Shown here in pieces: positions 1 to 64,000 of a DNA stretch of 64,000 nucleotides (positions are counted from its first letter, which is position 1; each line of letters opens with the position of its first letter). A program made the translations under genes and the position numbers. The notes below the pieces were generated by a model. It was not told the origin of the DNA, did not search any database, and saw nothing but the letters and a program-made list of their open reading frames with translations. Source of the stretch: Deltaproteobacteria bacterium (GTDB lineage Bacteria; Desulfobacterota; Desulfobacteria; Desulfobacterales; Desulfatibacillaceae); assembly GCA_016235345.1 (NCBI GenBank), contig JACRLG010000015.1, positions 1 through 64,000 of the forward strand, read 5' to 3'.

Positions 1-395
1 TCCCCAGCGTTGCCCTATCCTCCGAGCGGGTATTTGCCTTTTACTCAAAGGAGGTCAAAACCTCAACCTGGAAATGTCAACCGGCCAGCTTGAGGGTCGA
101 TGCAATTTTCAAATGTGCGAAAAATTCTTGACGCTACCTCCCGCATGGGCCACCCTGTTGTGCGATCGAAACGCCACCCTGTTGATTGATTTCGAGGCCT
201 TGGCGGTATTGACAACCGTGTTCGTAAATATCCTCACGGGGGAAGGTCCATCCAAAAAATTTTCTGCCGGGAAAAGGGAATAGGGCGGATAAGGGATTTC
301 ATCGGCTCGCTTGAAACCTGAACCGGGTGGAAAAATTTTAGACAATACATAGCCAAATATGGGTGAATTTTACGCTTCGTGCAAGAACCACCCGA
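1..395. other. No convincing gene; short direct repeat
   Basis: No reading frame here has a recognisable product. A 12-base direct repeat, GCCACCCTGTTG, occurs at 150-161 and 174-185 with a 24-base period. Closely spaced short repeats of this kind occur at the ends of some insertion sequences (IS21-like elements have multiple terminal repeats), so this could be the edge of an element whose body lies left of the window. I cannot confirm that from this sequence. Confidence 0.3.
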
Positions 396-1166
396 TCAGA
401 CTGAATCAGCGTTGCTGGCCTTATCATTTTCAATGCATGCGTCAAGAAATAGTCGGCCGAAAGCAGATAATTCTAATATCGCATATTCTTCGTTGGAAAT
501 AGATTCCGGCTCATCAGCGTAATGGGAAGAGTATGCTGGTTGATATTCAGCATTACTGCCGGTAACAAGTGAAAAAATACGCAGGCGAACAAGGTTATCC
601 AAATAAGCTTCAGCGCGATTTAGAAGTACTACATTTGCCTTCTCACACCATGCCTTAAACTTTAACTCTATAGATAGTATTGAACTTTCGCTTAAGAATG
701 GCCATTGTTTGTCAATCGTATTTATATACTTGAGAACCTTTGCTTCATCTGGCGTTAATTGTTGGATTATCGATACAAACGATGGGTGGGCCGAAGTATT
801 GTTCAAATCCATTGCCGATGATAGCAATGAAGCATACATCTCTCTAAGCTCTGGTTCATCCTTAACAAAAATCAATTGAAAAACCAGCGGGCCTGCAATA
901 GATAAAGGAGGCTTAACGATATCCTTTGTTTTTCTATCAGCAAGGATACGCGTAACTCTGATAGAAAGCCATTCTTTGATTTGCTCATATCCCCATATTC
1001 CGGCTTCCAGAGGGGCAAGCGATATCTTCACTGCTTTTGCAATTGTGGCAAGACCGTCTCCAATTTGCCGTGCAGCAGGCTGTAACATATCTCGGTAGAC
1101 CTCGGGGACCACTTCTCCGAGCCCAAGGGCTTTAACTGCATCTATTATTTGTTTGTCTTCTTCCAT
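396..1166 (-). CDS. DUF4393 (Abi-alpha-like) protein
   Basis: A 256-residue soluble protein resembling the DUF4393/Abi-alpha family, which has been linked to abortive-infection systems. The N-terminal part (an EVYRDMLQPAARQIGDGL-type helix followed by a conserved IKEWL..RV segment) is the family-like region. The C-terminal half resembles a small winged-helix region (LTPDEAKVLKYI) but is weaker. I chose the ATG at 1166 because GGAG lies about 8 bases upstream; the longer reading to 1223 has no ribosome-binding site. The gene is clearly more AT-rich than the genes to its right, which suggests acquisition by transfer. It sits next to a HicBA pair in a small accessory patch. The function is not established here. 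Confidence 0.7.
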   Translation of the reverse strand: MEEDKQIIDAVKALGLGEVVPEVYRDMLQPAARQIGDGLATIAKAVKISLAPLEAGIWGYEQIKEWLSIRVTRILADRKTKDIVKPPLSIAGPLVFQLIFVKDEPELREMYASLLSSAMDLNNTSAHPSFVSIIQQLTPDEAKVLKYINTIDKQWPFLSESSILSIELKFKAWCEKANVVLLNRAEAYLDNLVRLRIFSLVTGSNAEYQPAYSSHYADEPESISNEEYAILELSAFGRLFLDACIENDKASNADSV

Positions 1167-1249
1167 ATCTTGTGCTCCGTCCAGTCCATTAAATCCATCA
1201 AAATTTTGCCACCCTAAACACATGCGGCCTGTTGCTTATGAAATCATCT

Positions 1250-1447
1250 TTACCGGTATGCTTTTACAAAGGGAATTCCTAAATCCTTGCATATCTTGCG
1301 TGCAAGGGTGTCGCTTATCTCCGTGTGCCGGGGGACGGAGGAGCGCCGGTTTTGCTCTGTGTTGCCCCACCATGAATGGCTCCCGCCTTCGCGGATGAGG
1401 ACGCACCCAAACTGATGCAAATGTTTGATAAGCTCCGTTCTCTTCAC
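1250..1447 (-). CDS. hicA: HicA-family mRNA interferase toxin
   Basis: A 65-residue protein with the HicA layout: an N-terminal ELIKHLHQFGCVLIREGGSH segment that carries the catalytic-type histidine, a central strand region, and a C-terminal helix ending LARKICKDLGI. HicA toxins cleave mRNA until neutralised by HicB. The start is GTG at 1447-1445 and overlaps the stop codon of the upstream antitoxin gene as GTGA, so the two are translationally coupled. The length is typical for the family. The antitoxin-first order is one of the two arrangements known for hic loci. Confidence 0.82.
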   Translation of the reverse strand: MKRTELIKHLHQFGCVLIREGGSHSWWGNTEQNRRSSVPRHTEISDTLARKICKDLGIPFVKAYR

Positions 1448-1656
1448 AAGGTGACGATTTCTTCGGTATAGTCGGACGCCGCTGCAAAAATGGCCTCTTC
1501 CCGGTTCATTTCAATGGCTTCGGCAAGCGTGGCGCGAAGGCTTTCAAGAAGTTTTTCGCGCGTTTGTTCCTGGCAATTTACGCCGGGGACCTCCTCGATC
1601 CACCCGATCCACCAGTCGCCATCTTTCTTTGTTACCGCTGTGAATTTATTCGGCAT
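1444..1656 (-). CDS. hicB: HicB-family antitoxin
   Basis: A 70-residue protein with the partial RNase H fold of HicB antitoxins: FTAVTKKDGDWWIGWIEEVPGV followed by a helix LLESLRATLAEAIEMN. It lacks an obvious C-terminal DNA-binding domain, so it belongs to the short HicB type. ATG at 1656 is preceded by AAGGTG at good spacing. It overlaps hicA by four bases and should form a neutralising complex with it. An imperfect inverted repeat at 1719-1745 lies upstream and could be the autoregulatory site; that is inference. Confidence 0.82.
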   Translation of the reverse strand: MPNKFTAVTKKDGDWWIGWIEEVPGVNCQEQTREKLLESLRATLAEAIEMNREEAIFAAASDYTEEIVTL

Positions 1657-1718
1657 GACGGATCACCTTGCTTTCGGAATTGCCTTCGTCCTTTTGTAAC
1701 CCGGTATATCGAATTTTT

Positions 1719-1745
1719 GCAGATACTTATTTTATAGTATACTGC
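1719..1745 (-). promoter_or_regulatory. AT-rich inverted repeat upstream of hicBA
   Basis: Imperfect palindrome with arms GCAGATACT and AGTATACTGC (one-base offset) around a TA-rich centre, about 65 bases upstream of the hicB start. The centre also contains TATA-like sequence. Toxin-antitoxin operons are commonly autoregulated at such sites; binding here is not shown. Confidence 0.3.
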
Positions 1746-2377
1746 ATTAAAAAATGGAACGCAACCGGCTTAGAGGATAAAACCCGGCGCGTTGGTCAGA
1801 AAGGGTCCTGGCCGGTTATGGCCTTCTTTATCAGAGCCTTGGCCGAAAAGGAGGCTAGGCCGCAGGCCCGGCCCTGTGAGCATAATCCATCCGACTGTAA
1901 ATTAACCCTTCGGACCGAATCTGCAATTATTTCTTTATTCCCGGGGAAATTTTTGGTATGACCTTTCCCATGACCGGTAAACCGGTCAGTGAAACTCCAT
2001 ACCCGGCCTGAAATTTTCGTTTGGAGATTGAAAAGCCGGTTTTCAACCCCCAGTCCCGCTTTGCACCGAAGAACTTCCGATAAACGAACTTTCCGGGATG
2101 ATCGAGGCGCCGTGAACAGGTTCCGGGTTCGCCTTTGCGGCCACAGCCCTTTTTATGGGCATAAGCGGCTCAGATGCGGCGTAGGCCCTTTTGGGCGTAT
2201 CCACATGATTAAGAAGCCCCTTCGCCAAAATCAAACAGGTCTTTAAACTCATTTCGAGCGGAGAATCCCGCAAGGAGGGACGAATGATCAAAATTTCATA
2301 GAACAGATGCCCGCCCAAGCCGAAAAGACAATAAGGGGTCATGAATTCGGGTTTCTTTTCATTTTAAGGAGGAACAG
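1746..2377. other. Long intergenic region without a convincing gene
   Basis: Several short open frames cross this stretch on both strands, but none has a ribosome-binding site plus a recognisable product. It holds the perfect palindrome at 1971-1988 and the upstream region of the TPR gene. It may contain decayed coding DNA of the accessory patch. Confidence 0.4.
1971..1988. promoter_or_regulatory. Perfect 8-2-8 palindrome, possible operator
   Basis: TGACCGGTAAACCGGTCA is a perfect inverted repeat with 8-base arms around AA. It lies about 390 bases upstream of the TPR gene in otherwise empty sequence. Its size and symmetry fit a dimeric repressor site; no partner regulator can be named. Confidence 0.35.
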
Positions 2378-5300
2378 ATGCGAATTTCCGGCAGGACCTT
2401 TTCAGTCACCAGGGCAGTTTGCCTATTTTCATTCCTGGGCCTTTTCTTTTCTCCATCCTGGGCTCTGGCTTCAGCCACGGATATGATGGGGGCCGACAGG
2501 ATGATCGCTGAAATAACCGAAGCCATGAGCACCCCGCCGGTGGTGGAGCAGGCCCTGGACCCAAGAATTGTGGAATACATCGCCCTGCAACATGACGTGG
2601 AGGAATTCAGGAAAACCGGCAAAAGCATGACGCCAGAACAAGCCGCCGAAACCTGGCTCTCTTTGATGGACAGGTATTTTGACGCCGAGCCCCTTCAGGG
2701 AGATGTCCTTGCGCTTTTTGTATCGAGGCTCCCCGAGAATTTCAAAATCATCGGCCTTAATTCCCTTTTTGAAGCCATGCCCGGCCCCGATTCATGGAGC
2801 CACTTGAAAAAGTTAGTGGAAAGCCGGGGCAAAAGCCCGAACAAATATAAGGATGTCGGATTGAGGATGCTCACGTGTTACCTTGCCGGAGACATTGAAG
2901 GTCTTAAAATGGCGGGCAGGGAATTCATCAAATCAGACCTTTCTTCCGGCAGCCAGGAAAAATTGCAGATAAAAATGGCGTTTGAAGAGCTTTTCGCGAG
3001 CGTTGCAGATTTGAGTCCGTCCCAGGTAATAAGCTCACTCGAAAGGATCATAAAACTCCAGAGGGCAAATGGTGCAAGCGACGAAACCCTTAATTTGCCC
3101 GATCTCTTGAGCCTCACCACGCGGGAAAAAGCGGCGTCAATCATCCGTGAAGCGTTAAAAATCAAAGGAGTCGTGATTGAAGTCAGCGAGGGCGAGGAGA
3201 CCAGGAAACTCGCCGGAAAAATCGTTCTCGAGCAAATCAAGACCATTGACAGGCCCCAATGGGCTCTTGTCAAATCCATTGGCGATGTTCCCCTGTTTCT
3301 CGCCATGAAACAAAGGTTTCCCAGGCGTTCCGAAGCAAAGGAGCAGGAAATTGCAGTTGAGGGATCGCCCGAACTGGTCCGGGAAATGATGCGGAGTCAT
3401 ATCGGGCGCCAGGACGATTCCGATTATGACAACGCACAAAGCGTTTACATATCGAGCCTCATTATCGGGAACAAAATCCAGGAAGCGGTGAATTACACGG
3501 TTAAATTGCATGCCGACCGCCCTGATTCCCTCGAAAATATTTTGGATCGCAACATCGTCAGGCTTGTGGACTCGCCGGAAAAGCTATTTGGCTACTACGG
3601 AGCGCTGCTTAAGAAGCTCCCCACGGCCCCGGTGTGGGATTCATACCTTGACGCCGCATGCGTCATCGGAAAAGGCGATCAGGCCATAGCGGAGGCCGCC
3701 AAGACGCTGGCCGCTCCTTCACTCGATTTGCAAAAAAGGGTTATCATTGAAGAACAGCTCGCCTCCGCCTATCTAGCGATGGACCGGATCGAAGAAGGCA
3801 TTTCCGTCATCCGGCAGATTCTGGGCCATGACGTATCAAGGGAGTCGCCCGATTCCGTCATGGAAATCGAGCGGCTGCGTTACAACCAGGCAGTCAAAAT
3901 AAGGGAAATCGGCAAAGCCCTTGACGACCCTTCGCTGGTCCGGGAAGGCATTGAAGCCTTCGGCAGGATCGCGGCGAATCTGAAACAGGAAAGCTTTCTT
4001 TCTTTATTGGAAGGCGGTTTTGATTCGTCGGAATCGGTTGATTTTCTGATCGAATCAGGTGATTACGCCCAAGCGGAAAAGGTGCTTTTGACCAACATGC
4101 AAATCGTCGCCAGGCTGATCAAGGCGAACTCCAATGAATGCAACCTGGACAACGACTCCTTTTTTCCCGGCGTTCTTGCGAAATTGGCTGAAATATATGT
4201 AAAAACCGGGCGTTATCAGGACGTTTTGACGCTTCTTGAAAAGGCCCCCTGGTGGAACGCCGGGGATATTTCGGCGTATTTGGGCTCCGGCAACTGTGGC
4301 GGCGGGAGGCAGTTGCCTGTTTTCGCGGCCAAGGCCCTCCATGAACTGAATCGGGACGAGGAAGCCCAGGCAATCCTGAAATACCATATCCAGTTGAATC
4401 CCGAGGATGACGGGGCCTATTCGATTTTGGCCGATATCGGCGGAAAAGAACTGGTCCCGTGGCTGGACGCCCTTTACCAGCGTGACCAGTTTCAGGAAAG
4501 GCCCCTGATCTGGAAAGCGTTTGCCCTGAAAAAACAAGGCCTTCTCGAAGAAGCCGAACAGGCAGCCAGAAAATCTTTGGAAGTGGACCCCACGGACGGA
4601 GAACAGAAGGCAGGCCGCCGCATTTTCAGCTACGTTGTTTTGGCGGATATCCTGGATGCCCGGGGCAAAAAGGATGAAGCCGACTTTTTGCGCAAGGTGG
4701 TGGCGTCTGTCCGCCTTGCAGAAAAGGGGGATGAATTCAAGGAGGTTGGCCTTTACACCAGAAGCCTTGCTCAATACGAAAAAGCCGAAGCCATGTTTCC
4801 CGATGCATACTGCATTCAATGGCGCATCGCCGAACGCCTTTATTCGCTGGGTCGGCATGTTGAGGCCCGCAAGCATTACCTCAAGGCTTTTGAGAAGATG
4901 CCGGATCAATTCGGAAGGATGGCCAGCTTCTGTTTCGGCTGCGAGGGCGCGTTCGAGAAGAAGCAAAGCAGGGTGGCGGCGGAAGAGGTCCTGACGAGGC
5001 TGGAAAAAGCATCGACGCCCAAGCCCCAGGTATATTTCCTTCTGGGCCTTTTACGAAAGGAAGAGGGAAAGTACGCCCAGGCTTACTCCTATTTCAGGAA
5101 AGCCGGGGAAGCGGATAACCTCTACCTGGATGCCTGGAAAGAAATGTTCGAGATAAGAGACGAGGTTTTTCCCCCGCAAAAGGAAGTTGAGGCAATAGCT
5201 TTCAGGCTGATGGAGATGGACCCCGCCATGAACCATTCAGGCGCCGGAATTGACAGCGTGAGAGACGTTGCCAGACTGTGGAAGCTTTTGGAGCAAAATC

Positions 5301-5530
5301 AGAAATTCAGGATTCCCAAGCCGGATTCCCTGTTTCCCTTGACGGCCTCCAGGCAGAAGGCGGACAGGAAACAGTCGGACATCCGGCGGGTGATTCTTGA
5401 GGATGAAATGGGGTATTCCAACGACAGCGACGTCCCGTTACCCGGGGAAGCGGTTTTGCGTATAACGGCCATGCGGCATATTACCAATATAATGCGGATG
5501 GGCCACATGAACGCATTCTATTTTCACTGA
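2378..5530 (+). CDS. Large exported TPR-repeat protein
   Basis: A 1050-residue protein with an N-terminal signal peptide (MRISGRTF start, hydrophobic CLFSFLGLFFSP core, small residues SWALASA before the likely cleavage site near residue 32). The rest is mostly helical. TPR-like repeats are clearest from about residue 560 to 930, for example ALHELNRDEEAQAILKYHIQ, AFALKKQGLLEEAEQAARKS and GRHVEARKHYLKAFEKMP. AAGGAGG lies 7 bases before the ATG. It stands alone, with a strong hairpin just downstream. It is probably a periplasmic or outer-membrane-attached scaffold protein, but I cannot name a pathway. No enzymatic domain is visible. Confidence 0.75.
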   Translation: MRISGRTFSVTRAVCLFSFLGLFFSPSWALASATDMMGADRMIAEITEAMSTPPVVEQALDPRIVEYIALQHDVEEFRKTGKSMTPEQAAETWLSLMDRYFDAEPLQGDVLALFVSRLPENFKIIGLNSLFEAMPGPDSWSHLKKLVESRGKSPNKYKDVGLRMLTCYLAGDIEGLKMAGREFIKSDLSSGSQEKLQIKMAFEELFASVADLSPSQVISSLERIIKLQRANGASDETLNLPDLLSLTTREKAASIIREALKIKGVVIEVSEGEETRKLAGKIVLEQIKTIDRPQWALVKSIGDVPLFLAMKQRFPRRSEAKEQEIAVEGSPELVREMMRSHIGRQDDSDYDNAQSVYISSLIIGNKIQEAVNYTVKLHADRPDSLENILDRNIVRLVDSPEKLFGYYGALLKKLPTAPVWDSYLDAACVIGKGDQAIAEAAKTLAAPSLDLQKRVIIEEQLASAYLAMDRIEEGISVIRQILGHDVSRESPDSVMEIERLRYNQAVKIREIGKALDDPSLVREGIEAFGRIAANLKQESFLSLLEGGFDSSESVDFLIESGDYAQAEKVLLTNMQIVARLIKANSNECNLDNDSFFPGVLAKLAEIYVKTGRYQDVLTLLEKAPWWNAGDISAYLGSGNCGGGRQLPVFAAKALHELNRDEEAQAILKYHIQLNPEDDGAYSILADIGGKELVPWLDALYQRDQFQERPLIWKAFALKKQGLLEEAEQAARKSLEVDPTDGEQKAGRRIFSYVVLADILDARGKKDEADFLRKVVASVRLAEKGDEFKEVGLYTRSLAQYEKAEAMFPDAYCIQWRIAERLYSLGRHVEARKHYLKAFEKMPDQFGRMASFCFGCEGAFEKKQSRVAAEEVLTRLEKASTPKPQVYFLLGLLRKEEGKYAQAYSYFRKAGEADNLYLDAWKEMFEIRDEVFPPQKEVEAIAFRLMEMDPAMNHSGAGIDSVRDVARLWKLLEQNQKFRIPKPDSLFPLTASRQKADRKQSDIRRVILEDEMGYSNDSDVPLPGEAVLRITAMRHITNIMRMGHMNAFYFH

Positions 5531-5541
5531 TTCAAATCAAG

Positions 5542-5576
5542 GGCCGGGGGAGGAAAAAATGTTTCCTCCCCTGGCC
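5542..5576 (+). terminator. Strong hairpin after the TPR gene
   Basis: Inverted repeat GGGGAGGAAA/TTTCCTCCCC extended by GGCC/GGCC arms, starting 12 bases after the stop codon at 5530. No U-run follows, so it is either a factor-dependent terminator or an mRNA 3' stabiliser. Confidence 0.55.
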
Positions 5577-5661
5577 TCATCCCCCGATCGCGTGAAAAAT
5601 CATGGCCGGGGTGAATGCCGGGATGGGCCCCTCAAATGGATTGAGCCTGACACACTTTCAT

Positions 5662-6609
5662 TCAAAACGGGTCCTGGCCGGTGACGGCCTTTCTTACAAG
5701 GGCCTTGGTGGCAAGGGAGGCCATGCCCCAGGCGGCGTCGGCTTGGACGTGAAGCTCCACCGACGAGTCGAAAAGAATGGAAGCCCTTGCCGGAAACTCG
5801 TCGTCTCCCTCCCATAAAAGAAAGAAAAGCGGTATCTTGGGAAAGGGATTCAGGCGGAACGCGGCGTCGGCCATTGCCACGGCCTCGCCCCCAAGGCTTT
5901 CTGCGGCTTTTTTGAAACCTTCCATATCGTTTCCGAACCGGGCTGAAATCTTATCTGTGGGAAGCTCGTGCGGCCCCCGGAAAAAATGGCCCTCCTTAAG
6001 CTCGGTGGGCCCCACTATGCGCCCGGTCGGGCTGGCGGGGCCTGCGTGGAGAAGATATATCAGGGTCATGAGTTCCAGAAGCGGGTGTTCGGCCTTTTTC
6101 CAGAATCCTTCCGAGTAGCGCCTAAGGCACCTGTTTTCCAGGTCAATCAAAATCGTGTCGGAAAGAACGTCAACCAGGATTCCCTCGTATGGGTTGGTGC
6201 GCGATTTGGCGAAATGCCGCGTGGCTGCGTTTTCGCAGATGGCGTTGATCTTTCTTTCCTTCAATTCCTCCCAAAACTGGAGCGGCACCGAGATTTGGGA
6301 CCCGCTGGGCGATGAGTCCAGGGGCTTTTCCCTGCGCCGCCTTCTCTGCATGGTGAGAAATCCCTGGGAAAAGGGATAGGGGCCGCTCTCGAAATTTTCA
6401 CAGGGGAAGTATTCGCAGCCTGAAATGCAGTGGGCCACGCGGTTGGTGGCCGCGCATTCCAGTATGGGGCAGGCCGCGCCAAGTATACGGCGCTGGCCTT
6501 CCATCTTTAGCCTTGCCTCGTGGCTGGTTCCGGGGCCGCAGGACGAGCAGACCCCGGCGATGTTCAAGCCGCACACATCGCAATTTACACCGCAGGCTCC
6601 GGTAGGCAT
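5662..6609 (-). CDS. DUF3795/DUF3786 cysteine-rich protein
   Basis: A 315-residue soluble protein. The N-terminal part (residues about 1-75) carries a cysteine pattern CGVNCDVC, CSSCG, CPILEC, CISGCEYFPC typical of DUF3795, a probable metal or Fe-S site. The C-terminal half (about 130-310) matches DUF3786, with GPTELKEGHFF and PLFFLLWEGDDEFPA. Combined DUF3795-DUF3786 proteins occur in anaerobes; their reaction is unknown. AAAGG precedes the ATG at 6609. It is the last gene of the leftward run that begins with iorA, after a 54-base gap, so it may be co-transcribed. Confidence 0.7.
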   Translation of the reverse strand: MPTGACGVNCDVCGLNIAGVCSSCGPGTSHEARLKMEGQRRILGAACPILECAATNRVAHCISGCEYFPCENFESGPYPFSQGFLTMQRRRRREKPLDSSPSGSQISVPLQFWEELKERKINAICENAATRHFAKSRTNPYEGILVDVLSDTILIDLENRCLRRYSEGFWKKAEHPLLELMTLIYLLHAGPASPTGRIVGPTELKEGHFFRGPHELPTDKISARFGNDMEGFKKAAESLGGEAVAMADAAFRLNPFPKIPLFFLLWEGDDEFPARASILFDSSVELHVQADAAWGMASLATKALVRKAVTGQDPF

Positions 6610-6663
6610 GGCGGGAATCCTTTCAGAAAGAAAGCAGGGAAGGGCAAAAAAAATCGGGTTGAG

Positions 6664-7239
6664 TCAGGTAACGGTAAGCCCCTCCCACCATTTAAACGGG
6701 TCTTGCTCAAGGGCAGCCTTGGCTATGGCGCGGGCGGATTCCGTTGCAAGGCTGTTTTTCGAGTTTTCCACCCACTCGGATGTGGGAAATCCGCAGGCCC
6801 CGTACTCCAGGGCCTGAAACAGGCAGTCCAGCCTGTCGGCATCGGCCACTATGGCGGCTTCGGGGCTTGTCTTTTCGTGAATTTCAGAGGCGGCGTCCTT
6901 CAAAAAGGCGTTCAACGGTGGCGGAAGGCTTTCCGCCTGCCCGTTTCCAGCCTTTTCGGCTCCGTCTTTTCCGTCAAGGTACTTCTGAGCCATCTTGTGA
7001 AGGTCGCCGGTGCGGGTTTCGGCCAAATCGTGAAAAACAGCAAGCGTAACCGCCCGGCCCACGTCAGCGCCTTCCAGTTTGGCCAGAAGGGCGGCCATCA
7101 CCGCCACCCGGAAACTGTGGTCGGCCACGCTTTCGGGGTTTTTTATTCCCGCCACAAGCCAGCCCGAACGCGGAAGGTTTTTAAGATGTCCCGCCTCGTA
7201 CAGGAAACGCGCGAGTTTGCCAGCCTCGTTTTCGGTCAA
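6664..7239 (-). CDS. HD-domain nucleotidase-like hydrolase (YfbR type)
   Basis: A 191-residue HD-superfamily metal phosphohydrolase. The metal-binding motifs are SVADHSFRVA and FHDLAE, with a later DADRLDCLFQA segment, the pattern of YfbR-type 5'-deoxynucleotidases and related HD proteins. The likely start is the TTG at 7239, which overlaps the tatD stop codon and has GAGG upstream; an ATG reading from 7320 would run far into tatD. It lies directly behind tatD and is probably translationally coupled. The substrate is inferred from the family only. Confidence 0.72.
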   Translation of the reverse strand: MTENEAGKLARFLYEAGHLKNLPRSGWLVAGIKNPESVADHSFRVAVMAALLAKLEGADVGRAVTLAVFHDLAETRTGDLHKMAQKYLDGKDGAEKAGNGQAESLPPPLNAFLKDAASEIHEKTSPEAAIVADADRLDCLFQALEYGACGFPTSEWVENSKNSLATESARAIAKAALEQDPFKWWEGLTVT

Positions 7240-8036
7240 GTGAAAATTTCCTCTTCCGTTATTCCGAAAACAGCCAGGGTGTTTTGAAAAACGGTTTCCG
7301 CTATCGGTTCCAACTCGCAACCCAGAACTTCGGCAAGCCTTGAAAGAACGTCCGCCACAAAGGCCGGTTCGTTGCGCCGCACCTTGTTGCGCCTGGGCCA
7401 GGGGGTGAGATATGGCGCGTCGGTTTCCACCAAAATTCTGTTTCTGGGAATTTTTACGGCAAGCCGCCGCAGTTCCTCCCCCCGCTCCTTGTGTGTAAGC
7501 ACCCCGGTTATTCCAATATAATAACCCATGTCGAGGTACTTGAAAAGCTCGCTTTCGGTGCCCGAAAAGCAGTGGACCACCCCTTTTCGGCTTACGGGAT
7601 GAGCCGAAAGGATTTCAAGGAGCCGTCCTTGTGAATCCCTCTCGTGGAGAATCACGGGAAGACCCAGCTTTTCCGCCGTGTCGAGCTGGCGGGCGAACCA
7701 TTTTTCCTGGTCGCCCTTTGGAGAGAACATGCGGTTGAAGTCGAGGCCGATCTCGCCCCAGGCTTTCACCTTGGGGTTCCGTGACAGGGCCACAAGCTCC
7801 GACATCCCCTCGTCCGTAAGGGACTTGGCGTCGTGGGGATGCACCCCGACTGACGCGAAAAGCCCGCTGTAACGTCCAAGCATGGCGACCGCCTTGCGGC
7901 AGGTGTCAACGGTGATCCCGGCGGCCAACACAGCCACCACGCCAGCCTCGCGGGCGTTGTCCATCACCTGGTCGCGGTCTTTATCGTAAGACGGGTCGTC
8001 AACGTGGCAGTGGCTGTCGAATATGCGAAGCGGCAT
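7236..8036 (-). CDS. tatD: TatD-family metal-dependent hydrolase
   Basis: A 266-residue TIM-barrel amidohydrolase-type protein of the TatD/YcfH family, whose members act as DNases and possibly in quality control. The metal-binding motif DSHCHVD is at residues 7-13, GEIGLDF is about 96-102, ILHERDS and HCFSG follow, and LVETDAPYLTP is near residue 203. The length is typical. It starts 3 bases after the iorB stop codon, so it belongs to the ior transcription unit, and its end overlaps the HD hydrolase start. Confidence 0.92.
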   Translation of the reverse strand: MPLRIFDSHCHVDDPSYDKDRDQVMDNAREAGVVAVLAAGITVDTCRKAVAMLGRYSGLFASVGVHPHDAKSLTDEGMSELVALSRNPKVKAWGEIGLDFNRMFSPKGDQEKWFARQLDTAEKLGLPVILHERDSQGRLLEILSAHPVSRKGVVHCFSGTESELFKYLDMGYYIGITGVLTHKERGEELRRLAVKIPRNRILVETDAPYLTPWPRRNKVRRNEPAFVADVLSRLAEVLGCELEPIAETVFQNTLAVFGITEEEIFT

Positions 8037-8039
8037 ATC

Positions 8040-8627
8040 CTATTTCGCCTCGCCGAAACCAAGATCGAAGGCCGCGTGGTTGGACGCCACGAACGCCTTT
8101 TTCGTCTCCGCCGCGATTGCTTTTCTTACCGCATCCGCCGACACGGGAATGGTTCCGGTTGCGATGAGCGCGCCTAAAAGCACCATGTTGACGGCAAGGG
8201 GGTTCTCCGCTTTTTTCGCCAGTTCCAGGGCGTCGAAGGCCACCACCTTTTTGGTTTTTTCCTTCAAAAGCGAGATGATGGTCTCGATTTCAGGGTAAAC
8301 GCCCTTGCCGATTGCCGCCGTGAAGGGCGGAAGTTTGGCCGTGTTTGTTATGACCACCGTGTCCGGGTTGGCGCGGTTTACGGCCCGCAAAGTCTCGGCG
8401 GGCTCGAAGCCCAGGAGCACGTCCGCGCAGCCGTCCGAAATGATGGGGCTTGCGGCATCGCCGAAGATCATGGCGCTTTCCACCACTCCGCCACGCTGGG
8501 CCATGCCGTGGATTTCGCTCATGCGCACGGGTATGTTTTCGGAAAGCGCGGCCTCCCCCAGCACCCTCGCCGCCAGAAGGTTTCCCTGGCCACCCACGGC
8601 GACCATAATGAGTCTAACGGGTTTCAT
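8040..8627 (-). CDS. iorB: Indolepyruvate:ferredoxin oxidoreductase beta subunit
   Basis: A 195-residue gamma-type domain of the 2-oxoacid:ferredoxin oxidoreductase family. The family signature VAVGGQGNLLAARVLGEAA lies at residues 10-28 and SEIHGMAQRGG at about 37-47. With IorA it oxidatively decarboxylates aryl pyruvates (from aromatic amino acids) to aryl-acetyl-CoA and reduces ferredoxin in the cytoplasm. AAAAGGATC precedes the ATG. It follows iorA on the same strand, but a 118-base palindromic repeat is inserted between the two genes. Confidence 0.93.
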   Translation of the reverse strand: MKPVRLIMVAVGGQGNLLAARVLGEAALSENIPVRMSEIHGMAQRGGVVESAMIFGDAASPIISDGCADVLLGFEPAETLRAVNRANPDTVVITNTAKLPPFTAAIGKGVYPEIETIISLLKEKTKKVVAFDALELAKKAENPLAVNMVLLGALIATGTIPVSADAVRKAIAAETKKAFVASNHAAFDLGFGEAK

Positions 8628-8738
8628 TTTTGATCCTTTTCCGGCGTCTTGCTAAAGCCGCCAAAATTGAATGTTGCATTCAAATTATATTGGATTCAGG
8701 AAACTTCGGAGCTTCCTGTTTTTTTAGGATCGGCAAAA

Positions 8739-8856
8739 GGCTGATCAAAAACGATGAAATGCAAGGAAGGCGAGCGGGCGGCGGCGGAGCGTGCTTTTCG
8801 CACGTGAGCACGCCGCCCGCGAAGCCTGACACAGCAGTTCGCGTTTTTGGACAGCC
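8739..8856 (-). repeat. Post-stop palindromic repeat, copy 1 (iorA/iorB)
   Basis: Read on the minus strand it begins one base after the iorA TAG stop codon: GGCTGTCCAAAAACGCGAA, then CTGCTGTGTCAGGCTTCG, then a GC-rich hairpin with apical CACGTGCG/CGTGC arms, and it closes with TTGCATTTCATCG and TTTTTGATCAGCC. The outer stem pairs GGCTG-TCAAAAACG with its complement. It shares its core with copies at 40352, 27705, 59946, 60741 and 63853, and lies inside the ior operon. Confidence 0.85.
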
Positions 8857-8857
8857 G

Positions 8858-10708
8858 CTAGCCCTTGAAAGGAACAATAGCGTTTTCCGGGCAGACCTGG
8901 GCGCACACGGCGCATCCCGTGCACTGCTCCGCATTGATTCTCACCTTTCCGGCCTCAACATACATGGCCGGGCACCCCAGTTTATCAACGCAGGTGCGGT
9001 GGTTCTTGCACTTATCGGTTACGGTGAAGGGGCCGCGCCTGGGGCGCTTGACGCTTCTTGCGTACAGGGGGCATATCTGGCGGCTTATGACCACCGAGAT
9101 GCCGGGGGCGTCCAGGGCTTCCTTTATGGCCTCTATGCTTTTCTTCACCTTGTAGGGGTCGGTTACGACGACGGTTTGCACCCCAAGGCCTCGCACCACG
9201 TTTTCTATGGAGACCCGGTTGTAGCCTGAAAATCCCATTTCCACCATGTCCACGCCCGGATGGGGCTGGTGGCCGGTCATGGCGGTGGTGCCGTTGTCCA
9301 CTATAACCAGGGTGAAGTTGTGGTTGTTGAAAACAGCGTTAACAAGCCCTGCGATGCCGGAATGGAAAAAGGTGGAATCGCCGATAAAGGCTATGGTCTT
9401 ATCTTTGGTGAACTTTGAAAAACCCGCTGATGTGCCTGCTGACGAGCCCATGCAGATAAGGAAATCAGCAGCCGAAAGGGGTGGCAGCACGCCCAGGGTG
9501 TAGCAGCCGATGTCCGTGGGGAAGATGGTGGACCGGTCGCCTGCGGCCTGATGCACCTCGTAGAAGGTGGCCCGGTGGGGGCAGCCCGCGCAGAGGTTGG
9601 GCGGACGGGCCGGGATTTCCGGGATGCCAGCCTGGTCTATGCGTGCGGGCGGGGTGTCCGCCACGCCGAAGAACCTGGCCATCACGCCTCGCACCAGGGC
9701 CGGGTCGAACTCGCCCTCTCGCGAAAAAAGCCCCTCGGCCTTGCCTTTTATGGGGATGATTACGCCGTTTTCCTGGGCCACGGCCTTTATCATTTCCTCC
9801 ATGAAGGGCTCGCCCTCTTCCGCCACAAGGATTTTTTCCTTGCCCTTAAGAAAGGCAGCGATTTTCCCCTTGGGCGCGGGGTTTGAAAAGCCCATGCGGA
9901 AGACGGAGACTTTTTCAGCTATTCCAAGCTCGGCTATGGCGTCCTTCACGTAGTTGTAGCTTACGCCGTTCACCACTATCCCCAAGGGGCCGCCGCCCTC
10001 GATGAAATTGGCGGGGCTGTCGTCGGCCAGTTTTTCGGCCTCGGCGAGACGCGCAAGCAGCCGGGTGTGGAGCCTTCGGGAAACTGCTGGAATGGCCACC
10101 ATCATGAAGGGATTCTTGGTGAAGCTGCCCTTTATGTTGATCGGGCCTATTTCGCCAAGGGTGACTTGGGCGGTGGAGTGGTTCACGCGGGTCGTTGTGC
10201 GCAAAATTACCGGCACGCCAAGTTTTTCGGACATCTCCATGCCGGAAATCATCATGTCCTTGGCCTCCTGGGGAGTGGAGGGCTCAAGTATGGGAAGGCC
10301 CGCGAGCTTGCCGTAATAGCGGTTGTCCTGCTCGTTCTGGCTGGAGAACATGAAGGGGTCGTCGGCGGTGAGAATAACCAGCCCGGCCTTGACCCCGATG
10401 TAGGAGAGGGTCATGAGTACGTCGGCGGCCACGTTCATCCCCACGTGCTTCATCATGCAGAAGCTGCGGACCCCCGTATTGGCGGCGGCTGCGGCCACTT
10501 CCAGGGCCACCTTCTCGTTCACCGAGTACTCGAAGTAGAGGTCGGTCTCTTTGGAAACCTGGAAAAGAGAAAGGCTGATTTCCGAGGACGGCGTTCCGGG
10601 ATAGGTGGTGGCGCAGGCCACCCCGGCTTCCAGGGCCCCGCGCGCGATGGCCTCGTTTCCGAGGTAGAAGACCTTTTTCCCTGGTGAATTTTCCAAGAGT
10701 TTATGCAT
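8858..10708 (-). CDS. iorA: Indolepyruvate:ferredoxin oxidoreductase alpha subunit
   Basis: A 616-residue catalytic subunit of the thiamine-diphosphate-dependent indolepyruvate ferredoxin oxidoreductase. The N-terminal pyrimidine-binding region starts GNEAIARGALEAGV. The C-terminal half has the TPP pyrophosphate site (IGDSTFFHSGIAGLVNA ... NGTTAMTGHQPHPG), and the tail carries ferredoxin-like cysteines ending CTGCAVCAQVCP. AAGGGA precedes the ATG. It works with IorB in aromatic amino-acid breakdown or, reversed, in aryl-acetate assimilation. It is the first gene of the leftward run iorA-iorB-tatD-HD hydrolase. A repeat element begins right after its stop codon. Confidence 0.95.
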   Translation of the reverse strand: MHKLLENSPGKKVFYLGNEAIARGALEAGVACATTYPGTPSSEISLSLFQVSKETDLYFEYSVNEKVALEVAAAAANTGVRSFCMMKHVGMNVAADVLMTLSYIGVKAGLVILTADDPFMFSSQNEQDNRYYGKLAGLPILEPSTPQEAKDMMISGMEMSEKLGVPVILRTTTRVNHSTAQVTLGEIGPINIKGSFTKNPFMMVAIPAVSRRLHTRLLARLAEAEKLADDSPANFIEGGGPLGIVVNGVSYNYVKDAIAELGIAEKVSVFRMGFSNPAPKGKIAAFLKGKEKILVAEEGEPFMEEMIKAVAQENGVIIPIKGKAEGLFSREGEFDPALVRGVMARFFGVADTPPARIDQAGIPEIPARPPNLCAGCPHRATFYEVHQAAGDRSTIFPTDIGCYTLGVLPPLSAADFLICMGSSAGTSAGFSKFTKDKTIAFIGDSTFFHSGIAGLVNAVFNNHNFTLVIVDNGTTAMTGHQPHPGVDMVEMGFSGYNRVSIENVVRGLGVQTVVVTDPYKVKKSIEAIKEALDAPGISVVISRQICPLYARSVKRPRRGPFTVTDKCKNHRTCVDKLGCPAMYVEAGKVRINAEQCTGCAVCAQVCPENAIVPFKG

Positions 10709-10851
10709 GGCTTTTTCCCTTATTTTTTGTTACCGTTTATGCGAACCGATTGGCTTTTCGTTGATTTTTCATGGTGGTTTTCTTATACGACGGGGGCTTT
10801 GTCTGTAAAGAACAATCAGAAAATCAGCCCTTAAGCAAAAGGAATTCCCAC

Positions 10852-11475
10852 ATGCCCGGAAAACCGGTTCTGGTTCTGGCCACAAGAAACGCCGGAAAAA
10901 TAAAGGAGTTGAGAAGGCTTCTGGAAAAGGTTCCCATAACCGTCAAGGGCCTTTCCGATTATCCGCCTTTTCCCGAACCCGTGGAAGACGGCGAAACCTT
11001 CCGCGAGAACGCCGTCAAAAAGGCCCTGGCCACCATGAGGCATCTTGGCGTCGCGTCGCTTGCCGACGATTCCGGCCTTTGCGTGGAGGCCCTTCTAGGC
11101 GCGCCCGGCGTTCTCTCGGCCCGTTACGGCGGGGAGGGCCTGACCGACGCAGATCGATGCGAGAGGCTTCTGGAGGCTCTGAAGGATGTGGCCGACAGAA
11201 GGGCGGCCTTCATGTGCGTGGCGGCCCTGGCCCTGCCGGACGGATCCGTGCATACTTGGGAGGGCAGGGTGGAAGGCCTTATCCTGGAATCGCCGGAGGG
11301 GGAAAACGGCTTCGGATACGACCCGGTTTTTTACTATCAGCCATTTGAACGTTCTTTCGCCCTGTTGAGCCGGGAGGAAAAAAACTCAGTCAGCCACCGG
11401 GGAAAAGCTATGGCTCTTTTTGCCGACGATATAAGCCAGTTGTTCGACCGGTTGCAGAAACCGGTCAACCCATAA
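10852..11475 (+). CDS. rdgB: XTP/dITP diphosphatase (RdgB/HAM1)
   Basis: A 207-residue nucleotide pyrophosphatase that removes ITP, dITP and XTP from the pool. Signature motifs: LATRNAGKIKELRRLL at the N-terminus (triphosphate binding), VASLADDSGLCVEAL (general base and metal), NGFGYDPVF, and the C-terminal SHRGKA. I start at the ATG at 10852 (AAGGA upstream, MPGKPVLVLATRN); the upstream in-frame extension has no family similarity. It is divergent from iorA and is followed closely by the MBL-fold gene. Confidence 0.95.
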   Translation: MPGKPVLVLATRNAGKIKELRRLLEKVPITVKGLSDYPPFPEPVEDGETFRENAVKKALATMRHLGVASLADDSGLCVEALLGAPGVLSARYGGEGLTDADRCERLLEALKDVADRRAAFMCVAALALPDGSVHTWEGRVEGLILESPEGENGFGYDPVFYYQPFERSFALLSREEKNSVSHRGKAMALFADDISQLFDRLQKPVNP

Positions 11476-11488
11476 TGGAGAAAAAGCC

Positions 11489-12439
11489 ATGTCAGAGTTG
11501 AAGCCCGTGGAAAAAGTGGAAATCATAACCCTTGCCGACAACTACGTCGACCTTGTTTCGATGGATAACAACGAACACGTCACCCGCGCCATGCCGGTGA
11601 AGGACATGGTGTTTTCAAACTCCATCCTTGCCGAGCACGGTTTTTCAGCCATGTTGCGCGTAACCGCCGATGGCGCGACGCACAGCATAATCATGGATTT
11701 CGGGCTTTCCCCGGACGCTTCGGCCAGGAACGCCGAAGCCATGGGGCTCGACCTGTCCCAGGCGGAAGCCGCAGTTCTCTCGCACGGGCACGTTGACCAC
11801 TTCGGCGGCATGAAGGCCGTGGGCGCGTCCGTCGGGAAAAAGCTCGATCTTTACGTGCATCCGGCGGCCTTCAGGAAGGCCCGCTTCTTTGAGCCCTTTC
11901 CGGGGCTTAAAATCACCATGCCGGTGATTTCGGAAACCGACGTGAAAGAGGCCGGTTTTACCCCGGTAAAAACCGGAGAGCCGACCGTGCTTGCCGACGG
12001 CCAAATCCTCTTTCTGGGTGAAATAGAGAGGGTCACCGGGTTTGAAAAGGGCATGCCCAACGCCTTTTACACGGCGGACGACGGTGAATACCTCTGGGAC
12101 CCCCTTGTGGACGACACCGCCCTTGCCGTGAACGTGGCGGGAAAGGGCCTCGTGGTGCTTTCAGGCTGCGCCCATTCGGGGATAGTGAACACGGTGAAGC
12201 ATGCCATGAAGCTTAGCGGCGTTGACAAGGTTCACGCGGTTATCGGCGGGTTCCACCTATCCGGCTCCGCCTTTGCCCAAACCATTGATCCCACCGTGGC
12301 GGCCCTTGCGGGACTTTCTCCCGATTTCGTGGTCCCCACCCACTGCACCGGACGCAACGCGGGGCTTGCATTTGAAAGAAAATTCGGCGAAAAGTTTCTG
12401 GTCAACATGAGCGGCACAACGCTAACATTTACCTCATGA
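11489..12439 (+). CDS. Metallo-beta-lactamase-fold hydrolase (COG1237 type)
   Basis: A 316-residue MBL-fold protein similar to the archaeal 7,8-dihydropterin-6-methyl-4-(beta-D-ribofuranosyl)-aminobenzene-5'-phosphate synthase family (COG1237). The zinc motif SHGHVDHFGG lies around residue 93, a second-metal-site segment LSGCAHSGIVN near 226, and IGGFHLSG near 250, followed by PTHCTGRNA. The bacterial members' substrate is not known. It starts 13 bases after rdgB, with a GGAG-type site, and forms a unit with rdgB and the next small gene. Confidence 0.82.
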   Translation: MSELKPVEKVEIITLADNYVDLVSMDNNEHVTRAMPVKDMVFSNSILAEHGFSAMLRVTADGATHSIIMDFGLSPDASARNAEAMGLDLSQAEAAVLSHGHVDHFGGMKAVGASVGKKLDLYVHPAAFRKARFFEPFPGLKITMPVISETDVKEAGFTPVKTGEPTVLADGQILFLGEIERVTGFEKGMPNAFYTADDGEYLWDPLVDDTALAVNVAGKGLVVLSGCAHSGIVNTVKHAMKLSGVDKVHAVIGGFHLSGSAFAQTIDPTVAALAGLSPDFVVPTHCTGRNAGLAFERKFGEKFLVNMSGTTLTFTS

Positions 12440-12449
12440 CGGAAATTTT

Positions 12450-12980
12450 ATGAGCCTTCAGCAGATGAACATCGGGTTCAGCCCGGTTGAGGACCGACTT
12501 ATTTTGAGGATCACCGGAAAGACCGAAGATGGAAGCGCCGAGTACCGCTTCTGGCTCACCCGGCGGCTTGTGCGCCTTTTGTGGGACGGCCTTGAAAAGG
12601 TGCTGGAGGCCGACACCGCCACCGACCCAAGGGTGGACCCGGAAGCCCGCGAAATGGTGAAGCAGTGGAAGGAGGAAGAGGCCATCTCGAAGGCCGACTT
12701 CACCACTCCCTTCACGCCCGCCCCTATGGCCCTGCCTTTGGGTGAAGCGCCCATTCTGGTCTCGAAGATTCAGCTTAAAAGCATGGGGCCGGATCAGAAG
12801 GTGGTTGTTTTGAACAACGAGGCGGGTGTTGGGATCACGCTTGCTCTGAAACCCGAAATGATCCACTCCATAAGAAAGCTCATAGCCGACGCGGCCTTAA
12901 AGGCCGAGTGGGATTTGGATCTTTCCGTTCTGGCCGGGGCTGCGGCCCTTTCTGCGGATGGACATCGAATCATAAATTGA
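12450..12980 (+). CDS. Conserved-looking hypothetical protein
   Basis: A 176-residue protein I do not recognise. It has no signal peptide, membrane segment or cysteine cluster. The N-terminal part reads like a small beta-rich domain (FSPVEDRLILRITG, then EYRFWLTRRLVRLLWDGL). The middle is acidic and helical (EAREMVKQWKEEEAIS) and the C-terminus has PEMIHSIRKLIADAA. It starts 10 bases after the MBL-fold gene, so co-transcription is likely, and it ends just before a convergent terminator hairpin. No function can be proposed. Confidence 0.65.
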   Translation: MSLQQMNIGFSPVEDRLILRITGKTEDGSAEYRFWLTRRLVRLLWDGLEKVLEADTATDPRVDPEAREMVKQWKEEEAISKADFTTPFTPAPMALPLGEAPILVSKIQLKSMGPDQKVVVLNNEAGVGITLALKPEMIHSIRKLIADAALKAEWDLDLSVLAGAAALSADGHRIIN

Positions 12981-12992
12981 GAGGGAAGGCGG

Positions 12993-13028
12993 CTCCCCCC
13001 TCCCCCCGAACCGGCGGGGAGGGGGGAG
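12993..13028. terminator. GC-rich hairpin between convergent genes
   Basis: Inverted repeat CTCCCCCCTCCCC / GGGGAGGGGGGAG with a short loop, 13 bases after the 12980 stop codon and just before the end of the opposing fadL-like gene. No clear U-run on either strand; a bidirectional end-of-transcript structure is likely. Confidence 0.6.
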
Positions 13029-13034
13029 TATGCA

Positions 13035-14297
13035 TCAGAATTTCCAGGAAAGGCCGAAGTCGAAGCTCTGCTCGGTAAGGGTGGAGGCCAGGGTCACGGG
13101 CTGGCCGGTCATGTCCACGCCCTTTTCCGTCATGGTTTCCTCAAACCCGTGGGTGTAGGCAAGGTTTACGGTGAAGCGTTCCGTGAAGGCATAGCCCGCT
13201 CCAAAGGTGAGGTGGTGCTTGGTTATTGCAGGAAAGCCCACCAGCCGGAAGGTTTCGTAATAATAGGTGGGAACCTCTTTGCCCTGAATGAGCGTTGTCT
13301 GGCCGAAAACGCCGTTGAAATTTTCATGCTCCTCAAGGGGATTCTCGCTGTAGTTGTACCCAAGCCTCAGGGCCAGGGCCCTGGTGGGTTTCACCTGAAG
13401 CCCCAGGCCCAGAACGGTCTGATCGTTCCAGTCGAAATCCTCGTAGCCGTCAGCATTCGCCCAGTTTATCCACTTCACGTCCGCTTCCAGAAGAACCTTG
13501 TTCTCGAAAAGGCTGACAGCCGCTCCAAAGCCCGCCTGCTGTGGGGCCTGGAGTTTCAGGTCATCCCACTTTCCGTCCCCGTCGAAATCCGTAACGGCAT
13601 CGTGGGTTACGGTCTGGGGCGTGGTGTAGGTGAGCCCGAAGCTCAGCTTGTCGGTGGGGCGAAAAATTGCGCCCAGTTGAGCGCCGAAGCCGTAGCCTGC
13701 AGCGCCTCCGCTTCCGAGGTCCAGGGTGGCGTAGTCCGCGTTAAGGGCAAGGCCAAGGGACCACTTGTCCGATACCTGGTAGGAGATCGCCGGGGCGAAC
13801 TTCATTATCTGAAGCTCGGTGTAAGTGGCCGCCACAAGGGGAGCGCCGGGCATGAGGGTTGCGCTTTCCAGGTCGGTCTTCTTGTAGTTGACTCCAAGGC
13901 CGGACACCCCGTAGGCCGCAAGGCCGAAACGCCATTCAGGCGCATTCTTGGAAAGAGGCACCGAAAGCCCTATGGCGGGTATCGCGTATACGGAGTCATC
14001 GCTTTCCGAGCGGATCACCTGTCCGGGGCGGGTGATTTCCGTCGAGACTTCCGGCATGAAAAGGGTTGCGGCAAAGTCCATTCCGGTTGAGGGGCACCAG
14101 TCTCCGAAGCACATGGCGGCGGGGTTCGAGAATACCGCGCTTATGGCGTCCTGGGGGTCGGCTATGCCCACGCCTCCCATGGAACGGGCGATGGGGCCGA
14201 TGGCCATCAGGTTGTCGCCGTTGGTGGCGAATGCGGGCGAGGCAAGGGTTAAGGCCGCGCAAAGGGCCAGCAGGGTGTAACGGGTTCCTCTTTTCAT
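13035..14297 (-). CDS. FadL/TodX-family outer-membrane hydrophobic-compound transporter
   Basis: A 420-residue outer-membrane beta-barrel of the FadL/OmpP1/TodX family, which moves long-chain fatty acids or hydrocarbons across the outer membrane. It has a signal peptide (residues 1-24, LLALCAALTLASPAFA), the conserved N-terminal hatch NGDNLMAIGPIARSMGGVGIA ending in SNPAA, amphipathic strands throughout, and a C-terminal phenylalanine (LSWKF). The length is normal. The ATG at 14297 has GGAGGA upstream. It stands between convergent rdgB-side genes and the HdrD-like gene. Given the fumarate-adding enzyme locus in this window, hydrocarbon uptake is a reasonable guess; the sequence alone does not fix the substrate. 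Confidence 0.88.
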   Translation of the reverse strand: MKRGTRYTLLALCAALTLASPAFATNGDNLMAIGPIARSMGGVGIADPQDAISAVFSNPAAMCFGDWCPSTGMDFAATLFMPEVSTEITRPGQVIRSESDDSVYAIPAIGLSVPLSKNAPEWRFGLAAYGVSGLGVNYKKTDLESATLMPGAPLVAATYTELQIMKFAPAISYQVSDKWSLGLALNADYATLDLGSGGAAGYGFGAQLGAIFRPTDKLSFGLTYTTPQTVTHDAVTDFDGDGKWDDLKLQAPQQAGFGAAVSLFENKVLLEADVKWINWANADGYEDFDWNDQTVLGLGLQVKPTRALALRLGYNYSENPLEEHENFNGVFGQTTLIQGKEVPTYYYETFRLVGFPAITKHHLTFGAGYAFTERFTVNLAYTHGFEETMTEKGVDMTGQPVTLASTLTEQSFDFGLSWKF

Positions 14298-14357
14298 TTC
14301 TCCTCCTATTATTCGTTAAGCCGCTTTAGAGGGCGGCGAATTTTCGGACGACGCGGA

Positions 14358-15617
14358 TCAGGGGGCACCCACAAGGGCGTCGGCCACCATGGACGTAAGA
14401 AACTTCACGTCAACGTTCATCTGGTAGTGTTCGTTAAGATCGGAAAGCTGGGTGTGGCAGTTTTCGCAGGCGGTCACCAGAATCTTCGCCTTGCTCTCTT
14501 TAACCTGGTCAGCCTTGACCCTTGCTGATTTCATTCGGAAATCAAGGGTCTCCTCGCCCAGGGCCACGAGTCCGCCGCCGCCGCCGCAGCACCAGTTCAT
14601 AACCGGGTCCGGGGACATTTCCGCGAAATTATCCGTAAGCGCACAGATAATTTCGCGTGGCTCGTTGAAAACCCCGCCGTTTCTGGCTATCTGGCATGGG
14701 TCGTGATAGGTGGCCAGTTCCGGGAAAAGGCCCTTCCTGACCTTTATACGGCCCTCCCTGATGTAGCGGGCGTGGACCTCGGTTATGGAGCTCACCTTGA
14801 AAGGCTCGCCCTTGGTCATCTGCTTCATCACCCGAAAAGCCGTGCCGCATTCGCAGATAACCACTTCCTTTACTTTAAGCCTCTTGGCCTCGTTTACGAT
14901 GCGGTCCAGAATCTGCCTGGTTTTTATGGGATCGCCCACGAAAGCGCCGAAATTCACGGCCTCGAAAAAGGAGAGGGTCCAGTTTTCCTTGGCCGCGTTG
15001 AAAACCGCCGCTGTGGGAACGATGGAATGGGCTCCTGCAAGCGCCACGTAGAGGAGGTCTGAGCCAACCTTATCAACCGGAATGGGAATCTGACCGGCCT
15101 CGCCCCTCCATTTTTCAAGGACTTCGGCCTCCAGTTCCTTCACGCTTTCAAGAAAGCCTTCCCGGAAAATATCCAGGGACTCGCCCTTCATCACCGAGGT
15201 GTCGGCCAGCATGGTAAGTATTTCCGGCTCGGCGTGCGCCCCGACAAGAAGGAGTTTTGCGATGGACATAAGAAGCTGGGTGTCTATGCCGAACGGGCAG
15301 AAGACCATGCAGCGGCGGCAACCGGTGCAGGAGTAGGCGGCCTCGTAGAGTTCCTGCAAGGCCATCTCGTTTAGGTCTTTCGATTCGCCCAGGCTCTTCC
15401 AGAACCGGCCCTTTACGGTGAAAAATTTTTTGTAGATGCGACGCACGATTTCGGCCCGGTAAGCCGCGATGTATTTCGCCTGGGGCATGGAAGCGTAAAC
15501 GTGGCAGGCGGAAACGCAGACTCCGCAGCGGGAACAGGTGTTAAGGTACAGCTTGGCTGCGCGGGCAAGTTTGGACTCGAAAAGTTTTAACAGCTCGTCG
15601 CGGGTGGTGTCGTCCAT
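14358..15617 (-). CDS. HdrD/TmcB-like Fe-S protein with CCG domain
   Basis: A 419-residue protein similar to heterodisulfide reductase subunit D and to the HdrD-like subunits of sulfate-reducer transmembrane complexes. Two ferredoxin-type clusters are predicted: CSRCGVCVSAC near residue 28 and CTGCRRCMVFCP near 96. A CCG domain follows: YHDPCQIARNGG, then NWCCGGGGG and ACENCHTQL (about 303-400), which could bind a special 4Fe-4S cluster for disulfide or electron chemistry. It begins 3 bases after the b-type cytochrome gene, so the two likely form one membrane-associated redox complex. The neighbours TusA and DsrE2-like point to sulfur-linked electron transfer; this is inference. Confidence 0.82.
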   Translation of the reverse strand: MDDTTRDELLKLFESKLARAAKLYLNTCSRCGVCVSACHVYASMPQAKYIAAYRAEIVRRIYKKFFTVKGRFWKSLGESKDLNEMALQELYEAAYSCTGCRRCMVFCPFGIDTQLLMSIAKLLLVGAHAEPEILTMLADTSVMKGESLDIFREGFLESVKELEAEVLEKWRGEAGQIPIPVDKVGSDLLYVALAGAHSIVPTAAVFNAAKENWTLSFFEAVNFGAFVGDPIKTRQILDRIVNEAKRLKVKEVVICECGTAFRVMKQMTKGEPFKVSSITEVHARYIREGRIKVRKGLFPELATYHDPCQIARNGGVFNEPREIICALTDNFAEMSPDPVMNWCCGGGGGLVALGEETLDFRMKSARVKADQVKESKAKILVTACENCHTQLSDLNEHYQMNVDVKFLTSMVADALVGAP

Positions 15618-15620
15618 TTG

Positions 15621-16328
15621 TTATCCCCTCCTCAGCCTGTTCACGGGCAGGGCCAGAAAAGCATGCATTATCTTGGAAAAAGGCAGGACCATAAGAAAGA
15701 GGTTTGCGAAGAACACGTGAAGCACCAGCATGAAGCGATGTCCGGTGACCGTGACCTCGTAGGGGAGTTCGGGCTTTAGGGTCACGACGCTCCAAAGGTA
15801 CTGGCGGTAGTGGTCAACGTTAAGCTCGCCGTAGCCGTACCAGTTTCGGGCCCAGTCCATTTCCGCTCCGAAGATCACCGTGAGGAAAAGAAGGATGAGA
15901 AGGTAGTAGTCCTCAGGCACCGAAAGGTCGCGCACAGGGGAGGCGAAACGGCGGAAAAGGAAATAGAGCAGGCAGATGGCCAGAATAAGGCCCACGAATC
16001 CGTTTCCGAGAAAAATCTGGTGGGGTACGATCTGAATGAGGGGAATGTCTGCGACAAGCTCAAGATGCCCGACCAGAAGCAGAAGAAGGCAGACGTGAAA
16101 GGCCATGAGGAACACCCATAGAACCTTGGCGTGCCTCCTTACCTGGGGCATGAGAAAGGTGTCGTAAAGGGCCCCGGCGATTCTGAACCGGCTTAAAGGG
16201 TAGATGGGTGCAACGGGCTCCTGCTTTGTCCGCAGGAGAAGCGCGAGTTGCACGGCCACGCCCAGCACCAGAACGGCGAAGGCCGCGTAAACCATTGGGA
16301 TCAGGATGAAATAGGAAATCTTATCCAC
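15621..16328 (-). CDS. NarI/TmcC-like membrane b-type cytochrome
   Basis: A 235-residue integral membrane protein with about five hydrophobic segments, for example ILIPMVYAAFAVLVLGVAV, FLMAFHVCLLLLLVGHLEL, GLILAICLLYFLF and MLVLHVFFANLFLMVLPF. Histidines placed in the membrane segments (RRHAKVL, MAFHVC, VGHLEL, TGHRF, LVLHVFF) fit the bis-haem b binding of the NarI/DsrM/TmcC family. It should exchange electrons between the quinone pool and the HdrD-like partner encoded 3 bases downstream. It follows tusA and the dsrE2-like gene in the same direction. Confidence 0.8.
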   Translation of the reverse strand: MDKISYFILIPMVYAAFAVLVLGVAVQLALLLRTKQEPVAPIYPLSRFRIAGALYDTFLMPQVRRHAKVLWVFLMAFHVCLLLLLVGHLELVADIPLIQIVPHQIFLGNGFVGLILAICLLYFLFRRFASPVRDLSVPEDYYLLILLFLTVIFGAEMDWARNWYGYGELNVDHYRQYLWSVVTLKPELPYEVTVTGHRFMLVLHVFFANLFLMVLPFSKIMHAFLALPVNRLRRG

Positions 16329-16389
16329 AGGGCGGCTCCTTTCCGGCTTGGGGCCGTCCTTGCGAACGGCCCGGCCCGATTTTCAAGAA

Positions 16390-16632
16390 TCACTTGTTCC
16401 TCTTGATCCAGAACCGGGTGATCTTGCCGTCCTGCTCGGCTTTCAAAATCTCGTTGCCGGAGGATTTGGCCCAGGCGGGAAAATCCGCCCGCGCGCCGGG
16501 ATCGGAGGTGACCGCCTCAACCACCTGTCCAACCGCCACTTCCTTTATGCCCTTGCTGATTTTCACCACCGGCATGGGGCAGGGAAGGCCCTTCAGGTCC
16601 ATCACCTTGTCGGCTTTCATTTCTTCGCTCAT
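16390..16632 (-). CDS. tusA: TusA-family sulfur carrier
   Basis: An 80-residue TusA/SirA-like protein. The persulfide-accepting cysteine lies in the hallmark LKGLPCPMPVVKISKGI (residues 13-29). TusA proteins pass sulfane sulfur between partners, in tRNA thiolation or in dissimilatory sulfur pathways. Position between a DsrE2-like gene and a cytochrome/HdrD-like pair favours the dissimilatory or sulfur-trafficking role. The start at 16632 has GGAGAA upstream. Confidence 0.92.
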   Translation of the reverse strand: MSEEMKADKVMDLKGLPCPMPVVKISKGIKEVAVGQVVEAVTSDPGARADFPAWAKSSGNEILKAEQDGKITRFWIKRNK

Positions 16633-16698
16633 GACGTTCTCCTTATTTATTTGCGGTTTTGGATGTCTTCCGAACAGAACCTTCGGCTCCGTTACTTT

Positions 16699-17277
16699 TT
16701 AAATGAAAAGCTGAATACGGCTGTTTCCCGCCTCGGCCAGAAAGGTGGCCACGCCGCAGGCGGTAAGGTCCGGGTAATCGATCATCTCCTTCATTGAAAA
16801 GCCCATGAGGTCCATGCTCATTTCGCAAAGGTAGATTTTTACCCCAAGGTCGCCCGCCATTTCGATCATCTGAGGCAGGGACGCCACGTTCTTCTTGGTC
16901 ATCAGGGACTTCATCATGGCCGTGCCCATGCCGCCCATGTTCATTTTGGAAAGCTTCACCTTTTCCGCGCCCTTGGGGAGCATGGCCCCGAACATGGTTC
17001 CCATCATGTCCTTTTGGCCCGGCTGCTTTTTGGGATCCCTGAGGGCAGGTGTGGCCCAGAAGGTGAAGAACATGACGACTTCCATGCCCATGGCAACCGC
17101 CCCGGTTCCTATGATGAAAGCGGCCAGCAGCTTGTCCAGGTCGCCCGAAAACACCACCATCGAGAGCTTGTTTTCGGTGACCTTGCCCTTTACCTCATCG
17201 AGTTGTTCGGAAAATTCCGCGAACTTTTTCTGAAGCTCGTCCGGGTTGGCCTGATTTTCTTCCATGACTTCCTCCAT
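16699..17277 (-). CDS. DsrE2-like sulfur-transfer protein
   Basis: A 192-residue protein of the DsrE/DsrF superfamily, closest in layout to DsrE2: an N-terminal helical stretch (about 1-35), then MVVFSGDLDKLLAAFIIGTGAVAMGMEVVMFFTFW, an ALRDPKK insert, and a conserved cysteine in KIYLCEMSMDLMGF (near residue 151) with a second in DLTACGVATF. Such proteins pair with TusA and move persulfide sulfur. ATG at 17277 is preceded by GGAGG. A GTTAACACTA motif, shared with the marR promoter, lies 10-19 bases upstream of the start, so MarR control is likely. Confidence 0.82.
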   Translation of the reverse strand: MEEVMEENQANPDELQKKFAEFSEQLDEVKGKVTENKLSMVVFSGDLDKLLAAFIIGTGAVAMGMEVVMFFTFWATPALRDPKKQPGQKDMMGTMFGAMLPKGAEKVKLSKMNMGGMGTAMMKSLMTKKNVASLPQMIEMAGDLGVKIYLCEMSMDLMGFSMKEMIDYPDLTACGVATFLAEAGNSRIQLFI

Positions 17278-17285
17278 TTGGTTAT

Positions 17286-17295
17286 TAGTGTTAAC
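17286..17295 (-). promoter_or_regulatory. GTTAACACTA motif upstream of the dsrE2-like gene
   Basis: The 10-base motif, read on the minus strand as GTTAACACTA, lies just upstream of the ribosome-binding site of the DsrE2-like gene. An identical copy in the same orientation overlaps the marR start at 17817-17826. Two copies in front of the regulator and its neighbouring operon suggest a shared MarR site. Confidence 0.5.
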
Positions 17296-17304
17296 GATTA
17301 CGGC

Positions 17305-17329
17305 AAAAAAAAGGCCGGTGATGCCAGCC
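17305..17329 (-). terminator. Rho-independent terminator of marR
   Basis: On the minus strand GGCTGG-CATCA-CCGGCC is followed by eight T residues, starting 9 bases after the marR stop codon. This separates marR transcription from the dsrE2-like operon, which must then have its own promoter. Confidence 0.75.
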
Positions 17330-17337
17330 CTTGTTTT

Positions 17338-17817
17338 TCAGCGCAGGGTGGCCTTCACCGACTCCATGGCGTTTCTCAGCTTTTCGAGCTGGCTCAGCAT
17401 TTCGTGGCGTTCGTCCGGGTTTATCCTGTAAAGGACCCGTCCGTGGATTTCCCTGTGAAACTCCCCGATCTCGTTCATTTTTTCCGACCCCTTCTGGGTT
17501 AGGCCGATCAGGGTGACGCGGGCGTCGCCGGGGTCGGGGAGCCTTTTCACCATGCCTTTTTCTTCCAGGTGGTCTATGATCTTGGTGATCCGGCTCTTGG
17601 CCACGTCCATCTTTTCGGCAAGGGTCTTGACCGTAAGGTAGCGCTCACCCAGAAAGAGGGCCAGACAGCGGGCCTCGGCCCAGGGGAGCCCGAAGCGGTC
17701 GTGCTCGTAGATTCTGCGGTCTTCGCAGCACCTCACCATTTCGGTAATGAGGGCCTGGAGCTTGGCCACCTGGTACTGATCGGGCGTTACGCCCCTTATT
17801 TCGGCGATTTCGTTCAT
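17338..17817 (-). CDS. MarR-family transcriptional regulator
   Basis: A MarR-type winged-helix regulator, 159 residues from the ATG at 17817. The recognition region is LTVKTLAEKMDVAKSRITKIIDHLEEKGMVKRLPDPGDARVTLIGLTQKG, with the DxR wing (DPGDAR). An in-frame ATG exists at 17898, but the promoter at 17827-17855 predicts transcription starting beyond it, essentially at the 17817 ATG. This would make the mRNA nearly leaderless, and no ribosome-binding site precedes that ATG. A TTAAC-type motif identical to one before the dsrE2-like gene sits at its start. It probably controls itself and the sulfur-carrier operon. Confidence 0.82.
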   Translation of the reverse strand: MNEIAEIRGVTPDQYQVAKLQALITEMVRCCEDRRIYEHDRFGLPWAEARCLALFLGERYLTVKTLAEKMDVAKSRITKIIDHLEEKGMVKRLPDPGDARVTLIGLTQKGSEKMNEIGEFHREIHGRVLYRINPDERHEMLSQLEKLRNAMESVKATLR

Positions 17818-17855
17818 AGTGTTAACAAAATATCGCAGGAAATTTTTCCTGTCAA
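17817..17855 (-). promoter_or_regulatory. marR promoter with GTTAACACTA operator-like motif
   Basis: On the minus strand TTGACA (17855-17850), a 17-base spacer, and TATTTT (17832-17827) form a good sigma-70 promoter. GTTAACACTA (17826-17817) follows at once and overlaps the predicted transcription start and ATG. A repressor bound there would block initiation. Confidence 0.65.
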
Positions 17856-18036
17856 GGGGTTTTTTGAGGTTTTTCAAAGAATCCCTAAAAACCGGCATCC
17901 TGTCAAAATCGGGTTTTTTCTTGGCAACGCAGGCATGTAATGCTAAAAGCCAATGACAATGAGGAATTTTTAGTGGAAAATGCGGAGCGCCAACCGGCCC
18001 CGCAGAACTCCTTCATACAGCAAAATGGAGGTCGCC

Positions 18037-18531
18037 ATGCCCACCCCCGAAGCAAAATCGGCCAGAAGCATTTCGGTTATACTGGATTCCATCGCCGGAA
18101 TCGGCCTTTTCGAGAGCCTTTCCGACGAAGACCTGAAGGTCGTGGCCGCCCACATGCATTTTCTGGAGGTGGGGGAAGGGGAGATGGTTTTCGAGGAAGG
18201 CGAAAAGGGCAACTACATGTGCTTCGTGGTGGACGGCGAACTTTCGGTGATAAAGGACGCCGCAAGCGGTGAGCGCGCCATAATAACCAGGCTCTCGCGG
18301 GGCGATTCCCTGGGGGAGATGGCGGTGATAGACAATTTTCCGCGCTCGGCCACGGTGATCGCCACTTCGCCCGCAACTCTTCTCACGCTTTCAAGCCCGG
18401 ACTTCCATCATCTTTTGACCGGGCACTCCCATATAGGAATCACAATACTAAAGGGAATTGCAAGGCTTCTGTCCATCAACCTCAGAAAGACATCCATTCA
18501 GCTTGCGGATACCATGATGCCTTTGCTTTAA
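18037..18531 (+). CDS. Cyclic-nucleotide-binding domain protein without HTH
   Basis: A 164-residue single-domain protein of the cNMP-binding (CRP-like) beta-roll family: SIAGIGLFESLSDEDLKVVAAHM, FEEGEKGNYMCFVVDGELSV, and a phosphate-binding-cassette region LSRGDSLGEMAVIDNFPRSATV. No DNA-binding domain follows, so it probably acts by protein contact or as a sensor. I choose ATG 18037 (GGAGG 6 bases upstream) over the longer ORF starting at 17980. It is divergent from marR and ends at a bidirectional hairpin. Confidence 0.82.
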   Translation: MPTPEAKSARSISVILDSIAGIGLFESLSDEDLKVVAAHMHFLEVGEGEMVFEEGEKGNYMCFVVDGELSVIKDAASGERAIITRLSRGDSLGEMAVIDNFPRSATVIATSPATLLTLSSPDFHHLLTGHSHIGITILKGIARLLSINLRKTSIQLADTMMPLL

Positions 18532-18559
18532 AAGCCGCCTGCCTGCCTAAAAAACAATG

Positions 18560-18599
18560 ACACCCTGCAACCGGCAATATTCCGCCTGCTGCAGGGTGT
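18560..18599. terminator. Bidirectional hairpin terminator
   Basis: ACACCCTGCA and TGCAGGGTGT form a perfect 10-base stem between two convergent genes (ends at 18531 and 18620). Short T-rich and A-rich flanks on the two sides fit a shared terminator. Confidence 0.7.
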
Positions 18600-18619
18600 T
18601 TGTGTTTGAACCCCTGAAA

Positions 18620-19915
18620 TCAGCCCCTGATTCGCAGAAGGGATTTTTCCACGGCCATCACGGTTTTTTCCACGTCCTCTTTGGTGTGGGCGGCTGAAAC
18701 AAACCATGCCTCGAACTGGGAGGGCGGAAGATATATCCCCTCAAGGGCCATTTCCCGGAAAAACCTGCCGAAAAGGGCCGTGTCGCTCTTTTTGGCATCA
18801 ATGTAATTTTTGACCGGCCCTTCGGTGAAAAATAGCGTCAACACCGAGCCTGCCCGGTTGATACAGGCATTTATCCCGGACATTTCAACTGCCCTTTTAA
18901 GGCCCTCCTCAAGAAGAGCGCCTGTTTCCTCGATTTTTGCGTAAACCGCGCCGCCATCCTTCATCAACTCTTTTATGGCTGCGATTCCGGCGGCCATTGC
19001 CACGGGGTTTCCCGAAAGGGTCCCGGCCTGATACACGGGGCCTTCGGGGGCGATTTTTTCCATAACATCCCGCCGTCCGCCGTAGGCCCCAACAGGAAGC
19101 CCGCCGCCGATGATTTTTCCAAGGCAGGTGAGATCGGGCCTTATGCCGAAAAGCCCCTGAGCCCCGGAAATTCCCGCGCGAAAGCCTGAAATCACCTCGT
19201 CGAAAACCAGGATGCTTCCGAACTTGTCGCAAAGGGAACGCAGATGGGCGAGCCAGCCCGGTTCCGGGAGCACCACCCCCATGTTTCCGGCTATGGGCTC
19301 CACCAGTATGGCGGCCACCTTTTCGCCCACGCGGTTCATGGCCTCTGTCACGGCGTCCAAATCGTTGTAGGGAAGGCTTAGGGTCAGACCCGCGATGGCC
19401 GCAGGAACGCCCGGGCTGTCGGGAATCCCAAGGGTCGCCAGGCCCGAACCCGCCGCAACCAGGAGGCCATCCGAATGGCCGTGGTAGCAGCCGTCAAATT
19501 TGATTATGAAATCCCGGCCCGTGAAACCGCGCGCAAGGCGCACAGCGCTCATCACGGCCTCGGTGCCGGAGTTCACCATGCGCACCATCTCCATTGAAGG
19601 CACAGCCTTTGCGATGAGTTCGGCCATGACGATTTCGCGCTCGGTGGGGGCTCCGAAGGATGTGCCGTCCCGAAGGGCCTCCAAGATGGCCTCGTTCACC
19701 GCAAGGGGCGCGTGGCCAAGGATCAGCGGGCCCCACGAGCACACGTAGTCTATGAACTCGTTGCCGTCAGCGTCTATTACCTTCGAGCCCTTGCCCCTTG
19801 CCAGAAAACGGGGAAGGCCGCCCACGGATTTCGCGGCCCGCACCGGGCTGTTGACGCCTCCTGGAATAAGGCGGCCCGCCTGCTCGAAAAGGGCCTGGGA
19901 GCGGCTCGTGTTCAT
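18620..19915 (-). CDS. hemL: Glutamate-1-semialdehyde 2,1-aminomutase
   Basis: A 431-residue PLP enzyme that converts glutamate-1-semialdehyde to 5-aminolevulinate in the C5 route to tetrapyrroles. Motifs: SQALFEQAGRLIPGGVNSPVRA at the start, the PLP-lysine region CLGKIIGGGLPVGAYGG, VFDEVISGFR, and QAGTLSGNPVAMAAG. The ATG at 19915 has AAGGAG upstream; the longer in-frame start at 20023 has no ribosome-binding site. Haem, sirohaem and cobamides from this route would serve the cytochromes and sulfite reductase expected in such an organism. Confidence 0.96.
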   Translation of the reverse strand: MNTSRSQALFEQAGRLIPGGVNSPVRAAKSVGGLPRFLARGKGSKVIDADGNEFIDYVCSWGPLILGHAPLAVNEAILEALRDGTSFGAPTEREIVMAELIAKAVPSMEMVRMVNSGTEAVMSAVRLARGFTGRDFIIKFDGCYHGHSDGLLVAAGSGLATLGIPDSPGVPAAIAGLTLSLPYNDLDAVTEAMNRVGEKVAAILVEPIAGNMGVVLPEPGWLAHLRSLCDKFGSILVFDEVISGFRAGISGAQGLFGIRPDLTCLGKIIGGGLPVGAYGGRRDVMEKIAPEGPVYQAGTLSGNPVAMAAGIAAIKELMKDGGAVYAKIEETGALLEEGLKRAVEMSGINACINRAGSVLTLFFTEGPVKNYIDAKKSDTALFGRFFREMALEGIYLPPSQFEAWFVSAAHTKEDVEKTVMAVEKSLLRIRG

Positions 19916-20040
19916 GCGTGTTTCTCCTTGTGAAATTTTTCGGAAATTGGGAAAATCGGCTCGAAATTGATAATTAGCAACGAAAGCTCTGGCGGTCAAG
20001 ATTTTCACCAATACCTGACCCATGAAAGACAGGGGGGGCT

Positions 20041-20742
20041 ATGCAGGGAGCGCTGGAATTGAAGAGGCTTCTGAAATTCCTTCTCTACGTTCTTGGGGAG
20101 CGGCCCGACGAATTCGGGCTCATGCCGGATGACCGGGGATGGGTTGATTTCAAGGACCTTTTCGCGGCGCTTTCCCAGGAGGATGGATTGAAGGGAGTGC
20201 GGGAGCGCGACCTTCAGGCGGCTTCCGTTGCTTCGGAAAAAATGGAAATCGAAATTGACGGCGCGCGCGTCCGGGCCGCCGTCCGGCGGTTTTCCCCTCC
20301 GTCGCCCGAAGTTGATCCTCCGAAGCTCCTTTATCTTTGCGTGCGGGAAAAGGGCTATCCTGTGGCCGTGGACGAAGGGATCAAGCCGGGGCGCGGGCCC
20401 TATCTTTTGCTTTCACCCGAAAAGGAGAAGGCCCTTTTATGGGGAAAGCGCCGGGGGGCTGAGGTGCTTCTTACCGTCAACACGAAAATGGCCGGGGAAA
20501 GGGGCGCGTCCTTCCTGCGTTTCGGGGAAAATCTGTATCTTGCCGCTTTCATCACCCAAGGCTCGTTCACCGGCCCAAGCCTTCAGAAGATGGTCGAAAA
20601 AAAGGAGAAAAAGCCGGAAAAGAAAAAACCCGCGCCGACGGAACCGCCGCTTTGGGGCAGCTTCCATCCTGACCTGACGGGCGACAGGCGGGAAAAATCC
20701 GGCAACAGGGGACGAAAAAAGAGGACCTGGAAGGACGGGTGA
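20041..20742 (+). CDS. KptA/Tpt1-like protein with degenerate catalytic motifs
   Basis: A 233-residue protein. The N-terminal region (LKRLLKFLLYVLGERPDEFGLMPDDRGWV...) matches the winged-helix lobe of tRNA 2'-phosphotransferase (KptA/Tpt1). The C-terminal lobe (about 90-190) has the same order of strands. Family members carry GHS, LYHGT and HVHLS motifs with the catalytic Arg-His-Arg-Arg set. Here the corresponding places read RRFSP, LLYLCV and PYLLLS, so the key histidines are missing. A lysine/proline-rich tail (about 185-233) is extra. It is probably a pseudoenzyme or a repurposed relative. It is divergent from hemL. Confidence 0.65.
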   Translation: MQGALELKRLLKFLLYVLGERPDEFGLMPDDRGWVDFKDLFAALSQEDGLKGVRERDLQAASVASEKMEIEIDGARVRAAVRRFSPPSPEVDPPKLLYLCVREKGYPVAVDEGIKPGRGPYLLLSPEKEKALLWGKRRGAEVLLTVNTKMAGERGASFLRFGENLYLAAFITQGSFTGPSLQKMVEKKEKKPEKKKPAPTEPPLWGSFHPDLTGDRREKSGNRGRKKRTWKDG

Positions 20743-20810
20743 GGAAAGGCTTCTTAATCAGCCGCTGCGTCGATACGTAAGCCGGTCAAATTCACCCGTA
20801 GGTTTTAAAA

Positions 20811-22148
20811 TCAGGATTGCATAAGCATGTCGCAGACGCGGCACGCCATTGCCTGAGCGCGGTGGGCGCTGATGCAGGGCTCGGCGTAGACAAAGCTCTG
20901 GTGAAGGCGGCCCTGCCATGAATTTATGGCGGAGCCGAAAAGGGCGGTTCCCGAAAAGGCTATGGCGAAGAAGAGGTCCGTGAGTTCAAAGGACGAAAAG
21001 CCCTTGTCGGCTTCTATCCGCCCGATGTTGCTCACCACCGAAACATGGGGGCGGGTCATCTGGCCCTGCTTCAGAAGGCTTACCGAGCCTTCGTAAGTGT
21101 TGGGCGTAATGCGTTTCGTGGCCTTGATCAGGCGGGCCAGCAAGGGAAATCGCTCGAAGTGGCTGCCCCTGTCGAGTTCTCCGGATATCCCCTCCTGAAC
21201 CTGCCGGGCAAGCTCCCACAGGCCGGTTTCCGGCGATACCCTGTGAAACGATTCCACGGTTGAGATAAAGACGTTCATGGCCTTTCCCGGAACCGGGGGG
21301 GACATCCTGTTCCTTAAGTCAACCAGGGACAGGTGCCCGATTCCCCTGGCCAAGCCGTCAGTAAATTCGCCTGAAATCGCCTTCAACTGGGCCGCGCAAA
21401 GCACGGCGTTGAGCGATGTGTTTTCGGATTTCGCCCTTTCAATCAGGGCGCCCACGGCGTCTTTTTCCATGATCGTGAATATGAAGCGCTCCCTTCGCTC
21501 ATGCGGAGGGGCCGGAACGTCAACCGGAAGGGTCGCGTATTTCCTCAGGACGTTTTTATTCAGATTCATCCGGGCCATCCAGCCCATTGCCCTCAGGAAT
21601 CCGCCCGCCCCCGTGTTTTCCCTGGGAAAGAGTTTTTCCGCAGGGCCGAAGTCGGCGACGCTGGAAACGGACGGCCTTTTGTTGAGCATTATGGATTCAG
21701 CCGCCTCCAGAAAGCGGAGAACCATTCGGGAGCCGGATATGCCGTCCGCTACGGAATGATGAAAGGTGAAGACAAGGTTCTGGACGCCTCCGCATGTTAC
21801 GGATTTCACCCTGAAAAGCGGGCCGGTTTCGGTATCGAAGCGAAGGTGGTGTTCATCCTCGACCGAGGATGTGAAGTCTTCCTCCGCGACGTTCGATTCG
21901 GTCACCGACACGTGGCCCGTGGCTTTTACGAAAACCGCGCCGTGCTCGTCACTGGGCAGAATGGCGGCATCAAGGAGCGGGCTCGCCTTGCGCACCACAT
22001 CCGCTGCGGCCTTCAATACCTGGAAGGGAATCCGTCCGCCTATTTTGGCCACGAAAACGAAATTGGCCCTGGCCGCCATGTCCATGAGCCAATAGACGTA
22101 TTCCATTCCTCCCAAGGGCCTGATCACGGCTTTTTCATCTGAGGGCAT
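20811..22148 (-). CDS. Condensation-domain-like acyltransferase
   Basis: A 445-residue protein of the CoA-dependent acyltransferase superfamily (condensation domain, PapA and alcohol acetyltransferase relatives). The active-site motif HHSVADGISG occurs near residue 129, followed by the second-lobe features LSLVDLRNRM and GSVSLLKQGQ. It stands alone, without an NRPS or PKS module nearby, so it more likely esterifies a lipid or alcohol than builds peptides. The substrate is unknown. It is the only gene between the KptA-like gene and typA and is leftward, like typA. Confidence 0.72.
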   Translation of the reverse strand: MPSDEKAVIRPLGGMEYVYWLMDMAARANFVFVAKIGGRIPFQVLKAAADVVRKASPLLDAAILPSDEHGAVFVKATGHVSVTESNVAEEDFTSSVEDEHHLRFDTETGPLFRVKSVTCGGVQNLVFTFHHSVADGISGSRMVLRFLEAAESIMLNKRPSVSSVADFGPAEKLFPRENTGAGGFLRAMGWMARMNLNKNVLRKYATLPVDVPAPPHERRERFIFTIMEKDAVGALIERAKSENTSLNAVLCAAQLKAISGEFTDGLARGIGHLSLVDLRNRMSPPVPGKAMNVFISTVESFHRVSPETGLWELARQVQEGISGELDRGSHFERFPLLARLIKATKRITPNTYEGSVSLLKQGQMTRPHVSVVSNIGRIEADKGFSSFELTDLFFAIAFSGTALFGSAINSWQGRLHQSFVYAEPCISAHRAQAMACRVCDMLMQS

Positions 22149-22249
22149 GGGGCGGCCTCCTCGATACGGGAGAATAGGCCGGGAGCGCGGCAGTCAGGCC
22201 CGCGCTCCCGGAAACGGATCAAGGCCAAAAAAAGGCGCAAGCCCCAGGA

Positions 22250-24106
22250 TCAGGCTTCATCAGCTTCCGCGCCTTCCTTGAATTTGTCTTTCCGCATGTG
22301 GTGGCGCTCTATGGCGGAAAGCGCCGATTTCCTGAGCCTGAGGCTCTTGGGAGTCACCTCTAAAAGCTCGTCCTCCCTTATGAACTGAAGGGCGCGCTCA
22401 AGGGTCATGGGGCGGATGGATGTGAGCACCACATGCTCGTCCTTTCCCGAAGCCCGCATGTTGGTGAGCTTTTTTTCCTTGCACGGGTTGACGTTGATGT
22501 CGTTTTCCCGGTTGTGCTCGCCTATTATCATTCCCTCGTAAACAGGGTCCGTGGGAACGATGAAGAGCCGACCGCGCGGCTCCAGGTTGAAAAGTGCGTA
22601 GGCCACCGCGCTTCCCTGGCGGTCAGACACAAGCGAGCCGGAAAAACGCGTCACGAAGTCCCCCCGGTATTCCTCGTAGCCTTCCAGGATGGAATTCATG
22701 ATGCCGGTGCCCTTGGTGTCGGTCATGAATTCGTCCCGATAACCGATGAGGGCGCGGGAGGGCACGGAAAACTCCATCCTGGCCCGGCCTGAACCGTTCA
22801 TCACCATGTTTTTCATGATGCCCTTGCGGGCCGCGATTTTTTCGGTGACGATTCCGGCGAATTCCTCGTTGCAGTCAATGTAGAGGTATTCGATGGGTTC
22901 GAGCTTTTTCCCGTCTCTTTGTTTGAAGATGACCTGGGGCCGTCCCACGGTGAGCTCGAAGCCCTCCCGGCGCATGGTTTCCACCAGGATGGCCATCTGG
23001 AACTCGCCCCTGCCGTTTACTATGAAGCTTTCCCCGTCATCGCTCCGCCTCATGGTGATGCCCACGTTGGAGAGGGTCTCCCGGCGGAGCCTTTCCTCTA
23101 TTTTCGGGGCCTGCACGTACGCCCCCTCGCGCCCGGAAAAGGGTGAGGTGTTGGTGTAAAAGCTCATGGAGACAGTGGGTTCGTCCACCCGGATGCGCGG
23201 GAGCGCCAGGGGCGCTTCGCGGGTGCAGATAGTGTCGCCTATGGTGACGTCGTCCGCGCCCGAAAGCACAACGATGTCGCCGGGCGTGGCCTGGTCGGTC
23301 TCCACAAGATGAGGCCCGCGATAAACCTGGAGCTTGGATACCTTGAGATTGGCAAGGCGGTCGCCTTCGGATACACATACCAAATCCTGGCGGTTTTTGG
23401 CAAAGCCGTTTTTCACCCTGCCAACCGCGAGACGCCCAAGGTAGTCCGAGTAGCCGAGATCAACCACCAGCATCTGGAAGGGCAGGGCAGGGTCGTAGGA
23501 TGGCGGAGGGAGCTTCTCCACTATGGCCTTGAAAAGGGGTTCGAGGTCGGTTCCCGGAATATCCGGGTCAGGGGTGGCCGTGCCTTCCCGGCCTATTGCA
23601 TAGAGCACCGGGAAATCGAGCTGAAGGTCGGTGGCGTCGAGATCGATGAAAAGATCGTAAATTTCGTCAAGAACCTCGGCGGGGCGGGCGTCCTTTCGGT
23701 CGATCTTGTTGATGACCACGATCACCTTGAGCCCGGCCAGGAGGGTCTTTCTGAGCACGAACCGTGTCTGGGGCAGGGGGCCTTCGGAGGCGTCCACCAG
23801 AAGAATGGCGCCGTCGGCCATGTTGAGCGCCCGCTCCACCTCCCCGCCGAAGTCCGCGTGGCCGGGGGTGTCGATTATGTTGATGCGCACGCCGCCGTAT
23901 TCCACCGAGCAGTTCTTGGCCGCGATGGTGATGCCGCGCTCGCGCTCCAGCTCCATGTTGTCCAGGAGGCGCTCGACAACCTCTGCCCCTTCCCGGAACT
24001 GGCCGGTCTGCCTGAACATTGCGTCAACAAGGGTGGTCTTGCCGTGATCTACGTGGGCGATGATGGCCACGTTTCTGAGGTTGGGATTCGTACTCATTTC
24101 AGACAT
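22250..24106 (-). CDS. typA: Translational GTPase TypA/BipA
   Basis: A 618-residue ribosome-associated GTPase of the BipA family, involved in ribosome assembly and stress adaptation. G motifs: AHVDHGKTTL near residue 18, DTPGHADFGGEVER near 80, and NKIDRKDARP. The EF-G-like beta barrel and the BipA-specific C-terminal domain follow, ending with basic HHMRKDKFK. I place the start at the ATG at 24106; an upstream in-frame extension (to 24241) is hydrophobic and not part of the family. A second ATG at 24097 is possible. Confidence 0.95.
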   Translation of the reverse strand: MSEMSTNPNLRNVAIIAHVDHGKTTLVDAMFRQTGQFREGAEVVERLLDNMELERERGITIAAKNCSVEYGGVRINIIDTPGHADFGGEVERALNMADGAILLVDASEGPLPQTRFVLRKTLLAGLKVIVVINKIDRKDARPAEVLDEIYDLFIDLDATDLQLDFPVLYAIGREGTATPDPDIPGTDLEPLFKAIVEKLPPPSYDPALPFQMLVVDLGYSDYLGRLAVGRVKNGFAKNRQDLVCVSEGDRLANLKVSKLQVYRGPHLVETDQATPGDIVVLSGADDVTIGDTICTREAPLALPRIRVDEPTVSMSFYTNTSPFSGREGAYVQAPKIEERLRRETLSNVGITMRRSDDGESFIVNGRGEFQMAILVETMRREGFELTVGRPQVIFKQRDGKKLEPIEYLYIDCNEEFAGIVTEKIAARKGIMKNMVMNGSGRARMEFSVPSRALIGYRDEFMTDTKGTGIMNSILEGYEEYRGDFVTRFSGSLVSDRQGSAVAYALFNLEPRGRLFIVPTDPVYEGMIIGEHNRENDINVNPCKEKKLTNMRASGKDEHVVLTSIRPMTLERALQFIREDELLEVTPKSLRLRKSALSAIERHHMRKDKFKEGAEADEA

Positions 24107-24460
24107 TTGAAAAAAACCTTTCAATACCTGCGACAGCCCTTGAGGGGCGAAACCGCAAAAAATGGAAAAAACATAAAAACCGCGCCGAAAAAAAAGTGCG
24201 CCCGTGCCGCTATAGCCGAAAACCATTGCAATACGCAACAAGGCCGACAGGTTTTTTTCGCAGAAAAGTGGTACTGAGGGCTTTAAGGCGTTTTTACGAT
24301 TGTTGCGATCCGGTCGCGGGGCCTTATTGACAGCCTTTACAGGCTTTGTTAAAGAAGCTATTTCAAGTTGGAAAAATTCTTTGCCCGATTATTGTGGCCT
24401 AAAATCGGCGAAGCAGGCCGGAACGGCCACGAACCCATAAAGAGCGAGGTCTTTGACGCC
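24107..24460. other. Intergenic region, nothing else recognised
   Basis: This separates leftward typA from the small rightward gene. A TTG-initiated extension of the next gene (from 24368) reads through the right part, but lacks a good ribosome-binding site. No hairpin or repeat of note. Confidence 0.4.
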
Positions 24461-24721
24461 ATGTCCGACAACGATGATCTTACCATAGGCATCGAAATCA
24501 TGCCGGGCGAAGCCACCCCCGCCCGGGGCATTATCATTCCCCAAGACTCCATCCCCATGGAGGGGGCCACCGGCCTTTCCAGCGAGGACGTGGCGCGCAT
24601 CTCTGCGGAAATCGCCGCCAGCGTGCGCGAGATGATCATGGAGAGGATCGAGCACATAATCAGCCACGCGGTTACCGAGGCCGTCGAGGCCCAGCTCAAG
24701 CAGTACATCATCGAGCCCTGA
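24461..24721 (+). CDS. Small hypothetical acidic protein
   Basis: An 86-residue protein from the ATG at 24461 (GAGG about 12 bases upstream), or 117 residues if a TTG at 24368 is used. The C-terminal half is a long amphipathic helix (SSEDVARISAEIAASVREMIMERIEHIISHAVTEAVEAQ, given here only as its outline from about residue 42 to 80), suggesting oligomerisation. The N-terminal part is short and acidic. I do not recognise a family. A strong terminator follows at 24775. Confidence 0.5.
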   Translation: MSDNDDLTIGIEIMPGEATPARGIIIPQDSIPMEGATGLSSEDVARISAEIAASVREMIMERIEHIISHAVTEAVEAQLKQYIIEP

Positions 24722-24774
24722 CCAACCGCCCCTGGTTATCGGACTTTTTAATAGGTTTTTTTGCAGTAATTTAC

Positions 24775-24806
24775 GGGGATCGTATTCATGATCCCCTTTT
24801 TTTTTT
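24775..24806 (+). terminator. Rho-independent terminator
   Basis: GGGGATC-loop-GATCCCC followed by ten T residues, 54 bases after the stop codon at 24721. A textbook intrinsic terminator. Confidence 0.9.
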
Positions 24807-24968
24807 AGAGCTTATCCGCAAATTTGGTTGTAACACTTAAGATTGCGGATTCGCCCAACCAGCAAGGCGCGCCCCTTACGGAATAGCGAGCTATTTCGCA
24901 AGGAGCGCAAAACAGTTGGAAGGGACGAAGACGCAATCGAATGTAAAGATTATTTACGGATACGCTCT
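24807..24968. repeat. 162-base imperfect palindrome upstream of valS
   Basis: Outer arms AGAGC-TATCCG-AAAT face ATTTACGGATACGCTCT; inner arms ATTGCGGATTCGCCCAACC and GTTGG...GACGCAAT; the apex is CCTTACGGAATAGC/GCTATTTCGCAAGG. It looks like a small non-coding mobile palindrome placed right after the T-run of a terminator. Its sequence differs from the post-stop repeat family, though the nested-stem design is similar. Confidence 0.65.
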
Positions 24969-25028
24969 TAACCATAAAGCGCACAACGAAAGGTTTGCCG
25001 CGCCTTTTGCGGCAAGACGGATGAAGAA

Positions 25029-27704
25029 ATGAGCCAGGACGCCCAGCTTGAAAAAGGGTACGAGCCCCGTGACGTGGAAGCAAGGTGGTATGAATTCTGG
25101 GAAAAGGAAGGACTCTTTGCGGCGGACCCCCAAAAGGGCGGCCCCGCCTACTCCATAGTCATTCCGCCTCCCAACGTGACGGGCGTCCTGCACATGGGCC
25201 ACGCCTTGAACGTCACGCTTCAGGACATCCTGTGCCGTTTTCACCGTTCAAAGGGCTATAACGTCCTGTGGATGCCCGGCACCGACCACGCAGGAATCGC
25301 CACTCAAAACGTTGTTGAAAGAAAGCTCGCCGAAGAGGGAACCAGCCGCCACAACCTTGGCCGGGAAGCCTTCATTGAGCGGGTATGGGAATGGCGCAAG
25401 CAGTACGGCGGAGCCATCATAAGCCAGTTGAAGCGCATGGGAGCCATGTGCGACTGGAGCCGGGAGCGCTTCACCATGGACGCGGGCTTGTCCAAGGCCG
25501 TGCGCCGGGTCTTCGTGGACCTATATAATGAAGGGCTCATCTACAGGGGCGACTACATCATCAACTGGTGCCCGCGCTGCCACACCGCCCTTGCGGACCT
25601 TGAGGTGGAACACGAGGAGCTTGACGGCCACCTCTACCACATCCGGTATCCCTTCGAGAGCGGCAAGGGCGGCCCTGTCGTTGCAACTACCAGGCCCGAA
25701 ACCATGCTGGGCGACACCGCAGTGGCCGTGAATCCCAAGGACAGCCGCTACACGAATGCCGTGGGCAAAAACGTCATCCTGCCCCTCATGAACCGCGCCA
25801 TTCCGGTTATAGCCGACGACTACGTGGACCCGTCCTTCGGAACAGGGGCGTTAAAGGTCACCCCGGCCCACGATCCCAACGACTTCACCCTTGGAACCCG
25901 TCACGATCTTCCTTATGTGAAGGTGATAGGCGACGACGGGCGCATGACCGAAGACGCCGGGGCTTACGCCGGCCTTGACCGCTACGAGTGCCGCAAAAAG
26001 GTGGTGGAGGACCTGAAAGCCGCCGGGCTCCTGGTGAAGATCGAGCCCCACAGGCACGGCGTGGGCCACTGCTACCGCTGCAAGACCGTGGTGGAGCCCA
26101 ACCTTTCCAAGCAGTGGTTCGTGAAGGCGGGGCCCCTTGCGGAAGCGGCCCTGAAGGTGGTCAAAGATGGTAAAATCCGCATAGTGCCCGAAATCTGGAC
26201 CAAGAACTACTACGACTGGCTGGAGAACATCCGGGACTGGTGCATAAGCCGCCAGATATGGTGGGGGCACCGCATTCCGGCCTGGACCTGCGAGTCCTGC
26301 GGCGAGCTTTCGGTCTCCATGGAAGACCTCACCCAATGCCCCTCCTGCGGAAAAGACACGGTGACCCAGGACTCCGACGTGCTGGACACATGGTTCTCGT
26401 CGGCCCTGTGGCCCTTTTCCACCATGGGCTGGCCCGACGACACGCCGGAGATGAAGACCTACTACCCCACAGCCGTCCTTGTCACGGGATTTGACATCCT
26501 GTTTTTCTGGGTTGCGCGCATGGTGATGATGGGCCTTCATTTCGCGGGCGACGTGCCATTTAAAGACGTTTACATCCACGCCCTGGTACGCGATGCCGAG
26601 GGCAAGAAGATGAGCAAGTCCAAGGGGAACGTAATAGACCCGGTGGAGGTCATCGACACCTACGGCACCGACGCCTTCCGCTTCACACTGGCTGCCTTCG
26701 CGGCCCAGGGCCGCGACATCAAGATGGACTTAAAAAGGGTGGATGGCTACCGGCACTTCATCAACAAGCTCTGGAACGCGGCCCGGTTCGTGCTTTCGCA
26801 CCTTGCGGCCCACCCCGAGGCCGCCACCGCAACGCCCGCGCCCCAGACCCTTTGCGACTGTTGGATTCTCTCGCGCCTCTCGCGCCTCATAACGGACGTT
26901 TCCGAAAACCTTAACGCCTACCACTTCAACGAGGCTGCGGGCGCACTGTACCGCTTCACCTGGCACGAGCTGTGCGACTGGTACCTGGAGGCAATCAAGC
27001 CCGTTCTCTACGACAAGGAGGGAATCTACGACAAGGCGGCCACGGTCACCGTGCTGGCGCGGGTTTTCAAGGACCTTCTGGTGCTGCTGCATCCATTCAT
27101 ACCCTTCGTCACCGAGGAAATCTGGCAGAAGTTTCCGGGAACCGACGGCTCCATCATGAACGCGGCTTATCCGGCATCCACGGACCCTGAGTCGGGACTG
27201 GTTCCCGATCCCGAAGCGGAAGCCGACATGGAGATTGTGATGGGCGTAATCACGGCTGTGAGGAACATTCGCGGCGAAATGAACATTCCGCCCGGCGCTG
27301 CTCTCACAGTGGCGGTCCACGCCACCGACGAAATGGCCGTGGAGGTCCTTTCCGAGCAGGACGGCATCATAAAGGCCCTGGCTAAAATTGCCGATCTCGA
27401 CGTGGGGCTTGAGAGGGAGCGGCCCAGGGGTGCGGCCTTTGCCGCAGTATCCGGCCACGGTGTTTATGTAATGCTTGAAGGAGTTATTGATCTTACCAAG
27501 GAAATAGATAGGTTATCCAAAGAGATCGGCAAGCTCACCAAGGAGCTTGTGGGCATGAACAAAAAACTTTCCAGCGAGGATTTCCTGGGCAAGGCCCCCA
27601 AAAACATCGTGGAAAAGGTGAGGGCCGAACAGGAGGAAATCCTTCAGAAGGTGGAGCGCCTGGAGACCACCATGGGCAAGCTGACAGCCTTGAGCAAGGG
27701 TTGA
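25029..27704 (+). CDS. valS: Valyl-tRNA synthetase
   Basis: An 891-residue class I aminoacyl-tRNA synthetase charging tRNA-Val in the cytoplasm. The HIGH-type signature is PPNVTGVLHMGHALN near residue 46, and the second signature GKKMSKSKGNVID near 530. The editing domain has TTRPETMLGDTAVAV. A zinc-like CESCGELSVSMEDLTQCPSCG element and a C-terminal coiled-coil arm (LTKEIDRLSKEIGKLTKEL) are present. Full length. A truncated copy of the post-stop repeat begins directly after its TGA, and nadC follows. Confidence 0.97.
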   Translation: MSQDAQLEKGYEPRDVEARWYEFWEKEGLFAADPQKGGPAYSIVIPPPNVTGVLHMGHALNVTLQDILCRFHRSKGYNVLWMPGTDHAGIATQNVVERKLAEEGTSRHNLGREAFIERVWEWRKQYGGAIISQLKRMGAMCDWSRERFTMDAGLSKAVRRVFVDLYNEGLIYRGDYIINWCPRCHTALADLEVEHEELDGHLYHIRYPFESGKGGPVVATTRPETMLGDTAVAVNPKDSRYTNAVGKNVILPLMNRAIPVIADDYVDPSFGTGALKVTPAHDPNDFTLGTRHDLPYVKVIGDDGRMTEDAGAYAGLDRYECRKKVVEDLKAAGLLVKIEPHRHGVGHCYRCKTVVEPNLSKQWFVKAGPLAEAALKVVKDGKIRIVPEIWTKNYYDWLENIRDWCISRQIWWGHRIPAWTCESCGELSVSMEDLTQCPSCGKDTVTQDSDVLDTWFSSALWPFSTMGWPDDTPEMKTYYPTAVLVTGFDILFFWVARMVMMGLHFAGDVPFKDVYIHALVRDAEGKKMSKSKGNVIDPVEVIDTYGTDAFRFTLAAFAAQGRDIKMDLKRVDGYRHFINKLWNAARFVLSHLAAHPEAATATPAPQTLCDCWILSRLSRLITDVSENLNAYHFNEAAGALYRFTWHELCDWYLEAIKPVLYDKEGIYDKAATVTVLARVFKDLLVLLHPFIPFVTEEIWQKFPGTDGSIMNAAYPASTDPESGLVPDPEAEADMEIVMGVITAVRNIRGEMNIPPGAALTVAVHATDEMAVEVLSEQDGIIKALAKIADLDVGLERERPRGAAFAAVSGHGVYVMLEGVIDLTKEIDRLSKEIGKLTKELVGMNKKLSSEDFLGKAPKNIVEKVRAEQEEILQKVERLETTMGKLTALSKG

Positions 27705-27740
27705 CAGGCTGTCCACAAGCGCGAATTGCTGTGTCAGGTT
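27705..27740 (+). repeat. Post-stop palindromic repeat, truncated copy 3 (valS)
   Basis: Directly after the valS TGA: CAGGCTGTCCACAAGCG, then CGAATTGCTGTGTCAGG. This is the left half of the element seen at 8739, 40352, 59946 and 63853. The hairpin centre and right arm are missing, and the sequence runs into the nadC upstream region. Confidence 0.75.
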
Positions 27741-27822
27741 TTGGGAGACTTTTGCATTATCCTGTTGGGTGGTTGAAGTTCGAGACGCGGGTTCACCTGA
27801 AATTTTTTTTCAAGGATTTGAC

Positions 27823-28695
27823 ATGCCGGATAATTTTCACGACCCCTTCCGAACCCCGGAAATCCACGCGGGCGGCCTGATAGCCCGGCTGGTGGAACTG
27901 GCGCTCGATGAGGACATCGGCCCCGGCGACCTCACCACCGAGGCCACGATGGGGCCTTGCGATACCGGCAAGGCGGTGATTCTTGCGGGAGAGCCTCTGG
28001 TTGTGGCCGGGCTTTTCGTGGCGGAACGGGTGTTTTCGGTCCTGGATGAAAAGGTCGGATTCCGGCATGTCGCCAAGGACGGCGATTACGTTCAAAAGGG
28101 CGAGGTGCTCGCCGAAATTTCAGGGCGGATGCGGCCCCTCCTCACCGGCGAGCGCACGGCTCTCAATTTCCTTCAAAGGCTCTCAGGAGTCGCCACCCAC
28201 GTAAGGAAGTTCATGGCGGATGTGCCGCCTGGAAGCCTCAAGGTTCTGGACACCAGGAAAACCACGCCCGGATTCCGGGTCTTGGAAAAATACGCGGTGC
28301 GCGTGGGCGGCGGCTCCAATCACCGCATGGGCCTTTACGACGGGGTGCTCATAAAGGACAACCACGTTACGGCCTGCGGCGGGGTGGCCGAGGCGGTGCG
28401 GCGAGTGCGGCGGGTTAGCCCCCACACCATAAAGATAGAGGTGGAGGCCGACACCCTGGAACAGGTGGCCGAAGCCCTGGAAGCGGGCGCTGACGCCATT
28501 CTGCTCGATAACATGGACGACGCCACAATCGGGCAGGCCGTTGCGATCAACAAGGGCAGAGCGCTTCTGGAGGTTTCGGGCGGCATAACCGCCTCCCGCC
28601 TCGCGGCCCTGTCAACATTGGGCGTGGACATGGCATCGGCGGGGGCCCTCACCCACGCGGCAATAAGCGTTGACATTAAAATGGACATCCTCTGA
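27823..28695 (+). CDS. nadC: Quinolinate phosphoribosyltransferase (decarboxylating)
   Basis: A 290-residue enzyme of de novo NAD synthesis that turns quinolinate and PRPP into nicotinate mononucleotide. Motifs: LDEDIGPGDLTTEA near the N-terminus, GERTALNFLQRLSGVAT, DTRKTTPGFRVLEKYAV, GGGSNHRMGLYDGVLIKDNH and the C-terminal LEVSGGI. The ATG at 27823 has AAGGA at good spacing; the upstream in-frame residues are not part of the family. ald starts 11 bases downstream, so the two are probably co-transcribed. Confidence 0.96.
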   Translation: MPDNFHDPFRTPEIHAGGLIARLVELALDEDIGPGDLTTEATMGPCDTGKAVILAGEPLVVAGLFVAERVFSVLDEKVGFRHVAKDGDYVQKGEVLAEISGRMRPLLTGERTALNFLQRLSGVATHVRKFMADVPPGSLKVLDTRKTTPGFRVLEKYAVRVGGGSNHRMGLYDGVLIKDNHVTACGGVAEAVRRVRRVSPHTIKIEVEADTLEQVAEALEAGADAILLDNMDDATIGQAVAINKGRALLEVSGGITASRLAALSTLGVDMASAGALTHAAISVDIKMDIL

Positions 28696-28706
28696 AGGAG
28701 CCACCC

Positions 28707-29798
28707 ATGCGCGTAGGAATCCTTAAGGAAATCAAGGCCGAGGAAAACCGGGTTTCCATGACTCCGGCTGGAGCGGAAGTTCTTGCGGGCCACGGGCACG
28801 AGGTGTGGGTCGAGGCCGGGGCAGGGGCGGGCAGCGGTTTTTTGGATTCCGAGTACCTCGAAGCCGGGGCCGTGATCAAAGACACCCCGAAGGAAATTTT
28901 CGAATACTGCGAAATGGTGATGCACGTGAAGGAGCCCCTGCCGCCGGAGTACGACCTTCTGCGGCCCGGCCAGATTCTTTTCACCTATCTCCATCTTGCG
29001 GCTGCGGAAAAACTCACGCGGGTTCTCATCGACAGCAAAAGCGTCTCTATAGCCTACGAAACCGTGAAAAAGGCCGACGGCTCGCTTCCGCTTCTAACCC
29101 CCATGAGCGAGGTCGCCGGGCGCATGGCCATCCAGCAGGGAGCCAAGTACCTGGAAATGGCGGCGGGCGGCGGCGGAATCCTTCTGGGCGGCGTTCCCGG
29201 AGTCGATCCCGGAAAGGTGGTGGTGATAGGCGCGGGCGTGGTGGGTGTGAACGCGGCCCGCATGGCCTGCGGCCTTGGCGCGCGGGTCTTTCTCATGGAT
29301 ACCAGCCTGGACCGCCTTCGCCGGGTGGCAGAGGTCATGCCCGCCAACTGTTTCACCCTCTTTGCCAGCCCCTCGGCCATAAGAAGGCACATAGCCGACG
29401 CCGACGTGGTGGTGGGCGCGGTCCTCCTGGTGGGGGCCAAGGCTCCCAGGCTCATCACCCGCGACATGCTGAAAACCATGAAAAAGGGCGCGGTGCTCGT
29501 TGATGTTGCCATCGACCAGGGCGGCTGCTTCGAGACCTCGCGTCCCACCACCCACAACGACCCGGTTTACATAGTGGACAGCGTGGTCCATTACTGCGTG
29601 GCCAACATGCCGGGAGCCGTGGCCAAGACCAGCACCCAGGCCCTCACCAACGCGACCCTTCCCTACGCCCTTGAAATCGCCGACAAGGGCTGGAAAAGGG
29701 CCTGCGCCGAAAACCCCGAAATCCGCGAAGGGGCCAACGTGATCATGGGCCACGTCACCTGCCCCGGCGTCGCCGAACTCCAACGAATTCTATCGTGA
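28707..29798 (+). CDS. ald: Alanine dehydrogenase
   Basis: A 363-residue NAD-dependent dehydrogenase that interconverts L-alanine and pyruvate plus ammonia. The N-terminal half has [19 protein letters not shown] and the substrate-histidine region [12 protein letters not shown]. The Rossmann motif is [14 protein letters not shown] near residue 171, and the C-terminus has the [10 protein letters not shown] and [21 protein letters not shown] segments. GGAG precedes the ATG. It is downstream of nadC with short spacing. Full length for the family (about 360-375). Confidence 0.95.
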
Positions 29799-29890
29799 CC
29801 CGCATGACCGATTGATACAGATCATTATCCTTTCCTCTTGCTGATTCCATCACAATCCCAAATTTTTTCGCATTTGAATTCATAAGTATC

Positions 29891-29947
29891 TTGACAGGCG
29901 TGAAAATTTTTTATATAGAATATTTAGTTTAATCTAAACAAACTAAA
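29891..29947 (+). promoter_or_regulatory. Promoter and palindromic operator of the GbsR-type gene
   Basis: TTGACA (29891-29896), a 17-base spacer and TATAGA (29914-29919) form a strong sigma-70 promoter. Just downstream the inverted repeat TTTAGTTT / AAACTAAA (29923-29930 and 29940-29947, 9-base centre) covers the transcription start, 20 bases before the regulator ATG. It fits autorepression by the MarR/GbsR-type protein. Confidence 0.7.
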
Positions 29948-29967
29948 CTTACAAGGAAACGAAAAAA

Positions 29968-30510
29968 ATGAGTTCTCAAAATGATGAGGCAAAAAAACAC
30001 TTCATACAGGCTGTTTCACGCATTGCCGGTTTTTGGGGATTCCCCAAGGCAATGGGGGCGGTTTACGGGGCCGTTTACCTTGCCCCCGAGCCTGTAAATC
30101 TGGATGAGTTGGTAAGCCTCACAGAGGTCACAAAAGGGGCGGTATCAACCCACGTCCGCGCCCTTGAACGCCTGAAAATGGTGAGAAAGGAGCTGCGGCT
30201 CGGCGACCGCAAGGATTACTACGTACCGGAAACCGATTTCTGGCAGATCGTTAAAAACATTTTGGCGGAAAGGGAACAACGGGAGTTTGATCTGGCAATT
30301 TCTGCGGTGGGGGAGAGCCTGGAAATGGTTCGCATTAAAGATGGGCATTCCTCGGATAAGGAACGTGATTTCCTCTCCAGCCGCCTTGAAGCCGTGAAAA
30401 CCTTTTTTGACCAGATAGACGGCATCGTAAGGGTGATGATCTCAATAGAAAGCTCCGGGCTTGCCTCTGTGGCTGCATCTTTTACCGGGAAAGGAAACGC
30501 AAATGCATAA
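29968..30510 (+). CDS. GbsR/MarR-type HTH regulator
   Basis: A 180-residue winged-helix regulator of the GbsR type. The helix-turn-helix is in AVYLAPEPVNLDELVSLTEVTKGAVSTHVRALERLKMV, with the wing VRKELRLGDRKDYYVPE. The C-terminal part is helical (AEREQREFDLAISAVGESLEM) and probably dimerises. Base composition is more AT-rich than in ald. AAGGAAACG precedes the ATG. It overlaps the SDR gene by 8 bases and has a palindrome at its promoter, so it likely regulates this two-gene unit. The ligand is unknown. Confidence 0.82.
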   Translation: MSSQNDEAKKHFIQAVSRIAGFWGFPKAMGAVYGAVYLAPEPVNLDELVSLTEVTKGAVSTHVRALERLKMVRKELRLGDRKDYYVPETDFWQIVKNILAEREQREFDLAISAVGESLEMVRIKDGHSSDKERDFLSSRLEAVKTFFDQIDGIVRVMISIESSGLASVAASFTGKGNANA

Positions 30511-31447
30511 CGACGGACTGTACGTTGTCACAGGCGCATTCGGATATTCTGGAAAATATATAGCCCTAAGGCTTCTTAAAAAAGGAGCGAAGGTGCGAAC
30601 CATTACGGATTCGCCCGACCGTCTGAACCCCTTTGGCGGGTTGGTCGAGGCGGCGCCTTTCAATTTTGGTGAACCGGATAAGCTTGCGGCCTCGCTTTCC
30701 GGAGCCAAAGTTCTCTACAACACCTACTGGGTCAGGTTCAATTCGCTCACCGGCTCCGCGAAATTTTCCCACTCCGAGGCAGTACGGAACACCTTGATTC
30801 TTTTTAACGCAGCGCAAAAGGCGGGGGTTAAAAGGATTGTTCACGTCAGCATCACCAATCCCGATAAAAATTCCACTCTGGAATATTTCAGAGGAAAGGC
30901 GGTTCTGGAACAAGCACTTGTGAATTCGGGAATTTCCTACTCGATCCTAAGACCTGCTGTTCTTTTCGGCCAGGAGGACATCCTTATAAACAATATCGCC
31001 TGGATGTTGCGCAAATTTCCGGTATTCGGCCTTTTCGGGGAGGGCTCCTACCGCCTACAACCCATTTTCGTGGACGATCTTGCGCGCCTCGCAGTGGAAC
31101 AGGGCGGACACCAAGGCAACACGATAATTGACGCCATTGGTCCGGAAACTTTTTCATACCGCAATCTTGTGTCCGAAATCGGTTCCATTATCGGAAAGCG
31201 GCGGCCAATAGTCCCCCTTCCGCCGTGGCTGTGCCATCTCGTCTCCCTTGCAGTGGGAAAGCTGATGAAGGACGTGCTTGTGACAAAGGAGGAAATCGAA
31301 GGGCTCATGGACGATCTGCTTTATGTTGACTCCCCGCCAGCCGGATCGACCCGGCTGACTGACTGGGCGAAGGAAAACCGGGACAGGCTTGGAATCAGAT
31401 ACGCCAGCGAGCTTGCCAGAAGGCGCGACCGTAAAACGGCATATTGA
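30503..31447 (+). CDS. Atypical extended SDR, NAD(P)-binding protein
   Basis: A 314-residue short-chain dehydrogenase/reductase-like protein of the atypical NmrA/NDUFA9 kind. The nucleotide motif is YVVTGAFGYSGKYIALRLL near residue 6, then a TITDSPDRLNPFGG segment and the conserved VKRIVHVSITNP strand. The usual YxxxK pair is not evident (EYFRGKAVLEQALVNSG holds its place), so it may be a redox sensor or chaperone rather than an active dehydrogenase. ATG at 30503 lies inside the end of the regulator gene, with AAGGAA 7 bases upstream, so translation is coupled. Confidence 0.75.
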   Translation: MHNDGLYVVTGAFGYSGKYIALRLLKKGAKVRTITDSPDRLNPFGGLVEAAPFNFGEPDKLAASLSGAKVLYNTYWVRFNSLTGSAKFSHSEAVRNTLILFNAAQKAGVKRIVHVSITNPDKNSTLEYFRGKAVLEQALVNSGISYSILRPAVLFGQEDILINNIAWMLRKFPVFGLFGEGSYRLQPIFVDDLARLAVEQGGHQGNTIIDAIGPETFSYRNLVSEIGSIIGKRRPIVPLPPWLCHLVSLAVGKLMKDVLVTKEEIEGLMDDLLYVDSPPAGSTRLTDWAKENRDRLGIRYASELARRRDRKTAY

Positions 31448-31771
31448 GATTTCAAATGTTAAAGAAATATATACACTTCAAGCCGGTATAAGCTTTTAGG
31501 AAAAAAGCCGGAAACTTCGCGGTGTGGAGCGGTGTCTTGTTGCGTTAATGCAACACCTGCTTTCCTCATGCGGCCCAGGGCGTTTCCCGTTGAAAAAGTC
31601 AAACATCTTAACATCTTGTTTCAAAAGGCATAAAATATAATCTTCCGGGTTTTGGCCCATCCGGCACGGGTGATGCATTGATAATTCGGGCGTGGAAGCC
31701 GTGGGGCGGGTTCATTCCACGTCAGGGCGGTGGATGCATTGAAAACGTTTGGATCATCGAAGGGCGGCGGC
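31448..31771 (+). promoter_or_regulatory. Intergenic region with sigma-54-type promoter and palindromic upstream site
   Basis: GG at 31663-31664 and GC at 31675-31676 are exactly 10 bases apart in CGGCACGGGTGATGCA, a good match to the -24/-12 sigma-54 element. About 108 bases upstream, TGTTGC-GTTAAT-GCAACA (31538-31555) is a perfect palindrome resembling an activator-binding site. The trmO-like gene follows 95 bases after the -12 element. No gene is seen in the stretch. Confidence 0.6.
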
Positions 31772-32302
31772 ATGGCGTTAAAATCCGAAAAAGTGGTGAT
31801 AGCGCCCATAGGCGTCATCGAATCCGTTCACGTCGAGGCCGACAAAACCCCCATTCAGCCGGTTTTCGCAAGGGGCGTGAAGGGCCGCGCCGTGGTCTTT
31901 CCCGAATACGCGGAAGAGCTTGACGGCATCGAGGAATTCACCCACATCATCCTGATATACCACTTCCACCAGGCCGGGCCGTCGGCCCTGACGGTAAGGC
32001 CCTTTCTGGAGGATGTCGAAAAGGGCGTTTTCGCCACCCGCCATCCCAAAAGGCCCTCCGGCCTGGGGCTTTCGATGGTGAGACTGACCGCTCGTGAAGG
32101 AAATGTGCTGCTGCTCGAAGACGTTGACATCCTTGACGGCACGCCCCTTCTGGACATAAAACCCTGGGTCGCCAAGTTCGACCGTCCCTTTGACGCGGGA
32201 AGCGGGTGGGTTGACAATGTTGACGAACAAACCATGAAACAGCGTGGAAGGCGGAATTTTGCCGGGAACGGCGGAAATTCCGATAGCGGGGAAAAATCAT
32301 GA
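31772..32302 (+). CDS. trmO: TrmO/TsaA-family tRNA methyltransferase-like protein
   Basis: A 176-residue protein of the TsaA (UPF0066) family. In E. coli TrmO methylates N6-threonylcarbamoyladenosine at tRNA position 37 using SAM. Family features: IAPIGVIESVHVE, GIEEFTHIILIYHFHQAG, TRHPKRPSGLGLSMVRL and LLDIKPWV. I use the ATG at 31772, with AAGGGCGG upstream. The C-terminal tail (RGRRNFAGNGGNSDSG) is low complexity. Its stop overlaps the start of the next gene. In anaerobes TsaA proteins often sit beside metalloenzyme genes, so a role outside tRNA is possible. Confidence 0.85.
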   Translation: MALKSEKVVIAPIGVIESVHVEADKTPIQPVFARGVKGRAVVFPEYAEELDGIEEFTHIILIYHFHQAGPSALTVRPFLEDVEKGVFATRHPKRPSGLGLSMVRLTAREGNVLLLEDVDILDGTPLLDIKPWVAKFDRPFDAGSGWVDNVDEQTMKQRGRRNFAGNGGNSDSGEKS

Positions 32303-33186
32303 TAATCGCCGTAACGGGCGCAAGAGGGGCCGGAGCGACCTTTGTCGCGGCCAATCTTGCGGGAGCCTCGCTTTCGCCCGTGACTCTTTTGGATATGGAT
32401 GTTTCAAAACCGTGTTGCGCGGATTTCATACGTGCCGAAAAAATCGCATCCGAGCCGGTCTTCGTTCCGGTTCCAAGGATTGACGCGGCCCTGTGCGACT
32501 CCTGCGGCGAATGCGTGGCCGCCTGTTATTACAAGGCCCTTCGGCCCTTCAGGGGCGCGCCCCAGGTTTTTCCGGCCCTTTGCCACAGCGGCGGAGCGTG
32601 CCGAAGGGCCTGCCCCACAGGGGCCATAACCCTGGCGGCAAGGCTCATCGGAGCCGTTGAAACAGGAGTTTCCGGCAACATTTTCCTGGTTTCCGGCAAA
32701 ATGAGCGACCACGAGCACATGGGGCGGATTCTCGAAAAATCCATCAGGAAATTTGCCGAGCCCGGCGGGCTCACCATAATGGACTGTCCGCCGGACGCCT
32801 TTCCAAACCCCCTCGAATGCGACGTGATGCTGTGGGTGGCGGAGCCTTCGCCGCGCGGGATTTACGAGCTTTCCCGTTCTCTGTTGAAAGCGCGGGAAAA
32901 ACGCCTTCCCTTCGGGGTGGTTGTGAACAGGTCGGGCGCGGGAGATGGCCGGATTGAAAGGCTTTGCCGGAAGGCCAGGGTCCCGGTTTTTCTGAGCATT
33001 CCGGATAGCCCTGGCATTTCGGCTGCGATATCGGAAAACAGGCTCCTTGTGGATGATCTTCCGCGATTGCGTCTGAGTTTCCGCCAAATGCTCCTTTCCG
33101 CCAAAAACCAGGCCCGGCGGCCTTCCAGGCTCTTTCTGATGGGGCCTTCTGTGCACGAGGGCGACATCGCGGCCCTGGCGTCCTGA
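32299..33186 (+). CDS. MinD/COG1149-type ATPase with inserted ferredoxin domain, degenerate P-loop
   Basis: A 295-residue protein of the MinD-like family carrying a ferredoxin insert. The deviant Walker A that should read KGGxGKT is TGARGAGATF here (residues 6-15), so both lysines are missing. The first cluster motif is intact (C66-x2-C69-x2-C72-x3-C76). The second reads C95-x5-C101-x3-C105, lacking one cysteine. The switch region IMDCPPDAF and the later LWVAEPSPRGIYELSRSL are kept. It overlaps the trmO-like gene by four bases and is under a sigma-54-type promoter. Members usually come in pairs and help metalloprotein maturation or electron transfer; this one may only bind a partner. Confidence 0.75.
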   Translation: MIIAVTGARGAGATFVAANLAGASLSPVTLLDMDVSKPCCADFIRAEKIASEPVFVPVPRIDAALCDSCGECVAACYYKALRPFRGAPQVFPALCHSGGACRRACPTGAITLAARLIGAVETGVSGNIFLVSGKMSDHEHMGRILEKSIRKFAEPGGLTIMDCPPDAFPNPLECDVMLWVAEPSPRGIYELSRSLLKAREKRLPFGVVVNRSGAGDGRIERLCRKARVPVFLSIPDSPGISAAISENRLLVDDLPRLRLSFRQMLLSAKNQARRPSRLFLMGPSVHEGDIAALAS

Positions 33187-33236
33187 CATCAGGGACCGTT
33201 AGCGGAAATTTTCATAACCCGCCTTAAAAATCATGA

Positions 33237-33279
33237 AACGGCGCATTCGGCGACCCAAGGCCGGACGCGCCGTTTTTTT
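33237..33279 (+). terminator. Intrinsic terminator
   Basis: AACGGCGC (33237-33244) pairs with GCGCCGTT (33267-33274), followed by a run of T residues, about 50 bases after the 33186 stop codon. It ends the trmO-like/MinD-like transcript. Confidence 0.8.
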
Positions 33280-33338
33280 GTCCCTGCGTCATTCAAAATT
33301 CCCGTTCCGAAAATCGGTCTCCTGCCTGATGCAGATAT

Positions 33339-33456
33339 TGTTGCATCGCTCGTTGCCAGAATGCAACATCGGCTGAGTCTTCCTTCAAAATTTTCCCGCC
33401 AATTTTGCCTAACTATCATGATTTAAAGCTTTTTCGATTTTAGGCACGCTTCATGC
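33339..33456 (+). promoter_or_regulatory. Second sigma-54-type promoter with palindromic upstream site
   Basis: GG (33443-33444) and GC (33455-33456) are 10 bases apart in AGGCACGCTTCATGCT. Upstream, TGTTGCAT (33339-33346) and ATGCAACA (33361-33368) are perfect inverted arms 14 bases apart, the same half-site as in front of trmO at 31538. The small gene at 33484 follows, with GGAGG at good spacing. Confidence 0.6.
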
Positions 33457-33483
33457 TCTAAAGTCCGTCAGGAGGATGAAGCG

Positions 33484-33720
33484 ATGAACGCCATCATCAT
33501 CAAAAACGACGGAACCATCAGGCATCCCGAAAAAAAACAGGGGGCGGACATACTGTCCTGCCTGGGTATGCCCGTTGTTTTGGAGCGGGGTTTCACCCTG
33601 GCTGGTTTTTTTCGCCTTATCAAAAATCATCCCGACCTGGCCCGGTTGAACGACATATTGCCTGATCTCGCGGAAACCCTGGGCGGGCCGGAGAGCCCCG
33701 CGCCGCGAAGGCAATGGTGA
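33484..33720 (+). CDS. Short hypothetical protein, possible severed N-terminal domain
   Basis: A 78-residue protein with a good ribosome-binding site (GGAGGATGAAGCG before the ATG). It begins [19 protein letters not shown] and includes [19 protein letters not shown] do not recognise a family. Its last codons overlap the start of a sigma-54 activator fragment in another frame (overlap ATGGTGA), and the activator lacks everything before its VNCAALP segment. The pair may be what remains of one longer regulator after an internal deletion plus frameshift; the small protein would be its N-terminal domain. Confidence 0.55.
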
Positions 33721-34496
33721 AGGTGAACTGCGCGGCCCTTCCCGACAATCTTCTGGAATCGGAGATGTTCGGCTACGTGAAGGGGGCCTTCACCGGGGCG
33801 GACAGGGACAAGCCGGGTCGCTTCCAGGAGGCCGACGGCGGAACCATATTTCTGGATGAAATCGGCGACATGCCCGTAGCTCTCCAGGCCAAGCTCCTCC
33901 GGGTCCTGGAGGACAAGGAGTTCTACCCCCTTGGAGGCCGCCGGGTGGTTAAGGTGGACGTCCGGATAATCTCCGCCACCAACAGGGGCCTCTGCGACAT
34001 GGTTAAGGAAAAAACCTTCAGGGAGGACCTTTATTACCGCCTGAATGTCATGCGCCTTTCGATTCCGGCCCTCGCCGAACGCCGGAGCGACCTACCACTT
34101 CTGATCAGCCACATCATGAAGCGACTGGCCATTGCGCGCAAGCTGGAGGCGCTCAAGATCACCGGCCCTGCGATGGAGATTCTGCTCAACCACGATTATC
34201 CGGGAAACGTGCGGGAGATGGAAAACATCCTGGAACACGCCGCAATAATCTGCAGGGGGGAGGAAATCGCCCCAAGGCACCTTCCGCTTTATCTTCAAAA
34301 GGATGAAAAAAGGGAGCCTTCGCCGGAAACCTGTGCGCCGACCCTTGAAAAAAGCATGGACGATCACGAAAAATCGGCCATTTCCGGGGCTCTTGAAAAT
34401 TGCCGGGGAAACAGGGGCAAGGCGGCCAGGCTTTTGGGAATGGACCGGTCAACGCTGTGGCGCAAGATGAAAAAACATGGAATCGCGGGGGACTGA
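33714..34496 (+). pseudogene. Sigma-54 activator fragment lacking Walker A
   Basis: A 260-residue reading frame that starts inside the AAA+ domain at [19 protein letters not shown]. The sigma-54 contact loop GAFTGA is intact, as are Walker B ([13 protein letters not shown]), the sensor I region (ATNRG), the arginine-finger region ([14 protein letters not shown]), sensor II (GNVREMEN) and a C-terminal Fis-type HTH ([22 protein letters not shown]). The GESGTGK P-loop is absent in all frames upstream, so ATP hydrolysis, and thus normal activation, is not expected. It could still bind DNA. Either a decayed gene or a DNA-binding competitor. It is overlapped by the preceding ORF and followed by a receiver protein. 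Confidence 0.75.
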
Positions 34497-34503
34497 AAAC
34501 AGG

Positions 34504-34914
34504 ATGACTGAAAAATCCGGGCGGCTTATTCTGGTGGTGGACGACGAACCGGACATGCGGACCTTCGTAAGCACGGTTCTTGAGACGTCGGGCTTTCGGG
34601 TGTCCGTTGCGGGAGACGGCGAAACAGCCCTTTTAACGGCTGTGGCCGATCCCCCGGACATTATCATTCTGGATGTGATGATGCCGGGCATCGAAGAGGG
34701 CCTTGCCGCTTACCGGAACCTGCGCACCCACAGGCTCCTTTCAAAGGTCCCGGTGGTCATGCTTTCGGCAATCGCCAAAAAAACCTTTTTCCATAAGATA
34801 AAAAGTCTCGCCCCGGAAGCCGGATGCAACGTTGCCGAGCCTGACGCCTACCTGGAAAAACCCCCCGAAGCCGAAGACATCATAGCCCTTACTGAAAAAA
34901 TTCTCGCCCGCTGA
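34504..34914 (+). CDS. Single-domain response regulator receiver
   Basis: A 136-residue CheY-like receiver with no output domain. The acidic pocket is VVDDEPD, the phospho-acceptor aspartate is in IIILDVMMPG, and the conserved lysine is in YLEKPPEAED. A loop (KKTFFHKIKSLAPEAGCNVAEPD) is longer than usual between the last strands. It starts 8 bases after the sigma-54 fragment. No histidine kinase is adjacent; two hybrid kinases lie 12 kb away. Confidence 0.85.
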   Translation: MTEKSGRLILVVDDEPDMRTFVSTVLETSGFRVSVAGDGETALLTAVADPPDIIILDVMMPGIEEGLAAYRNLRTHRLLSKVPVVMLSAIAKKTFFHKIKSLAPEAGCNVAEPDAYLEKPPEAEDIIALTEKILAR

Positions 34915-34936
34915 TCATGCCGGTAGAATACCCTTT

Positions 34937-35719
34937 TTAAGAATCCTCCCCGAAACCGGGCGCGGTTCTTCCCAAAAAGCGCAAAAGCCCGTCCAGGGCG
35001 GTGAGCGGGTGGGGGGGGCAGCCGGGGATGTAAAGATCGACCGGCAAAAGAGAGCCCGCACCATTATTCGCTTCGGGATGATCGGCAAAAGGCCCGCCGC
35101 TTATGGCGCACGAGCCGCAGGCGATGACCACCCTTGGCTCAGGCAGGGCCTCGTAGGTTTTTTGAAGCGCAAGGGCCATGTTGGCGGTTACGGGGCCGGT
35201 GACCAGAAGGCCGTCCGCGTGGCGAGGGGATGCCACGAACTGGATGCCGAAGCGTCCCATGTCCCAGGCGGGCGTACCCAGAACGTTCACGTCAGCTTCG
35301 CAGGCGTTGCAGCCGCCCGCCGAAACCTGCCGTAGTTTAAGCGAGCGGCTGAAATATTTTTTCGCCATCACGGATACCGCATCTGCGCTCTTTTGAGAAC
35401 CCTCCGCAATGACGAGGTCCTCCCGCCGCGCCGCCGCAAGCTGATGGTTTCGGGTGAAAACGATCGACTTATGGGGGCAGGCCCCGGAACAGGCTCCGCA
35501 GAAAAGGCACCGGCCCGTGTCTATGGTTACGCCCCCGTCCTTCCTTCGCCCGATGGCGTTCACCGGGCAGGCGGAAAGGCAGATATCGCATTTGTCGGGA
35601 CATGGCCCGTTTATCACCGGGCGGCCCTGGAACATGTCCGGCAAGGCGGGCAGAGGGCCTTTCGGATATTTGAACGTGCGGTGCTTCTGCGCAAGTCTTG
35701 CCCTTAAAATGTCCAGCAT
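34937..35719 (-). CDS. hyfI: HyfI/NuoB-like subunit with N-terminal ferredoxin
   Basis: A 260-residue fusion of an 8Fe ferredoxin domain (CPDKCDICLSACP near residue 40, CLFCGACSGACP near 71) and a NuoB-type small subunit. The proximal-cluster cysteines are all there: GGCNACE, ACGSCAISGG and PGCPPHP. It is the last gene of the leftward Hyf/Ehr-type operon. The cluster ligands are kept although the partner large subunit lacks the NiFe site, so the complex should still move electrons from ferredoxin into the membrane arm. Confidence 0.9.
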   Translation of the reverse strand: MLDILRARLAQKHRTFKYPKGPLPALPDMFQGRPVINGPCPDKCDICLSACPVNAIGRRKDGGVTIDTGRCLFCGACSGACPHKSIVFTRNHQLAAARREDLVIAEGSQKSADAVSVMAKKYFSRSLKLRQVSAGGCNACEADVNVLGTPAWDMGRFGIQFVASPRHADGLLVTGPVTANMALALQKTYEALPEPRVVIACGSCAISGGPFADHPEANNGAGSLLPVDLYIPGCPPHPLTALDGLLRFLGRTAPGFGEDS

Positions 35720-35754
35720 GGCTTTTCCTTTTGTATCGCGGGAGTGAAATTTGT

Positions 35755-37245
35755 TTACAGGTCATGCCCGCAATAGGAAAGATTGAAACTTTTGTTGCAC
35801 AGGGGAAAGTCCGAAATCTGCTGCCCTCGAAGAACCTGGGCCAGGCCGAACCAGTTGTGGAACGAAGGGTCCACCACCTTGTAAAAGGCGAACCTGCCCT
35901 CGCGGTTCGTGGCCGCCACGTGGCAGATTTCCCCCCGCCAGCCCTCGGTGAGGGCAACGGCAAGGCTGTCGGGCGCAAGGACCCCAGGGGCCTTCACAAA
36001 TCCGCCGCCGATGGGGGACTTTAGCTGTCTTCTGATGAAGCCTATGGACTGCTCGATTTCGAGTTTGCGGACGTAGGCCCTGGCAAAGCAGTCGCCCGTG
36101 TGAAAGGTGGACACGGGCAGTGAATCGAACCTGTAGGCCGAATACGGCAGGCGCACCCGAACATCCCGTGAAAGTCCGCAGGCGCGGGCGGCTGGTCCCA
36201 CAAGCCCTATCAGCCGAGCCGTTTCAGCCGAAAGCCCCCCGACCCCCTCCAGGCGGGCCAGGGCCGAGGACGCCCCGAAAAAGATCGAGATCGCCGATTC
36301 CAGGTCTTTTTCCACGTCGTCCAGGCGCGTGAGCAGGGTCTTCCTTCGATCCGCATCGAGGTCGAACCGCACCCCGCCCGGCGTTAAGAGGTTCCTCCCG
36401 AAACGGTTGCCGCAGATGAGGGCGGTGAGGTTTAAGATGTCGCCCCTGATGCGCCCGCAGTAATTCTGGGTGGGCAGAAATCCAATGTCGCCCGCAAGTG
36501 CCCCAAGGTCGCCCGTGTGGTTGGCCATGCGCTCCAGTTCGGCGGCCACGGCCCTTATCGAATCGGCTGCGGGTGGAACCTGTGCCCCCGAAAGGGCCTC
36601 CAGAACCGAGCAATAGGCCGTGGAGTGGCCGATGCTGGTGTCTCCCGCGAGGGTCTGCATGTAATGGATGGTGCGGGCGTCGGGGCCGAGTTCCACCGCG
36701 CGTTCGACGCCCCGGTGCTGGTAGCCTAAGGAAATTTCCAGGTGATACACCGTTTCGCCGTGGCACTGAAAACGGAAATGGCCGGGCTCTATGACCCCCG
36801 CGTGAACCGGCCCCACCGCCACCTCGTGAACCTCCGCGCCGTGCATGGAAAAAAAATCCGTGACGCCGATCTGGCCGGTCTTGCCTCCAACGCGGGAGGG
36901 CTCGAAGCGGATGGGTTTGAGCCAGGGATGACCGAAGGGCATGATGCCGTACTGTTCGTGGATTTCCCGCTCGAACCAGTGCGCGCAAGGGCAATCGGCG
37001 GTTATGGACGGATAAATTTTTCCGATCTCGGCTGCCGCTATCCCAAGCTGTTCCCGCGCTGCATCGCATAAAACCGCGTAGAGCCGGAATTTGTCGCCGA
37101 AAGGCCTTGCGAACAGGGCGGAAAGGATGTCGCCGTGGCCGAGCCTTTCTATGACCAGTTCACGGAAGGAGTCCACGGGAAGCGCCGGAACCTCGGAAAG
37201 CGGCGCGGCCTCGCCGTTATATACGCGAAGGATGGAATCGGTCAT
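35755..37245 (-). CDS. hyfG: NuoCD/HyfG-like large subunit lacking NiFe cysteines (Ehr type)
   Basis: A 496-residue fusion of a NuoC-like domain (about 25-120, FEREIHEQYGIMPFGHPWLKPI) and a NuoD/hydrogenase-large-subunit domain. Where true group 4 hydrogenases have RxCGxC, it reads MQTLAGDTSIGHS (about 196-208). Where they end with DPCxxC, it ends DFPLCNKSFNLSYCGHDL (479-496). Both nickel-binding cysteine pairs are therefore absent, which matches the energy-converting hydrogenase-related (Ehr) group. I start it at the ATG at 37245, sharing one base with the upstream hyfF stop (TGATG). The longer ORF to 38334 is a shadow of hyfF. Confidence 0.9.
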   Translation of the reverse strand: MTDSILRVYNGEAAPLSEVPALPVDSFRELVIERLGHGDILSALFARPFGDKFRLYAVLCDAAREQLGIAAAEIGKIYPSITADCPCAHWFEREIHEQYGIMPFGHPWLKPIRFEPSRVGGKTGQIGVTDFFSMHGAEVHEVAVGPVHAGVIEPGHFRFQCHGETVYHLEISLGYQHRGVERAVELGPDARTIHYMQTLAGDTSIGHSTAYCSVLEALSGAQVPPAADSIRAVAAELERMANHTGDLGALAGDIGFLPTQNYCGRIRGDILNLTALICGNRFGRNLLTPGGVRFDLDADRRKTLLTRLDDVEKDLESAISIFFGASSALARLEGVGGLSAETARLIGLVGPAARACGLSRDVRVRLPYSAYRFDSLPVSTFHTGDCFARAYVRKLEIEQSIGFIRRQLKSPIGGGFVKAPGVLAPDSLAVALTEGWRGEICHVAATNREGRFAFYKVVDPSFHNWFGLAQVLRGQQISDFPLCNKSFNLSYCGHDL

Positions 37246-38732
37246 CACATGCCTCCGCCCAGGGCGGCAGCCGCCTCGCTCAAGAGATTCCGCAAAGGAG
37301 GCGGCACCCAAAGCCCCAGCGCGAGTACGCAAAAAATAAGGACCACCGGACCTGCTACGGAAAAAAAGGATTCGCGGACCTTCATTATTGGCGGGTTCGC
37401 GGCCACCAGAGGTTGGCCGTAGGCCATACGCATGGCGGCCCAGATTATTCCGGCAAAGGCCAGGACAAGCGCCGCAAGATAAGCACCTGCCACCCAGTAG
37501 CGGCCTCCGGCAAGCGCCCCTTTTAAAATCGTAAGCTCGCTTGCGAACAGGCCGAAAGGCGGCGAACCCGTCACGGCCAGAATCCCCGCGAGCCACAAAA
37601 CCCCGCTCACGGGCATCACCCCCAAAAGCCCCCTGGTGTCCTTGGTGATCTTGCTCTGGTACACAGCCAGGATGTTTCCCGCAACCATGAAGAGAGCGGC
37701 CTTTACCAGGGAATGATTCACCGCGTGAAGCATGGCTCCGAACCCGGCCACTCCTCCCACGCCCACGCCCACAGCCATCACTCCCACATGCTCCACGCTT
37801 GAATAGGCCAGCATTCGCTTGTAGTCGCTCTGGGAAATCAGCAGCATTGCGGCCCATACCATTGATATGAGGCCGAACAGAACCAGCCTGTCCCTTGCGA
37901 ACTGGCCAAGGCCCGCAGCCTCCATGATGGTGTAAACCCTCAGTATAGCCAAAAACGCGCAGTTCAAAAGCGCCCCGGACAAGAGCGCGGACACCGGCGA
38001 CGGGGCCTCGCTGTGGGCGTCCGGCAGCCATGAATGCATGGGAGCCAGGCCCATTTTGGTTCCGTATCCAACGAGCATCAGAAGAAAGGCGGCCTTGAGC
38101 CATTCCGGCGAAAGCCTGGCCGCGTGTTCCACAAGGACAGGCAGCAGAAGGTTCAGTTCCCCGCCGGATAAAGAGCGCGTGGCCATGGCGAGAAAGAAGT
38201 TGCCCAGAAGGGCCAGGGAGATCCCCACCGAGCAGATGAGCAGGTATTTCCAGGCAGCCTCCAGGCTCCTGTGGTGGCGGTGATGATAGATAAGGGGGGC
38301 GCTGGCCAGCGTTGTGGCCTCCACCGCGACCCACAGCACGCCAAGGTGCCGGGAAACTGTCACCGTGGTCATGGACGCCAGAAACAGAAGCAGGCAGCCG
38401 ACGAAAACCGCGTCAGGGCGGTTCTCGAACTGGTAGCCTTCCAGATAGTCGTTGATGGGAGCCTTTCGGGAAGGGGCCAGATAGAAGATCGAATAGATGG
38501 CCACCGAAAGGAAAAGAAGGCTCGCTATGCTCAAAAATAGGAGGGACGCGGAGTCGACGGCAAGCCAGCCCGACGCCGCCGTAAAGGGCAGGGGCATGAT
38601 CCACGCGGCCATCACCAGCAGAAAATGAAGTGCAGCCGCTCCGGTGAGAAGAAAGAGTCCGGCGCGGCCCGATTTCAGGAAAAAGGCGAAAAAGCCGCAA
38701 AGGGCGGGAACCAGTATCAAGGCCCAGATCAT
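37245..38732 (-). CDS. hyfF: HyfF/NuoN-like proton-pumping subunit
   Basis: A 495-residue antiporter-like membrane protein with about 14 hydrophobic segments. The conserved charged residues of Mrp/Nuo antiporter subunits are visible: a glutamate in LWVAVEATTLAS and lysines in ALLSGALLNC/VKAALFM-type helices, with GYGTKMGLAPMHSWLPDAHSEAPSPVSALLSG near 230. It forms part of the membrane arm that moves protons or sodium. It overlaps the large-subunit gene by one base. Confidence 0.9.
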   Translation of the reverse strand: MIWALILVPALCGFFAFFLKSGRAGLFLLTGAAALHFLLVMAAWIMPLPFTAASGWLAVDSASLLFLSIASLLFLSVAIYSIFYLAPSRKAPINDYLEGYQFENRPDAVFVGCLLLFLASMTTVTVSRHLGVLWVAVEATTLASAPLIYHHRHHRSLEAAWKYLLICSVGISLALLGNFFLAMATRSLSGGELNLLLPVLVEHAARLSPEWLKAAFLLMLVGYGTKMGLAPMHSWLPDAHSEAPSPVSALLSGALLNCAFLAILRVYTIMEAAGLGQFARDRLVLFGLISMVWAAMLLISQSDYKRMLAYSSVEHVGVMAVGVGVGGVAGFGAMLHAVNHSLVKAALFMVAGNILAVYQSKITKDTRGLLGVMPVSGVLWLAGILAVTGSPPFGLFASELTILKGALAGGRYWVAGAYLAALVLAFAGIIWAAMRMAYGQPLVAANPPIMKVRESFFSVAGPVVLIFCVLALGLWVPPPLRNLLSEAAAALGGGM

Positions 38733-38737
38733 GTTCG

Positions 38738-39379
38738 TCAGTCTTTCAAGTCCGACAGATCGCCGGTGTCGATGTCGTCGAATTCCCTGTTTATATGATA
38801 AATCATGATTCCCATGACAAATACCGCCGCGAAAACATCAAGAAGCACCCCGGTCTGAACCAGCCATGACTCCTGAATGGCGAAGGCCACGCCGAAAAGG
38901 TAGATGCTGTTTTCCATGGTGAGAAAGCCCAGAACCTGGGTGATGGCCTTTTTTCTGGCCACGATGAGAAAAAGCCCGGTAAGCATGGTGAAAAGCGTAA
39001 CCGGCACCAGAAGCTGCGTGGCCTCGCCCAGTGGCACCCTGAGGGGCCGCATGGCCAGAAAGCTCGCCACCAGCATTCCGACGCCTATGAGGACCGAAAA
39101 TGTGTAGCCCACGAAAGGCTGCATCTCCTGCACCACGCCGGTCTCGCTCATGGCCCTCTTCACGAGCCCCGGAAGCACGATGGCCTTCACCAGGGTGACC
39201 AGGACAATCAGAAGCGGCACCCAGGTCCATGAAAAGCCGTGGGTGAGAATCGCCAGCACTCCGATAACGAGGGCCTGAAAGGCAACTGTGCGGACGCATG
39301 CGCCAAGCTGGCTTGCGCCCAAGAGCCTGAAATTCAAGAGCACCAGAAGGATCGTCATGGCTTCATAAAAGGATTGCAT
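38738..39379 (-). CDS. hyfE: HyfE-like membrane subunit
   Basis: A 213-residue membrane protein with six or seven hydrophobic segments, similar to HyfE/HycE-associated NuoK-like subunits: LLVLLNFRLLGASQLGACVRTVAFQAL at the start, then VLGFLTMENSIYLFGVA near residue 160. The conserved glutamate of NuoK-like helices (TMENSI) is present. It lies 5 bases from hyfF and 6 from hyfC, in the middle of the operon. Confidence 0.87.
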   Translation of the reverse strand: MQSFYEAMTILLVLLNFRLLGASQLGACVRTVAFQALVIGVLAILTHGFSWTWVPLLIVLVTLVKAIVLPGLVKRAMSETGVVQEMQPFVGYTFSVLIGVGMLVASFLAMRPLRVPLGEATQLLVPVTLFTMLTGLFLIVARKKAITQVLGFLTMENSIYLFGVAFAIQESWLVQTGVLLDVFAAVFVMGIMIYHINREFDDIDTGDLSDLKD

Positions 39380-39385
39380 GAAAGC

Positions 39386-40297
39386 TCACCTCAAAACGTT
39401 GAACAGCGCAAGGAAAGACAGTACGCCTGAGGCCACCAGCAACTGGGGCACCCTTACCAGCTTGAGCCTCGCCATCGTCGATTCTATGACACCCACCAGA
39501 ACGGCCATGAGAAAAAGCCCTGAAAGCCCGGCCAGAAGGTCCAAGCCGGGGTTTAAGGAACGCAGGGGCAGGGACATGGAAACCAGGATGGAGCCCAGAA
39601 TCCAGAACTTCACAGCCGACGCGTACTCGATGAAGGCAAGGTCCACTCCGCAGTGGTCCAGGATCATGACCTCGTGGATCATGGTAAGCTCAAGGTGCGT
39701 GGTGGGGTCGTCAACCGGGATGCGGGCGTTTTCGGCAAGAAGCACCACCAGAAGCGCCAGGGAAACCAGGATCAGGGTGGCCGGGCCGCCGTTGACGGTC
39801 ATCCCGTCCCAGGCCGTGGCGCACATGTCGGTTAGAGAAAAGGAGTGAACCATCGCAGCCACCGCAGCCAGGCCCACGATGAGGGTTACCTCGGCCAAGG
39901 CGGAAAACTGCACCTCCCGGCTTGCTCCCATGCCCTCGAAGGCGGAGCCGGTGTCCAGGGCGGCGGTCACGAAAAAGAACCGCGAAAGCCCAAGGGAGTA
40001 GGCCAGAAAAACCAGGTCGCCCGAAAAGGACAAAAGGGCGGGAACCCCGCAAAGGGGGGTCACCGCAAGGGCTGCCAGCACCGAGGCCAGCTCGATGGAT
40101 GGGGCCGCGCGGAAAATCCAGCTCGTTGTGCGGCTGTAAACGGCTCCCTTGCGCAGGAGCTTTACGAGATCATAGTAAGGCTGAAGAACCGGCGGGCCGT
40201 TCCGGCCTCCGAAAAAGGCCTTTGTCCGGTTTATTACGGAATAAAGAAGCGGGCTTAAAAGGAGAGCCAGAAAAAAGTTGAGTATTTGCCAGGTCAT
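39386..40297 (-). CDS. hyfC: HyfC/NuoH-like membrane subunit
   Basis: A 303-residue NuoH/HycD-like protein with about eight hydrophobic helices. It has the family segments NGPPVLQPYYDLVKLLRKG (near 33) and the acidic loop MIHEVMILDHCGVDLA (near 210), which connects the peripheral and membrane arms. It starts 178 bases after hyfB; that gap is filled mainly by a palindromic repeat. Confidence 0.9.
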   Translation of the reverse strand: MTWQILNFFLALLLSPLLYSVINRTKAFFGGRNGPPVLQPYYDLVKLLRKGAVYSRTTSWIFRAAPSIELASVLAALAVTPLCGVPALLSFSGDLVFLAYSLGLSRFFFVTAALDTGSAFEGMGASREVQFSALAEVTLIVGLAAVAAMVHSFSLTDMCATAWDGMTVNGGPATLILVSLALLVVLLAENARIPVDDPTTHLELTMIHEVMILDHCGVDLAFIEYASAVKFWILGSILVSMSLPLRSLNPGLDLLAGLSGLFLMAVLVGVIESTMARLKLVRVPQLLVASGVLSFLALFNVLR

Positions 40298-40351
40298 TTT
40301 TTAATGAGCCTTACCATCTTGTTGAAAATGCCGTACTCAAGGCCTGGATAT

Positions 40352-40475
40352 CAGCCTGATCAAAAACGATGAAATGCGAAGGTTGGCAAGCCTAAAAGAA
40401 GGGAGCGTACGCTTTTGTACGTGACCGACTTTTAGGCGATGCCTGACACAGCAGTTCGCGTTTTTGGACAGGCTG
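40352..40475 (-). repeat. Post-stop palindromic repeat, copy 2 (hyfB/hyfC)
   Basis: On the minus strand it begins directly after the hyfB TGA: CAGCCTGTCCAAAAACGCG, AACTGCTGTGTCAGGC. A hairpin GCCTAAAAG / CTTTTAGGC with apical GTACG/CGTAC follows, and it closes with CATTTCATCG and TTTTTGATCAGGCTG. Outer arms CAGCCTG/CAGGCTG pair. It lies inside the hyf operon. Confidence 0.88.
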
Positions 40476-42431
40476 TCACCACAGGTTCCAGAAAAGCATG
40501 ATGAGAATGGCTATCACTATGTAAAGGATGTAAAGATTGGTCCGCCCCTGCTGGAGCCGCCGGAAAAGGCCGGCCAGCCTTGAGACGAACATCACCGCCG
40601 GCCCGTAGGCCCTTTTCACGAAGATGTCGTCCGTGTGGGTGTGCAAAGACGCCCCGGCGGGAAAAAGTCCTTCCGGCTGCTCGATCTCGGTCCGGGTGCC
40701 CAGTAAAATTCCGAACATGCCGACTATGGGCCGGGCAAAGGAGGATGCGGTGTACTGCATCCTTTCGTTGGGCGCGGCGTAACCGCAATCCCAGGTAAGA
40801 CTTTCTTGTACGGAGCGGTTTTTTAGAAGGCCGCCGCGCAGGAAGAAAAAGAAAGCCGCCAGCCCCCCCATGCAAAGGGCCATGATGCTTATGCCTGCGG
40901 CAAAACCATCGAGCCCGCCAAGCGTTTCCGGGGTGACCGCGCCCGACGCCACCTGGGACGCAGCCGGCATAACCAGGCCCACCGCCAGAAAGGCCAGAGG
41001 CCCTATGGCCGCGCACAAAACGGCCAGCGTTATCATGGGCCAAAGCATGAGGCGGTTTGATTCGTGCGCTTTCGCGGCCTGCCCGGTACGGGGCTCGCCA
41101 AGAAAAACGATCCCGAAGGCCTTGGTGAAGCAGGCTGCGGCAAGGCCGCCTATAAGGGCCAGCCCGGCCACCGCCGCCAATCCGCCCCATGCAGCAGCGC
41201 CCTGGCTCATGCCGGTGAATCCTGCGGAGTAGATCAAAAATTCGCTGACAAAGCCGTTAAAGGGCGGCAGGGCGCTAATGGCCGCCGCTCCCACCAGAAA
41301 AACCGCCCCGGTCACGGGCATGCGCTTTATGAGTCCGCCCATGTGGTCTATCTCGCGGGTTCCGGTGGCGTGAAGCACGCTTCCGGCTCCCATGAACAAA
41401 AGGCTTTTGAACAGGCCGTGATTGATGACGTGCAAAAGCCCGCCGCAAAGCCCCAGGGCCGCCAGAGCCTGATTGCCCGAAGTGATCCCAAGAATCCCGA
41501 TTCCAAGGCCCAAGGCTATGATGCCGATGTTTTCAACGCTGTGGTAGGCCAGAAGCCTTTTCAAGTCGTGCTGGGCAAGGGCGAACAGAACCCCGGCAAC
41601 CCCCGAAATCACGCCTGTGGCAACCAATACCCAGCCCCACCAGGGAACGGGCGCGCCAAGAAAGGTCATCACCCTTAAAATGCCGTAAATGCCGGTTTTG
41701 ATCATGACTCCGCTCATGAGGGCCGAAACGTGCGAAGGGGCCGCCGGGTGAGCTTCGGGAAGCCAGACGTGTAAGGGGGTGAAACCGGCCTTGACTCCGA
41801 AACCGATAAGGGCCGCCGCGAAAATGAACGTAGCCTCTGAACCCGTTGCCGCCAGACGGGAAAAATCCATGTCCCCCGCGTGACCCAACAGGAGGAACAT
41901 AACGAGCAGAAAGGCGGTTCCGATGTGGGTGGCCACAAGGTATATCCATCCCGCGCGGCTGACTTCGTCTTTTTCATGGTCGTACATCACCAGAAAAAAC
42001 GAGGCAAGGCTCATGGCCTCCCAGGCGGTGAGAAACAGGAAACCGTCCCTTGCCACCACCACCAGAAGCATGGATGCCATCAAAAGATTGTACCAGCACC
42101 AGCTCATGGCGATTTTGCCGTCACCGCTGTCCCTGCCGAGGTAGCCATGCCCGTAGACGGCGGCAAGAGCGCCCACGAGGCTTATGAGAAGGACGAAGAG
42201 GGTTGACAGAGGGTCCATGCCTATATGGAAGCTGCCTAGCGGCATGTCCCACCAAAGAGCGAGGTCGAGGCTCCCACCGTCTATAAAACAAGCGATCCCG
42301 GCGGCAAAGGCCGCTGCGGAGCCCAAGGCGGCGGCCAGCGGACCAATCGTGGCCAGCCGGGTGCGGCCCCATAGAGCGGAAGCCAAAGCGCCTATAACCA
42401 GAATTGCAAGGGAAACAAGGATTAGCGACAC
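40476..42431 (-). CDS. hyfB: HyfB/NuoL-like proton-pumping subunit
   Basis: A 651-residue antiporter-like membrane subunit with about 16 hydrophobic segments. It has the Mrp/Nuo landmarks LTAWEAMSLASFFLVMYDHE near residue 132, GFGVKAGFTPLHVWLPEAHPAAPSHVSALMSGVMIK near 220, and VINHGLFKSLLFMGAG near 335. The C-terminus carries extra helices typical of HyfB/HycC. It starts with GTG at 42431, five bases after the upstream regulator gene, with GGAAGGGA upstream. It is the first structural gene of the complex. Confidence 0.9.
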   Translation of the reverse strand: MSLILVSLAILVIGALASALWGRTRLATIGPLAAALGSAAAFAAGIACFIDGGSLDLALWWDMPLGSFHIGMDPLSTLFVLLISLVGALAAVYGHGYLGRDSGDGKIAMSWCWYNLLMASMLLVVVARDGFLFLTAWEAMSLASFFLVMYDHEKDEVSRAGWIYLVATHIGTAFLLVMFLLLGHAGDMDFSRLAATGSEATFIFAAALIGFGVKAGFTPLHVWLPEAHPAAPSHVSALMSGVMIKTGIYGILRVMTFLGAPVPWWGWVLVATGVISGVAGVLFALAQHDLKRLLAYHSVENIGIIALGLGIGILGITSGNQALAALGLCGGLLHVINHGLFKSLLFMGAGSVLHATGTREIDHMGGLIKRMPVTGAVFLVGAAAISALPPFNGFVSEFLIYSAGFTGMSQGAAAWGGLAAVAGLALIGGLAAACFTKAFGIVFLGEPRTGQAAKAHESNRLMLWPMITLAVLCAAIGPLAFLAVGLVMPAASQVASGAVTPETLGGLDGFAAGISIMALCMGGLAAFFFFLRGGLLKNRSVQESLTWDCGYAAPNERMQYTASSFARPIVGMFGILLGTRTEIEQPEGLFPAGASLHTHTDDIFVKRAYGPAVMFVSRLAGLFRRLQQGRTNLYILYIVIAILIMLFWNLW

Positions 42432-42435
42432 GTTT

Positions 42436-43131
42436 TCACGTCCCTTCCGTTTCGGGCGGCAGGCTCTTTATCAAGGCGTCGATCACCCCGGCCTCCGAAA
42501 GTATTTCCGAAACACCGGCCCTTTTGGAAATCGCGTCTTTGAACCCGGCCTTCTGAAGGGCGAAGGAAAGCCTGGCCAGAAGGCGCAGATGCCCGGAAAT
42601 GGTCGGGCTGACTATGGTGAAAAGGGCGTGGACGGGCAGGCCGTCAATGGAGTCCAGCAAAAGCGGGGTAGAAAGGAAGCAAAGGGAAACAACGGGCGAT
42701 TTGATGTGGATTACGACGGGGTTCTGAACGTGGGGAATCGCGACGCCGCCGCCTATTCCCGTTGCGCCCAGCGATTCGCGGGCCAGGAGGACCTCTTTGA
42801 GGTTGCCTCTTTCTTCGGGGCCGGGCAGGGGCAGGAGCCGGACAAGCTCCGAGCACAGGGCCGCCTTGTCTTTTATCGACGCCAGGGTGTGGATTCCGCC
42901 CGATTCCAGCGCCTCCCGCAATTCATAAAAACCGGCCAGACCGTCCTCCCTGAATATTTCAAGGGGAAGCGGCACCCGGTTGGACGTGGCCCATTCCAGA
43001 AGTTCTATCCTGTTGAACCGGTATTGGTCGTTAATCCGGTGGGCGGGCAGTTTTTGCCCGGAAATCCACCGGTAAACGGCCTTTTCCGAAACACCGAAAA
43101 GAGTAGCAACATCCCGGACAACCAGCTTCAT
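42436..43131 (-). CDS. HTH protein fused to a PTS EIIA-Ntr-like domain
   Basis: A 231-residue fusion. Residues 1-55 form a MerR/excisionase-type HTH (LVVRDVATLFGVSEKAVYRWISGQKLPAHRI...YRFNRIELLEW). Residues about 75-225 form a PtsN-like domain whose phosphorylatable histidine lies in TGIGGGVAIPH. It probably links a phosphotransfer signal to DNA binding. It heads the hyf operon, five bases before hyfB, behind a sigma-70 promoter at 43184-43213, and is the obvious candidate regulator of the complex. Confidence 0.85.
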   Translation of the reverse strand: MKLVVRDVATLFGVSEKAVYRWISGQKLPAHRINDQYRFNRIELLEWATSNRVPLPLEIFREDGLAGFYELREALESGGIHTLASIKDKAALCSELVRLLPLPGPEERGNLKEVLLARESLGATGIGGGVAIPHVQNPVVIHIKSPVVSLCFLSTPLLLDSIDGLPVHALFTIVSPTISGHLRLLARLSFALQKAGFKDAISKRAGVSEILSEAGVIDALIKSLPPETEGT

Positions 43132-43183
43132 GACTTATCCCGCCAAGTATCAGGGCCACGAGAAATCTTCCTCAAGAGCATGG

Positions 43184-43213
43184 TTTCTACTTCAACGGTT
43201 ACTTTGGTGTCAA
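43184..43213 (-). promoter_or_regulatory. Sigma-70-type promoter of the hyf/Ehr operon
   Basis: On the minus strand TTGACA (43213-43208), an 18-base spacer and TAGAAA (43189-43184), about 50 bases before the start of the HTH-PTS regulator gene. Confidence 0.55.
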
Positions 43214-43240
43214 TTCAATTTCAAGCCGGGCATCTTCATG

Positions 43241-43282
43241 AAAAAAGAAAAAGCGGCCCGGAAATGCTCCCGGCGCCGCTTT
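43241..43282 (-). terminator. Terminator after fadD
   Basis: AAAGCGGC / GCCGCTTT stem with inner CCGG/CCGG pairs; on the minus strand it is followed by TTTTTCTTTTTT. It lies 38 bases after the fadD stop codon and isolates fadD from the hyf operon. Confidence 0.8.
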
Positions 43283-43320
43283 CTCTTTTTACCTTAGCCT
43301 GTAAGTCCGTTTCCGCAAAA

Positions 43321-44988
43321 TTATGCGGAGGGCTGCCTCAAGTCCTTCCTGAGGATTTTACCCACGTTGCTCTTCGGCAGCTCGGTGCGGAACTCGAAAT
43401 ACTTGGGTATCTTGTATCCGGTGAAGTTTTCCTTGCAGTAGGCTCTAAGCTCTTCCTCGGTGAGGGACTGGTCTTTCTTCACCACGAAAAGCTTCACGGC
43501 CTCGCCGCTCTTGGCGTCTGCAACGCCGATGGCCGCAGCTTCAAGAACCTTGGGATGGCCCACCATCACTTCCTCGATCTCGTTGGGATACACGTTGAAG
43601 CCCGAAACCAGGATCATGTCCTTTTTGCGGTCAACCAGCTTCACGTAACCCTTTTCCGTCATGAATCCCATGTCGCCGGTCTTGAAAAAACCGTCTGCGG
43701 TCATGACCTTGGCGGTTTCCTCCGGCCTCTGCCAGTATCCCTTCATGACCTGGGGGCCCTTGATGCAGATTTCGCCCACCTGGCCCTGGGGCACTTCCAC
43801 GGCGTTGTCGTCCCTTATGCTGACCTCGGTGGAGGGAATGGGAAGGCCGATGAAGCCCGTGTAGTCGGGAATGGTCATGGGGTTCATGCAGGCTGCGGGC
43901 GAGGTCTCGGTAAGGCCGTAGGCCTCCACCAGGGTGGTTCCGGTGATTTCCTTCCACTTGCGGGCGACCGGCTCCTGAACCGCCATGCCGCCGCCCAGGG
44001 CGACCTTCAGGTGCGAGAAATCGAGGTTCTTGAAATCCTCGTTGTTGATAAGGGCGTTGAAGAGCGTGTTGACGCCTGTCATGGAAGTGAACTTCCACTT
44101 TTTCAGTTCCTTGACGAAATTGGGGATGTCGCGGGGGTTGGTGATGAGCACGTTCAGCGCGCCTATGGACGAGAAGATCAGGCAGTTGGCCGTGAGGCTG
44201 AATATATGGTAGAGGGGCAGGGGCGTAATCATGATCTCCTTGCCCTCCTCGATGTAATTGCCTATCCACGCCCCGGCCTGGAGCACGTTGGCCACGATGT
44301 TCTCGTGAACCAGGATCGCGCCCTTGGAAACGCCGGTGGTGCCGCCGGTGTACTGCAGAAAGGCGATGTCCGAAAGTTTGACCGCTGCGGGCCGGAAGGT
44401 GCGCTCGTCGCCCCTGGACAGGGCCTCCTTGAAGGAGACGGAACCGGGCAGGCTCCAGTCGGGCACCATCTTTTTCACGTACTTGATGACGGTGTTGACG
44501 ATGAATGCCTTGGGGAATCCCAGCATGTCGCCGATGCTGGTTACGATGACCTGCTTAAGGTCGGTCTTGTCAACTATCTTCTGAAGCACGGAAGCGGAGT
44601 TGGCGAAGATTACGATGGCCTTGGCCCCTGAATCCTTCAACTGGTGCTCAAGCTCGCGCGCGGTGTAGAGCGGGTTCACGTTCACCGCAACCATTCCGGC
44701 GGCCAGAATTCCGAAAAGGGCTATGGGGTACTGGAGGATGTTGGGCATCATGAGGGCGACCCGGTCGCCCGGCTGGAGCTTCAATTCGTTCTGCAGGTAG
44801 CTTCCGAACTTTTTGCTCATGACGGAAAGTTCGTTGTAGGTGATGCTTTTCCCCATCTGGTGAAAGGCGGGCAGGGTGCCGAACTTGGCGAAGGCTTTTT
44901 CCATGATGTCGGGAATGGAGCTGTACTTTGAAAGATCGATCTCAGCAGGTACTCCTTCGGTGTATTCCTTGAGCCAGATTTTTTCCAT
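43321..44988 (-). CDS. fadD: Long-chain acyl-CoA synthetase
   Basis: A 555-residue ANL-superfamily ligase that activates fatty acids with CoA and ATP. Motifs: the P-loop YTGGTTGVSKGAILVHENI, the adenine-binding YGLTETSPAACMNP, TGDMGFMTEKGYVKLVDRKKD, and the C-terminal lysine region PKSNVGKILRKDLR. I use the ATG at 44988 with AAAGGA upstream; the extension to 45036 is not part of the family. It is monocistronic, with a terminator after it. It could serve fatty acids or hydrocarbon-derived acids. Confidence 0.92.
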   Translation of the reverse strand: MEKIWLKEYTEGVPAEIDLSKYSSIPDIMEKAFAKFGTLPAFHQMGKSITYNELSVMSKKFGSYLQNELKLQPGDRVALMMPNILQYPIALFGILAAGMVAVNVNPLYTARELEHQLKDSGAKAIVIFANSASVLQKIVDKTDLKQVIVTSIGDMLGFPKAFIVNTVIKYVKKMVPDWSLPGSVSFKEALSRGDERTFRPAAVKLSDIAFLQYTGGTTGVSKGAILVHENIVANVLQAGAWIGNYIEEGKEIMITPLPLYHIFSLTANCLIFSSIGALNVLITNPRDIPNFVKELKKWKFTSMTGVNTLFNALINNEDFKNLDFSHLKVALGGGMAVQEPVARKWKEITGTTLVEAYGLTETSPAACMNPMTIPDYTGFIGLPIPSTEVSIRDDNAVEVPQGQVGEICIKGPQVMKGYWQRPEETAKVMTADGFFKTGDMGFMTEKGYVKLVDRKKDMILVSGFNVYPNEIEEVMVGHPKVLEAAAIGVADAKSGEAVKLFVVKKDQSLTEEELRAYCKENFTGYKIPKYFEFRTELPKSNVGKILRKDLRQPSA

Positions 44989-45089
44989 TTTGAATCCTTT
45001 CCGTTGGGTTTGGTTTATTGGGGCGAAAAAAAACAAAAAATTCAGGGCTGGTCAGGCAACCGGCCCGAATTGCGGGAAAATCAGACTGG

Positions 45090-45334
45090 CATTAATCGGA
45101 GCATGGTTCTTTTCCATTTTAAGGGAATCTGGCCAAGAGGAGAAATGCTTCAATCCTCCTCCGGCATTTTTGGGAGATCGAAAAATGGAAATACAACCTG
45201 CTGCCCGTGATATTAAGCGGAGCATGGTTCTTTTCCGTTTTAATGGAACCTGGCCGAGGGGCGAAACACTAGAAGCCTGCTCCTACGTCGTTTTTGGGAG
45301 TTCAAAAAATGGAATTAAACCCTGCTCCCAGTAA
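45090..45334. repeat. Two-copy imperfect 121-base tandem repeat
   Basis: Copy 1 starts AGCATGGTTCTTTTCCATTT at 45100 and copy 2 at 45221 (period 121). Further matches include GGAA-CTGGCC, CATTTTTGGGAG versus CGTTTTTGGGAG, and AAAATGGAA followed by CCTGCT. The copies have diverged by substitutions and small indels. No reading frame is convincing. The rest of the 44989-45449 gap holds nothing else I recognise. Confidence 0.75.
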
Positions 45335-45449
45335 TAACAAGAATTTATAGCATACCAAAAACCAATTGACTACTGCAAGGCGTTTTGTAAGAAAAATTTG
45401 AGTAATTGAACGATTTCGGAGAGGATATGAAAAGTTTGCAGCCTAACGC

Positions 45450-46205
45450 CTACCGGTGAATTGTTATATTACGGAGCCAGGACACGGATGATTCCCCTGT
45501 GTTGTCCGAATCGTTCATGACTGCGAGCGAGGCTCCGGCTGGCGGTTCGCTCCCGAAGGCCTCGCGGTAATCCGAAAGAACGTCCACGCTTTCGTCAATC
45601 CATCTGCCGACCCTCAATTTTCCGGCTTCGAGAATCACCATTTTGGCGCTGGCGGTGTAAGGGTTGGTGATGATGCGCTTTTCCTGGGCCCTGTTGGCCC
45701 AGATGTACAGGAGGGCGCTGTGGGGAGGGTATTCACCGTAGATTTTCCTGGCCGCGCCGTATTTCAGTTTCTGCCATGTCGCGGCCTTGGCGGGATCGTA
45801 GCGGAACATCACGTAAACCCTTATGGGGTAATCATCGCCGGATTTTTTGGTGGCGTCGCCCTTGTCGTAAACCCGGCTGATCTTCCAGGACCACGAAAGT
45901 TTCGGATACCGGAAAACGTCGTATTCCCTGGTAAGGCGGATGGCCGAGGCGGACTTGTCGCTTCGGGCAAGAAGGGTGGGGACTCCGTCAGATACAACCG
46001 CCTCATAGGTGCTGTGACGCTTGATCTTGGGAAAAAACACCGGAGTCCAGGCATCAAGCGAGAGAAACATTTCCCTGTGGAAAACTTCCGGCACCGGCTC
46101 GCCGCACAATCCCTTCGGGACGCCGGGGCAGGCAAGGGCGGCGGTTATCAGCAAAAGCGAAAAAAACTTTTTCCCAAGCCTTAAACGCCTTTCAGATGGG
46201 TCCAT
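45450..46205 (-). CDS. Exported DUF3047 protein
   Basis: A 251-residue protein with an N-terminal signal peptide (FFSLLLITAALACPGVPKGLCG, residues about 14-35). The rest matches DUF3047: KLSWSWKISRVYDKGDATKKSGDDYPIRVYVMF, IYGEYPPHSALLYIWANR and the C-terminal ASLAVMNDSDNTGESSVSWLRNI. The family is periplasmic, beta-rich and uncharacterised. It is preceded by a methyltransferase gene in the same direction (30-base gap), so they may be co-transcribed. Confidence 0.8.
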   Translation of the reverse strand: MDPSERRLRLGKKFFSLLLITAALACPGVPKGLCGEPVPEVFHREMFLSLDAWTPVFFPKIKRHSTYEAVVSDGVPTLLARSDKSASAIRLTREYDVFRYPKLSWSWKISRVYDKGDATKKSGDDYPIRVYVMFRYDPAKAATWQKLKYGAARKIYGEYPPHSALLYIWANRAQEKRIITNPYTASAKMVILEAGKLRVGRWIDESVDVLSDYREAFGSEPPAGASLAVMNDSDNTGESSVSWLRNITIHR

Positions 46206-46235
46206 GCGCCGCCTTCGTCAGCCCGGTAGCCTTTT

Positions 46236-47105
46236 TCACGGGCGGGCCTCTATTATGTTCATGTGTTCCGCGCCGGAACTTTTCGGAAGAAAGACCCTTC
46301 CCGGAAAATCCTTCGCCGCGTGTATCGAAACCCTTGAGAAACCGGCGTCATGAAAGGCCGCTTTTGCCTTTTGGTCGGAATCGAAATGAAAATGCATCCT
46401 TCCCCTCACGGTAATCCCCACCAGGCCCTTCCACAGGAGAAGATATATCCTTCGCCCCGGGCCCGGAATGTTCTGGTTGTTGTCGGTAAAATACACGCTT
46501 TGGGGATTGCCTTTGAGAATATATGCAAGACGCCGCCAGAAATCCGATATCGTGGGGGCGTCAAAGTAACAGGTCACGCCCTCGGTTATTACGGCAATAG
46601 GAAGATTGGGGTCAAAATGCCTTTGAATCGTGCTTTCAAGGCTTGATTCGCCATCTTTTTCCAAAATGTTGCAGAAAATCACCTCGTGCCCGGACCCAAG
46701 CAGACCGGCTTTCAAAAGAGCCGCCTTTTTTTCAGTGGCCATTGCCGGAAGGTCGGCTTCAACGTATTTAAGGCCGTCCTTCCCGTATTCCTGCATGAAC
46801 TTGAATCCCCTGGGGCTAAATCCGCAGCCGATTTCAAGAACCTGTTTGAGCCCCTTTTCCTCGATATCCCTGCGAAGAAGATGGTCGATCATGAGGTGCC
46901 GCTGCAAAAGCCTGGTTTCCAGGTCGGTGACGCCAAGGAGATTCCTTGCGCACCACATGACAGGTGTTAGGGCCGTGTACATGGCCCGGCCCCGGATGGT
47001 GGAAAATGCCTTGTGGGACAGGCCGTTTTTCACCCAGGTGTAACCGGTCTGGTAGGCGGTTATGCTGACGCGGGAAGTGTCGGTTTCAGGATCGGATTTC
47101 GGCAT
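46236..47105 (-). CDS. SAM-dependent methyltransferase of the leucine carboxyl methyltransferase type
   Basis: A 289-residue class I methyltransferase similar to the LCM/PPM1-like group. The SAM-binding motif is QVLEIGCGFSPRGFKF near residue 88, with YVEADLPAM next (acidic loop), then ITEGVTCYFDAPTISDF near 170, the family motif. No signal peptide. The substrate is unknown; in bacteria these enzymes often act on secondary metabolites. It precedes the DUF3047 gene. Confidence 0.78.
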   Translation of the reverse strand: MPKSDPETDTSRVSITAYQTGYTWVKNGLSHKAFSTIRGRAMYTALTPVMWCARNLLGVTDLETRLLQRHLMIDHLLRRDIEEKGLKQVLEIGCGFSPRGFKFMQEYGKDGLKYVEADLPAMATEKKAALLKAGLLGSGHEVIFCNILEKDGESSLESTIQRHFDPNLPIAVITEGVTCYFDAPTISDFWRRLAYILKGNPQSVYFTDNNQNIPGPGRRIYLLLWKGLVGITVRGRMHFHFDSDQKAKAAFHDAGFSRVSIHAAKDFPGRVFLPKSSGAEHMNIIEARP

Positions 47106-47160
47106 GACAGAAAAGCCCGTTTCAGGGGATTGAAAATTCTTCGCTGGTTTTAAAAAAATC

Positions 47161-49365
47161 TCACTTGTCCAGTATCTCCCTCACCTTTCGGGAAAAATCG
47201 AAGATGGTGAAGGGCTTCTGGATGAAGCCGTCACATCCCTGGTCAAGTATCGCCTGGGCCTGGCCGTCGCGGCTGTAGCCGGAGGCAAGGAGCACCCTGA
47301 TTCCAGGAATCAGGGCCTTGACCTCGGTGAAGGTCTCCCCGCCGCTCATTTCGGGCATGATCATGTCGAGGACCATAAGGTCGATCTTGCCGCCCAGTTC
47401 CCTGGCCAGGGCCAGGGCCTTTTTTCCGCTGGAAACCGCGAAAACCTTGTACCCCAGGGTTTCCAGGAGTTCCTTTCCAACGGAAAGCACCACTTCCTCG
47501 TCATCAACAAGGAGTATGGTCTCGGTTCCGACCATGACGCCGTCGTCGTGAAGCGAAAGTCCGGCTGCGTCCTTCTGGGTGGCCGGGAGGTATACCGTGA
47601 AGGTCGAGCCCCGCCCAACTTCGCTTTCGACGGTGATGAAACCGTCATGGGCCTTCACGATGCCGTAGGCGGACCAGAGGCCAAGGCCCACGCCCCGTCC
47701 CATGTCCCTGGACGTGAAGAAAGGCTCGAAGATCCTCTTTCTGGTTTCCTCATCCATGCCGCCGCCCGTATCGGACACCCTTATGATAACGTAATTGCCG
47801 GGCTTGGCTTCGGGCGGCATGGAGGCCCCCTCGCCAAAAACCTCGTTTCGGGTGCTTACCCTTATGGTGCCGCCTTCCCCCATGGACTGCCAGGCGTTGG
47901 TGTAAAGGTTCAGAAGCACCAGCTCCATCTGGTTTTTGTCCGCCTCCACGCGCCAGAGGTCCTCCTGAAATTCGGATGTGATTGAGACGTCCTTGCGGGA
48001 GCGCCCGAAAAAGGAATTCTGATCGCTTACAAGAACGTTGACGTCTATGGTTTTAACCTCATACTTGCCGCCGCGCGCGATCCCCAGAAGCTGGCGGGTG
48101 AGGGTTGCGCCCGTTGCCACGCACTGCTCGATTTTTTTGAGCCTCTCCCAGGACTGGCTGTTTTTGTCGGCTGAAAGCTGCATCAAAGACGTGTAGCCCT
48201 GGATGCCCATGAAGAGGTTGTTCATGTCATGGGCGATTCCAGCCGCGAGGATTCCTATGGCATGCATTTTCTGGGCCTGGGTAAGCTGCTGCTCCATGCT
48301 TTTTTTAAGGCGCTGGTCCTTTAAGGAAATGACGAAGCCTATGATTTTCCCCTCGGAGTCACGGTAGGCTGCGGCGCTCACCGACACGGGGACGGAAACG
48401 CCACCCTTTTCCGGCGCGGCGGCCTCCATGCCGGAAATGATCTCTCCCTCCGAAAGCCTTCTGAAAAGCCTCTGTATGGAGTCTGCGCCGTTTTCAGGGA
48501 ACAGGCATTCCGTGGGCTTGGACCTGCAATCTTCGAGATTCCAGCCGAAAACCTCGGTGAATGCGGGGTTGAAGTACAAAATCGCGCTTTCTCCGTCCAC
48601 TATCACAAGCGGGTCGGGAGATGCCTCCAGCATGGCCTGGTAGCGTTGCTCGCTCTCGGCCAGAAGGTTGACGGCCTCTTTCCGGGCCTTGATCTGGGCC
48701 TTCAGATTTTCCGTTCGCTCGGCGATCTGCCTGGCCATTTCATTGACGCCCACGGCGATTGAATTCACGTCGGCCAGGGGCATGGGGCCAAGGCGGATTT
48801 CATAGTCGCCGGAAGCGATTTTAAGAATGCTTTGCCTGATGAGCGAAAGCTGGCGCAGAAGCCTGAATTTAAGCACCAGCATGGTGGCGAGCAGAATCAC
48901 CGCAGATAAAATTATGATGGCGGCAACCATGGCCAGCGCGATGCCCTGGCGCACCCTGGTTCGCACATCCTTGGTGAAGGTGGTTTCTACCCATCCTACG
49001 GTCCTGCCCCTGTCAATCACCGGTCGCCTGAAAGACACCATTTGCGGGGAAGATTGGGCCAGCATTGAAAAAACCACGCGCCCGCCTGCGTCCGAGACCT
49101 TTATCCCGTTCAACACCTTGAAATTGCGCAACTGCCCGGCCAGAGAGGCGACTGCGGAGCGGTCCTTCTCGATAAGCGGCTTTGCAAGGCTGTCCGCAAG
49201 GCTTAAAGTGAGGCTTTCAGCCAGCGAGTTCAGCTCGTTTTCAATTTTGTAGACAAAAATATGATTAAGGAAAAGGCCGATGACGGTAACGACGAGAATT
49301 ATTGCGATAAAAAGGATGCCGGAAAGGTTGCCGGTGATGGTGCGTGATGGGAGAAGATGTTTCAT
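47161..49365 (-). CDS. Membrane hybrid histidine kinase (HAMP-PAS-HK-REC)
   Basis: A 734-residue sensor kinase. Two membrane helices (about 17-36 and 141-167) flank a small periplasmic domain. They are followed by HAMP, a PAS domain (SEQRYQMLEASPDPLVIVDG-like, about 242-355), a HisKA-type dimerisation region with the phospho-histidine in GIAHDMNNLFMG, and HATPase motifs (LLNLYTNAWQSM, SDTGGGMDE, RGVGLGLW). A C-terminal receiver has its aspartate in LMVLDMIMPEMSGG. The receiver may act in a phosphorelay. Its kinase core is clearly paralogous to the next gene's. Confidence 0.93.
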   Translation of the reverse strand: MKHLLPSRTITGNLSGILFIAIILVVTVIGLFLNHIFVYKIENELNSLAESLTLSLADSLAKPLIEKDRSAVASLAGQLRNFKVLNGIKVSDAGGRVVFSMLAQSSPQMVSFRRPVIDRGRTVGWVETTFTKDVRTRVRQGIALAMVAAIIILSAVILLATMLVLKFRLLRQLSLIRQSILKIASGDYEIRLGPMPLADVNSIAVGVNEMARQIAERTENLKAQIKARKEAVNLLAESEQRYQAMLEASPDPLVIVDGESAILYFNPAFTEVFGWNLEDCRSKPTECLFPENGADSIQRLFRRLSEGEIISGMEAAAPEKGGVSVPVSVSAAAYRDSEGKIIGFVISLKDQRLKKSMEQQLTQAQKMHAIGILAAGIAHDMNNLFMGIQGYTSLMQLSADKNSQSWERLKKIEQCVATGATLTRQLLGIARGGKYEVKTIDVNVLVSDQNSFFGRSRKDVSITSEFQEDLWRVEADKNQMELVLLNLYTNAWQSMGEGGTIRVSTRNEVFGEGASMPPEAKPGNYVIIRVSDTGGGMDEETRKRIFEPFFTSRDMGRGVGLGLWSAYGIVKAHDGFITVESEVGRGSTFTVYLPATQKDAAGLSLHDDGVMVGTETILLVDDEEVVLSVGKELLETLGYKVFAVSSGKKALALARELGGKIDLMVLDMIMPEMSGGETFTEVKALIPGIRVLLASGYSRDGQAQAILDQGCDGFIQKPFTIFDFSRKVREILDK

Positions 49366-49490
49366 GGGTCGTTTCCAAGCCCGGTTGCAGGATTATTCCC
49401 ATTTGTGGCCGGTGGTCTGGAATTGATTATGATTCATCTTTACCGTATTTTTCAAGGAGTTTTCTGCTTCAACCTGTCATGGCCCTGCCG

Positions 49491-52400
49491 TCATGGCGGG
49501 GCAGGCTCGTTCCGGCCTGGTTCGGGCGGATTTTCCCTGCATTCCGAGTCAAGAATGGCGCGGATGGACTGGGAAATCTGTTCTATGGTGAAGGGTTTCT
49601 GGAGAAAGCCGTTGCACCCGGCGTCCATTATGCGCCCGGCCAGGCTGTTGATGGCGTATCCCGAACACAGGAGCACCAGAACGTCGTGGTTGATTTCCCT
49701 AAGCCCGGCGTAAACGTCGGCCCCGGACATTTCAGGCATCACCATGTCCAGTATCACGAGTTTTATGCCGTCTTTATTGTCCCTGTAGATTTCAACGGCC
49801 TCCCTTCCGCTCTGGGCCGGCAGAACCGTATAGCCCAAGGCCCTTAAAAGGTCGGCGTTGGTTTCCAGGATCGATTCCTCGTCGTCCACCAGAAGGATGG
49901 TCTCGTCCCCGGTTACCAGTTCGGGGGACACGGTCTCCTCCCAGGCGGCCTCCCTGTCGGAAGCCGGAAGGTAGATGCTGAAGGTGGAGCCTTGCCCCTC
50001 CTTGCTGTAGACGTTTACCATGCCGAGATGGCCCTTGATGATACCGTAAACCGTGGCAAGGCCCAGGCCGGTGCCCCTTGCCCGATCCTTTGTGGTGAAA
50101 AAAGGGTCGAAAACCCTTCGCATGGTGGCCTCCTCCATGCCACAGCCCGTATCGGTGACCGATATCTTCACGTAGCGTCCGGGGGCGAGGCCGTGATGGG
50201 AGACGCGCTCCCTGGAAAGGCTTATGTTCTCGGTGGCCAGGAAGATGTCGCCGCCGCCCGGCATGGCCTGGTCTGCGTTGACGAAAAGATTGAGGAAGAC
50301 CTGCTCCATCTGGCCGTGGTCCACATCCACTGTGCTTGCGTCCGCCGCGAATTTCCGGTGAACCCTTATTTCCTTTCTGGTGCGCCCGAACATGGCCGCG
50401 CATTTTTCCAGAAGCTCGTTTATGTTGGTGGGCTTGACCTCGAACTGGCCGCCCCTGGCGAAGCCAAGAAGCTGCTTGGTGAGGGCGTCTCCGGCCCTTA
50501 TGTATTCCTCTATATTTTTCAGCCGCTCGTAGTGGGGAAGGTTAGGCTGGGCCTTCAAGAGCATGAGGGACGTGTTTCCCTGGATGCCCATGAGAAGATT
50601 GTTGAAATCATGGGCTATCCCTCCGGCCAGGGTGCCCAGGGCCTCCATCTTCTGGGCCTGCTCGTGGCGCATGGCCAGCTTGTTGCGCTCCTCTTCCGCC
50701 GCCATTTTTTCCGAAACGTCCCGTATGATCCCTCTTATGCCCACGGCCTTTCCCAGGCCGTTTTTCATGAGCGAGGCGGAAAGCTCAACCCGGCGGAGAG
50801 TGCCGTCCTTGCGGATGAGATCGTAATCGTTTATCTGGGCGGGCTCGCCCGTGCGGTAAACCTTGTTGAAAACCTCGAAAAGCCGCCTGGATGTCTCAAG
50901 GGACGTATAGGTCCGGTTGTTCATCCCCTTCAGCTCCTCGCGGGAATAACCCAGTATTTCCATCATGGCGCTGTTGAAGAAGGTGAAATTGCCCGCCACG
51001 TCCACTTCGTAATAGCCTTCCTCCATGCCTTCCAGAATGCTGCGGTATTTTTCCTCCGAATCCAGAAGAGCGCTTTCGGCGGCTTTCAACTGGGCCATGT
51101 CAATGGACACTTCCAGGCGTCCTTCCAGTTTCCCCTCTGCGTCCTTCAGCGGATGAATGGTGACGAGGGCCGGAACCCGTCCACGGGAACGGGCCAGCAG
51201 GGTCACTTCCCTGCATATCCCGTCGTCCGAGTTTAAAAGTTCCATTTCGCCCTTTACCGCTTCCCAGTCCTCCGGCATGTGCAGCATGGCCGCCCGCCTT
51301 CCAATGACTTCCTCCCGGCGGTATCCGAAAAGCCTCTGGGCTCCGGGGGAAAAATCCGTAACCAGCGGGTCCGGCGAAAGATCCATGGTGACGAATCCCA
51401 CGTTTTGGGCTGCGTCGAAGACCGAGCGCAGGTGCGCCTCGCTTTTCCGAAGGCATTCCTCAACCTTTTTTCTGGCCGAAATGTCGCGGGTAAGGCCCAC
51501 GAAACCGGTGGGGCGGCCATCAGAGTCACGCATCAGGGCCACGTTCACCTCGGTCCATACCGTCGCGCCGTCTTTTTTTACGTATTCGATTTCAACGTTG
51601 CGGGTGCGGTTTTCAAGGCTTGTGCCGCCCATCTCCTTCAGGGCCTCTTCATGATAAAGGGCCATCACGTTTTTATAGGATCCGGGGGTGAGGACGTCGC
51701 GCAGATTCTTTCTCCAGAACTCGTCAAGCGGGTAGCCCAGCAAATGCTCCACAGACGGGCTGCAATAGGTGAATCTCATGGAAAGATCGGATGTCCAGAT
51801 CACGTCGCGGGAATTTTGGGCCAGAAGCTGATACCTGGCCTCGCTCTCCTTGAGGCTCGCCCTCATGCGCCCCGTGTTTCCGAGCTCAGCCGCAAGGGAA
51901 AAGGCCATCAGGCTCACCATGCCCATGAACCCGTATTCGAAAAGGTAAATTCCTTGCCATAAGTTCATCGAGACAAGGCAATCGTTGACGAGGACGGCCA
52001 GTAAAACCCCGACTGTCCACAAAAGAGGCTTGGCCTTAGTTCTTTTGCCCGAACGATACATCATTATGGCCCGGACAAAGGTATAAGCGATGACAGCAAG
52101 AACGAAGGCGGAAAGCGCAATGACCATGGGGCCAAGGGCAGCCTCGTAATAGGTGACGCCAAGGCCGAAGGGCAGGGCCCTGTGTTTGATGGAAAGGCGG
52201 CTTAAGCTCAAGGTGAATGAGTTGTCGGTGAGGAGTATCAGAAAGGAGCTTGCCGCAAGGCAGATGTAAAGGACCGAAAGAGCCTTTCTGCTCCTGATCC
52301 TGACATAATCCGCCATGAAGGTGATAAAGGCGATGCCGAAAAAACCAAGCGAAAACAGCTGGAGTCTCTGCCAGACTATTCCGTCAACCGGGCTTCGGGC

Positions 52401-52571
52401 GTTGTAGAGCCCTGCGCAGAAAAAATCGTAAAGGGCAGCCACCAGGCAGGTAAGGGCGAAGGAGAGAAGCTCCCTTCTCTGCCGCCAGCGGTCATAAATG
52501 AAAAGCAGATAAACGCCGACCGACAAGGTGATGCTGCCCAGGATCACTGCTGGTATGGATATCGGATTCAA
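49491..52571 (-). CDS. Seven-helix membrane hybrid histidine kinase (3xPAS-HK-REC)
   Basis: A 1026-residue sensor kinase. The first ~225 residues form about seven hydrophobic helices (histidine-kinase N-terminal 7TM type). Three PAS domains follow, each introduced by a SEARYQLL/SEAHLRSVF/SEEKYRSIL helix. The HisKA region has GGIAHDFNNLLMGIQGN, HATPase has NLFVNADQAM, VTDTGCGMEE and GTGLGLATVYG, and a C-terminal receiver has LVILDMVMPEMSGAD. It and the 47161 gene look like tandem paralogues that acquired different input domains. Confidence 0.93.
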   Translation of the reverse strand: MNPISIPAVILGSITLSVGVYLLFIYDRWRQRRELLSFALTCLVAALYDFFCAGLYNARSPVDGIVWQRLQLFSLGFFGIAFITFMADYVRIRSRKALSVLYICLAASSFLILLTDNSFTLSLSRLSIKHRALPFGLGVTYYEAALGPMVIALSAFVLAVIAYTFVRAIMMYRSGKRTKAKPLLWTVGVLLAVLVNDCLVSMNLWQGIYLFEYGFMGMVSLMAFSLAAELGNTGRMRASLKESEARYQLLAQNSRDVIWTSDLSMRFTYCSPSVEHLLGYPLDEFWRKNLRDVLTPGSYKNVMALYHEEALKEMGGTSLENRTRNVEIEYVKKDGATVWTEVNVALMRDSDGRPTGFVGLTRDISARKKVEECLRKSEAHLRSVFDAAQNVGFVTMDLSPDPLVTDFSPGAQRLFGYRREEVIGRRAAMLHMPEDWEAVKGEMELLNSDDGICREVTLLARSRGRVPALVTIHPLKDAEGKLEGRLEVSIDMAQLKAAESALLDSEEKYRSILEGMEEGYYEVDVAGNFTFFNSAMMEILGYSREELKGMNNRTYTSLETSRRLFEVFNKVYRTGEPAQINDYDLIRKDGTLRRVELSASLMKNGLGKAVGIRGIIRDVSEKMAAEEERNKLAMRHEQAQKMEALGTLAGGIAHDFNNLLMGIQGNTSLMLLKAQPNLPHYERLKNIEEYIRAGDALTKQLLGFARGGQFEVKPTNINELLEKCAAMFGRTRKEIRVHRKFAADASTVDVDHGQMEQVFLNLFVNADQAMPGGGDIFLATENISLSRERVSHHGLAPGRYVKISVTDTGCGMEEATMRRVFDPFFTTKDRARGTGLGLATVYGIIKGHLGMVNVYSKEGQGSTFSIYLPASDREAAWEETVSPELVTGDETILLVDDEESILETNADLLRALGYTVLPAQSGREAVEIYRDNKDGIKLVILDMVMPEMSGADVYAGLREINHDVLVLLCSGYAINSLAGRIMDAGCNGFLQKPFTIEQISQSIRAILDSECRENPPEPGRNEPAPP

Positions 52572-52748
52572 GCCGCCCCCCCCCGCTTCTCAAGGCGTAA
52601 ACAAAATGGCGCGTCCGTCGGCCCCGGATTGCCCGGCCAGGGCGAGACGAAGGAGATACCACATCATGTTGTGGATGCTTTTACGGACCATCCCACATAA
52701 AGTGGATTTTGCTGATGATAAAAAATTTTCCGATTTTCAAATGTGATC

Positions 52749-52776
52749 AGTTTAACACCATTCGATTTTTAGTCAA
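52749..52776 (-). promoter_or_regulatory. Sigma-70-type promoter upstream of the 1026-residue kinase
   Basis: On the minus strand TTGACT (52776-52771), a 16-base spacer and TAAACT (52754-52749), about 180 bases before the kinase start. The long leader has no other recognised feature. Confidence 0.45.
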
Positions 52777-52829
52777 GTTTTTCAATGAGTTGTTTTGAGA
52801 ATGAATGTCAGGTGGCCGCCTTCTGGGAC

Positions 52830-53927
52830 TCATCTTCCTGATATACCCTGTGTTTTGGCCGTTCCGGCCCCCAAGGCGTCGGTGAGAAGCCGGGCCACCT
52901 TGTCGTGGCCGGTCCGGGTGAGATGCCCGTCGAGAATGTAAAAATCCTCGGGGCGGAGAATTTTTGAAAGATCCAAAACCACGATCTTTCCTGCCCAGTC
53001 CGGCCATCTGGATGAAAGCCTTTCCTTTACGAGACCCTGGCTGAAACCCGTGTAAACGTTATGCGGCCCCACTTCAAAGGCGATGACCGAAACGCCCGAA
53101 AGGCCCTGGCCTCCGTAGGCCGCAACCGCGTTAAGAAAAAGTTCCGCAATGCGCGACGGCACCGGAGGCGGGGCCATGTTCCTGCGGAATCCGGACTCGT
53201 AACGCAGCTTGACGTACTCGTATTTCATGTACTGGAAAAACCGGTAATCCTTGTCGCCCGGCAGTATGGCCAAAGCGTCGTATTTGGATCGCGGCATTGG
53301 CTTCATCCGGTTGCCGCCCTTTTCAAAGGCGAGATTTTCGCTGTAGTCGTTATCCGAGTACTGGATTATGAGGACCTTCAGGCGGGGCGAGAAAAACCGG
53401 CTGGCCAGGGCCATTTCCCGGACGGTGCCGTAGGAGCTGACCCCGGCGTTCAGCACCTTTTTTCCGGTGAGGCGTTCAAGCTGCTGCGGAAAGGAGTCCT
53501 CCTGGTCCACTCCCCAGCCCATTGCCTGGGAATCGCCCGCAACTATTATTTCAGGCTCCGAAAGGCTTTCAGCGTCGTCCCTCAAGCCCGCCTGATTGAC
53601 CGAAAACCCGTTGGAAAACTCGATGTTGGAAAAAGTGCAGGTTCCCGGTTTCAGGGTATATCCCAGGGTCGGGTCGTACCGGGCGCAGGAGGGAAGGTAC
53701 TGGATTTCCCTGGCGTCGTTGATCCAGTACTGGACCTGGACTTCGGCCCGGACAGGCTCCGGGGCGTACGAGAGGACTCCGGGGTTTCTTACTGCCAGAT
53801 AAAAAAAGCCCTCCAGAATCAAAGGGGGAACCACGGCGGCCAGGGCGAGGACGAAACCTGCGGTCAGCACCCGAAGGGCCATCCTTCGGCGGCGCTGGTT
53901 TACAGTGTGCTTGTCTTCGGCGGTCAC
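52830..53927 (-). CDS. Membrane-anchored SGNH-hydrolase-like protein
   Basis: A 365-residue protein with one N-terminal membrane anchor (LTAGFVLALAAVVPPLILEGFFYLAV, about 19-44) and an extracytoplasmic SGNH domain. The nucleophile motif is AGDSQAMGWGV near residue 130, an SSYGTVREM segment follows, and the Asp-His pair is in LDGHLTRTGHDKVA near the C-terminus. Such proteins are esterases or glycan O-acyl-modifying partners. It starts with GTG at 53927, overlapping rsmE by four bases (GTGA). Confidence 0.78.
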   Translation of the reverse strand: MTAEDKHTVNQRRRRMALRVLTAGFVLALAAVVPPLILEGFFYLAVRNPGVLSYAPEPVRAEVQVQYWINDAREIQYLPSCARYDPTLGYTLKPGTCTFSNIEFSNGFSVNQAGLRDDAESLSEPEIIVAGDSQAMGWGVDQEDSFPQQLERLTGKKVLNAGVSSYGTVREMALASRFFSPRLKVLIIQYSDNDYSENLAFEKGGNRMKPMPRSKYDALAILPGDKDYRFFQYMKYEYVKLRYESGFRRNMAPPPVPSRIAELFLNAVAAYGGQGLSGVSVIAFEVGPHNVYTGFSQGLVKERLSSRWPDWAGKIVVLDLSKILRPEDFYILDGHLTRTGHDKVARLLTDALGAGTAKTQGISGR

Positions 53928-54664
53928 GACCTGCCCCTCAAATCCCCGAAAAGATACTGAACCAGGACGAGGGCCGAAACCGCTGCAGTTTCGGCCCGCA
54001 TTATGCGCGGCCCAAGGCTTGCGCTTTTGAACCCGGCATCTTTCATGCCTTCGATTTCGGATTCGGTAAGCCCCCCCTCAGGGCCTATGACCACAAGAAC
54101 CGATTTCGGCGGATTTTGGGGCGCAACAGCCGAAAGGGGCGTTTTGTCCTCCTCCCAAAAGGCCAGCGCGAAATCGAAATCCCGCCCCATGCTGCAAAGA
54201 GCCTCAAGATCAACGGGCCTTTCGATCCTGGGCGTAACGGAAAGCCCGCACTGCTTTACCGCCTCGCGGGCTATGCGCTCCCACCTTTTGATCCGGCTGT
54301 CTGTTTTCTCGGCATTGGGACGCGCCACAGACCGCTTTGCCTCAAAGGGGACAAAGGCGGAAATTCCAAGCTGGGTCGCTGAATTGACGACAAAATCCAT
54401 CTTGTCGGATTTGAGAAAGGCCAGAGCCAGGGTGACGGAAAGGGCAGGGGGCGGGGCGAGGAGCGTTTCCGTTACAAGGGCCGTGACCCGGTCGGCCTCA
54501 GCCTTCTCGATGCGCGCAACGGACCGGTTTCCGACGCCGTCCAGAATCTCGATGGCGTCCCCGGGGCCAAGGCGCAGAACCCTTATGGCGTGCCGGGCCT
54601 CGGAGCCCGTAAGGCATACTTTCTGCCCCGGCTCATACTGGCCGGGAACGTGAAACCGACGCAT
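53924..54664 (-). CDS. rsmE: 16S rRNA m3U1498 methyltransferase
   Basis: A 246-residue SPOUT-class methyltransferase that modifies U1498 of 16S rRNA. The trefoil-knot motifs are VLVVIGPEGGLTESEIEGMKDAGF and LGPRIMRAETAAVSAL at the C-terminus. The N-terminal PUA-like domain contains GSEARHAIRVLRLGPGDAIEILDG. I use the ATG at 54664; a TTG at 54670 in frame is also possible. The downstream SGNH gene overlaps its stop. Confidence 0.93.
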   Translation of the reverse strand: MRRFHVPGQYEPGQKVCLTGSEARHAIRVLRLGPGDAIEILDGVGNRSVARIEKAEADRVTALVTETLLAPPPALSVTLALAFLKSDKMDFVVNSATQLGISAFVPFEAKRSVARPNAEKTDSRIKRWERIAREAVKQCGLSVTPRIERPVDLEALCSMGRDFDFALAFWEEDKTPLSAVAPQNPPKSVLVVIGPEGGLTESEIEGMKDAGFKSASLGPRIMRAETAAVSALVLVQYLFGDLRGRS

Positions 54665-54767
54665 TTCCAATACCCTTTCCGGCGATACATATTTTCTGGG
54701 TCGTCAAATTTCGGGGCTGCCGGAATCCGTTCGGCGAGGAAGCCGTCAATTCCGTCTCCAATCCAGT

Positions 54768-55358
54768 TTATGGCGCATCTGATGCAGGCCCGCCTACTGC
54801 GCTGATGGTCATGGTGACATCGTCGCCCACAATTAAGCGCCCGGCGGTCATCCCAAAATCGCGCCTGTTTATGATGAAGCTAGTCGTAAACCCCATGAGG
54901 CCGCCCACTTCGGAGTCATTTCCCCTGCCTTTGAACCGGGCCGATACGGTCAGGGGTTTTGTGACGGATAGAAGAGTGAGGCGGCCAGCCACCTCGTAAG
55001 TATCGTTACCAGCCTGTCTTACCGAATCTGAGATAAAAACAATGTTGGGATAGATTTTTGTGTTGAAATAGGTCTTGGATTTCAAATGGGCGTCAAGGGT
55101 GTCACTTGCCGTGTCTATTGAATCTGCATTCACAACTAAAGCCACCCGGGAATTTTGGGGCGCCTTTTCATCAAAAAGAATCGTGCCGGTAAGCTCGTTG
55201 AAATGGCCCTTAAACCGAAATGCTCCAAGGCACTTGATGCTGAAACCAACCGTTGAATGGACGGGATCAAGCTTGTAGGGATCAGCGCCTCCCGCAAATC
55301 CGGCGGTGAAAAAAAACGGAAGGCAGAAAAGCAGGACTCGCATTGAAGGTCGCCGCAT
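54768..55358 (-). CDS. YceI-family periplasmic lipid-binding protein
   Basis: A 196-residue protein with a signal peptide (VLLFCLPFFFTAGFAGG, about 8-25) followed by the YceI lipocalin-like fold: YKLDPVHSTVGFSIKCLGAFRFKGHFNELTGTILFD, then ADSIDTASDTLDAHLKSKTYFN and FIINRRDFGM. YceI proteins bind isoprenoid or amphiphilic ligands in the periplasm. It follows the tandem TetR gene by 12 bases and may be co-transcribed with it. Confidence 0.92.
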   Translation of the reverse strand: MRRPSMRVLLFCLPFFFTAGFAGGADPYKLDPVHSTVGFSIKCLGAFRFKGHFNELTGTILFDEKAPQNSRVALVVNADSIDTASDTLDAHLKSKTYFNTKIYPNIVFISDSVRQAGNDTYEVAGRLTLLSVTKPLTVSARFKGRGNDSEVGGLMGFTTSFIINRRDFGMTAGRLIVGDDVTMTISAVGGPASDAP

Positions 55359-55370
55359 GGCGGAACGCTC

Positions 55371-56864
55371 CTATCCGTTTTCAATCTGGTTGGTAAAGAG
55401 AAAAAACGAGGGCATGAAAACGAAAACCAGGGTCTCGTAAATCCTTCGCCTGTAAAAATCCGAATCGGTGGGTACGCCCATGAGGTTGGAAAGATAATCC
55501 GGGCTTCCGGCAAAGGTGTAAACCATAGTTATGATGGTGTAGAGCCACAGCCGGACCGTTTGCTCCGGGGAATCGGGAGGCATGAAGGCTTTTATGGTGT
55601 AAAGCATCCGGGCGTGGAAGCGCGCAATGTAATCGAAGCCCACCACGTGCCGGAAACGCGCGTACTGTGGGATGTTGTGCATGAGAAGGCCAATGGCTTC
55701 GGGATTTTTGAAGATGTAGTCGAGCGCCCTTTTCAGATAGAGGGCGAAAATCTCGTTCACGTCAAGGCCGGTGAGCCCAACTCGCCACTCCTCGGCGGCC
55801 CTGGTGAACTCCTCGAAAAGGTCCTTTGCCACGGCCTCGAAAAGGTGCTCCTTGGTGGGATAAAAATGATGAATCTTGGTGAAGTCGAAATTTCCGGCCT
55901 GGCCTATCATGCGGATGCTGGCCGCGTTGTACGGGTGGCGCGAAAAAACCTTCCTGGCCGCCCGGATTATCCTTTTCCTGGTTTCCTCGCTCTTGCCCCC
56001 GCCGTTTCCCGCCTGCCCGTTGCCTGCCTTTTCCCTGGCCTTTTCGTCGTCCCGGTCTGCGGGGCCTGTTGGATGAGGAAGATGGGCTGAATTTTCCTCA
56101 TCGATTGCCTGGGGCGTTTCCTGTAAAGCCGAAGTCGGCCTGTTTCTGGAAAGAACCTTCAGAACCGGGCGGAACAGGAACCTGAAGGTTTCATGGACCC
56201 AGGACCTGTAATCCTCTTCAGATTCTATCCCCAGGGCCATCCTGTGAAAATCGGCGGCCCCCACGAAATGGGAAAGGGAGAGGATGAAGACCAGGAGGAA
56301 CATTTCGGTTTCCAGGGGCGGCGCGCCTCCTAAGGCTCTTCCGCCCACCATCTTCTGGGCCTTTTCCCTCACGTCGGTCATGCGGTTCAAGCCGGGCAGG
56401 GCCTTTTCCAGGCTTCTGGCCTCTCCCATGTTGAGCATTATGGCCCGGTACGACTCGGTTCTTTTAAAGCCGTGATTTATGATGTCGTCCAGGAACCTGT
56501 CAAAGCCCTCGTCCGAGCTCAAGTTCCGGAGATTTTTCAGAAAGGGCGGACCGCTATCCAGGACCCGGTCTTCCAGGTATTTGGCCACCTCCTCGAAAAG
56601 GGCCAGCTTGGAGCCGAAGTAATGAAGCACAAGCGGGTGCCGCACACCCGCCTCGTCGCCTATCATCCTTATGCTGGCAGCGCTGTAGGGGTAGCTGGTG
56701 AAGACCTTTACGGCAGCGGAAAAAATCCTCTGCCGGGTTTCGGCGCTTTTTCCGGCAAAAGCCTCCCCAAGGCCCTGCGCGTCCTTCGGGTGCGTCCGGC
56801 CTCCGACCGGGCCGACCCCGGAATCGCCTGACCCCGGAGCTTCGTCTTTGGGTTCACGTTTCAT
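55371..56864 (-). CDS. Tandem-fused double TetR-family regulator
   Basis: A 497-residue protein containing two complete TetR units. Unit 1 has its HTH at about 39-92 (TRQRIFSAAVKVF, SAASIRMIGDEAGV, HYFGSKLALFEEV). Unit 2 has its HTH at about 291-350 (TRKRIIRAARKVF, NAASIRMIGQAG, HHFYPTKEHLFEAV). A Pro/Gly-rich linker (about 241-290) joins them. Each has its own ligand-binding-type helical domain. It is divergent from the glycyl radical enzyme locus and two near-identical sites lie between them. Starts at 56882 or 56936 are possible, but they lack a ribosome-binding site. It is the likely repressor of the locus. Confidence 0.88.
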   Translation of the reverse strand: MKREPKDEAPGSGDSGVGPVGGRTHPKDAQGLGEAFAGKSAETRQRIFSAAVKVFTSYPYSAASIRMIGDEAGVRHPLVLHYFGSKLALFEEVAKYLEDRVLDSGPPFLKNLRNLSSDEGFDRFLDDIINHGFKRTESYRAIMLNMGEARSLEKALPGLNRMTDVREKAQKMVGGRALGGAPPLETEMFLLVFILSLSHFVGAADFHRMALGIESEEDYRSWVHETFRFLFRPVLKVLSRNRPTSALQETPQAIDEENSAHLPHPTGPADRDDEKAREKAGNGQAGNGGGKSEETRKRIIRAARKVFSRHPYNAASIRMIGQAGNFDFTKIHHFYPTKEHLFEAVAKDLFEEFTRAAEEWRVGLTGLDVNEIFALYLKRALDYIFKNPEAIGLLMHNIPQYARFRHVVGFDYIARFHARMLYTIKAFMPPDSPEQTVRLWLYTIITMVYTFAGSPDYLSNLMGVPTDSDFYRRRIYETLVFVFMPSFFLFTNQIENG

Positions 56865-56894
56865 ATCCTTCTTCAATAACATATAAAAGCAGGT

Positions 56895-56979
56895 CCGGTA
56901 AATAAATTTACCGGGCGTAGAAATTTTTCTTGACACGCTGCATCAGGGGGGCGTATAGAGAATTTACCGACCGTAGAAA
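56895..56979 (+). promoter_or_regulatory. Promoter and twin operator-like sites of the glycyl radical enzyme locus
   Basis: TTGACA (56930-56935), 18 bases, TATAGA (56954-56959) form a sigma-70 promoter pointing at the small-subunit gene. A perfect palindrome CCGGTAAATAAATTTACCGG occupies 56895-56914. The motif AATTTACCG-NN-CGTAGAAA occurs at 56905-56923 and again at 56961-56979 (56 bases apart), on either side of the promoter. Two matching sites for a regulator with two DNA-binding domains is a tidy fit. The start of the TetR gene lies 30 bases to the left. Confidence 0.68.
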
Positions 56980-57063
56980 ACTTTTGGAGATGGAAATTCT
57001 TTTTGACGGCGACAAAATTCCGGTTCTTGAAGTCAATTTTTTTCTCATAATTTTTTACATACG

Positions 57064-57117
57064 TAAAATTTGATGCCTGAAAAAGAGCGGCCTGAAAAGG
57101 CCGTCAAAATAAATTTT
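57064..57117 (+). other. Leader hairpin in the glycyl radical enzyme mRNA
   Basis: CGGCC-TGAAAA-GGCCG (57088-57103) lies within weak AAAATTT/AAATTTT flanking complementarity, in the roughly 260-base leader between the promoter and the first start codon. It may be only a stabilising structure. No riboswitch class is recognised. Confidence 0.35.
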
Positions 57118-57223
57118 AGGCAATAACTGATTGTTACCGGGCAAAAAAGGAATGGGGAGAGTTTTTTACGCGTGTGATTTTTTGGGAGGAAAATCCCACG
57201 GGACCAACACCAAGGAGGGAGCC

Positions 57224-57388
57224 ATGAAAACATGCCGGATGTGCCGCAGGTTTTTCGAGGACGGAAGCAATCCAAAAAGGGGCAGGTGCGTAAGACGCGT
57301 CATTTATATGACCCAGGCATGTTTCATGGAGCGTCCCGTCACGGCGGAAAAGAACGCCTCCCAGTGCCCGGACTTTCAGCCGAGATGA
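57224..57388 (+). CDS. Small Fe-S subunit of a fumarate-adding enzyme (BssC/MasC-like)
   Basis: A 54-residue protein with a CRMCRRFF start, then CVRRVIYMTQACFM and a final CPDF, a four-cysteine pattern suited to one 4Fe-4S cluster like the small subunits of benzylsuccinate synthase. AAGGAGG lies 6 bases upstream of its ATG, which decides the start over a longer ORF from 57131. It directly precedes the catalytic-subunit gene, as bssC precedes bssA. The identity rests on size, cysteine pattern and position. Confidence 0.78.
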   Translation: MKTCRMCRRFFEDGSNPKRGRCVRRVIYMTQACFMERPVTAEKNASQCPDFQPR

Positions 57389-57434
57389 TCAATAAGACCG
57401 CGAACAGAGAGTATTGAACCTCAAGGAGGGTTAC

Positions 57435-59945
57435 ATGTCTTCCAATGCCGCTTTAAAGGATCAGAGCATAGAGGAGCTGGAAAACCAGCGTCAATGGTGG
57501 TGGGCCGCAGAAAAGCGCCGTTCCAAGCGCCTTGATTATCTTCGCAAGGCCATGTGGAAAAAGGGCGCAGTAGGCGGTCTCTACAACCCGGGCGTGAAGG
57601 TTGACCTGGAAAAAGGGCAGCTTGCCATGGAGCCCTGGACCGCCAACCAGGCCTTTCCCGAACCGGAGCCCATACGCTTTGCCAAGGAACTGGCCCATTA
57701 TCTCGACAACAAGACCATCTTCATCACCGACAAGGCCCAGCTTGTGGGCTACGTTGGAAGCCTTCCCCACACCATTTTCTGGGACCCGGCCATGGGGGAG
57801 ATGCTGAACGAGGAAGTCTACAACGACGCCACGGTCATTCCCGATCCGGTTGACGACAACCTTAAGGAAGTCGCCAAACTCTGCGATTTCTGGGCCGGAA
57901 AGACCATGCAGAGCCGCATCATCCCGCAGTTCGACCTGGAGGACATGATGAAGATCATGTCCGGCGCGGTTGGATGGGGCCTTCCCACCTCTCGAAGCGG
58001 CTATTCGGGTAAGGACTACGAGTACCTCATGAGGGGCGAGCGCGGTTTCGCGGACATCGTGGACGACATCAACGTCCGCTATCTCGAAGTATACAACCAG
58101 TCGCATTCAGGAACGCCCAAAAAGAACGCCAGCGAGCTTGTGGATCAGTTGAACTACTGGGAGGCCATGAGGATAGTGCTGGAAGCCGCCATCCGCCACG
58201 CCGGGCGCTACGCGAGGCTTGCCCGCATCCTGGCCGAAAACTACGAGTCGGACGCGACACGCAAGGATGAGCTTTTAAAGATCGCCGAAACCTGCGACCG
58301 GGTCCCGGCCCACGCGCCGCGCACGCTCCAGGAATCCCTTCAGTACGATCTTTTCATCCAGCTCTTTTCCCGCACCGAGGCCGTTGAAGGCGCGTGGCCC
58401 GCCCGCCCCGACTATTACCACTGGGCCATGTACAACAAGGACGTCAACGTCGAGAAAAACATCACCCGCGATGAGGCCATAGACCTTGTTGGCGAATTCC
58501 TCATAAGGGCCGCAGAAGTGGGCCAGTACAAGCCCCGCTGGACCAAGGAGGGCCTCCAGGGCATAGACGGCACCTGGGTATGGACCCTGGGCGGCGTGAA
58601 CCCGGACGGCACCGACGCCTGCAACGACCTCACCGTGGCCCTTCTCCAGGCGGCGCGCCTCGTTCGGGTGGCCAACCCCACCTTCGCCTTCCGCTGGCAT
58701 CCCAAGGTGAAGGACGAGGTGATGCGGGAGGTCTTCGAGTGCATACGCCACGGCCTTGGGTATCCGTCCATCAGAAACGATCCTCTTCTCATCCAGAACT
58801 CAATGCACTGGCACAAGCACCCTTTGAAGGAGGCCCGCACCTGGGTTCATCAGGCCTGCATGAGCCCGTGCCCCACCACCAAGCACGGATTCCAGCCCAT
58901 GCGCATGGCTTCGGCCACCGCCAACTGTGCGAAGATCGTGGAATACGTCTTCACTGCCGGATTCGACCGGGTCATTTCCATGCAGATGGGTGAAAAAACC
59001 CAGGACCCGCGCACCTTCAAGGATTTCGAGGAGGTCATGGCGGCCTGGGAGGCCCAGATGAAATGCATTTTCGGCCTTCTGGTGCGGGCCGTGAACCGGG
59101 GCCGCACTGTGGCTCCTGAAATCACCCCCAGGCCCTATCTTTCCGCCGTGTCGGAGCGGAGCGTCGAAACCGGCAAGGACGTTTGCGACCCGTCCCTTTC
59201 GCGCGGCAACGCATGGATAACCGGCTTCACCTGGGTTGAAAACCCGGACAGCCTTGCAGCAGTCAAAAAGCTCGTTTTCGATGAGAAAAAATACACAATG
59301 GACCAGCTCGTCACCGCCCTTGAAGCCAACTGGGAAGGCTTTGAGGAAATGCGCATCGATTTCGTGAAAAACGCGCCCAAGTGGGGAAACGACGACGACT
59401 ACGTGGACGACATAATGGTGCGCTGCCTGCGCATGGTGGCCGATTACTCCATGGAAATGGAATGCCCGTCCGGCAACTCCTGGCCGCTTCTTCCCGAAAA
59501 CGTCTCCGGCAACATCCACTACGCCAACATGGTGGGCGCGCTTCCCAACGGAAGGCGACTTGGGGACGCCCTCTACGACGGCGGCATCAGCCCCGGCCCC
59601 GGTCTCGACAAGAAAGGCCCCACGGCGGTGTTGAAGTCCTGCGGCAAGATCGACCACGTTGCCGACGGCAGGGCCTTCCTTTTGAATCAGCGCCTTTCGC
59701 CCTCCCAGCTTTCCGGGGAAAAGGGCTACCAGCTCTGGAAGGCCTACATCCGTACCTGGGCCGACTTAGGCCTCGACCACGTCCAGTTCAACATGGTCTC
59801 GGACGAAACCCTGAAGGCCGCCCAGCGCGACCCGGAAAAATACCAGGAGGTCATCGTGCGGGTGGCGGGTTACTCCGCGCACTTTGTGGATATCTCCAGA
59901 AAGACACAGGACAATATCATCCAGCGCACCATCCAGGGCATTTAG
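57435..59945 (+). CDS. Fumarate-adding glycyl radical enzyme, catalytic subunit (AssA/BssA/NmsA family)
   Basis: An 836-residue glycyl radical enzyme of the X-succinate synthase family, which adds a hydrocarbon to fumarate. The glycyl radical site is VRVAGYSAHF with Gly812 near the C-terminus. The active-site cysteine is in WVHQACMSPCPTTKHG; Cys475 has the right spacing to Gly812 (about 337 residues, close to BssA), and Cys479 is the second. The family-type N-terminal helix region and the SERSVETGKDVCDPSL segment are present. Length and motif fit AssA/MasD or NmsA as well as BssA, so the substrate (alkane, alkylbenzene or methylnaphthalene) is open. AAGGAGG precedes the ATG. No activating radical-SAM gene is in the window. 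Confidence 0.93.
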   Translation: MSSNAALKDQSIEELENQRQWWWAAEKRRSKRLDYLRKAMWKKGAVGGLYNPGVKVDLEKGQLAMEPWTANQAFPEPEPIRFAKELAHYLDNKTIFITDKAQLVGYVGSLPHTIFWDPAMGEMLNEEVYNDATVIPDPVDDNLKEVAKLCDFWAGKTMQSRIIPQFDLEDMMKIMSGAVGWGLPTSRSGYSGKDYEYLMRGERGFADIVDDINVRYLEVYNQSHSGTPKKNASELVDQLNYWEAMRIVLEAAIRHAGRYARLARILAENYESDATRKDELLKIAETCDRVPAHAPRTLQESLQYDLFIQLFSRTEAVEGAWPARPDYYHWAMYNKDVNVEKNITRDEAIDLVGEFLIRAAEVGQYKPRWTKEGLQGIDGTWVWTLGGVNPDGTDACNDLTVALLQAARLVRVANPTFAFRWHPKVKDEVMREVFECIRHGLGYPSIRNDPLLIQNSMHWHKHPLKEARTWVHQACMSPCPTTKHGFQPMRMASATANCAKIVEYVFTAGFDRVISMQMGEKTQDPRTFKDFEEVMAAWEAQMKCIFGLLVRAVNRGRTVAPEITPRPYLSAVSERSVETGKDVCDPSLSRGNAWITGFTWVENPDSLAAVKKLVFDEKKYTMDQLVTALEANWEGFEEMRIDFVKNAPKWGNDDDYVDDIMVRCLRMVADYSMEMECPSGNSWPLLPENVSGNIHYANMVGALPNGRRLGDALYDGGISPGPGLDKKGPTAVLKSCGKIDHVADGRAFLLNQRLSPSQLSGEKGYQLWKAYIRTWADLGLDHVQFNMVSDETLKAAQRDPEKYQEVIVRVAGYSAHFVDISRKTQDNIIQRTIQGI

Positions 59946-60071
59946 CCTGGCCGTCCACAAGCGCGATCCGCTGTGTTGCGCTTCGCCGGGCGCGGTGCGC
60001 ACGTATCACGATACGCTTACGCCCGCGCCCGGCTCGCGCGCCTTGCGGCTCATCGCTTGTGATCGGCCAGG
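59946..60071 (+). repeat. Post-stop palindromic repeat, copy 4 (glycyl radical enzyme gene)
   Basis: Begins directly after the TAG: CCTGGCCGTCCACAAGCG, CGATCCGCTGTGTTGCGCTTC, hairpin GCCGGGCGCGG / CCGCGCCCGGC with apical CGTAT/ATACG, and closes with CATCGCTTGTGATCGGCCAGG. Outer arms CCTGGCCG/CGGCCAGG and ACAAGCG/CGCTTGT both pair. Confidence 0.9.
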
Positions 60072-60166
60072 AGGCGGTCCTTTTTGGAGTATGAAAAGAA
60101 AAAGATCAGGGAAACGATAAACAATAAACACCGGGTGCGCAACTACGCGGAAAAGCGCCCGGTGTC

Positions 60167-60222
60167 GCCGTGGGAGCGGCTTGATTCCGGCTTGGCCTCT
60201 CCCACGGCCCGCTTTTTATTTT
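60167..60222 (+). terminator. Intrinsic terminator between catalytic and small subunit genes
   Basis: GCCGTGGGAG (60167-60176) pairs with CTCCCACGGC (60199-60208) and is followed by a T-rich run (CTTTTTATTTT). A second hairpin, CACCGGG-GCGC/GCGCCCGGTG, lies just upstream. It should end most transcripts after the catalytic subunit. Confidence 0.7.
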
Positions 60223-60237
60223 AATCGAAAGAAAGAG

Positions 60238-60319
60238 CCCGTCACCCCGGCGCATGCCGGGGTCCAGAAAAGGGTTGCAGGCATTAAAAACTGGATTCCG
60301 GCTTTCGCCGGAATGACGG
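60238..60319. repeat. CCGGAATGAC-type dispersed palindrome
   Basis: Arms GTCACCCCGGCGCATGCCGGGG and CCGGCTTTCGCCGGAATGAC (with TCCAG / CTGGATT inside) flank a short centre. Palindromes of this kind are widespread in proteobacterial genomes. It is the only copy in the window. Confidence 0.75.
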
Positions 60320-60386
60320 AATCTCGCGGGTGTCCTAAAGAATGGAACTGCATAACGCTCCGGCTACGAATATGAAAGGACGACAA

Positions 60387-60740
60387 ATGATCGACAGGGA
60401 AGCATTGCGGCGGGCTCAGGCGCAGGTTCTGGGCGCACAGAGGGCTCCCAAGGCCAACCAGGAAAGGCCGGAAAAAATGTGCGGGCTTTGCGTGCATTTT
60501 TCCGAAGGCGTCTTTTCGGGCGAAGGCGTGGGCACCTGCGACATACTCAAAATGGCCTCGGACATCCTGGCCGATCCGCCCATCTACGACAAGGAAAGCG
60601 TTAACGGCTACAAGACCATGAATTTGATGAACGCCGCAAAATGCGTCCACTACCAGCGCATGGACTTCGTGGACAAGGACGGCACCGAGTGCTCGGACCC
60701 GCGATATCGACGCTCCATGCGACAGATGCAAGACCTCTGA
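60387..60740 (+). CDS. Cysteine-rich small subunit of the fumarate-adding enzyme (BssB/MasE-like)
   Basis: A 117-residue protein with a MCGLCVHF pair, then VGTCDILK and KCVHYQRMDF, i.e. four cysteines fit for a 4Fe-4S cluster like the small subunits of benzylsuccinate and alkylsuccinate synthases. The ATG at 60387 has AAAGGA about 8 bases upstream; earlier in-frame ATGs (60342, 60372) lack one. It is separated from the catalytic-subunit gene by a repeat, a terminator and another palindrome, so it may need its own promoter. The last seven bases of the gene pair with the downstream repeat. Confidence 0.78.
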   Translation: MIDREALRRAQAQVLGAQRAPKANQERPEKMCGLCVHFSEGVFSGEGVGTCDILKMASDILADPPIYDKESVNGYKTMNLMNAAKCVHYQRMDFVDKDGTECSDPRYRRSMRQMQDL

Positions 60741-60895
60741 CGGCCTGAAAGAGCGATCTGCGGTGTCAGGCTTCGCCGGGAGGCTCGTCGCGTACTTTTA
60801 GTACGCGTCCTTCCCTCCCGTCTCGCCTTCCTTGCATCTCATCTCTTTCAAACCGTCAGAGGGGCGCTTCCGTTCATCGCTTGTGATCAGCCAGG
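60734..60895 (+). repeat. Post-stop palindromic repeat, copy 5 (small-subunit gene)
   Basis: The arm CCTCTGACGG-CCT-GAAAGAG begins in the last codons of the small-subunit gene and includes its TGA. Its complement, CTCTTTC-AAA-CCGTCAGAGG, lies at about 60843-60862. The core CGGTGTCAGGCTTCGCCGGG and the hairpin GCGTACTTTTAGTACGC match the family. A second right end (CATCGCTTGTGATCAGCCAGG) follows, ending at 60895, so two right arms are present. Between 60896 and 61070 I see only the ligase upstream region. Confidence 0.82.
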
Positions 60896-61070
60896 ATGAG
60901 TCGGCGATAATAAATTAGTTGCAACAGAAATGAAGCGGGGGGGTAGGGTGGAAACCGGAATGGCAAGGCCCTTGCATGATAGGGAAAAAGCAGGTCATTT
61001 TTGACTCAATTTGGGACATGCTGATTTTCCCCTGTCCTGTAACGCGAAATAATAAAAGGAGAAGCAGGCA

Positions 61071-62633
61071 ATGGACGCACGATGGGACGTAAGCCGGGTC
61101 ATTTCCAAAAGGGCCAGCCTCACCCCGGAAAAGACAGCCATCATTTTCGAGGACACGCCCGTAACCTACCGCGAGCTTTATTTCGGGGCCAACCGCTTCG
61201 CCCGCTACCTTATTTCCAAGGGCATGAAAAAGGGCGACCGGCTTTCCATGGTGGCCTTGAACTGCGTGGAATTTCTGGAAGTCTACTTCGCCTGCGCGCG
61301 CCTGGGAATCATCTTCGTGCCGCTCAACTGGCGGCTCACCGCCCCTGAGCTTCAGTACCAGATCAACGACAGCGGCGCGAAAATGATCGTGTTCCAGGAC
61401 GCCTTCATTCCAAGCCTGGCGCCCATAAAAAGCTCGGTCAAGGTTGACCACTGGGTCTATCTCACAGGCTTCATGCCCGGCCTTCCGCCCTGCCCGGACT
61501 GGGCCGAAGATTATGCCCTGGTGAAAAATCTCTCCGAGGAGGAGCTTCCCCAGCCCGAACCGGTGTATCTTAATGACCCATTGGCCATTGTTTACACATC
61601 CGGGGTCACGGGTAACCCAAAAGGGGCGGTTTTGTCCCATGGCCAGACCTACTTCAAGATTTTCCAGATCGCCCTCTACACCGGAGGCGGGCCGGAAAAC
61701 GTGATTTTGGCCCAGCTTCCGCTTTTCCATTCGGGCGGCCTTTTCATCGTGGCCACCCCGTCCTTGATGGGCGGAGCCACCATGATCATGCGGGCCGGCT
61801 TCGACCCCAACCAGTTCGCCGAAGACATCGAACGCTACAAGGCCAACGTGGTTTTCGCCTTAACCACCATGTGGCGCTTCGTCTTGAGTTCCGGCAAGCT
61901 CGACACCGTGGACGTAAGCTCGGTGCAGACCGTGGTGGGCGGCGGCGAACGCACGCCCCCCAGCCTTTTCACCGACCTTGCCGCACGCGGGCTCTATCTC
62001 CAGCAGGGCTTCGGCCAGACAGAATGCTCGGCCATGACCGTGATGCCTGTTGCCGACATCCAGCGCAAAATGGGCTCGGTGGGAAAACCGGGCGCTTTTG
62101 TCCACATTTGGGTCGGAAACGCCCAGGGCGAAGAACTGAAGCGCGGCCAGATCGGCGAGATCATGGCCCAGGGGCCGACGGTGATGAGCGGCTACTGGAA
62201 CCTTCCCGAAAAGACCCGCGAGGCCATAGCCCCCACAGGAGCGCTCTACACCGGCGACCTTGGATACATGGACGACGAGGGCTTTCTCTACATCGTGGAC
62301 CGGGCCAAGGACATGTACCGTTCCGGCGGCGAAAACGTGTATCCCGCCGAGGTGGAAAAGGTGCTGGCCTCACATCCTGAAGTGGCCAACGCGGCGATTG
62401 TCGGGGTGCCCGATGACAAGTGGGGCGAAACCGGCATGGCCTTCGTTCTGCCGCTGATGGGGAAATCCCCCACGGAAGCCGACATCCGCACCTGGCTCGA
62501 CGGCAGGCTCGCCAAGTACAAGCACCCCACCCACATCACCTTTGTGGCGGACCTGCCGTACACCGCCACCATGAAGATCAAGAAGGCTGATTTAAAGGCG
62601 GAGGCGAAAAAACTTCTGGCCGAGAAAGCTTAA
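61071..62633 (+). CDS. Acyl-CoA ligase (ANL superfamily), likely for the adduct
   Basis: A 520-residue acyl-CoA synthetase. The P-loop is IVYTSGVTGNPKGAVLSHGQ, the adenine motif GFGQTECSA, the hinge region YIVDRAKDMYRSGGENVYPAEVE, and the catalytic lysine region TATMKIKKADLKAEA at the C-terminus. The sequence places it with medium/aromatic acid ligases rather than FadD. GGAG precedes its ATG. Directly downstream of the fumarate-adding enzyme locus, it could activate the substituted succinate or a later acid. No CoA-transferase of the BbsEF type is seen in the window. Confidence 0.85.
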   Translation: MDARWDVSRVISKRASLTPEKTAIIFEDTPVTYRELYFGANRFARYLISKGMKKGDRLSMVALNCVEFLEVYFACARLGIIFVPLNWRLTAPELQYQINDSGAKMIVFQDAFIPSLAPIKSSVKVDHWVYLTGFMPGLPPCPDWAEDYALVKNLSEEELPQPEPVYLNDPLAIVYTSGVTGNPKGAVLSHGQTYFKIFQIALYTGGGPENVILAQLPLFHSGGLFIVATPSLMGGATMIMRAGFDPNQFAEDIERYKANVVFALTTMWRFVLSSGKLDTVDVSSVQTVVGGGERTPPSLFTDLAARGLYLQQGFGQTECSAMTVMPVADIQRKMGSVGKPGAFVHIWVGNAQGEELKRGQIGEIMAQGPTVMSGYWNLPEKTREAIAPTGALYTGDLGYMDDEGFLYIVDRAKDMYRSGGENVYPAEVEKVLASHPEVANAAIVGVPDDKWGETGMAFVLPLMGKSPTEADIRTWLDGRLAKYKHPTHITFVADLPYTATMKIKKADLKAEAKKLLAEKA

Positions 62634-62671
62634 AGAGCGGTTTTAAAATCCTTTGAAAGGAAATCCTTAAA

Positions 62672-63856
62672 ATGCGCAGAGTAAACGTCATCGGCGTAGG
62701 CATGACCAAGTTCACCAGCCCCAAGGCGGGCATACCCTACAGCGAAATGGGCAAGGCGGCCCTTACCGACGCCATCGCCGACGCGGGCATAGAGTACAGG
62801 GAAATCGAACAGGCCTACACCGGTTGGGTTTACGCCGATTCCTGTGCGGGCCAGCAGGTGCTTTACCCCTTCGGCATGACGGGCATTCCCGTGGTGAACG
62901 TCAACAACAACTGCTCCACCGGTTCAAGCGCCCTTTTCCTGGCCCGGCAGGCGGTGGCGGTAGGGCTTGTTGAATGCGCCCTGGCCCTTGGTTTCGAGCA
63001 GATGACCCCCGGAGCCCTTGGCCTTGTTTTTCCCGACAGGCCCTTTCCCATGCAGAAATTTTTCGAGAAGCTCTTCGAGTTCCAGGCCCCCACGCCCGGA
63101 GCCGCGCCCACGGCACTTCTTTTCGGCGGAGCGGGGCTTGAGTACCAGCAGAAATACGGAATCCCCGATTCCGTATTCGCGCAGATTTCGGTAAAGGCGC
63201 GCAAACACGCCAAGCATAACGAACGGGCCATTTTCCGCGATGAAGTCACCGTGGAGCAGGTTCTGGAGTCCCCCAAGCAATTCGGGCCGCTCACCCGCCT
63301 CCAGTGCTGCCCGCCCACCTGCGGGGCCGCCGCCGCCATAGTGTGCTCGGACGATTTCGCCAAGAAGCACGGAATCGAAAAACCCGTCTACATCGCGGCC
63401 CAATCCATGAAAACCGACTTTGCCTCAACCTTCGAGGGCGCAAGCCCCATGCGGATAGTGGGTTACGACCTCACTGCGGCGGCGGCAAAGGAAGTTTACG
63501 AAATGGCGGGGACCGGCCCTGAGGAAGTGGACGTGGTCGAGCTTCACGACTGCTTTACGTCAAACGAACTTATAACCTACGAGGGCCTTGGGCTCACCCC
63601 CGAAGGCACAGCCGAGAAATTCATAATGGGCGGCGACAACACCTACGGCGGAAAGTACGTGACCAACCCTTCGGGCGGGCTTTTATCCAAGGGTCACCCC
63701 CTGGGAGCCACGGGCCTTGCCCAGTGCGCCGAGCTTACCTGGCAGCTTCGCGGCCAGTGCGGCCCCCGCCAGGTGGAAGGGGCGAAAATCGGCCTTCAGC
63801 ACAATATCGGCCTGGGCGGGTGTTGTGTGGTGGCGATGTATAAGAAGGACGCTTAA
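62672..63856 (+). CDS. SCP-x/lipid-transfer-type thiolase
   Basis: A 394-residue thiolase of the SCP2/SCP-x-like branch. The nucleophilic cysteine is C81 in NNNCSTGSS. The histidine is in KGHPLGATGLAQCAEL and the second catalytic cysteine in GLGGCCVVAMY. The fold is complete. It starts 38 bases after the ligase with AAAGGAAA upstream and is in the same direction. BbsB-like thiolases of anaerobic toluene degradation belong to this branch, but their Zn-finger OB-fold partner (BbsA-like, DUF35) is not present before the window ends. It could equally serve general beta-oxidation. A palindromic repeat starts at its stop codon. Confidence 0.87.
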   Translation: MRRVNVIGVGMTKFTSPKAGIPYSEMGKAALTDAIADAGIEYREIEQAYTGWVYADSCAGQQVLYPFGMTGIPVVNVNNNCSTGSSALFLARQAVAVGLVECALALGFEQMTPGALGLVFPDRPFPMQKFFEKLFEFQAPTPGAAPTALLFGGAGLEYQQKYGIPDSVFAQISVKARKHAKHNERAIFRDEVTVEQVLESPKQFGPLTRLQCCPPTCGAAAAIVCSDDFAKKHGIEKPVYIAAQSMKTDFASTFEGASPMRIVGYDLTAAAAKEVYEMAGTGPEEVDVVELHDCFTSNELITYEGLGLTPEGTAEKFIMGGDNTYGGKYVTNPSGGLLSKGHPLGATGLAQCAELTWQLRGQCGPRQVEGAKIGLQHNIGLGGCCVVAMYKKDA

Positions 63857-63977
63857 GGGTCCACAAGCGCGAACTGCTGTGTCAAACTTCGCCGGGCGCG
63901 GTGCGCACGTATACTCGATACGCTTACGCCCGCGCCCGGCTTGTTTTCCTTGCATTTCATCGCTTGTGATCCCTTAA
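63853..63977 (+). repeat. Post-stop palindromic repeat, copy 6 (thiolase gene)
   Basis: TTAAGGGTCCACAAGCG contains the thiolase TAA stop codon; CGAACTGCTGTGTCAAACTTC follows. Hairpin GCCGGGCGCGG / CCGCGCCCGGC with apical CGTAT/ATACG, then TTGCATTTCATCG and CTTGTGATCCCTTAA close it. Nearly identical to copy 4 in the centre, but with different and still complementary outer arms. Confidence 0.9.
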
Positions 63978-64000
63978 GGCCGTTGTTTCGATAATGGCGG

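Follow-up and report, generated by a model that had tools for sequence, protein, structure and literature searches.

Ehr complexes are relatives of both the hydrogenases and complex I, and their reaction is not established. Those of Geobacter, Nitrospira, CPR, Riflemargulisbacteria and others are described, in the available parts of the papers, as having a group-4-like large subunit without NiFe cysteines together with antiporter-like membrane subunits (PMC6349859, PMC7894505, PMC10284858, PMC7304191). The record titles of the loci that we sampled place Ehr complexes in several phyla. Other relatives are the E. coli FHL and hydrogenase 4 complexes (HycE, HyfG), complex I (NuoB/CD/H/I/L/M/K), whose membrane arm and core are homologous, and MBS of Pyrococcus furiosus, which is also a hydrogenase relative that has lost the NiFe site.

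The window (the whole stretch of 64,000 nucleotides that was analysed) contains six Hyf-like genes on the minus strand at 34937-42431, in the order B, C, E, F, G, I, a relative order that is common to Hyf. The data support the assignment of this set to the Ehr complexes. The preliminary description had given the same order but had taken the set to extend from 34937 to 43131; the six genes stop at 42431, and 42436-43131 is a seventh, different gene that it did not mention. The features are as follows.

42436..43131, minus strand: HTH_17 (excisionase/MerR-like) plus PTS EIIA_2 protein (HTH-EIIA), 231 aa, first gene of the operon
40476..42431, minus strand: HyfB/NuoL-like antiporter subunit, 651 aa (Pfam Proton_antipo_M, 1e-55)
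40298..40475, minus strand: 178-bp gap within the operon carrying a copy of a dispersed repeat (matches in own genome)
39386..40297, minus strand: HyfC/NuoH-like membrane subunit, 303 aa (Pfam NADHdh, 2e-29)
38738..39379, minus strand: HyfE-like (NuoK-related) membrane subunit, 213 aa (Pfam Oxidored_q2, 3e-6)
37245..38732, minus strand: HyfF-like antiporter subunit, 495 aa (Pfam Proton_antipo_M, 3e-52)
35755..37245, minus strand: large subunit EhrL (HyfG-like; 30 kDa plus 49 kDa domains), 496 aa (Complex1_49kDa, 1.5e-36)
34937..35719, minus strand: small subunit EhrS, 260 aa (Oxidored_q6, 1e-26, plus Fer4 matches)

The ATG of the EhrL gene overlaps the stop codon of the F gene. The HyfE-like subunit matches the NCBIfam hydrogenase 4 membrane subunit at 1e-21, which is under the curated cut-off. 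There is no hyfD-, hyfA-, hycI-like or NuoEFG gene among the reading frames of the operon. The set comprises NuoL-like, NuoH-like, HyfE-like, HyfF-like, large and small subunits, and the large subunit is related to group 4 without the four NiFe cysteines. In the tree, 43 Ehr rows form one clade adjoining HycE/HyfG (support 0.913), and the locus groups with loci of Geobacter, Pelobacter and Geomonas. Published Ehr complexes were compared by description, and the available parts of these descriptions agree (PMC6349859, PMC10284858, PMC7304191). Taken together, the ligand loss, the subunit set, the clade and the published descriptions uphold the Ehr-type filing proposed from the sequence alone. 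The subunit assignments and the ligand loss are not due to chance, with Pfam E-values of down to 1e-55 for single subunits and replacements that recur.

EhrL was aligned with E. coli HycE, HyfG and NuoCD, and conservation was counted over 119 distinct sequences. The fusion of 30 kDa and 49 kDa domains is shared with HycE and HyfG, but HycE C241, C244, C531 and C534 correspond to A200, T203, S490 and G493 in EhrL. None of the four ligand cysteines is left, in agreement with the earlier claim that both CxxC nickel-binding motifs are replaced, and the replacements recur across a set of 93 sequences, the window counted. In group 4 [NiFe] hydrogenases a C-terminal extension is removed in maturation. 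Neither the extension nor the two NiFe-binding CxxC motifs is present here, and all 121 full rows end at position 496, level with HycE R537. The HycE proton path E193/H284/R395/E437/R478 is retained as E153/H243/R354/E396/R437 in 118-119 of the 119 sequences; the roles of the path and canopy residues are those given in the available part of PMC9474812. The canopy Asp is strictly conserved according to the printed description, as far as it was available. In EhrL this residue (HycE D529) is N488, with Asn in 117/119 and Ser in 2/119. Additionally, G201-D202, D246, N484-K485-S486, G493 and D495 are identical in 119/119, and 38 sequences from outside the pattern-picked loci leave the EhrL picture unchanged.

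The AF2 model of EhrL (pLDDT 91.7) has FHL HycE as its best PDB match and nearest solved fold (7z0s_E, TM 0.87), and it also matches complex I NuoCD (TM 0.84). The tail at 492-496 is a low-confidence stretch of the model, so the geometry of the pocket is taken from the sequence alignment. The residues that mark complex I are a loop His, a canopy Lys or Arg with Asp, and a tandem CC; here we find I152, R437 (Arg where complex I has Lys) with N488, and a CxxC in EhrS. The best explanation is that another pocket, itself strongly conserved, has probably taken the place of the NiFe centre.

EhrS consists of an N-terminal 8Fe ferredoxin domain and a NuoB/HyfI-type domain in which the proximal cluster set reads CxxC...C...C; the 8Fe domain and the intact proximal-cluster cysteines had been stated before. 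This is in contrast with E. coli hydrogenase 4, in that the HyfH-type ferredoxin domain is here fused to the small subunit. Over 78 aligned EhrS rows, the window counted, every one of the eight ferredoxin cysteines and of the four cysteines of the proximal cluster is present in 69-78; for those of the proximal cluster the range is 73-75. An alignment with HycG/HyfI/NuoB gives the proximal cluster the hydrogenase CxxC spacing. Conserved charged residues were also found in the membrane arm: E138, K214, K342 and others in the HyfB/NuoL-like subunit (67 aligned rows; conserved meaning 95% or more of letters), E121, E128, E136, E189, D196, D197, E203 and E209 in the HyfC/NuoH-like subunit (77 rows), and E138, K226, K305 and K344 in the HyfF-like subunit (78 rows). 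The conserved clusters and the antiporter Glu and Lys residues would fit ferredoxin-type electron input and ion pumping. There is a sister class, Ehr2, that has no ferredoxin domain, so ferredoxin input cannot be general.

The first gene of the operon encodes a protein with Pfam matches to PTS_EIIA_2 (2e-17) and HTH_17 (1e-12). Its AF2 model (pLDDT 87.9) has PtsN (3urr) as its best PDB match, and the fold is also that of 1a6j. It shares with PtsN/EIIA-Ntr both the EIIA fold and H134 (AIPH), which we take to be a His of the phospho-acceptor type and which is lost in one of 30 relatives (L111). HTH-EIIA differs from PtsN in its N-terminal HTH_17 fusion and its position in the operon of an ion-pumping complex. 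Of 62 readable loci, 44 have its gene beside those of Ehr, and these come from several phyla; it also accompanies 26 of 42 EhrL genes in a survey of 247 genomes. Since Ehr-adjacent proteins were the source of the EIIA profile, its best matches favour the Ehr setting. Because no HTH-EIIA is nearby in the other 18 loci and 16 EhrL genes, the protein is not obligatory. It is the only common non-core neighbour family of the Ehr genes in 80 loci and the window. Related proteins adjoin CLC transporter genes elsewhere. Consistent with a PTS EIIA of the Ntr/Fru type, the genome that contains the window has an EI gene (G000:C13:126531-126902) beside an HPr gene (126962-127168), although EI genes are widespread, with 7 of 14 control genomes having one. 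A search of the literature for Ehr with PTS IIA, for the canopy or for EIIA with CLC gave nothing relevant, and in the available parts of the Ehr literature we found no HTH-EIIA partner, canopy Asp-to-Asn change or sister class without a ferredoxin domain.

We consider it most likely that Ehr pumps ions at the expense of a proton-coupled transfer of electrons from a ferredoxin-type donor to an acceptor, that it is under PTS-linked control, and that it is a relative of the FHL/hydrogenase 4 lineage; we give this reading a probability of roughly 55%. A reduced ferredoxin-type donor most likely feeds electrons into the 8Fe domain of EhrS, from which they would travel by way of the proximal [4Fe-4S] cluster, with its full set of cysteine ligands, into the EhrL pocket. 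There an acceptor would be reduced in a proton-coupled reaction served by the proton path common to the hydrogenases, or the ion gradient may drive the reverse. The NuoH-like subunit would hand the energy to the two antiporter-type subunits, which would move ions. HTH-EIIA would probably sense how far a PTS(Ntr)-type relay is phosphorylated and would set the expression, or possibly the activity, of the pump.

The genomes that carry Ehr were surveyed for HypD and for menaquinone markers. Of 50 examined for HypD, 32 have it and in 18 it was not found; it is also present in the genome of the window, where NiFe maturation is therefore available and cannot decide the matter. A menaquinone marker (MqnA/D, or MenD over the cut-off) was found in 29 of 51 genomes; neither was found in the other 22, which include Rectinema subterraneum (record titled as a strain). 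The MenD profile gives some match in 47 of the 51 genomes, many of them sub-cut-off matches to related enzymes, and the count was therefore restricted to the 5 that exceed the cut-off. Nine Ehr genomes, including one whose record title names a strain, show neither HypD nor a menaquinone marker. On these counts it is unlikely that either H2 or menaquinone accounts for every Ehr. When the genes in the flanks of the 80 loci and the window (up to 10 kb) were clustered into families at the chosen threshold, only the core genes and HTH-EIIA recurred in more than five. No FDH or NuoE/F family was thus seen to accompany the operons within these flanks, and a dedicated soluble partner of this kind was rejected.

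It is doubtful that Ehr is a ferredoxin:menaquinone oxidoreductase in which a quinone site, built from other residues than in complex I, has arisen from the old NiFe pocket. The good fold match to NuoCD, the MenD over the cut-off in the genome of the window and the 29 genomes with a marker are in its favour, but the beta1-beta2 loop His of complex I (NuoCD H224) falls at I152, Y273 of NuoCD, presumably the quinone-site Tyr, falls at G201, the canopy Asp is Asn, and there are the 22 genomes without a marker. Formate offers another source of electrons, which Ehr would pass from a formate dehydrogenase to the acceptor. Such an FDH-Ehr has been proposed for Riflemargulisbacteria (PMC6349859), and the available parts of two further papers report that Ehr subunits are more abundant with formate than in hydrogen-containing conditions in Geobacter sulfurreducens (PMC7894505) and in syntrophic coculture than in pure culture (PMC8691401). 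We think this link unlikely because FDH does not recur near the loci, although a partner gene could be distant. Reduction of polysulfide or another sulfane at the proximal cluster, as in MBS, is very improbable. Both complexes are group-4 relatives with ferredoxin-type subunits and no NiFe site, but the proximal cluster through which MBS works has three cysteines and a shortened motif, and MbsL keeps two NiFe cysteines, as given in the available part of PMC7684303, whereas EhrS has four cysteines at CxxC spacing and EhrL of the window has no NiFe cysteine.

If Ehr had no true terminal redox partner, it could serve mainly to balance pH or ions, as a pump or antiporter regulated by the PTS whose redox arm acts as a sensor or gate. 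The linkage of HTH-EIIA to Ehr, and of related proteins to CLC transporters, would fit this, as would the listing of Ehr among possible pH-homeostasis genes of Methylacidiphilum in the available part of PMC6688271. The iron-sulfur chain and the pocket residues are strongly constrained, however, which suggests electron flow and makes such a pump quite unlikely. Least probable is a new metal site, in a hydrogenase or in another enzyme, with C483/C492 or C161/C278/C492 as its ligands. C483 and C492 were found at the positions given in the preliminary description, but its idea that they might bind something is weakened, as C483 is Asn or Val in 12/119 and C492 is Ser or Ala in 13/119, with both missing in at least two proteins (L125 and the second copy in L079). 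The set C161, C278 and C492 seemed invariant in 93 sequences and fell with wider sampling: all three co-occur in 102/119, some in 6 and none in 11. Two of the 119 have a Cys at position 200, which, like the co-occurrence in 102, speaks for a metal site. The genomes in which HypD was not found also argue against a hydrogenase.

A more specific form of the ion-pump reading is a tentative one. Ehr may carry out a new proton-coupled reaction of the complex I superfamily in a pocket of its own (G-D, N-K-S-F-N-x-S and the canopy Asn), while a dedicated DNA-binding PTS EIIA switch might tie phosphoenolpyruvate status to ion pumping. The acceptor would then be neither H+, quinone nor polysulfide, because Ehr is also present in bacteria apparently without NiFe maturation and menaquinone.

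This analysis adds to the description of Ehr the canopy Asn, the constant G-D and N-K-S motifs, the linkage to HTH-EIIA and the HypD/menaquinone survey. The conserved EhrL pocket and the departure from the canopy Asp point to specific mutants, and the nine genomes that show neither HypD nor a menaquinone marker offer candidate test organisms. The HTH-EIIA partner suggests that shifts in PEP/pyruvate or ion status, and not only H2, would be informative growth conditions. Finally, the dispersed repeat in the gap between the B and C genes has 41 matching places in its own genome, this copy counted, and the matches mostly cover about 124 bp or less.

The operon lies on the minus strand and reads from 43131 to 34937, with the following features.

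42436-43131, minus strand, HTH-EIIA protein
40476-42431, minus strand, B-like antiporter
40298-40475, dispersed repeat copy between the operon's B and C genes
39386-40297, minus strand, NuoH/HyfC-like subunit
38738-39379, minus strand, HyfE-like subunit
37245-38732, minus strand, HyfF-like subunit
35755-37245, minus strand, EhrL large subunit
34937-35719, minus strand, EhrS small subunit

The order of the six Hyf-like genes (B, C, E, F, G, I) and the replacement of both CxxC motifs in the large subunit, as given in the preliminary description, are confirmed. The interval assigned to them there, 34937-43131, covers all six, but its end also includes the HTH-EIIA gene, which had gone unmentioned. 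The repeat (178-base query) matches 41 places in the window's own genome, the operon copy counted, mostly over about 124 bases or fewer. At 33714-34496 lies a reading frame for a sigma-54 activator whose start falls within the AAA+ domain. Pfam matches it from model position 53 onward, so it lacks the Walker A part, which lies before that position; the gene resembles a regulator that has been broken or truncated. The gene at 32299-33186 encodes a CbiA/MinD-like ATPase (CbiA match under the curated cut-off) into which a double [4Fe-4S] domain is inserted, and a TrmO-like gene adjoins it at 31730-32302.

Ehr, its missing ligands and its lack of a known reaction have already been published (PMC6349859, PMC10284858 and PMC7304191), and the copy in the window is a new member. 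Searches of open-licence literature turned up no description of the link to HTH-EIIA, of Asn at the canopy position or of the sister class that lacks ferredoxin, some of which may be reported in the original Ehr papers.

EhrL was aligned against its CHARACTERISED relatives from E. coli, HycE, HyfG and NuoCD (MG1655 record). HycE C241, C244, C531 and C534 fall at EhrL A200, T203, S490 and G493. The last residue, L496, falls at the position of HycE R537, after which HycE is cleaved during maturation, and none of the 121 full EhrL rows extends past this position. The proton path was mapped from the HycE residue roles in the FHL structure paper (PMC9474812), where E193 is the loop acid, H284-E437-R395 the path and R478 part of the canopy. 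These residues align, in the order E193, H284, E437, R395 and R478, with EhrL E153, H243, E396, R354 and R437, all kept in 119/119 distinct sequences except R354 (118/119). Canopy residue D529, termed strictly conserved within the comparison of that paper, corresponds to EhrL N488, which is Asn in 117, Ser in two and Asp in none of the 119. New constants, each in 119/119, are G201-D202, D246, N484-K485-S486, G493 and D495. A single ligand-position cysteine survives rarely (position 200, 2/119). Distinctness was judged over residues 140-496 after three rows broken by contig ends had been removed. Because 81 of the 119 come from 80 loci chosen via two peptide patterns within residues 140-155, conservation in that stretch is partly due to selection; the remaining 38 (window included) agree with the full set. 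The predicted structure (pLDDT 91.7; residues 492-496 below 50) has E. coli HycE as its best solved match (TM 0.87). That the canopy Asp has become Asn while the other path residues are kept speaks for another type of proton-coupled chemistry and against a dead remnant.

In the membrane subunits the antiporter Glu/Lys and NuoH-like acidic residues, whose functional roles we assume, are conserved in the alignment. EhrS has eight ferredoxin cysteines and the proximal-cluster residues C137, C140, C204 and C234; any one of these is retained in between 69 and all 78 of the aligned rows. Its CxxC spacing is hydrogenase-like, in contrast with complex I, where the cysteine pair is adjacent, and with MBS, which has a shortened motif of three cysteines (PMC7684303). 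The parsimonious picture is that electrons from a ferredoxin-type donor would pass through the 8Fe domain and the proximal cluster to the EhrL pocket. Past the cluster chain, we infer that protons would use the route common to hydrogenases and that the NuoH-like subunit would couple to the two antiporter subunits. The complex may run in either direction; in reverse it would spend the ion gradient to reduce ferredoxin.

H2 and menaquinone are each unlikely to account for all Ehr complexes. HypD was found in 32 of 50 Ehr genomes, which we chose from the 80 for spread. It was not found in the other 18, including Geothrix paludis (G082) and Rectinema subterraneum (G071), which are strain-titled records, not metagenome assemblies. 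The window's own genome has HypD and so would be able to make other NiFe enzymes. In these 50 genomes plus the window's own, the menaquinone markers MqnA/D were found in 24/51 and MenD was above cut-off in 5/51 (own genome included), with neither above cut-off in 22/51. Nine genomes lacked HypD and both markers (G044, G045, G048, G052, G059, G067, G071, G083 and G085). Single absences are weak because the 50 consist mainly of metagenome assemblies whose completeness is not given, and weight is placed on the overall pattern and the strain genomes.

In the first 93 EhrL sequences (window included) C161, C278 and C492 were invariant, and C483 was Cys in 84 and Asn in nine. This invariance was overturned by the wider sampling: all three are present in 102 of the 119 distinct sequences, none in 11, only C278 is missing in four, and C161 stands alone in two. 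At position 483, 107 sequences have Cys, 11 have Asn and one has Val. The C483/C492 pair proposed earlier as possible ligands is thus not essential to the family. A sister class, here named Ehr2, is found in other genomes at L125:6323-13724, L127:9839-17263, L131-L138 and L079:12275-19907. Its EhrL is 36-37% identical to that of the window (three compared) and has an SGD[ST] motif without C161, C278 or C492 (11 sequences). Ten of the 11 small subunits are 168-198 aa long and lack the 8Fe ferredoxin domain, and in L079 it is degenerate. Ehr2 adjoins a normal Ehr operon in L127 and L079. A single FastTree run on 56 sequences, a selected subset whose outgroup sequences are partial, places all 43 Ehr rows in one clade beside HycE/HyfG (support 0.913), with cysteine-poor forms branching near its base, which would fit later gain of cysteines by the main group.

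HTH-EIIA is the one common non-core neighbour family, present in 43 of 81 stretches (80 named loci and the window); the next families reach just five and four, and those in fewer than four are not listed. By profile search it lies beside the B or C gene in 44/80 loci (34 upstream of the first core gene, eight within the operon, two divergent), is absent in 18 despite at least 1 kb of readable upstream sequence, and in 18 the locus is cut by a contig edge. A survey of 247 genomes from the phylum gave 42 EhrL matches that reach 450 bits; 26 of them have HTH-EIIA (at least 137 bits) no more than 25 kb away, and for 25 the distance is no more than 12 kb. Of the 26 EIIA matches scoring at least 250 bits, 24 have an EhrL match (at least 300 bits) no further than 25 kb away; the other two are on contigs without an EhrL match. 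Because the profile was derived from Ehr-adjacent proteins, this shows linkage of one orthologous group, not exclusivity.

The predicted EIIA structure matches PtsN (3urr), and the putative phospho-acceptor histidine is present in 29/30 aligned HTH-EIIA proteins. The Ehr-linked protein at L111:4240-4974 has Ser instead. The window's own genome has one EI adjoining one HPr, plus two EIIA_2 genes; EI is found in 48/51 Ehr genomes, though 7/14 control genomes carry it too. Ten of 11 EIIA matches of 150-250 bits lie elsewhere than near EhrL. Eight of these ten loci were retrieved and the next gene was scanned in seven (L117-L123); in 7/7 the HTH-EIIA relative is encoded directly ahead of a CLC-type chloride channel/exchanger with CBS domains. 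At L043:1518-3004 a tandem pair of HTH-EIIA genes precedes the Ehr operon.
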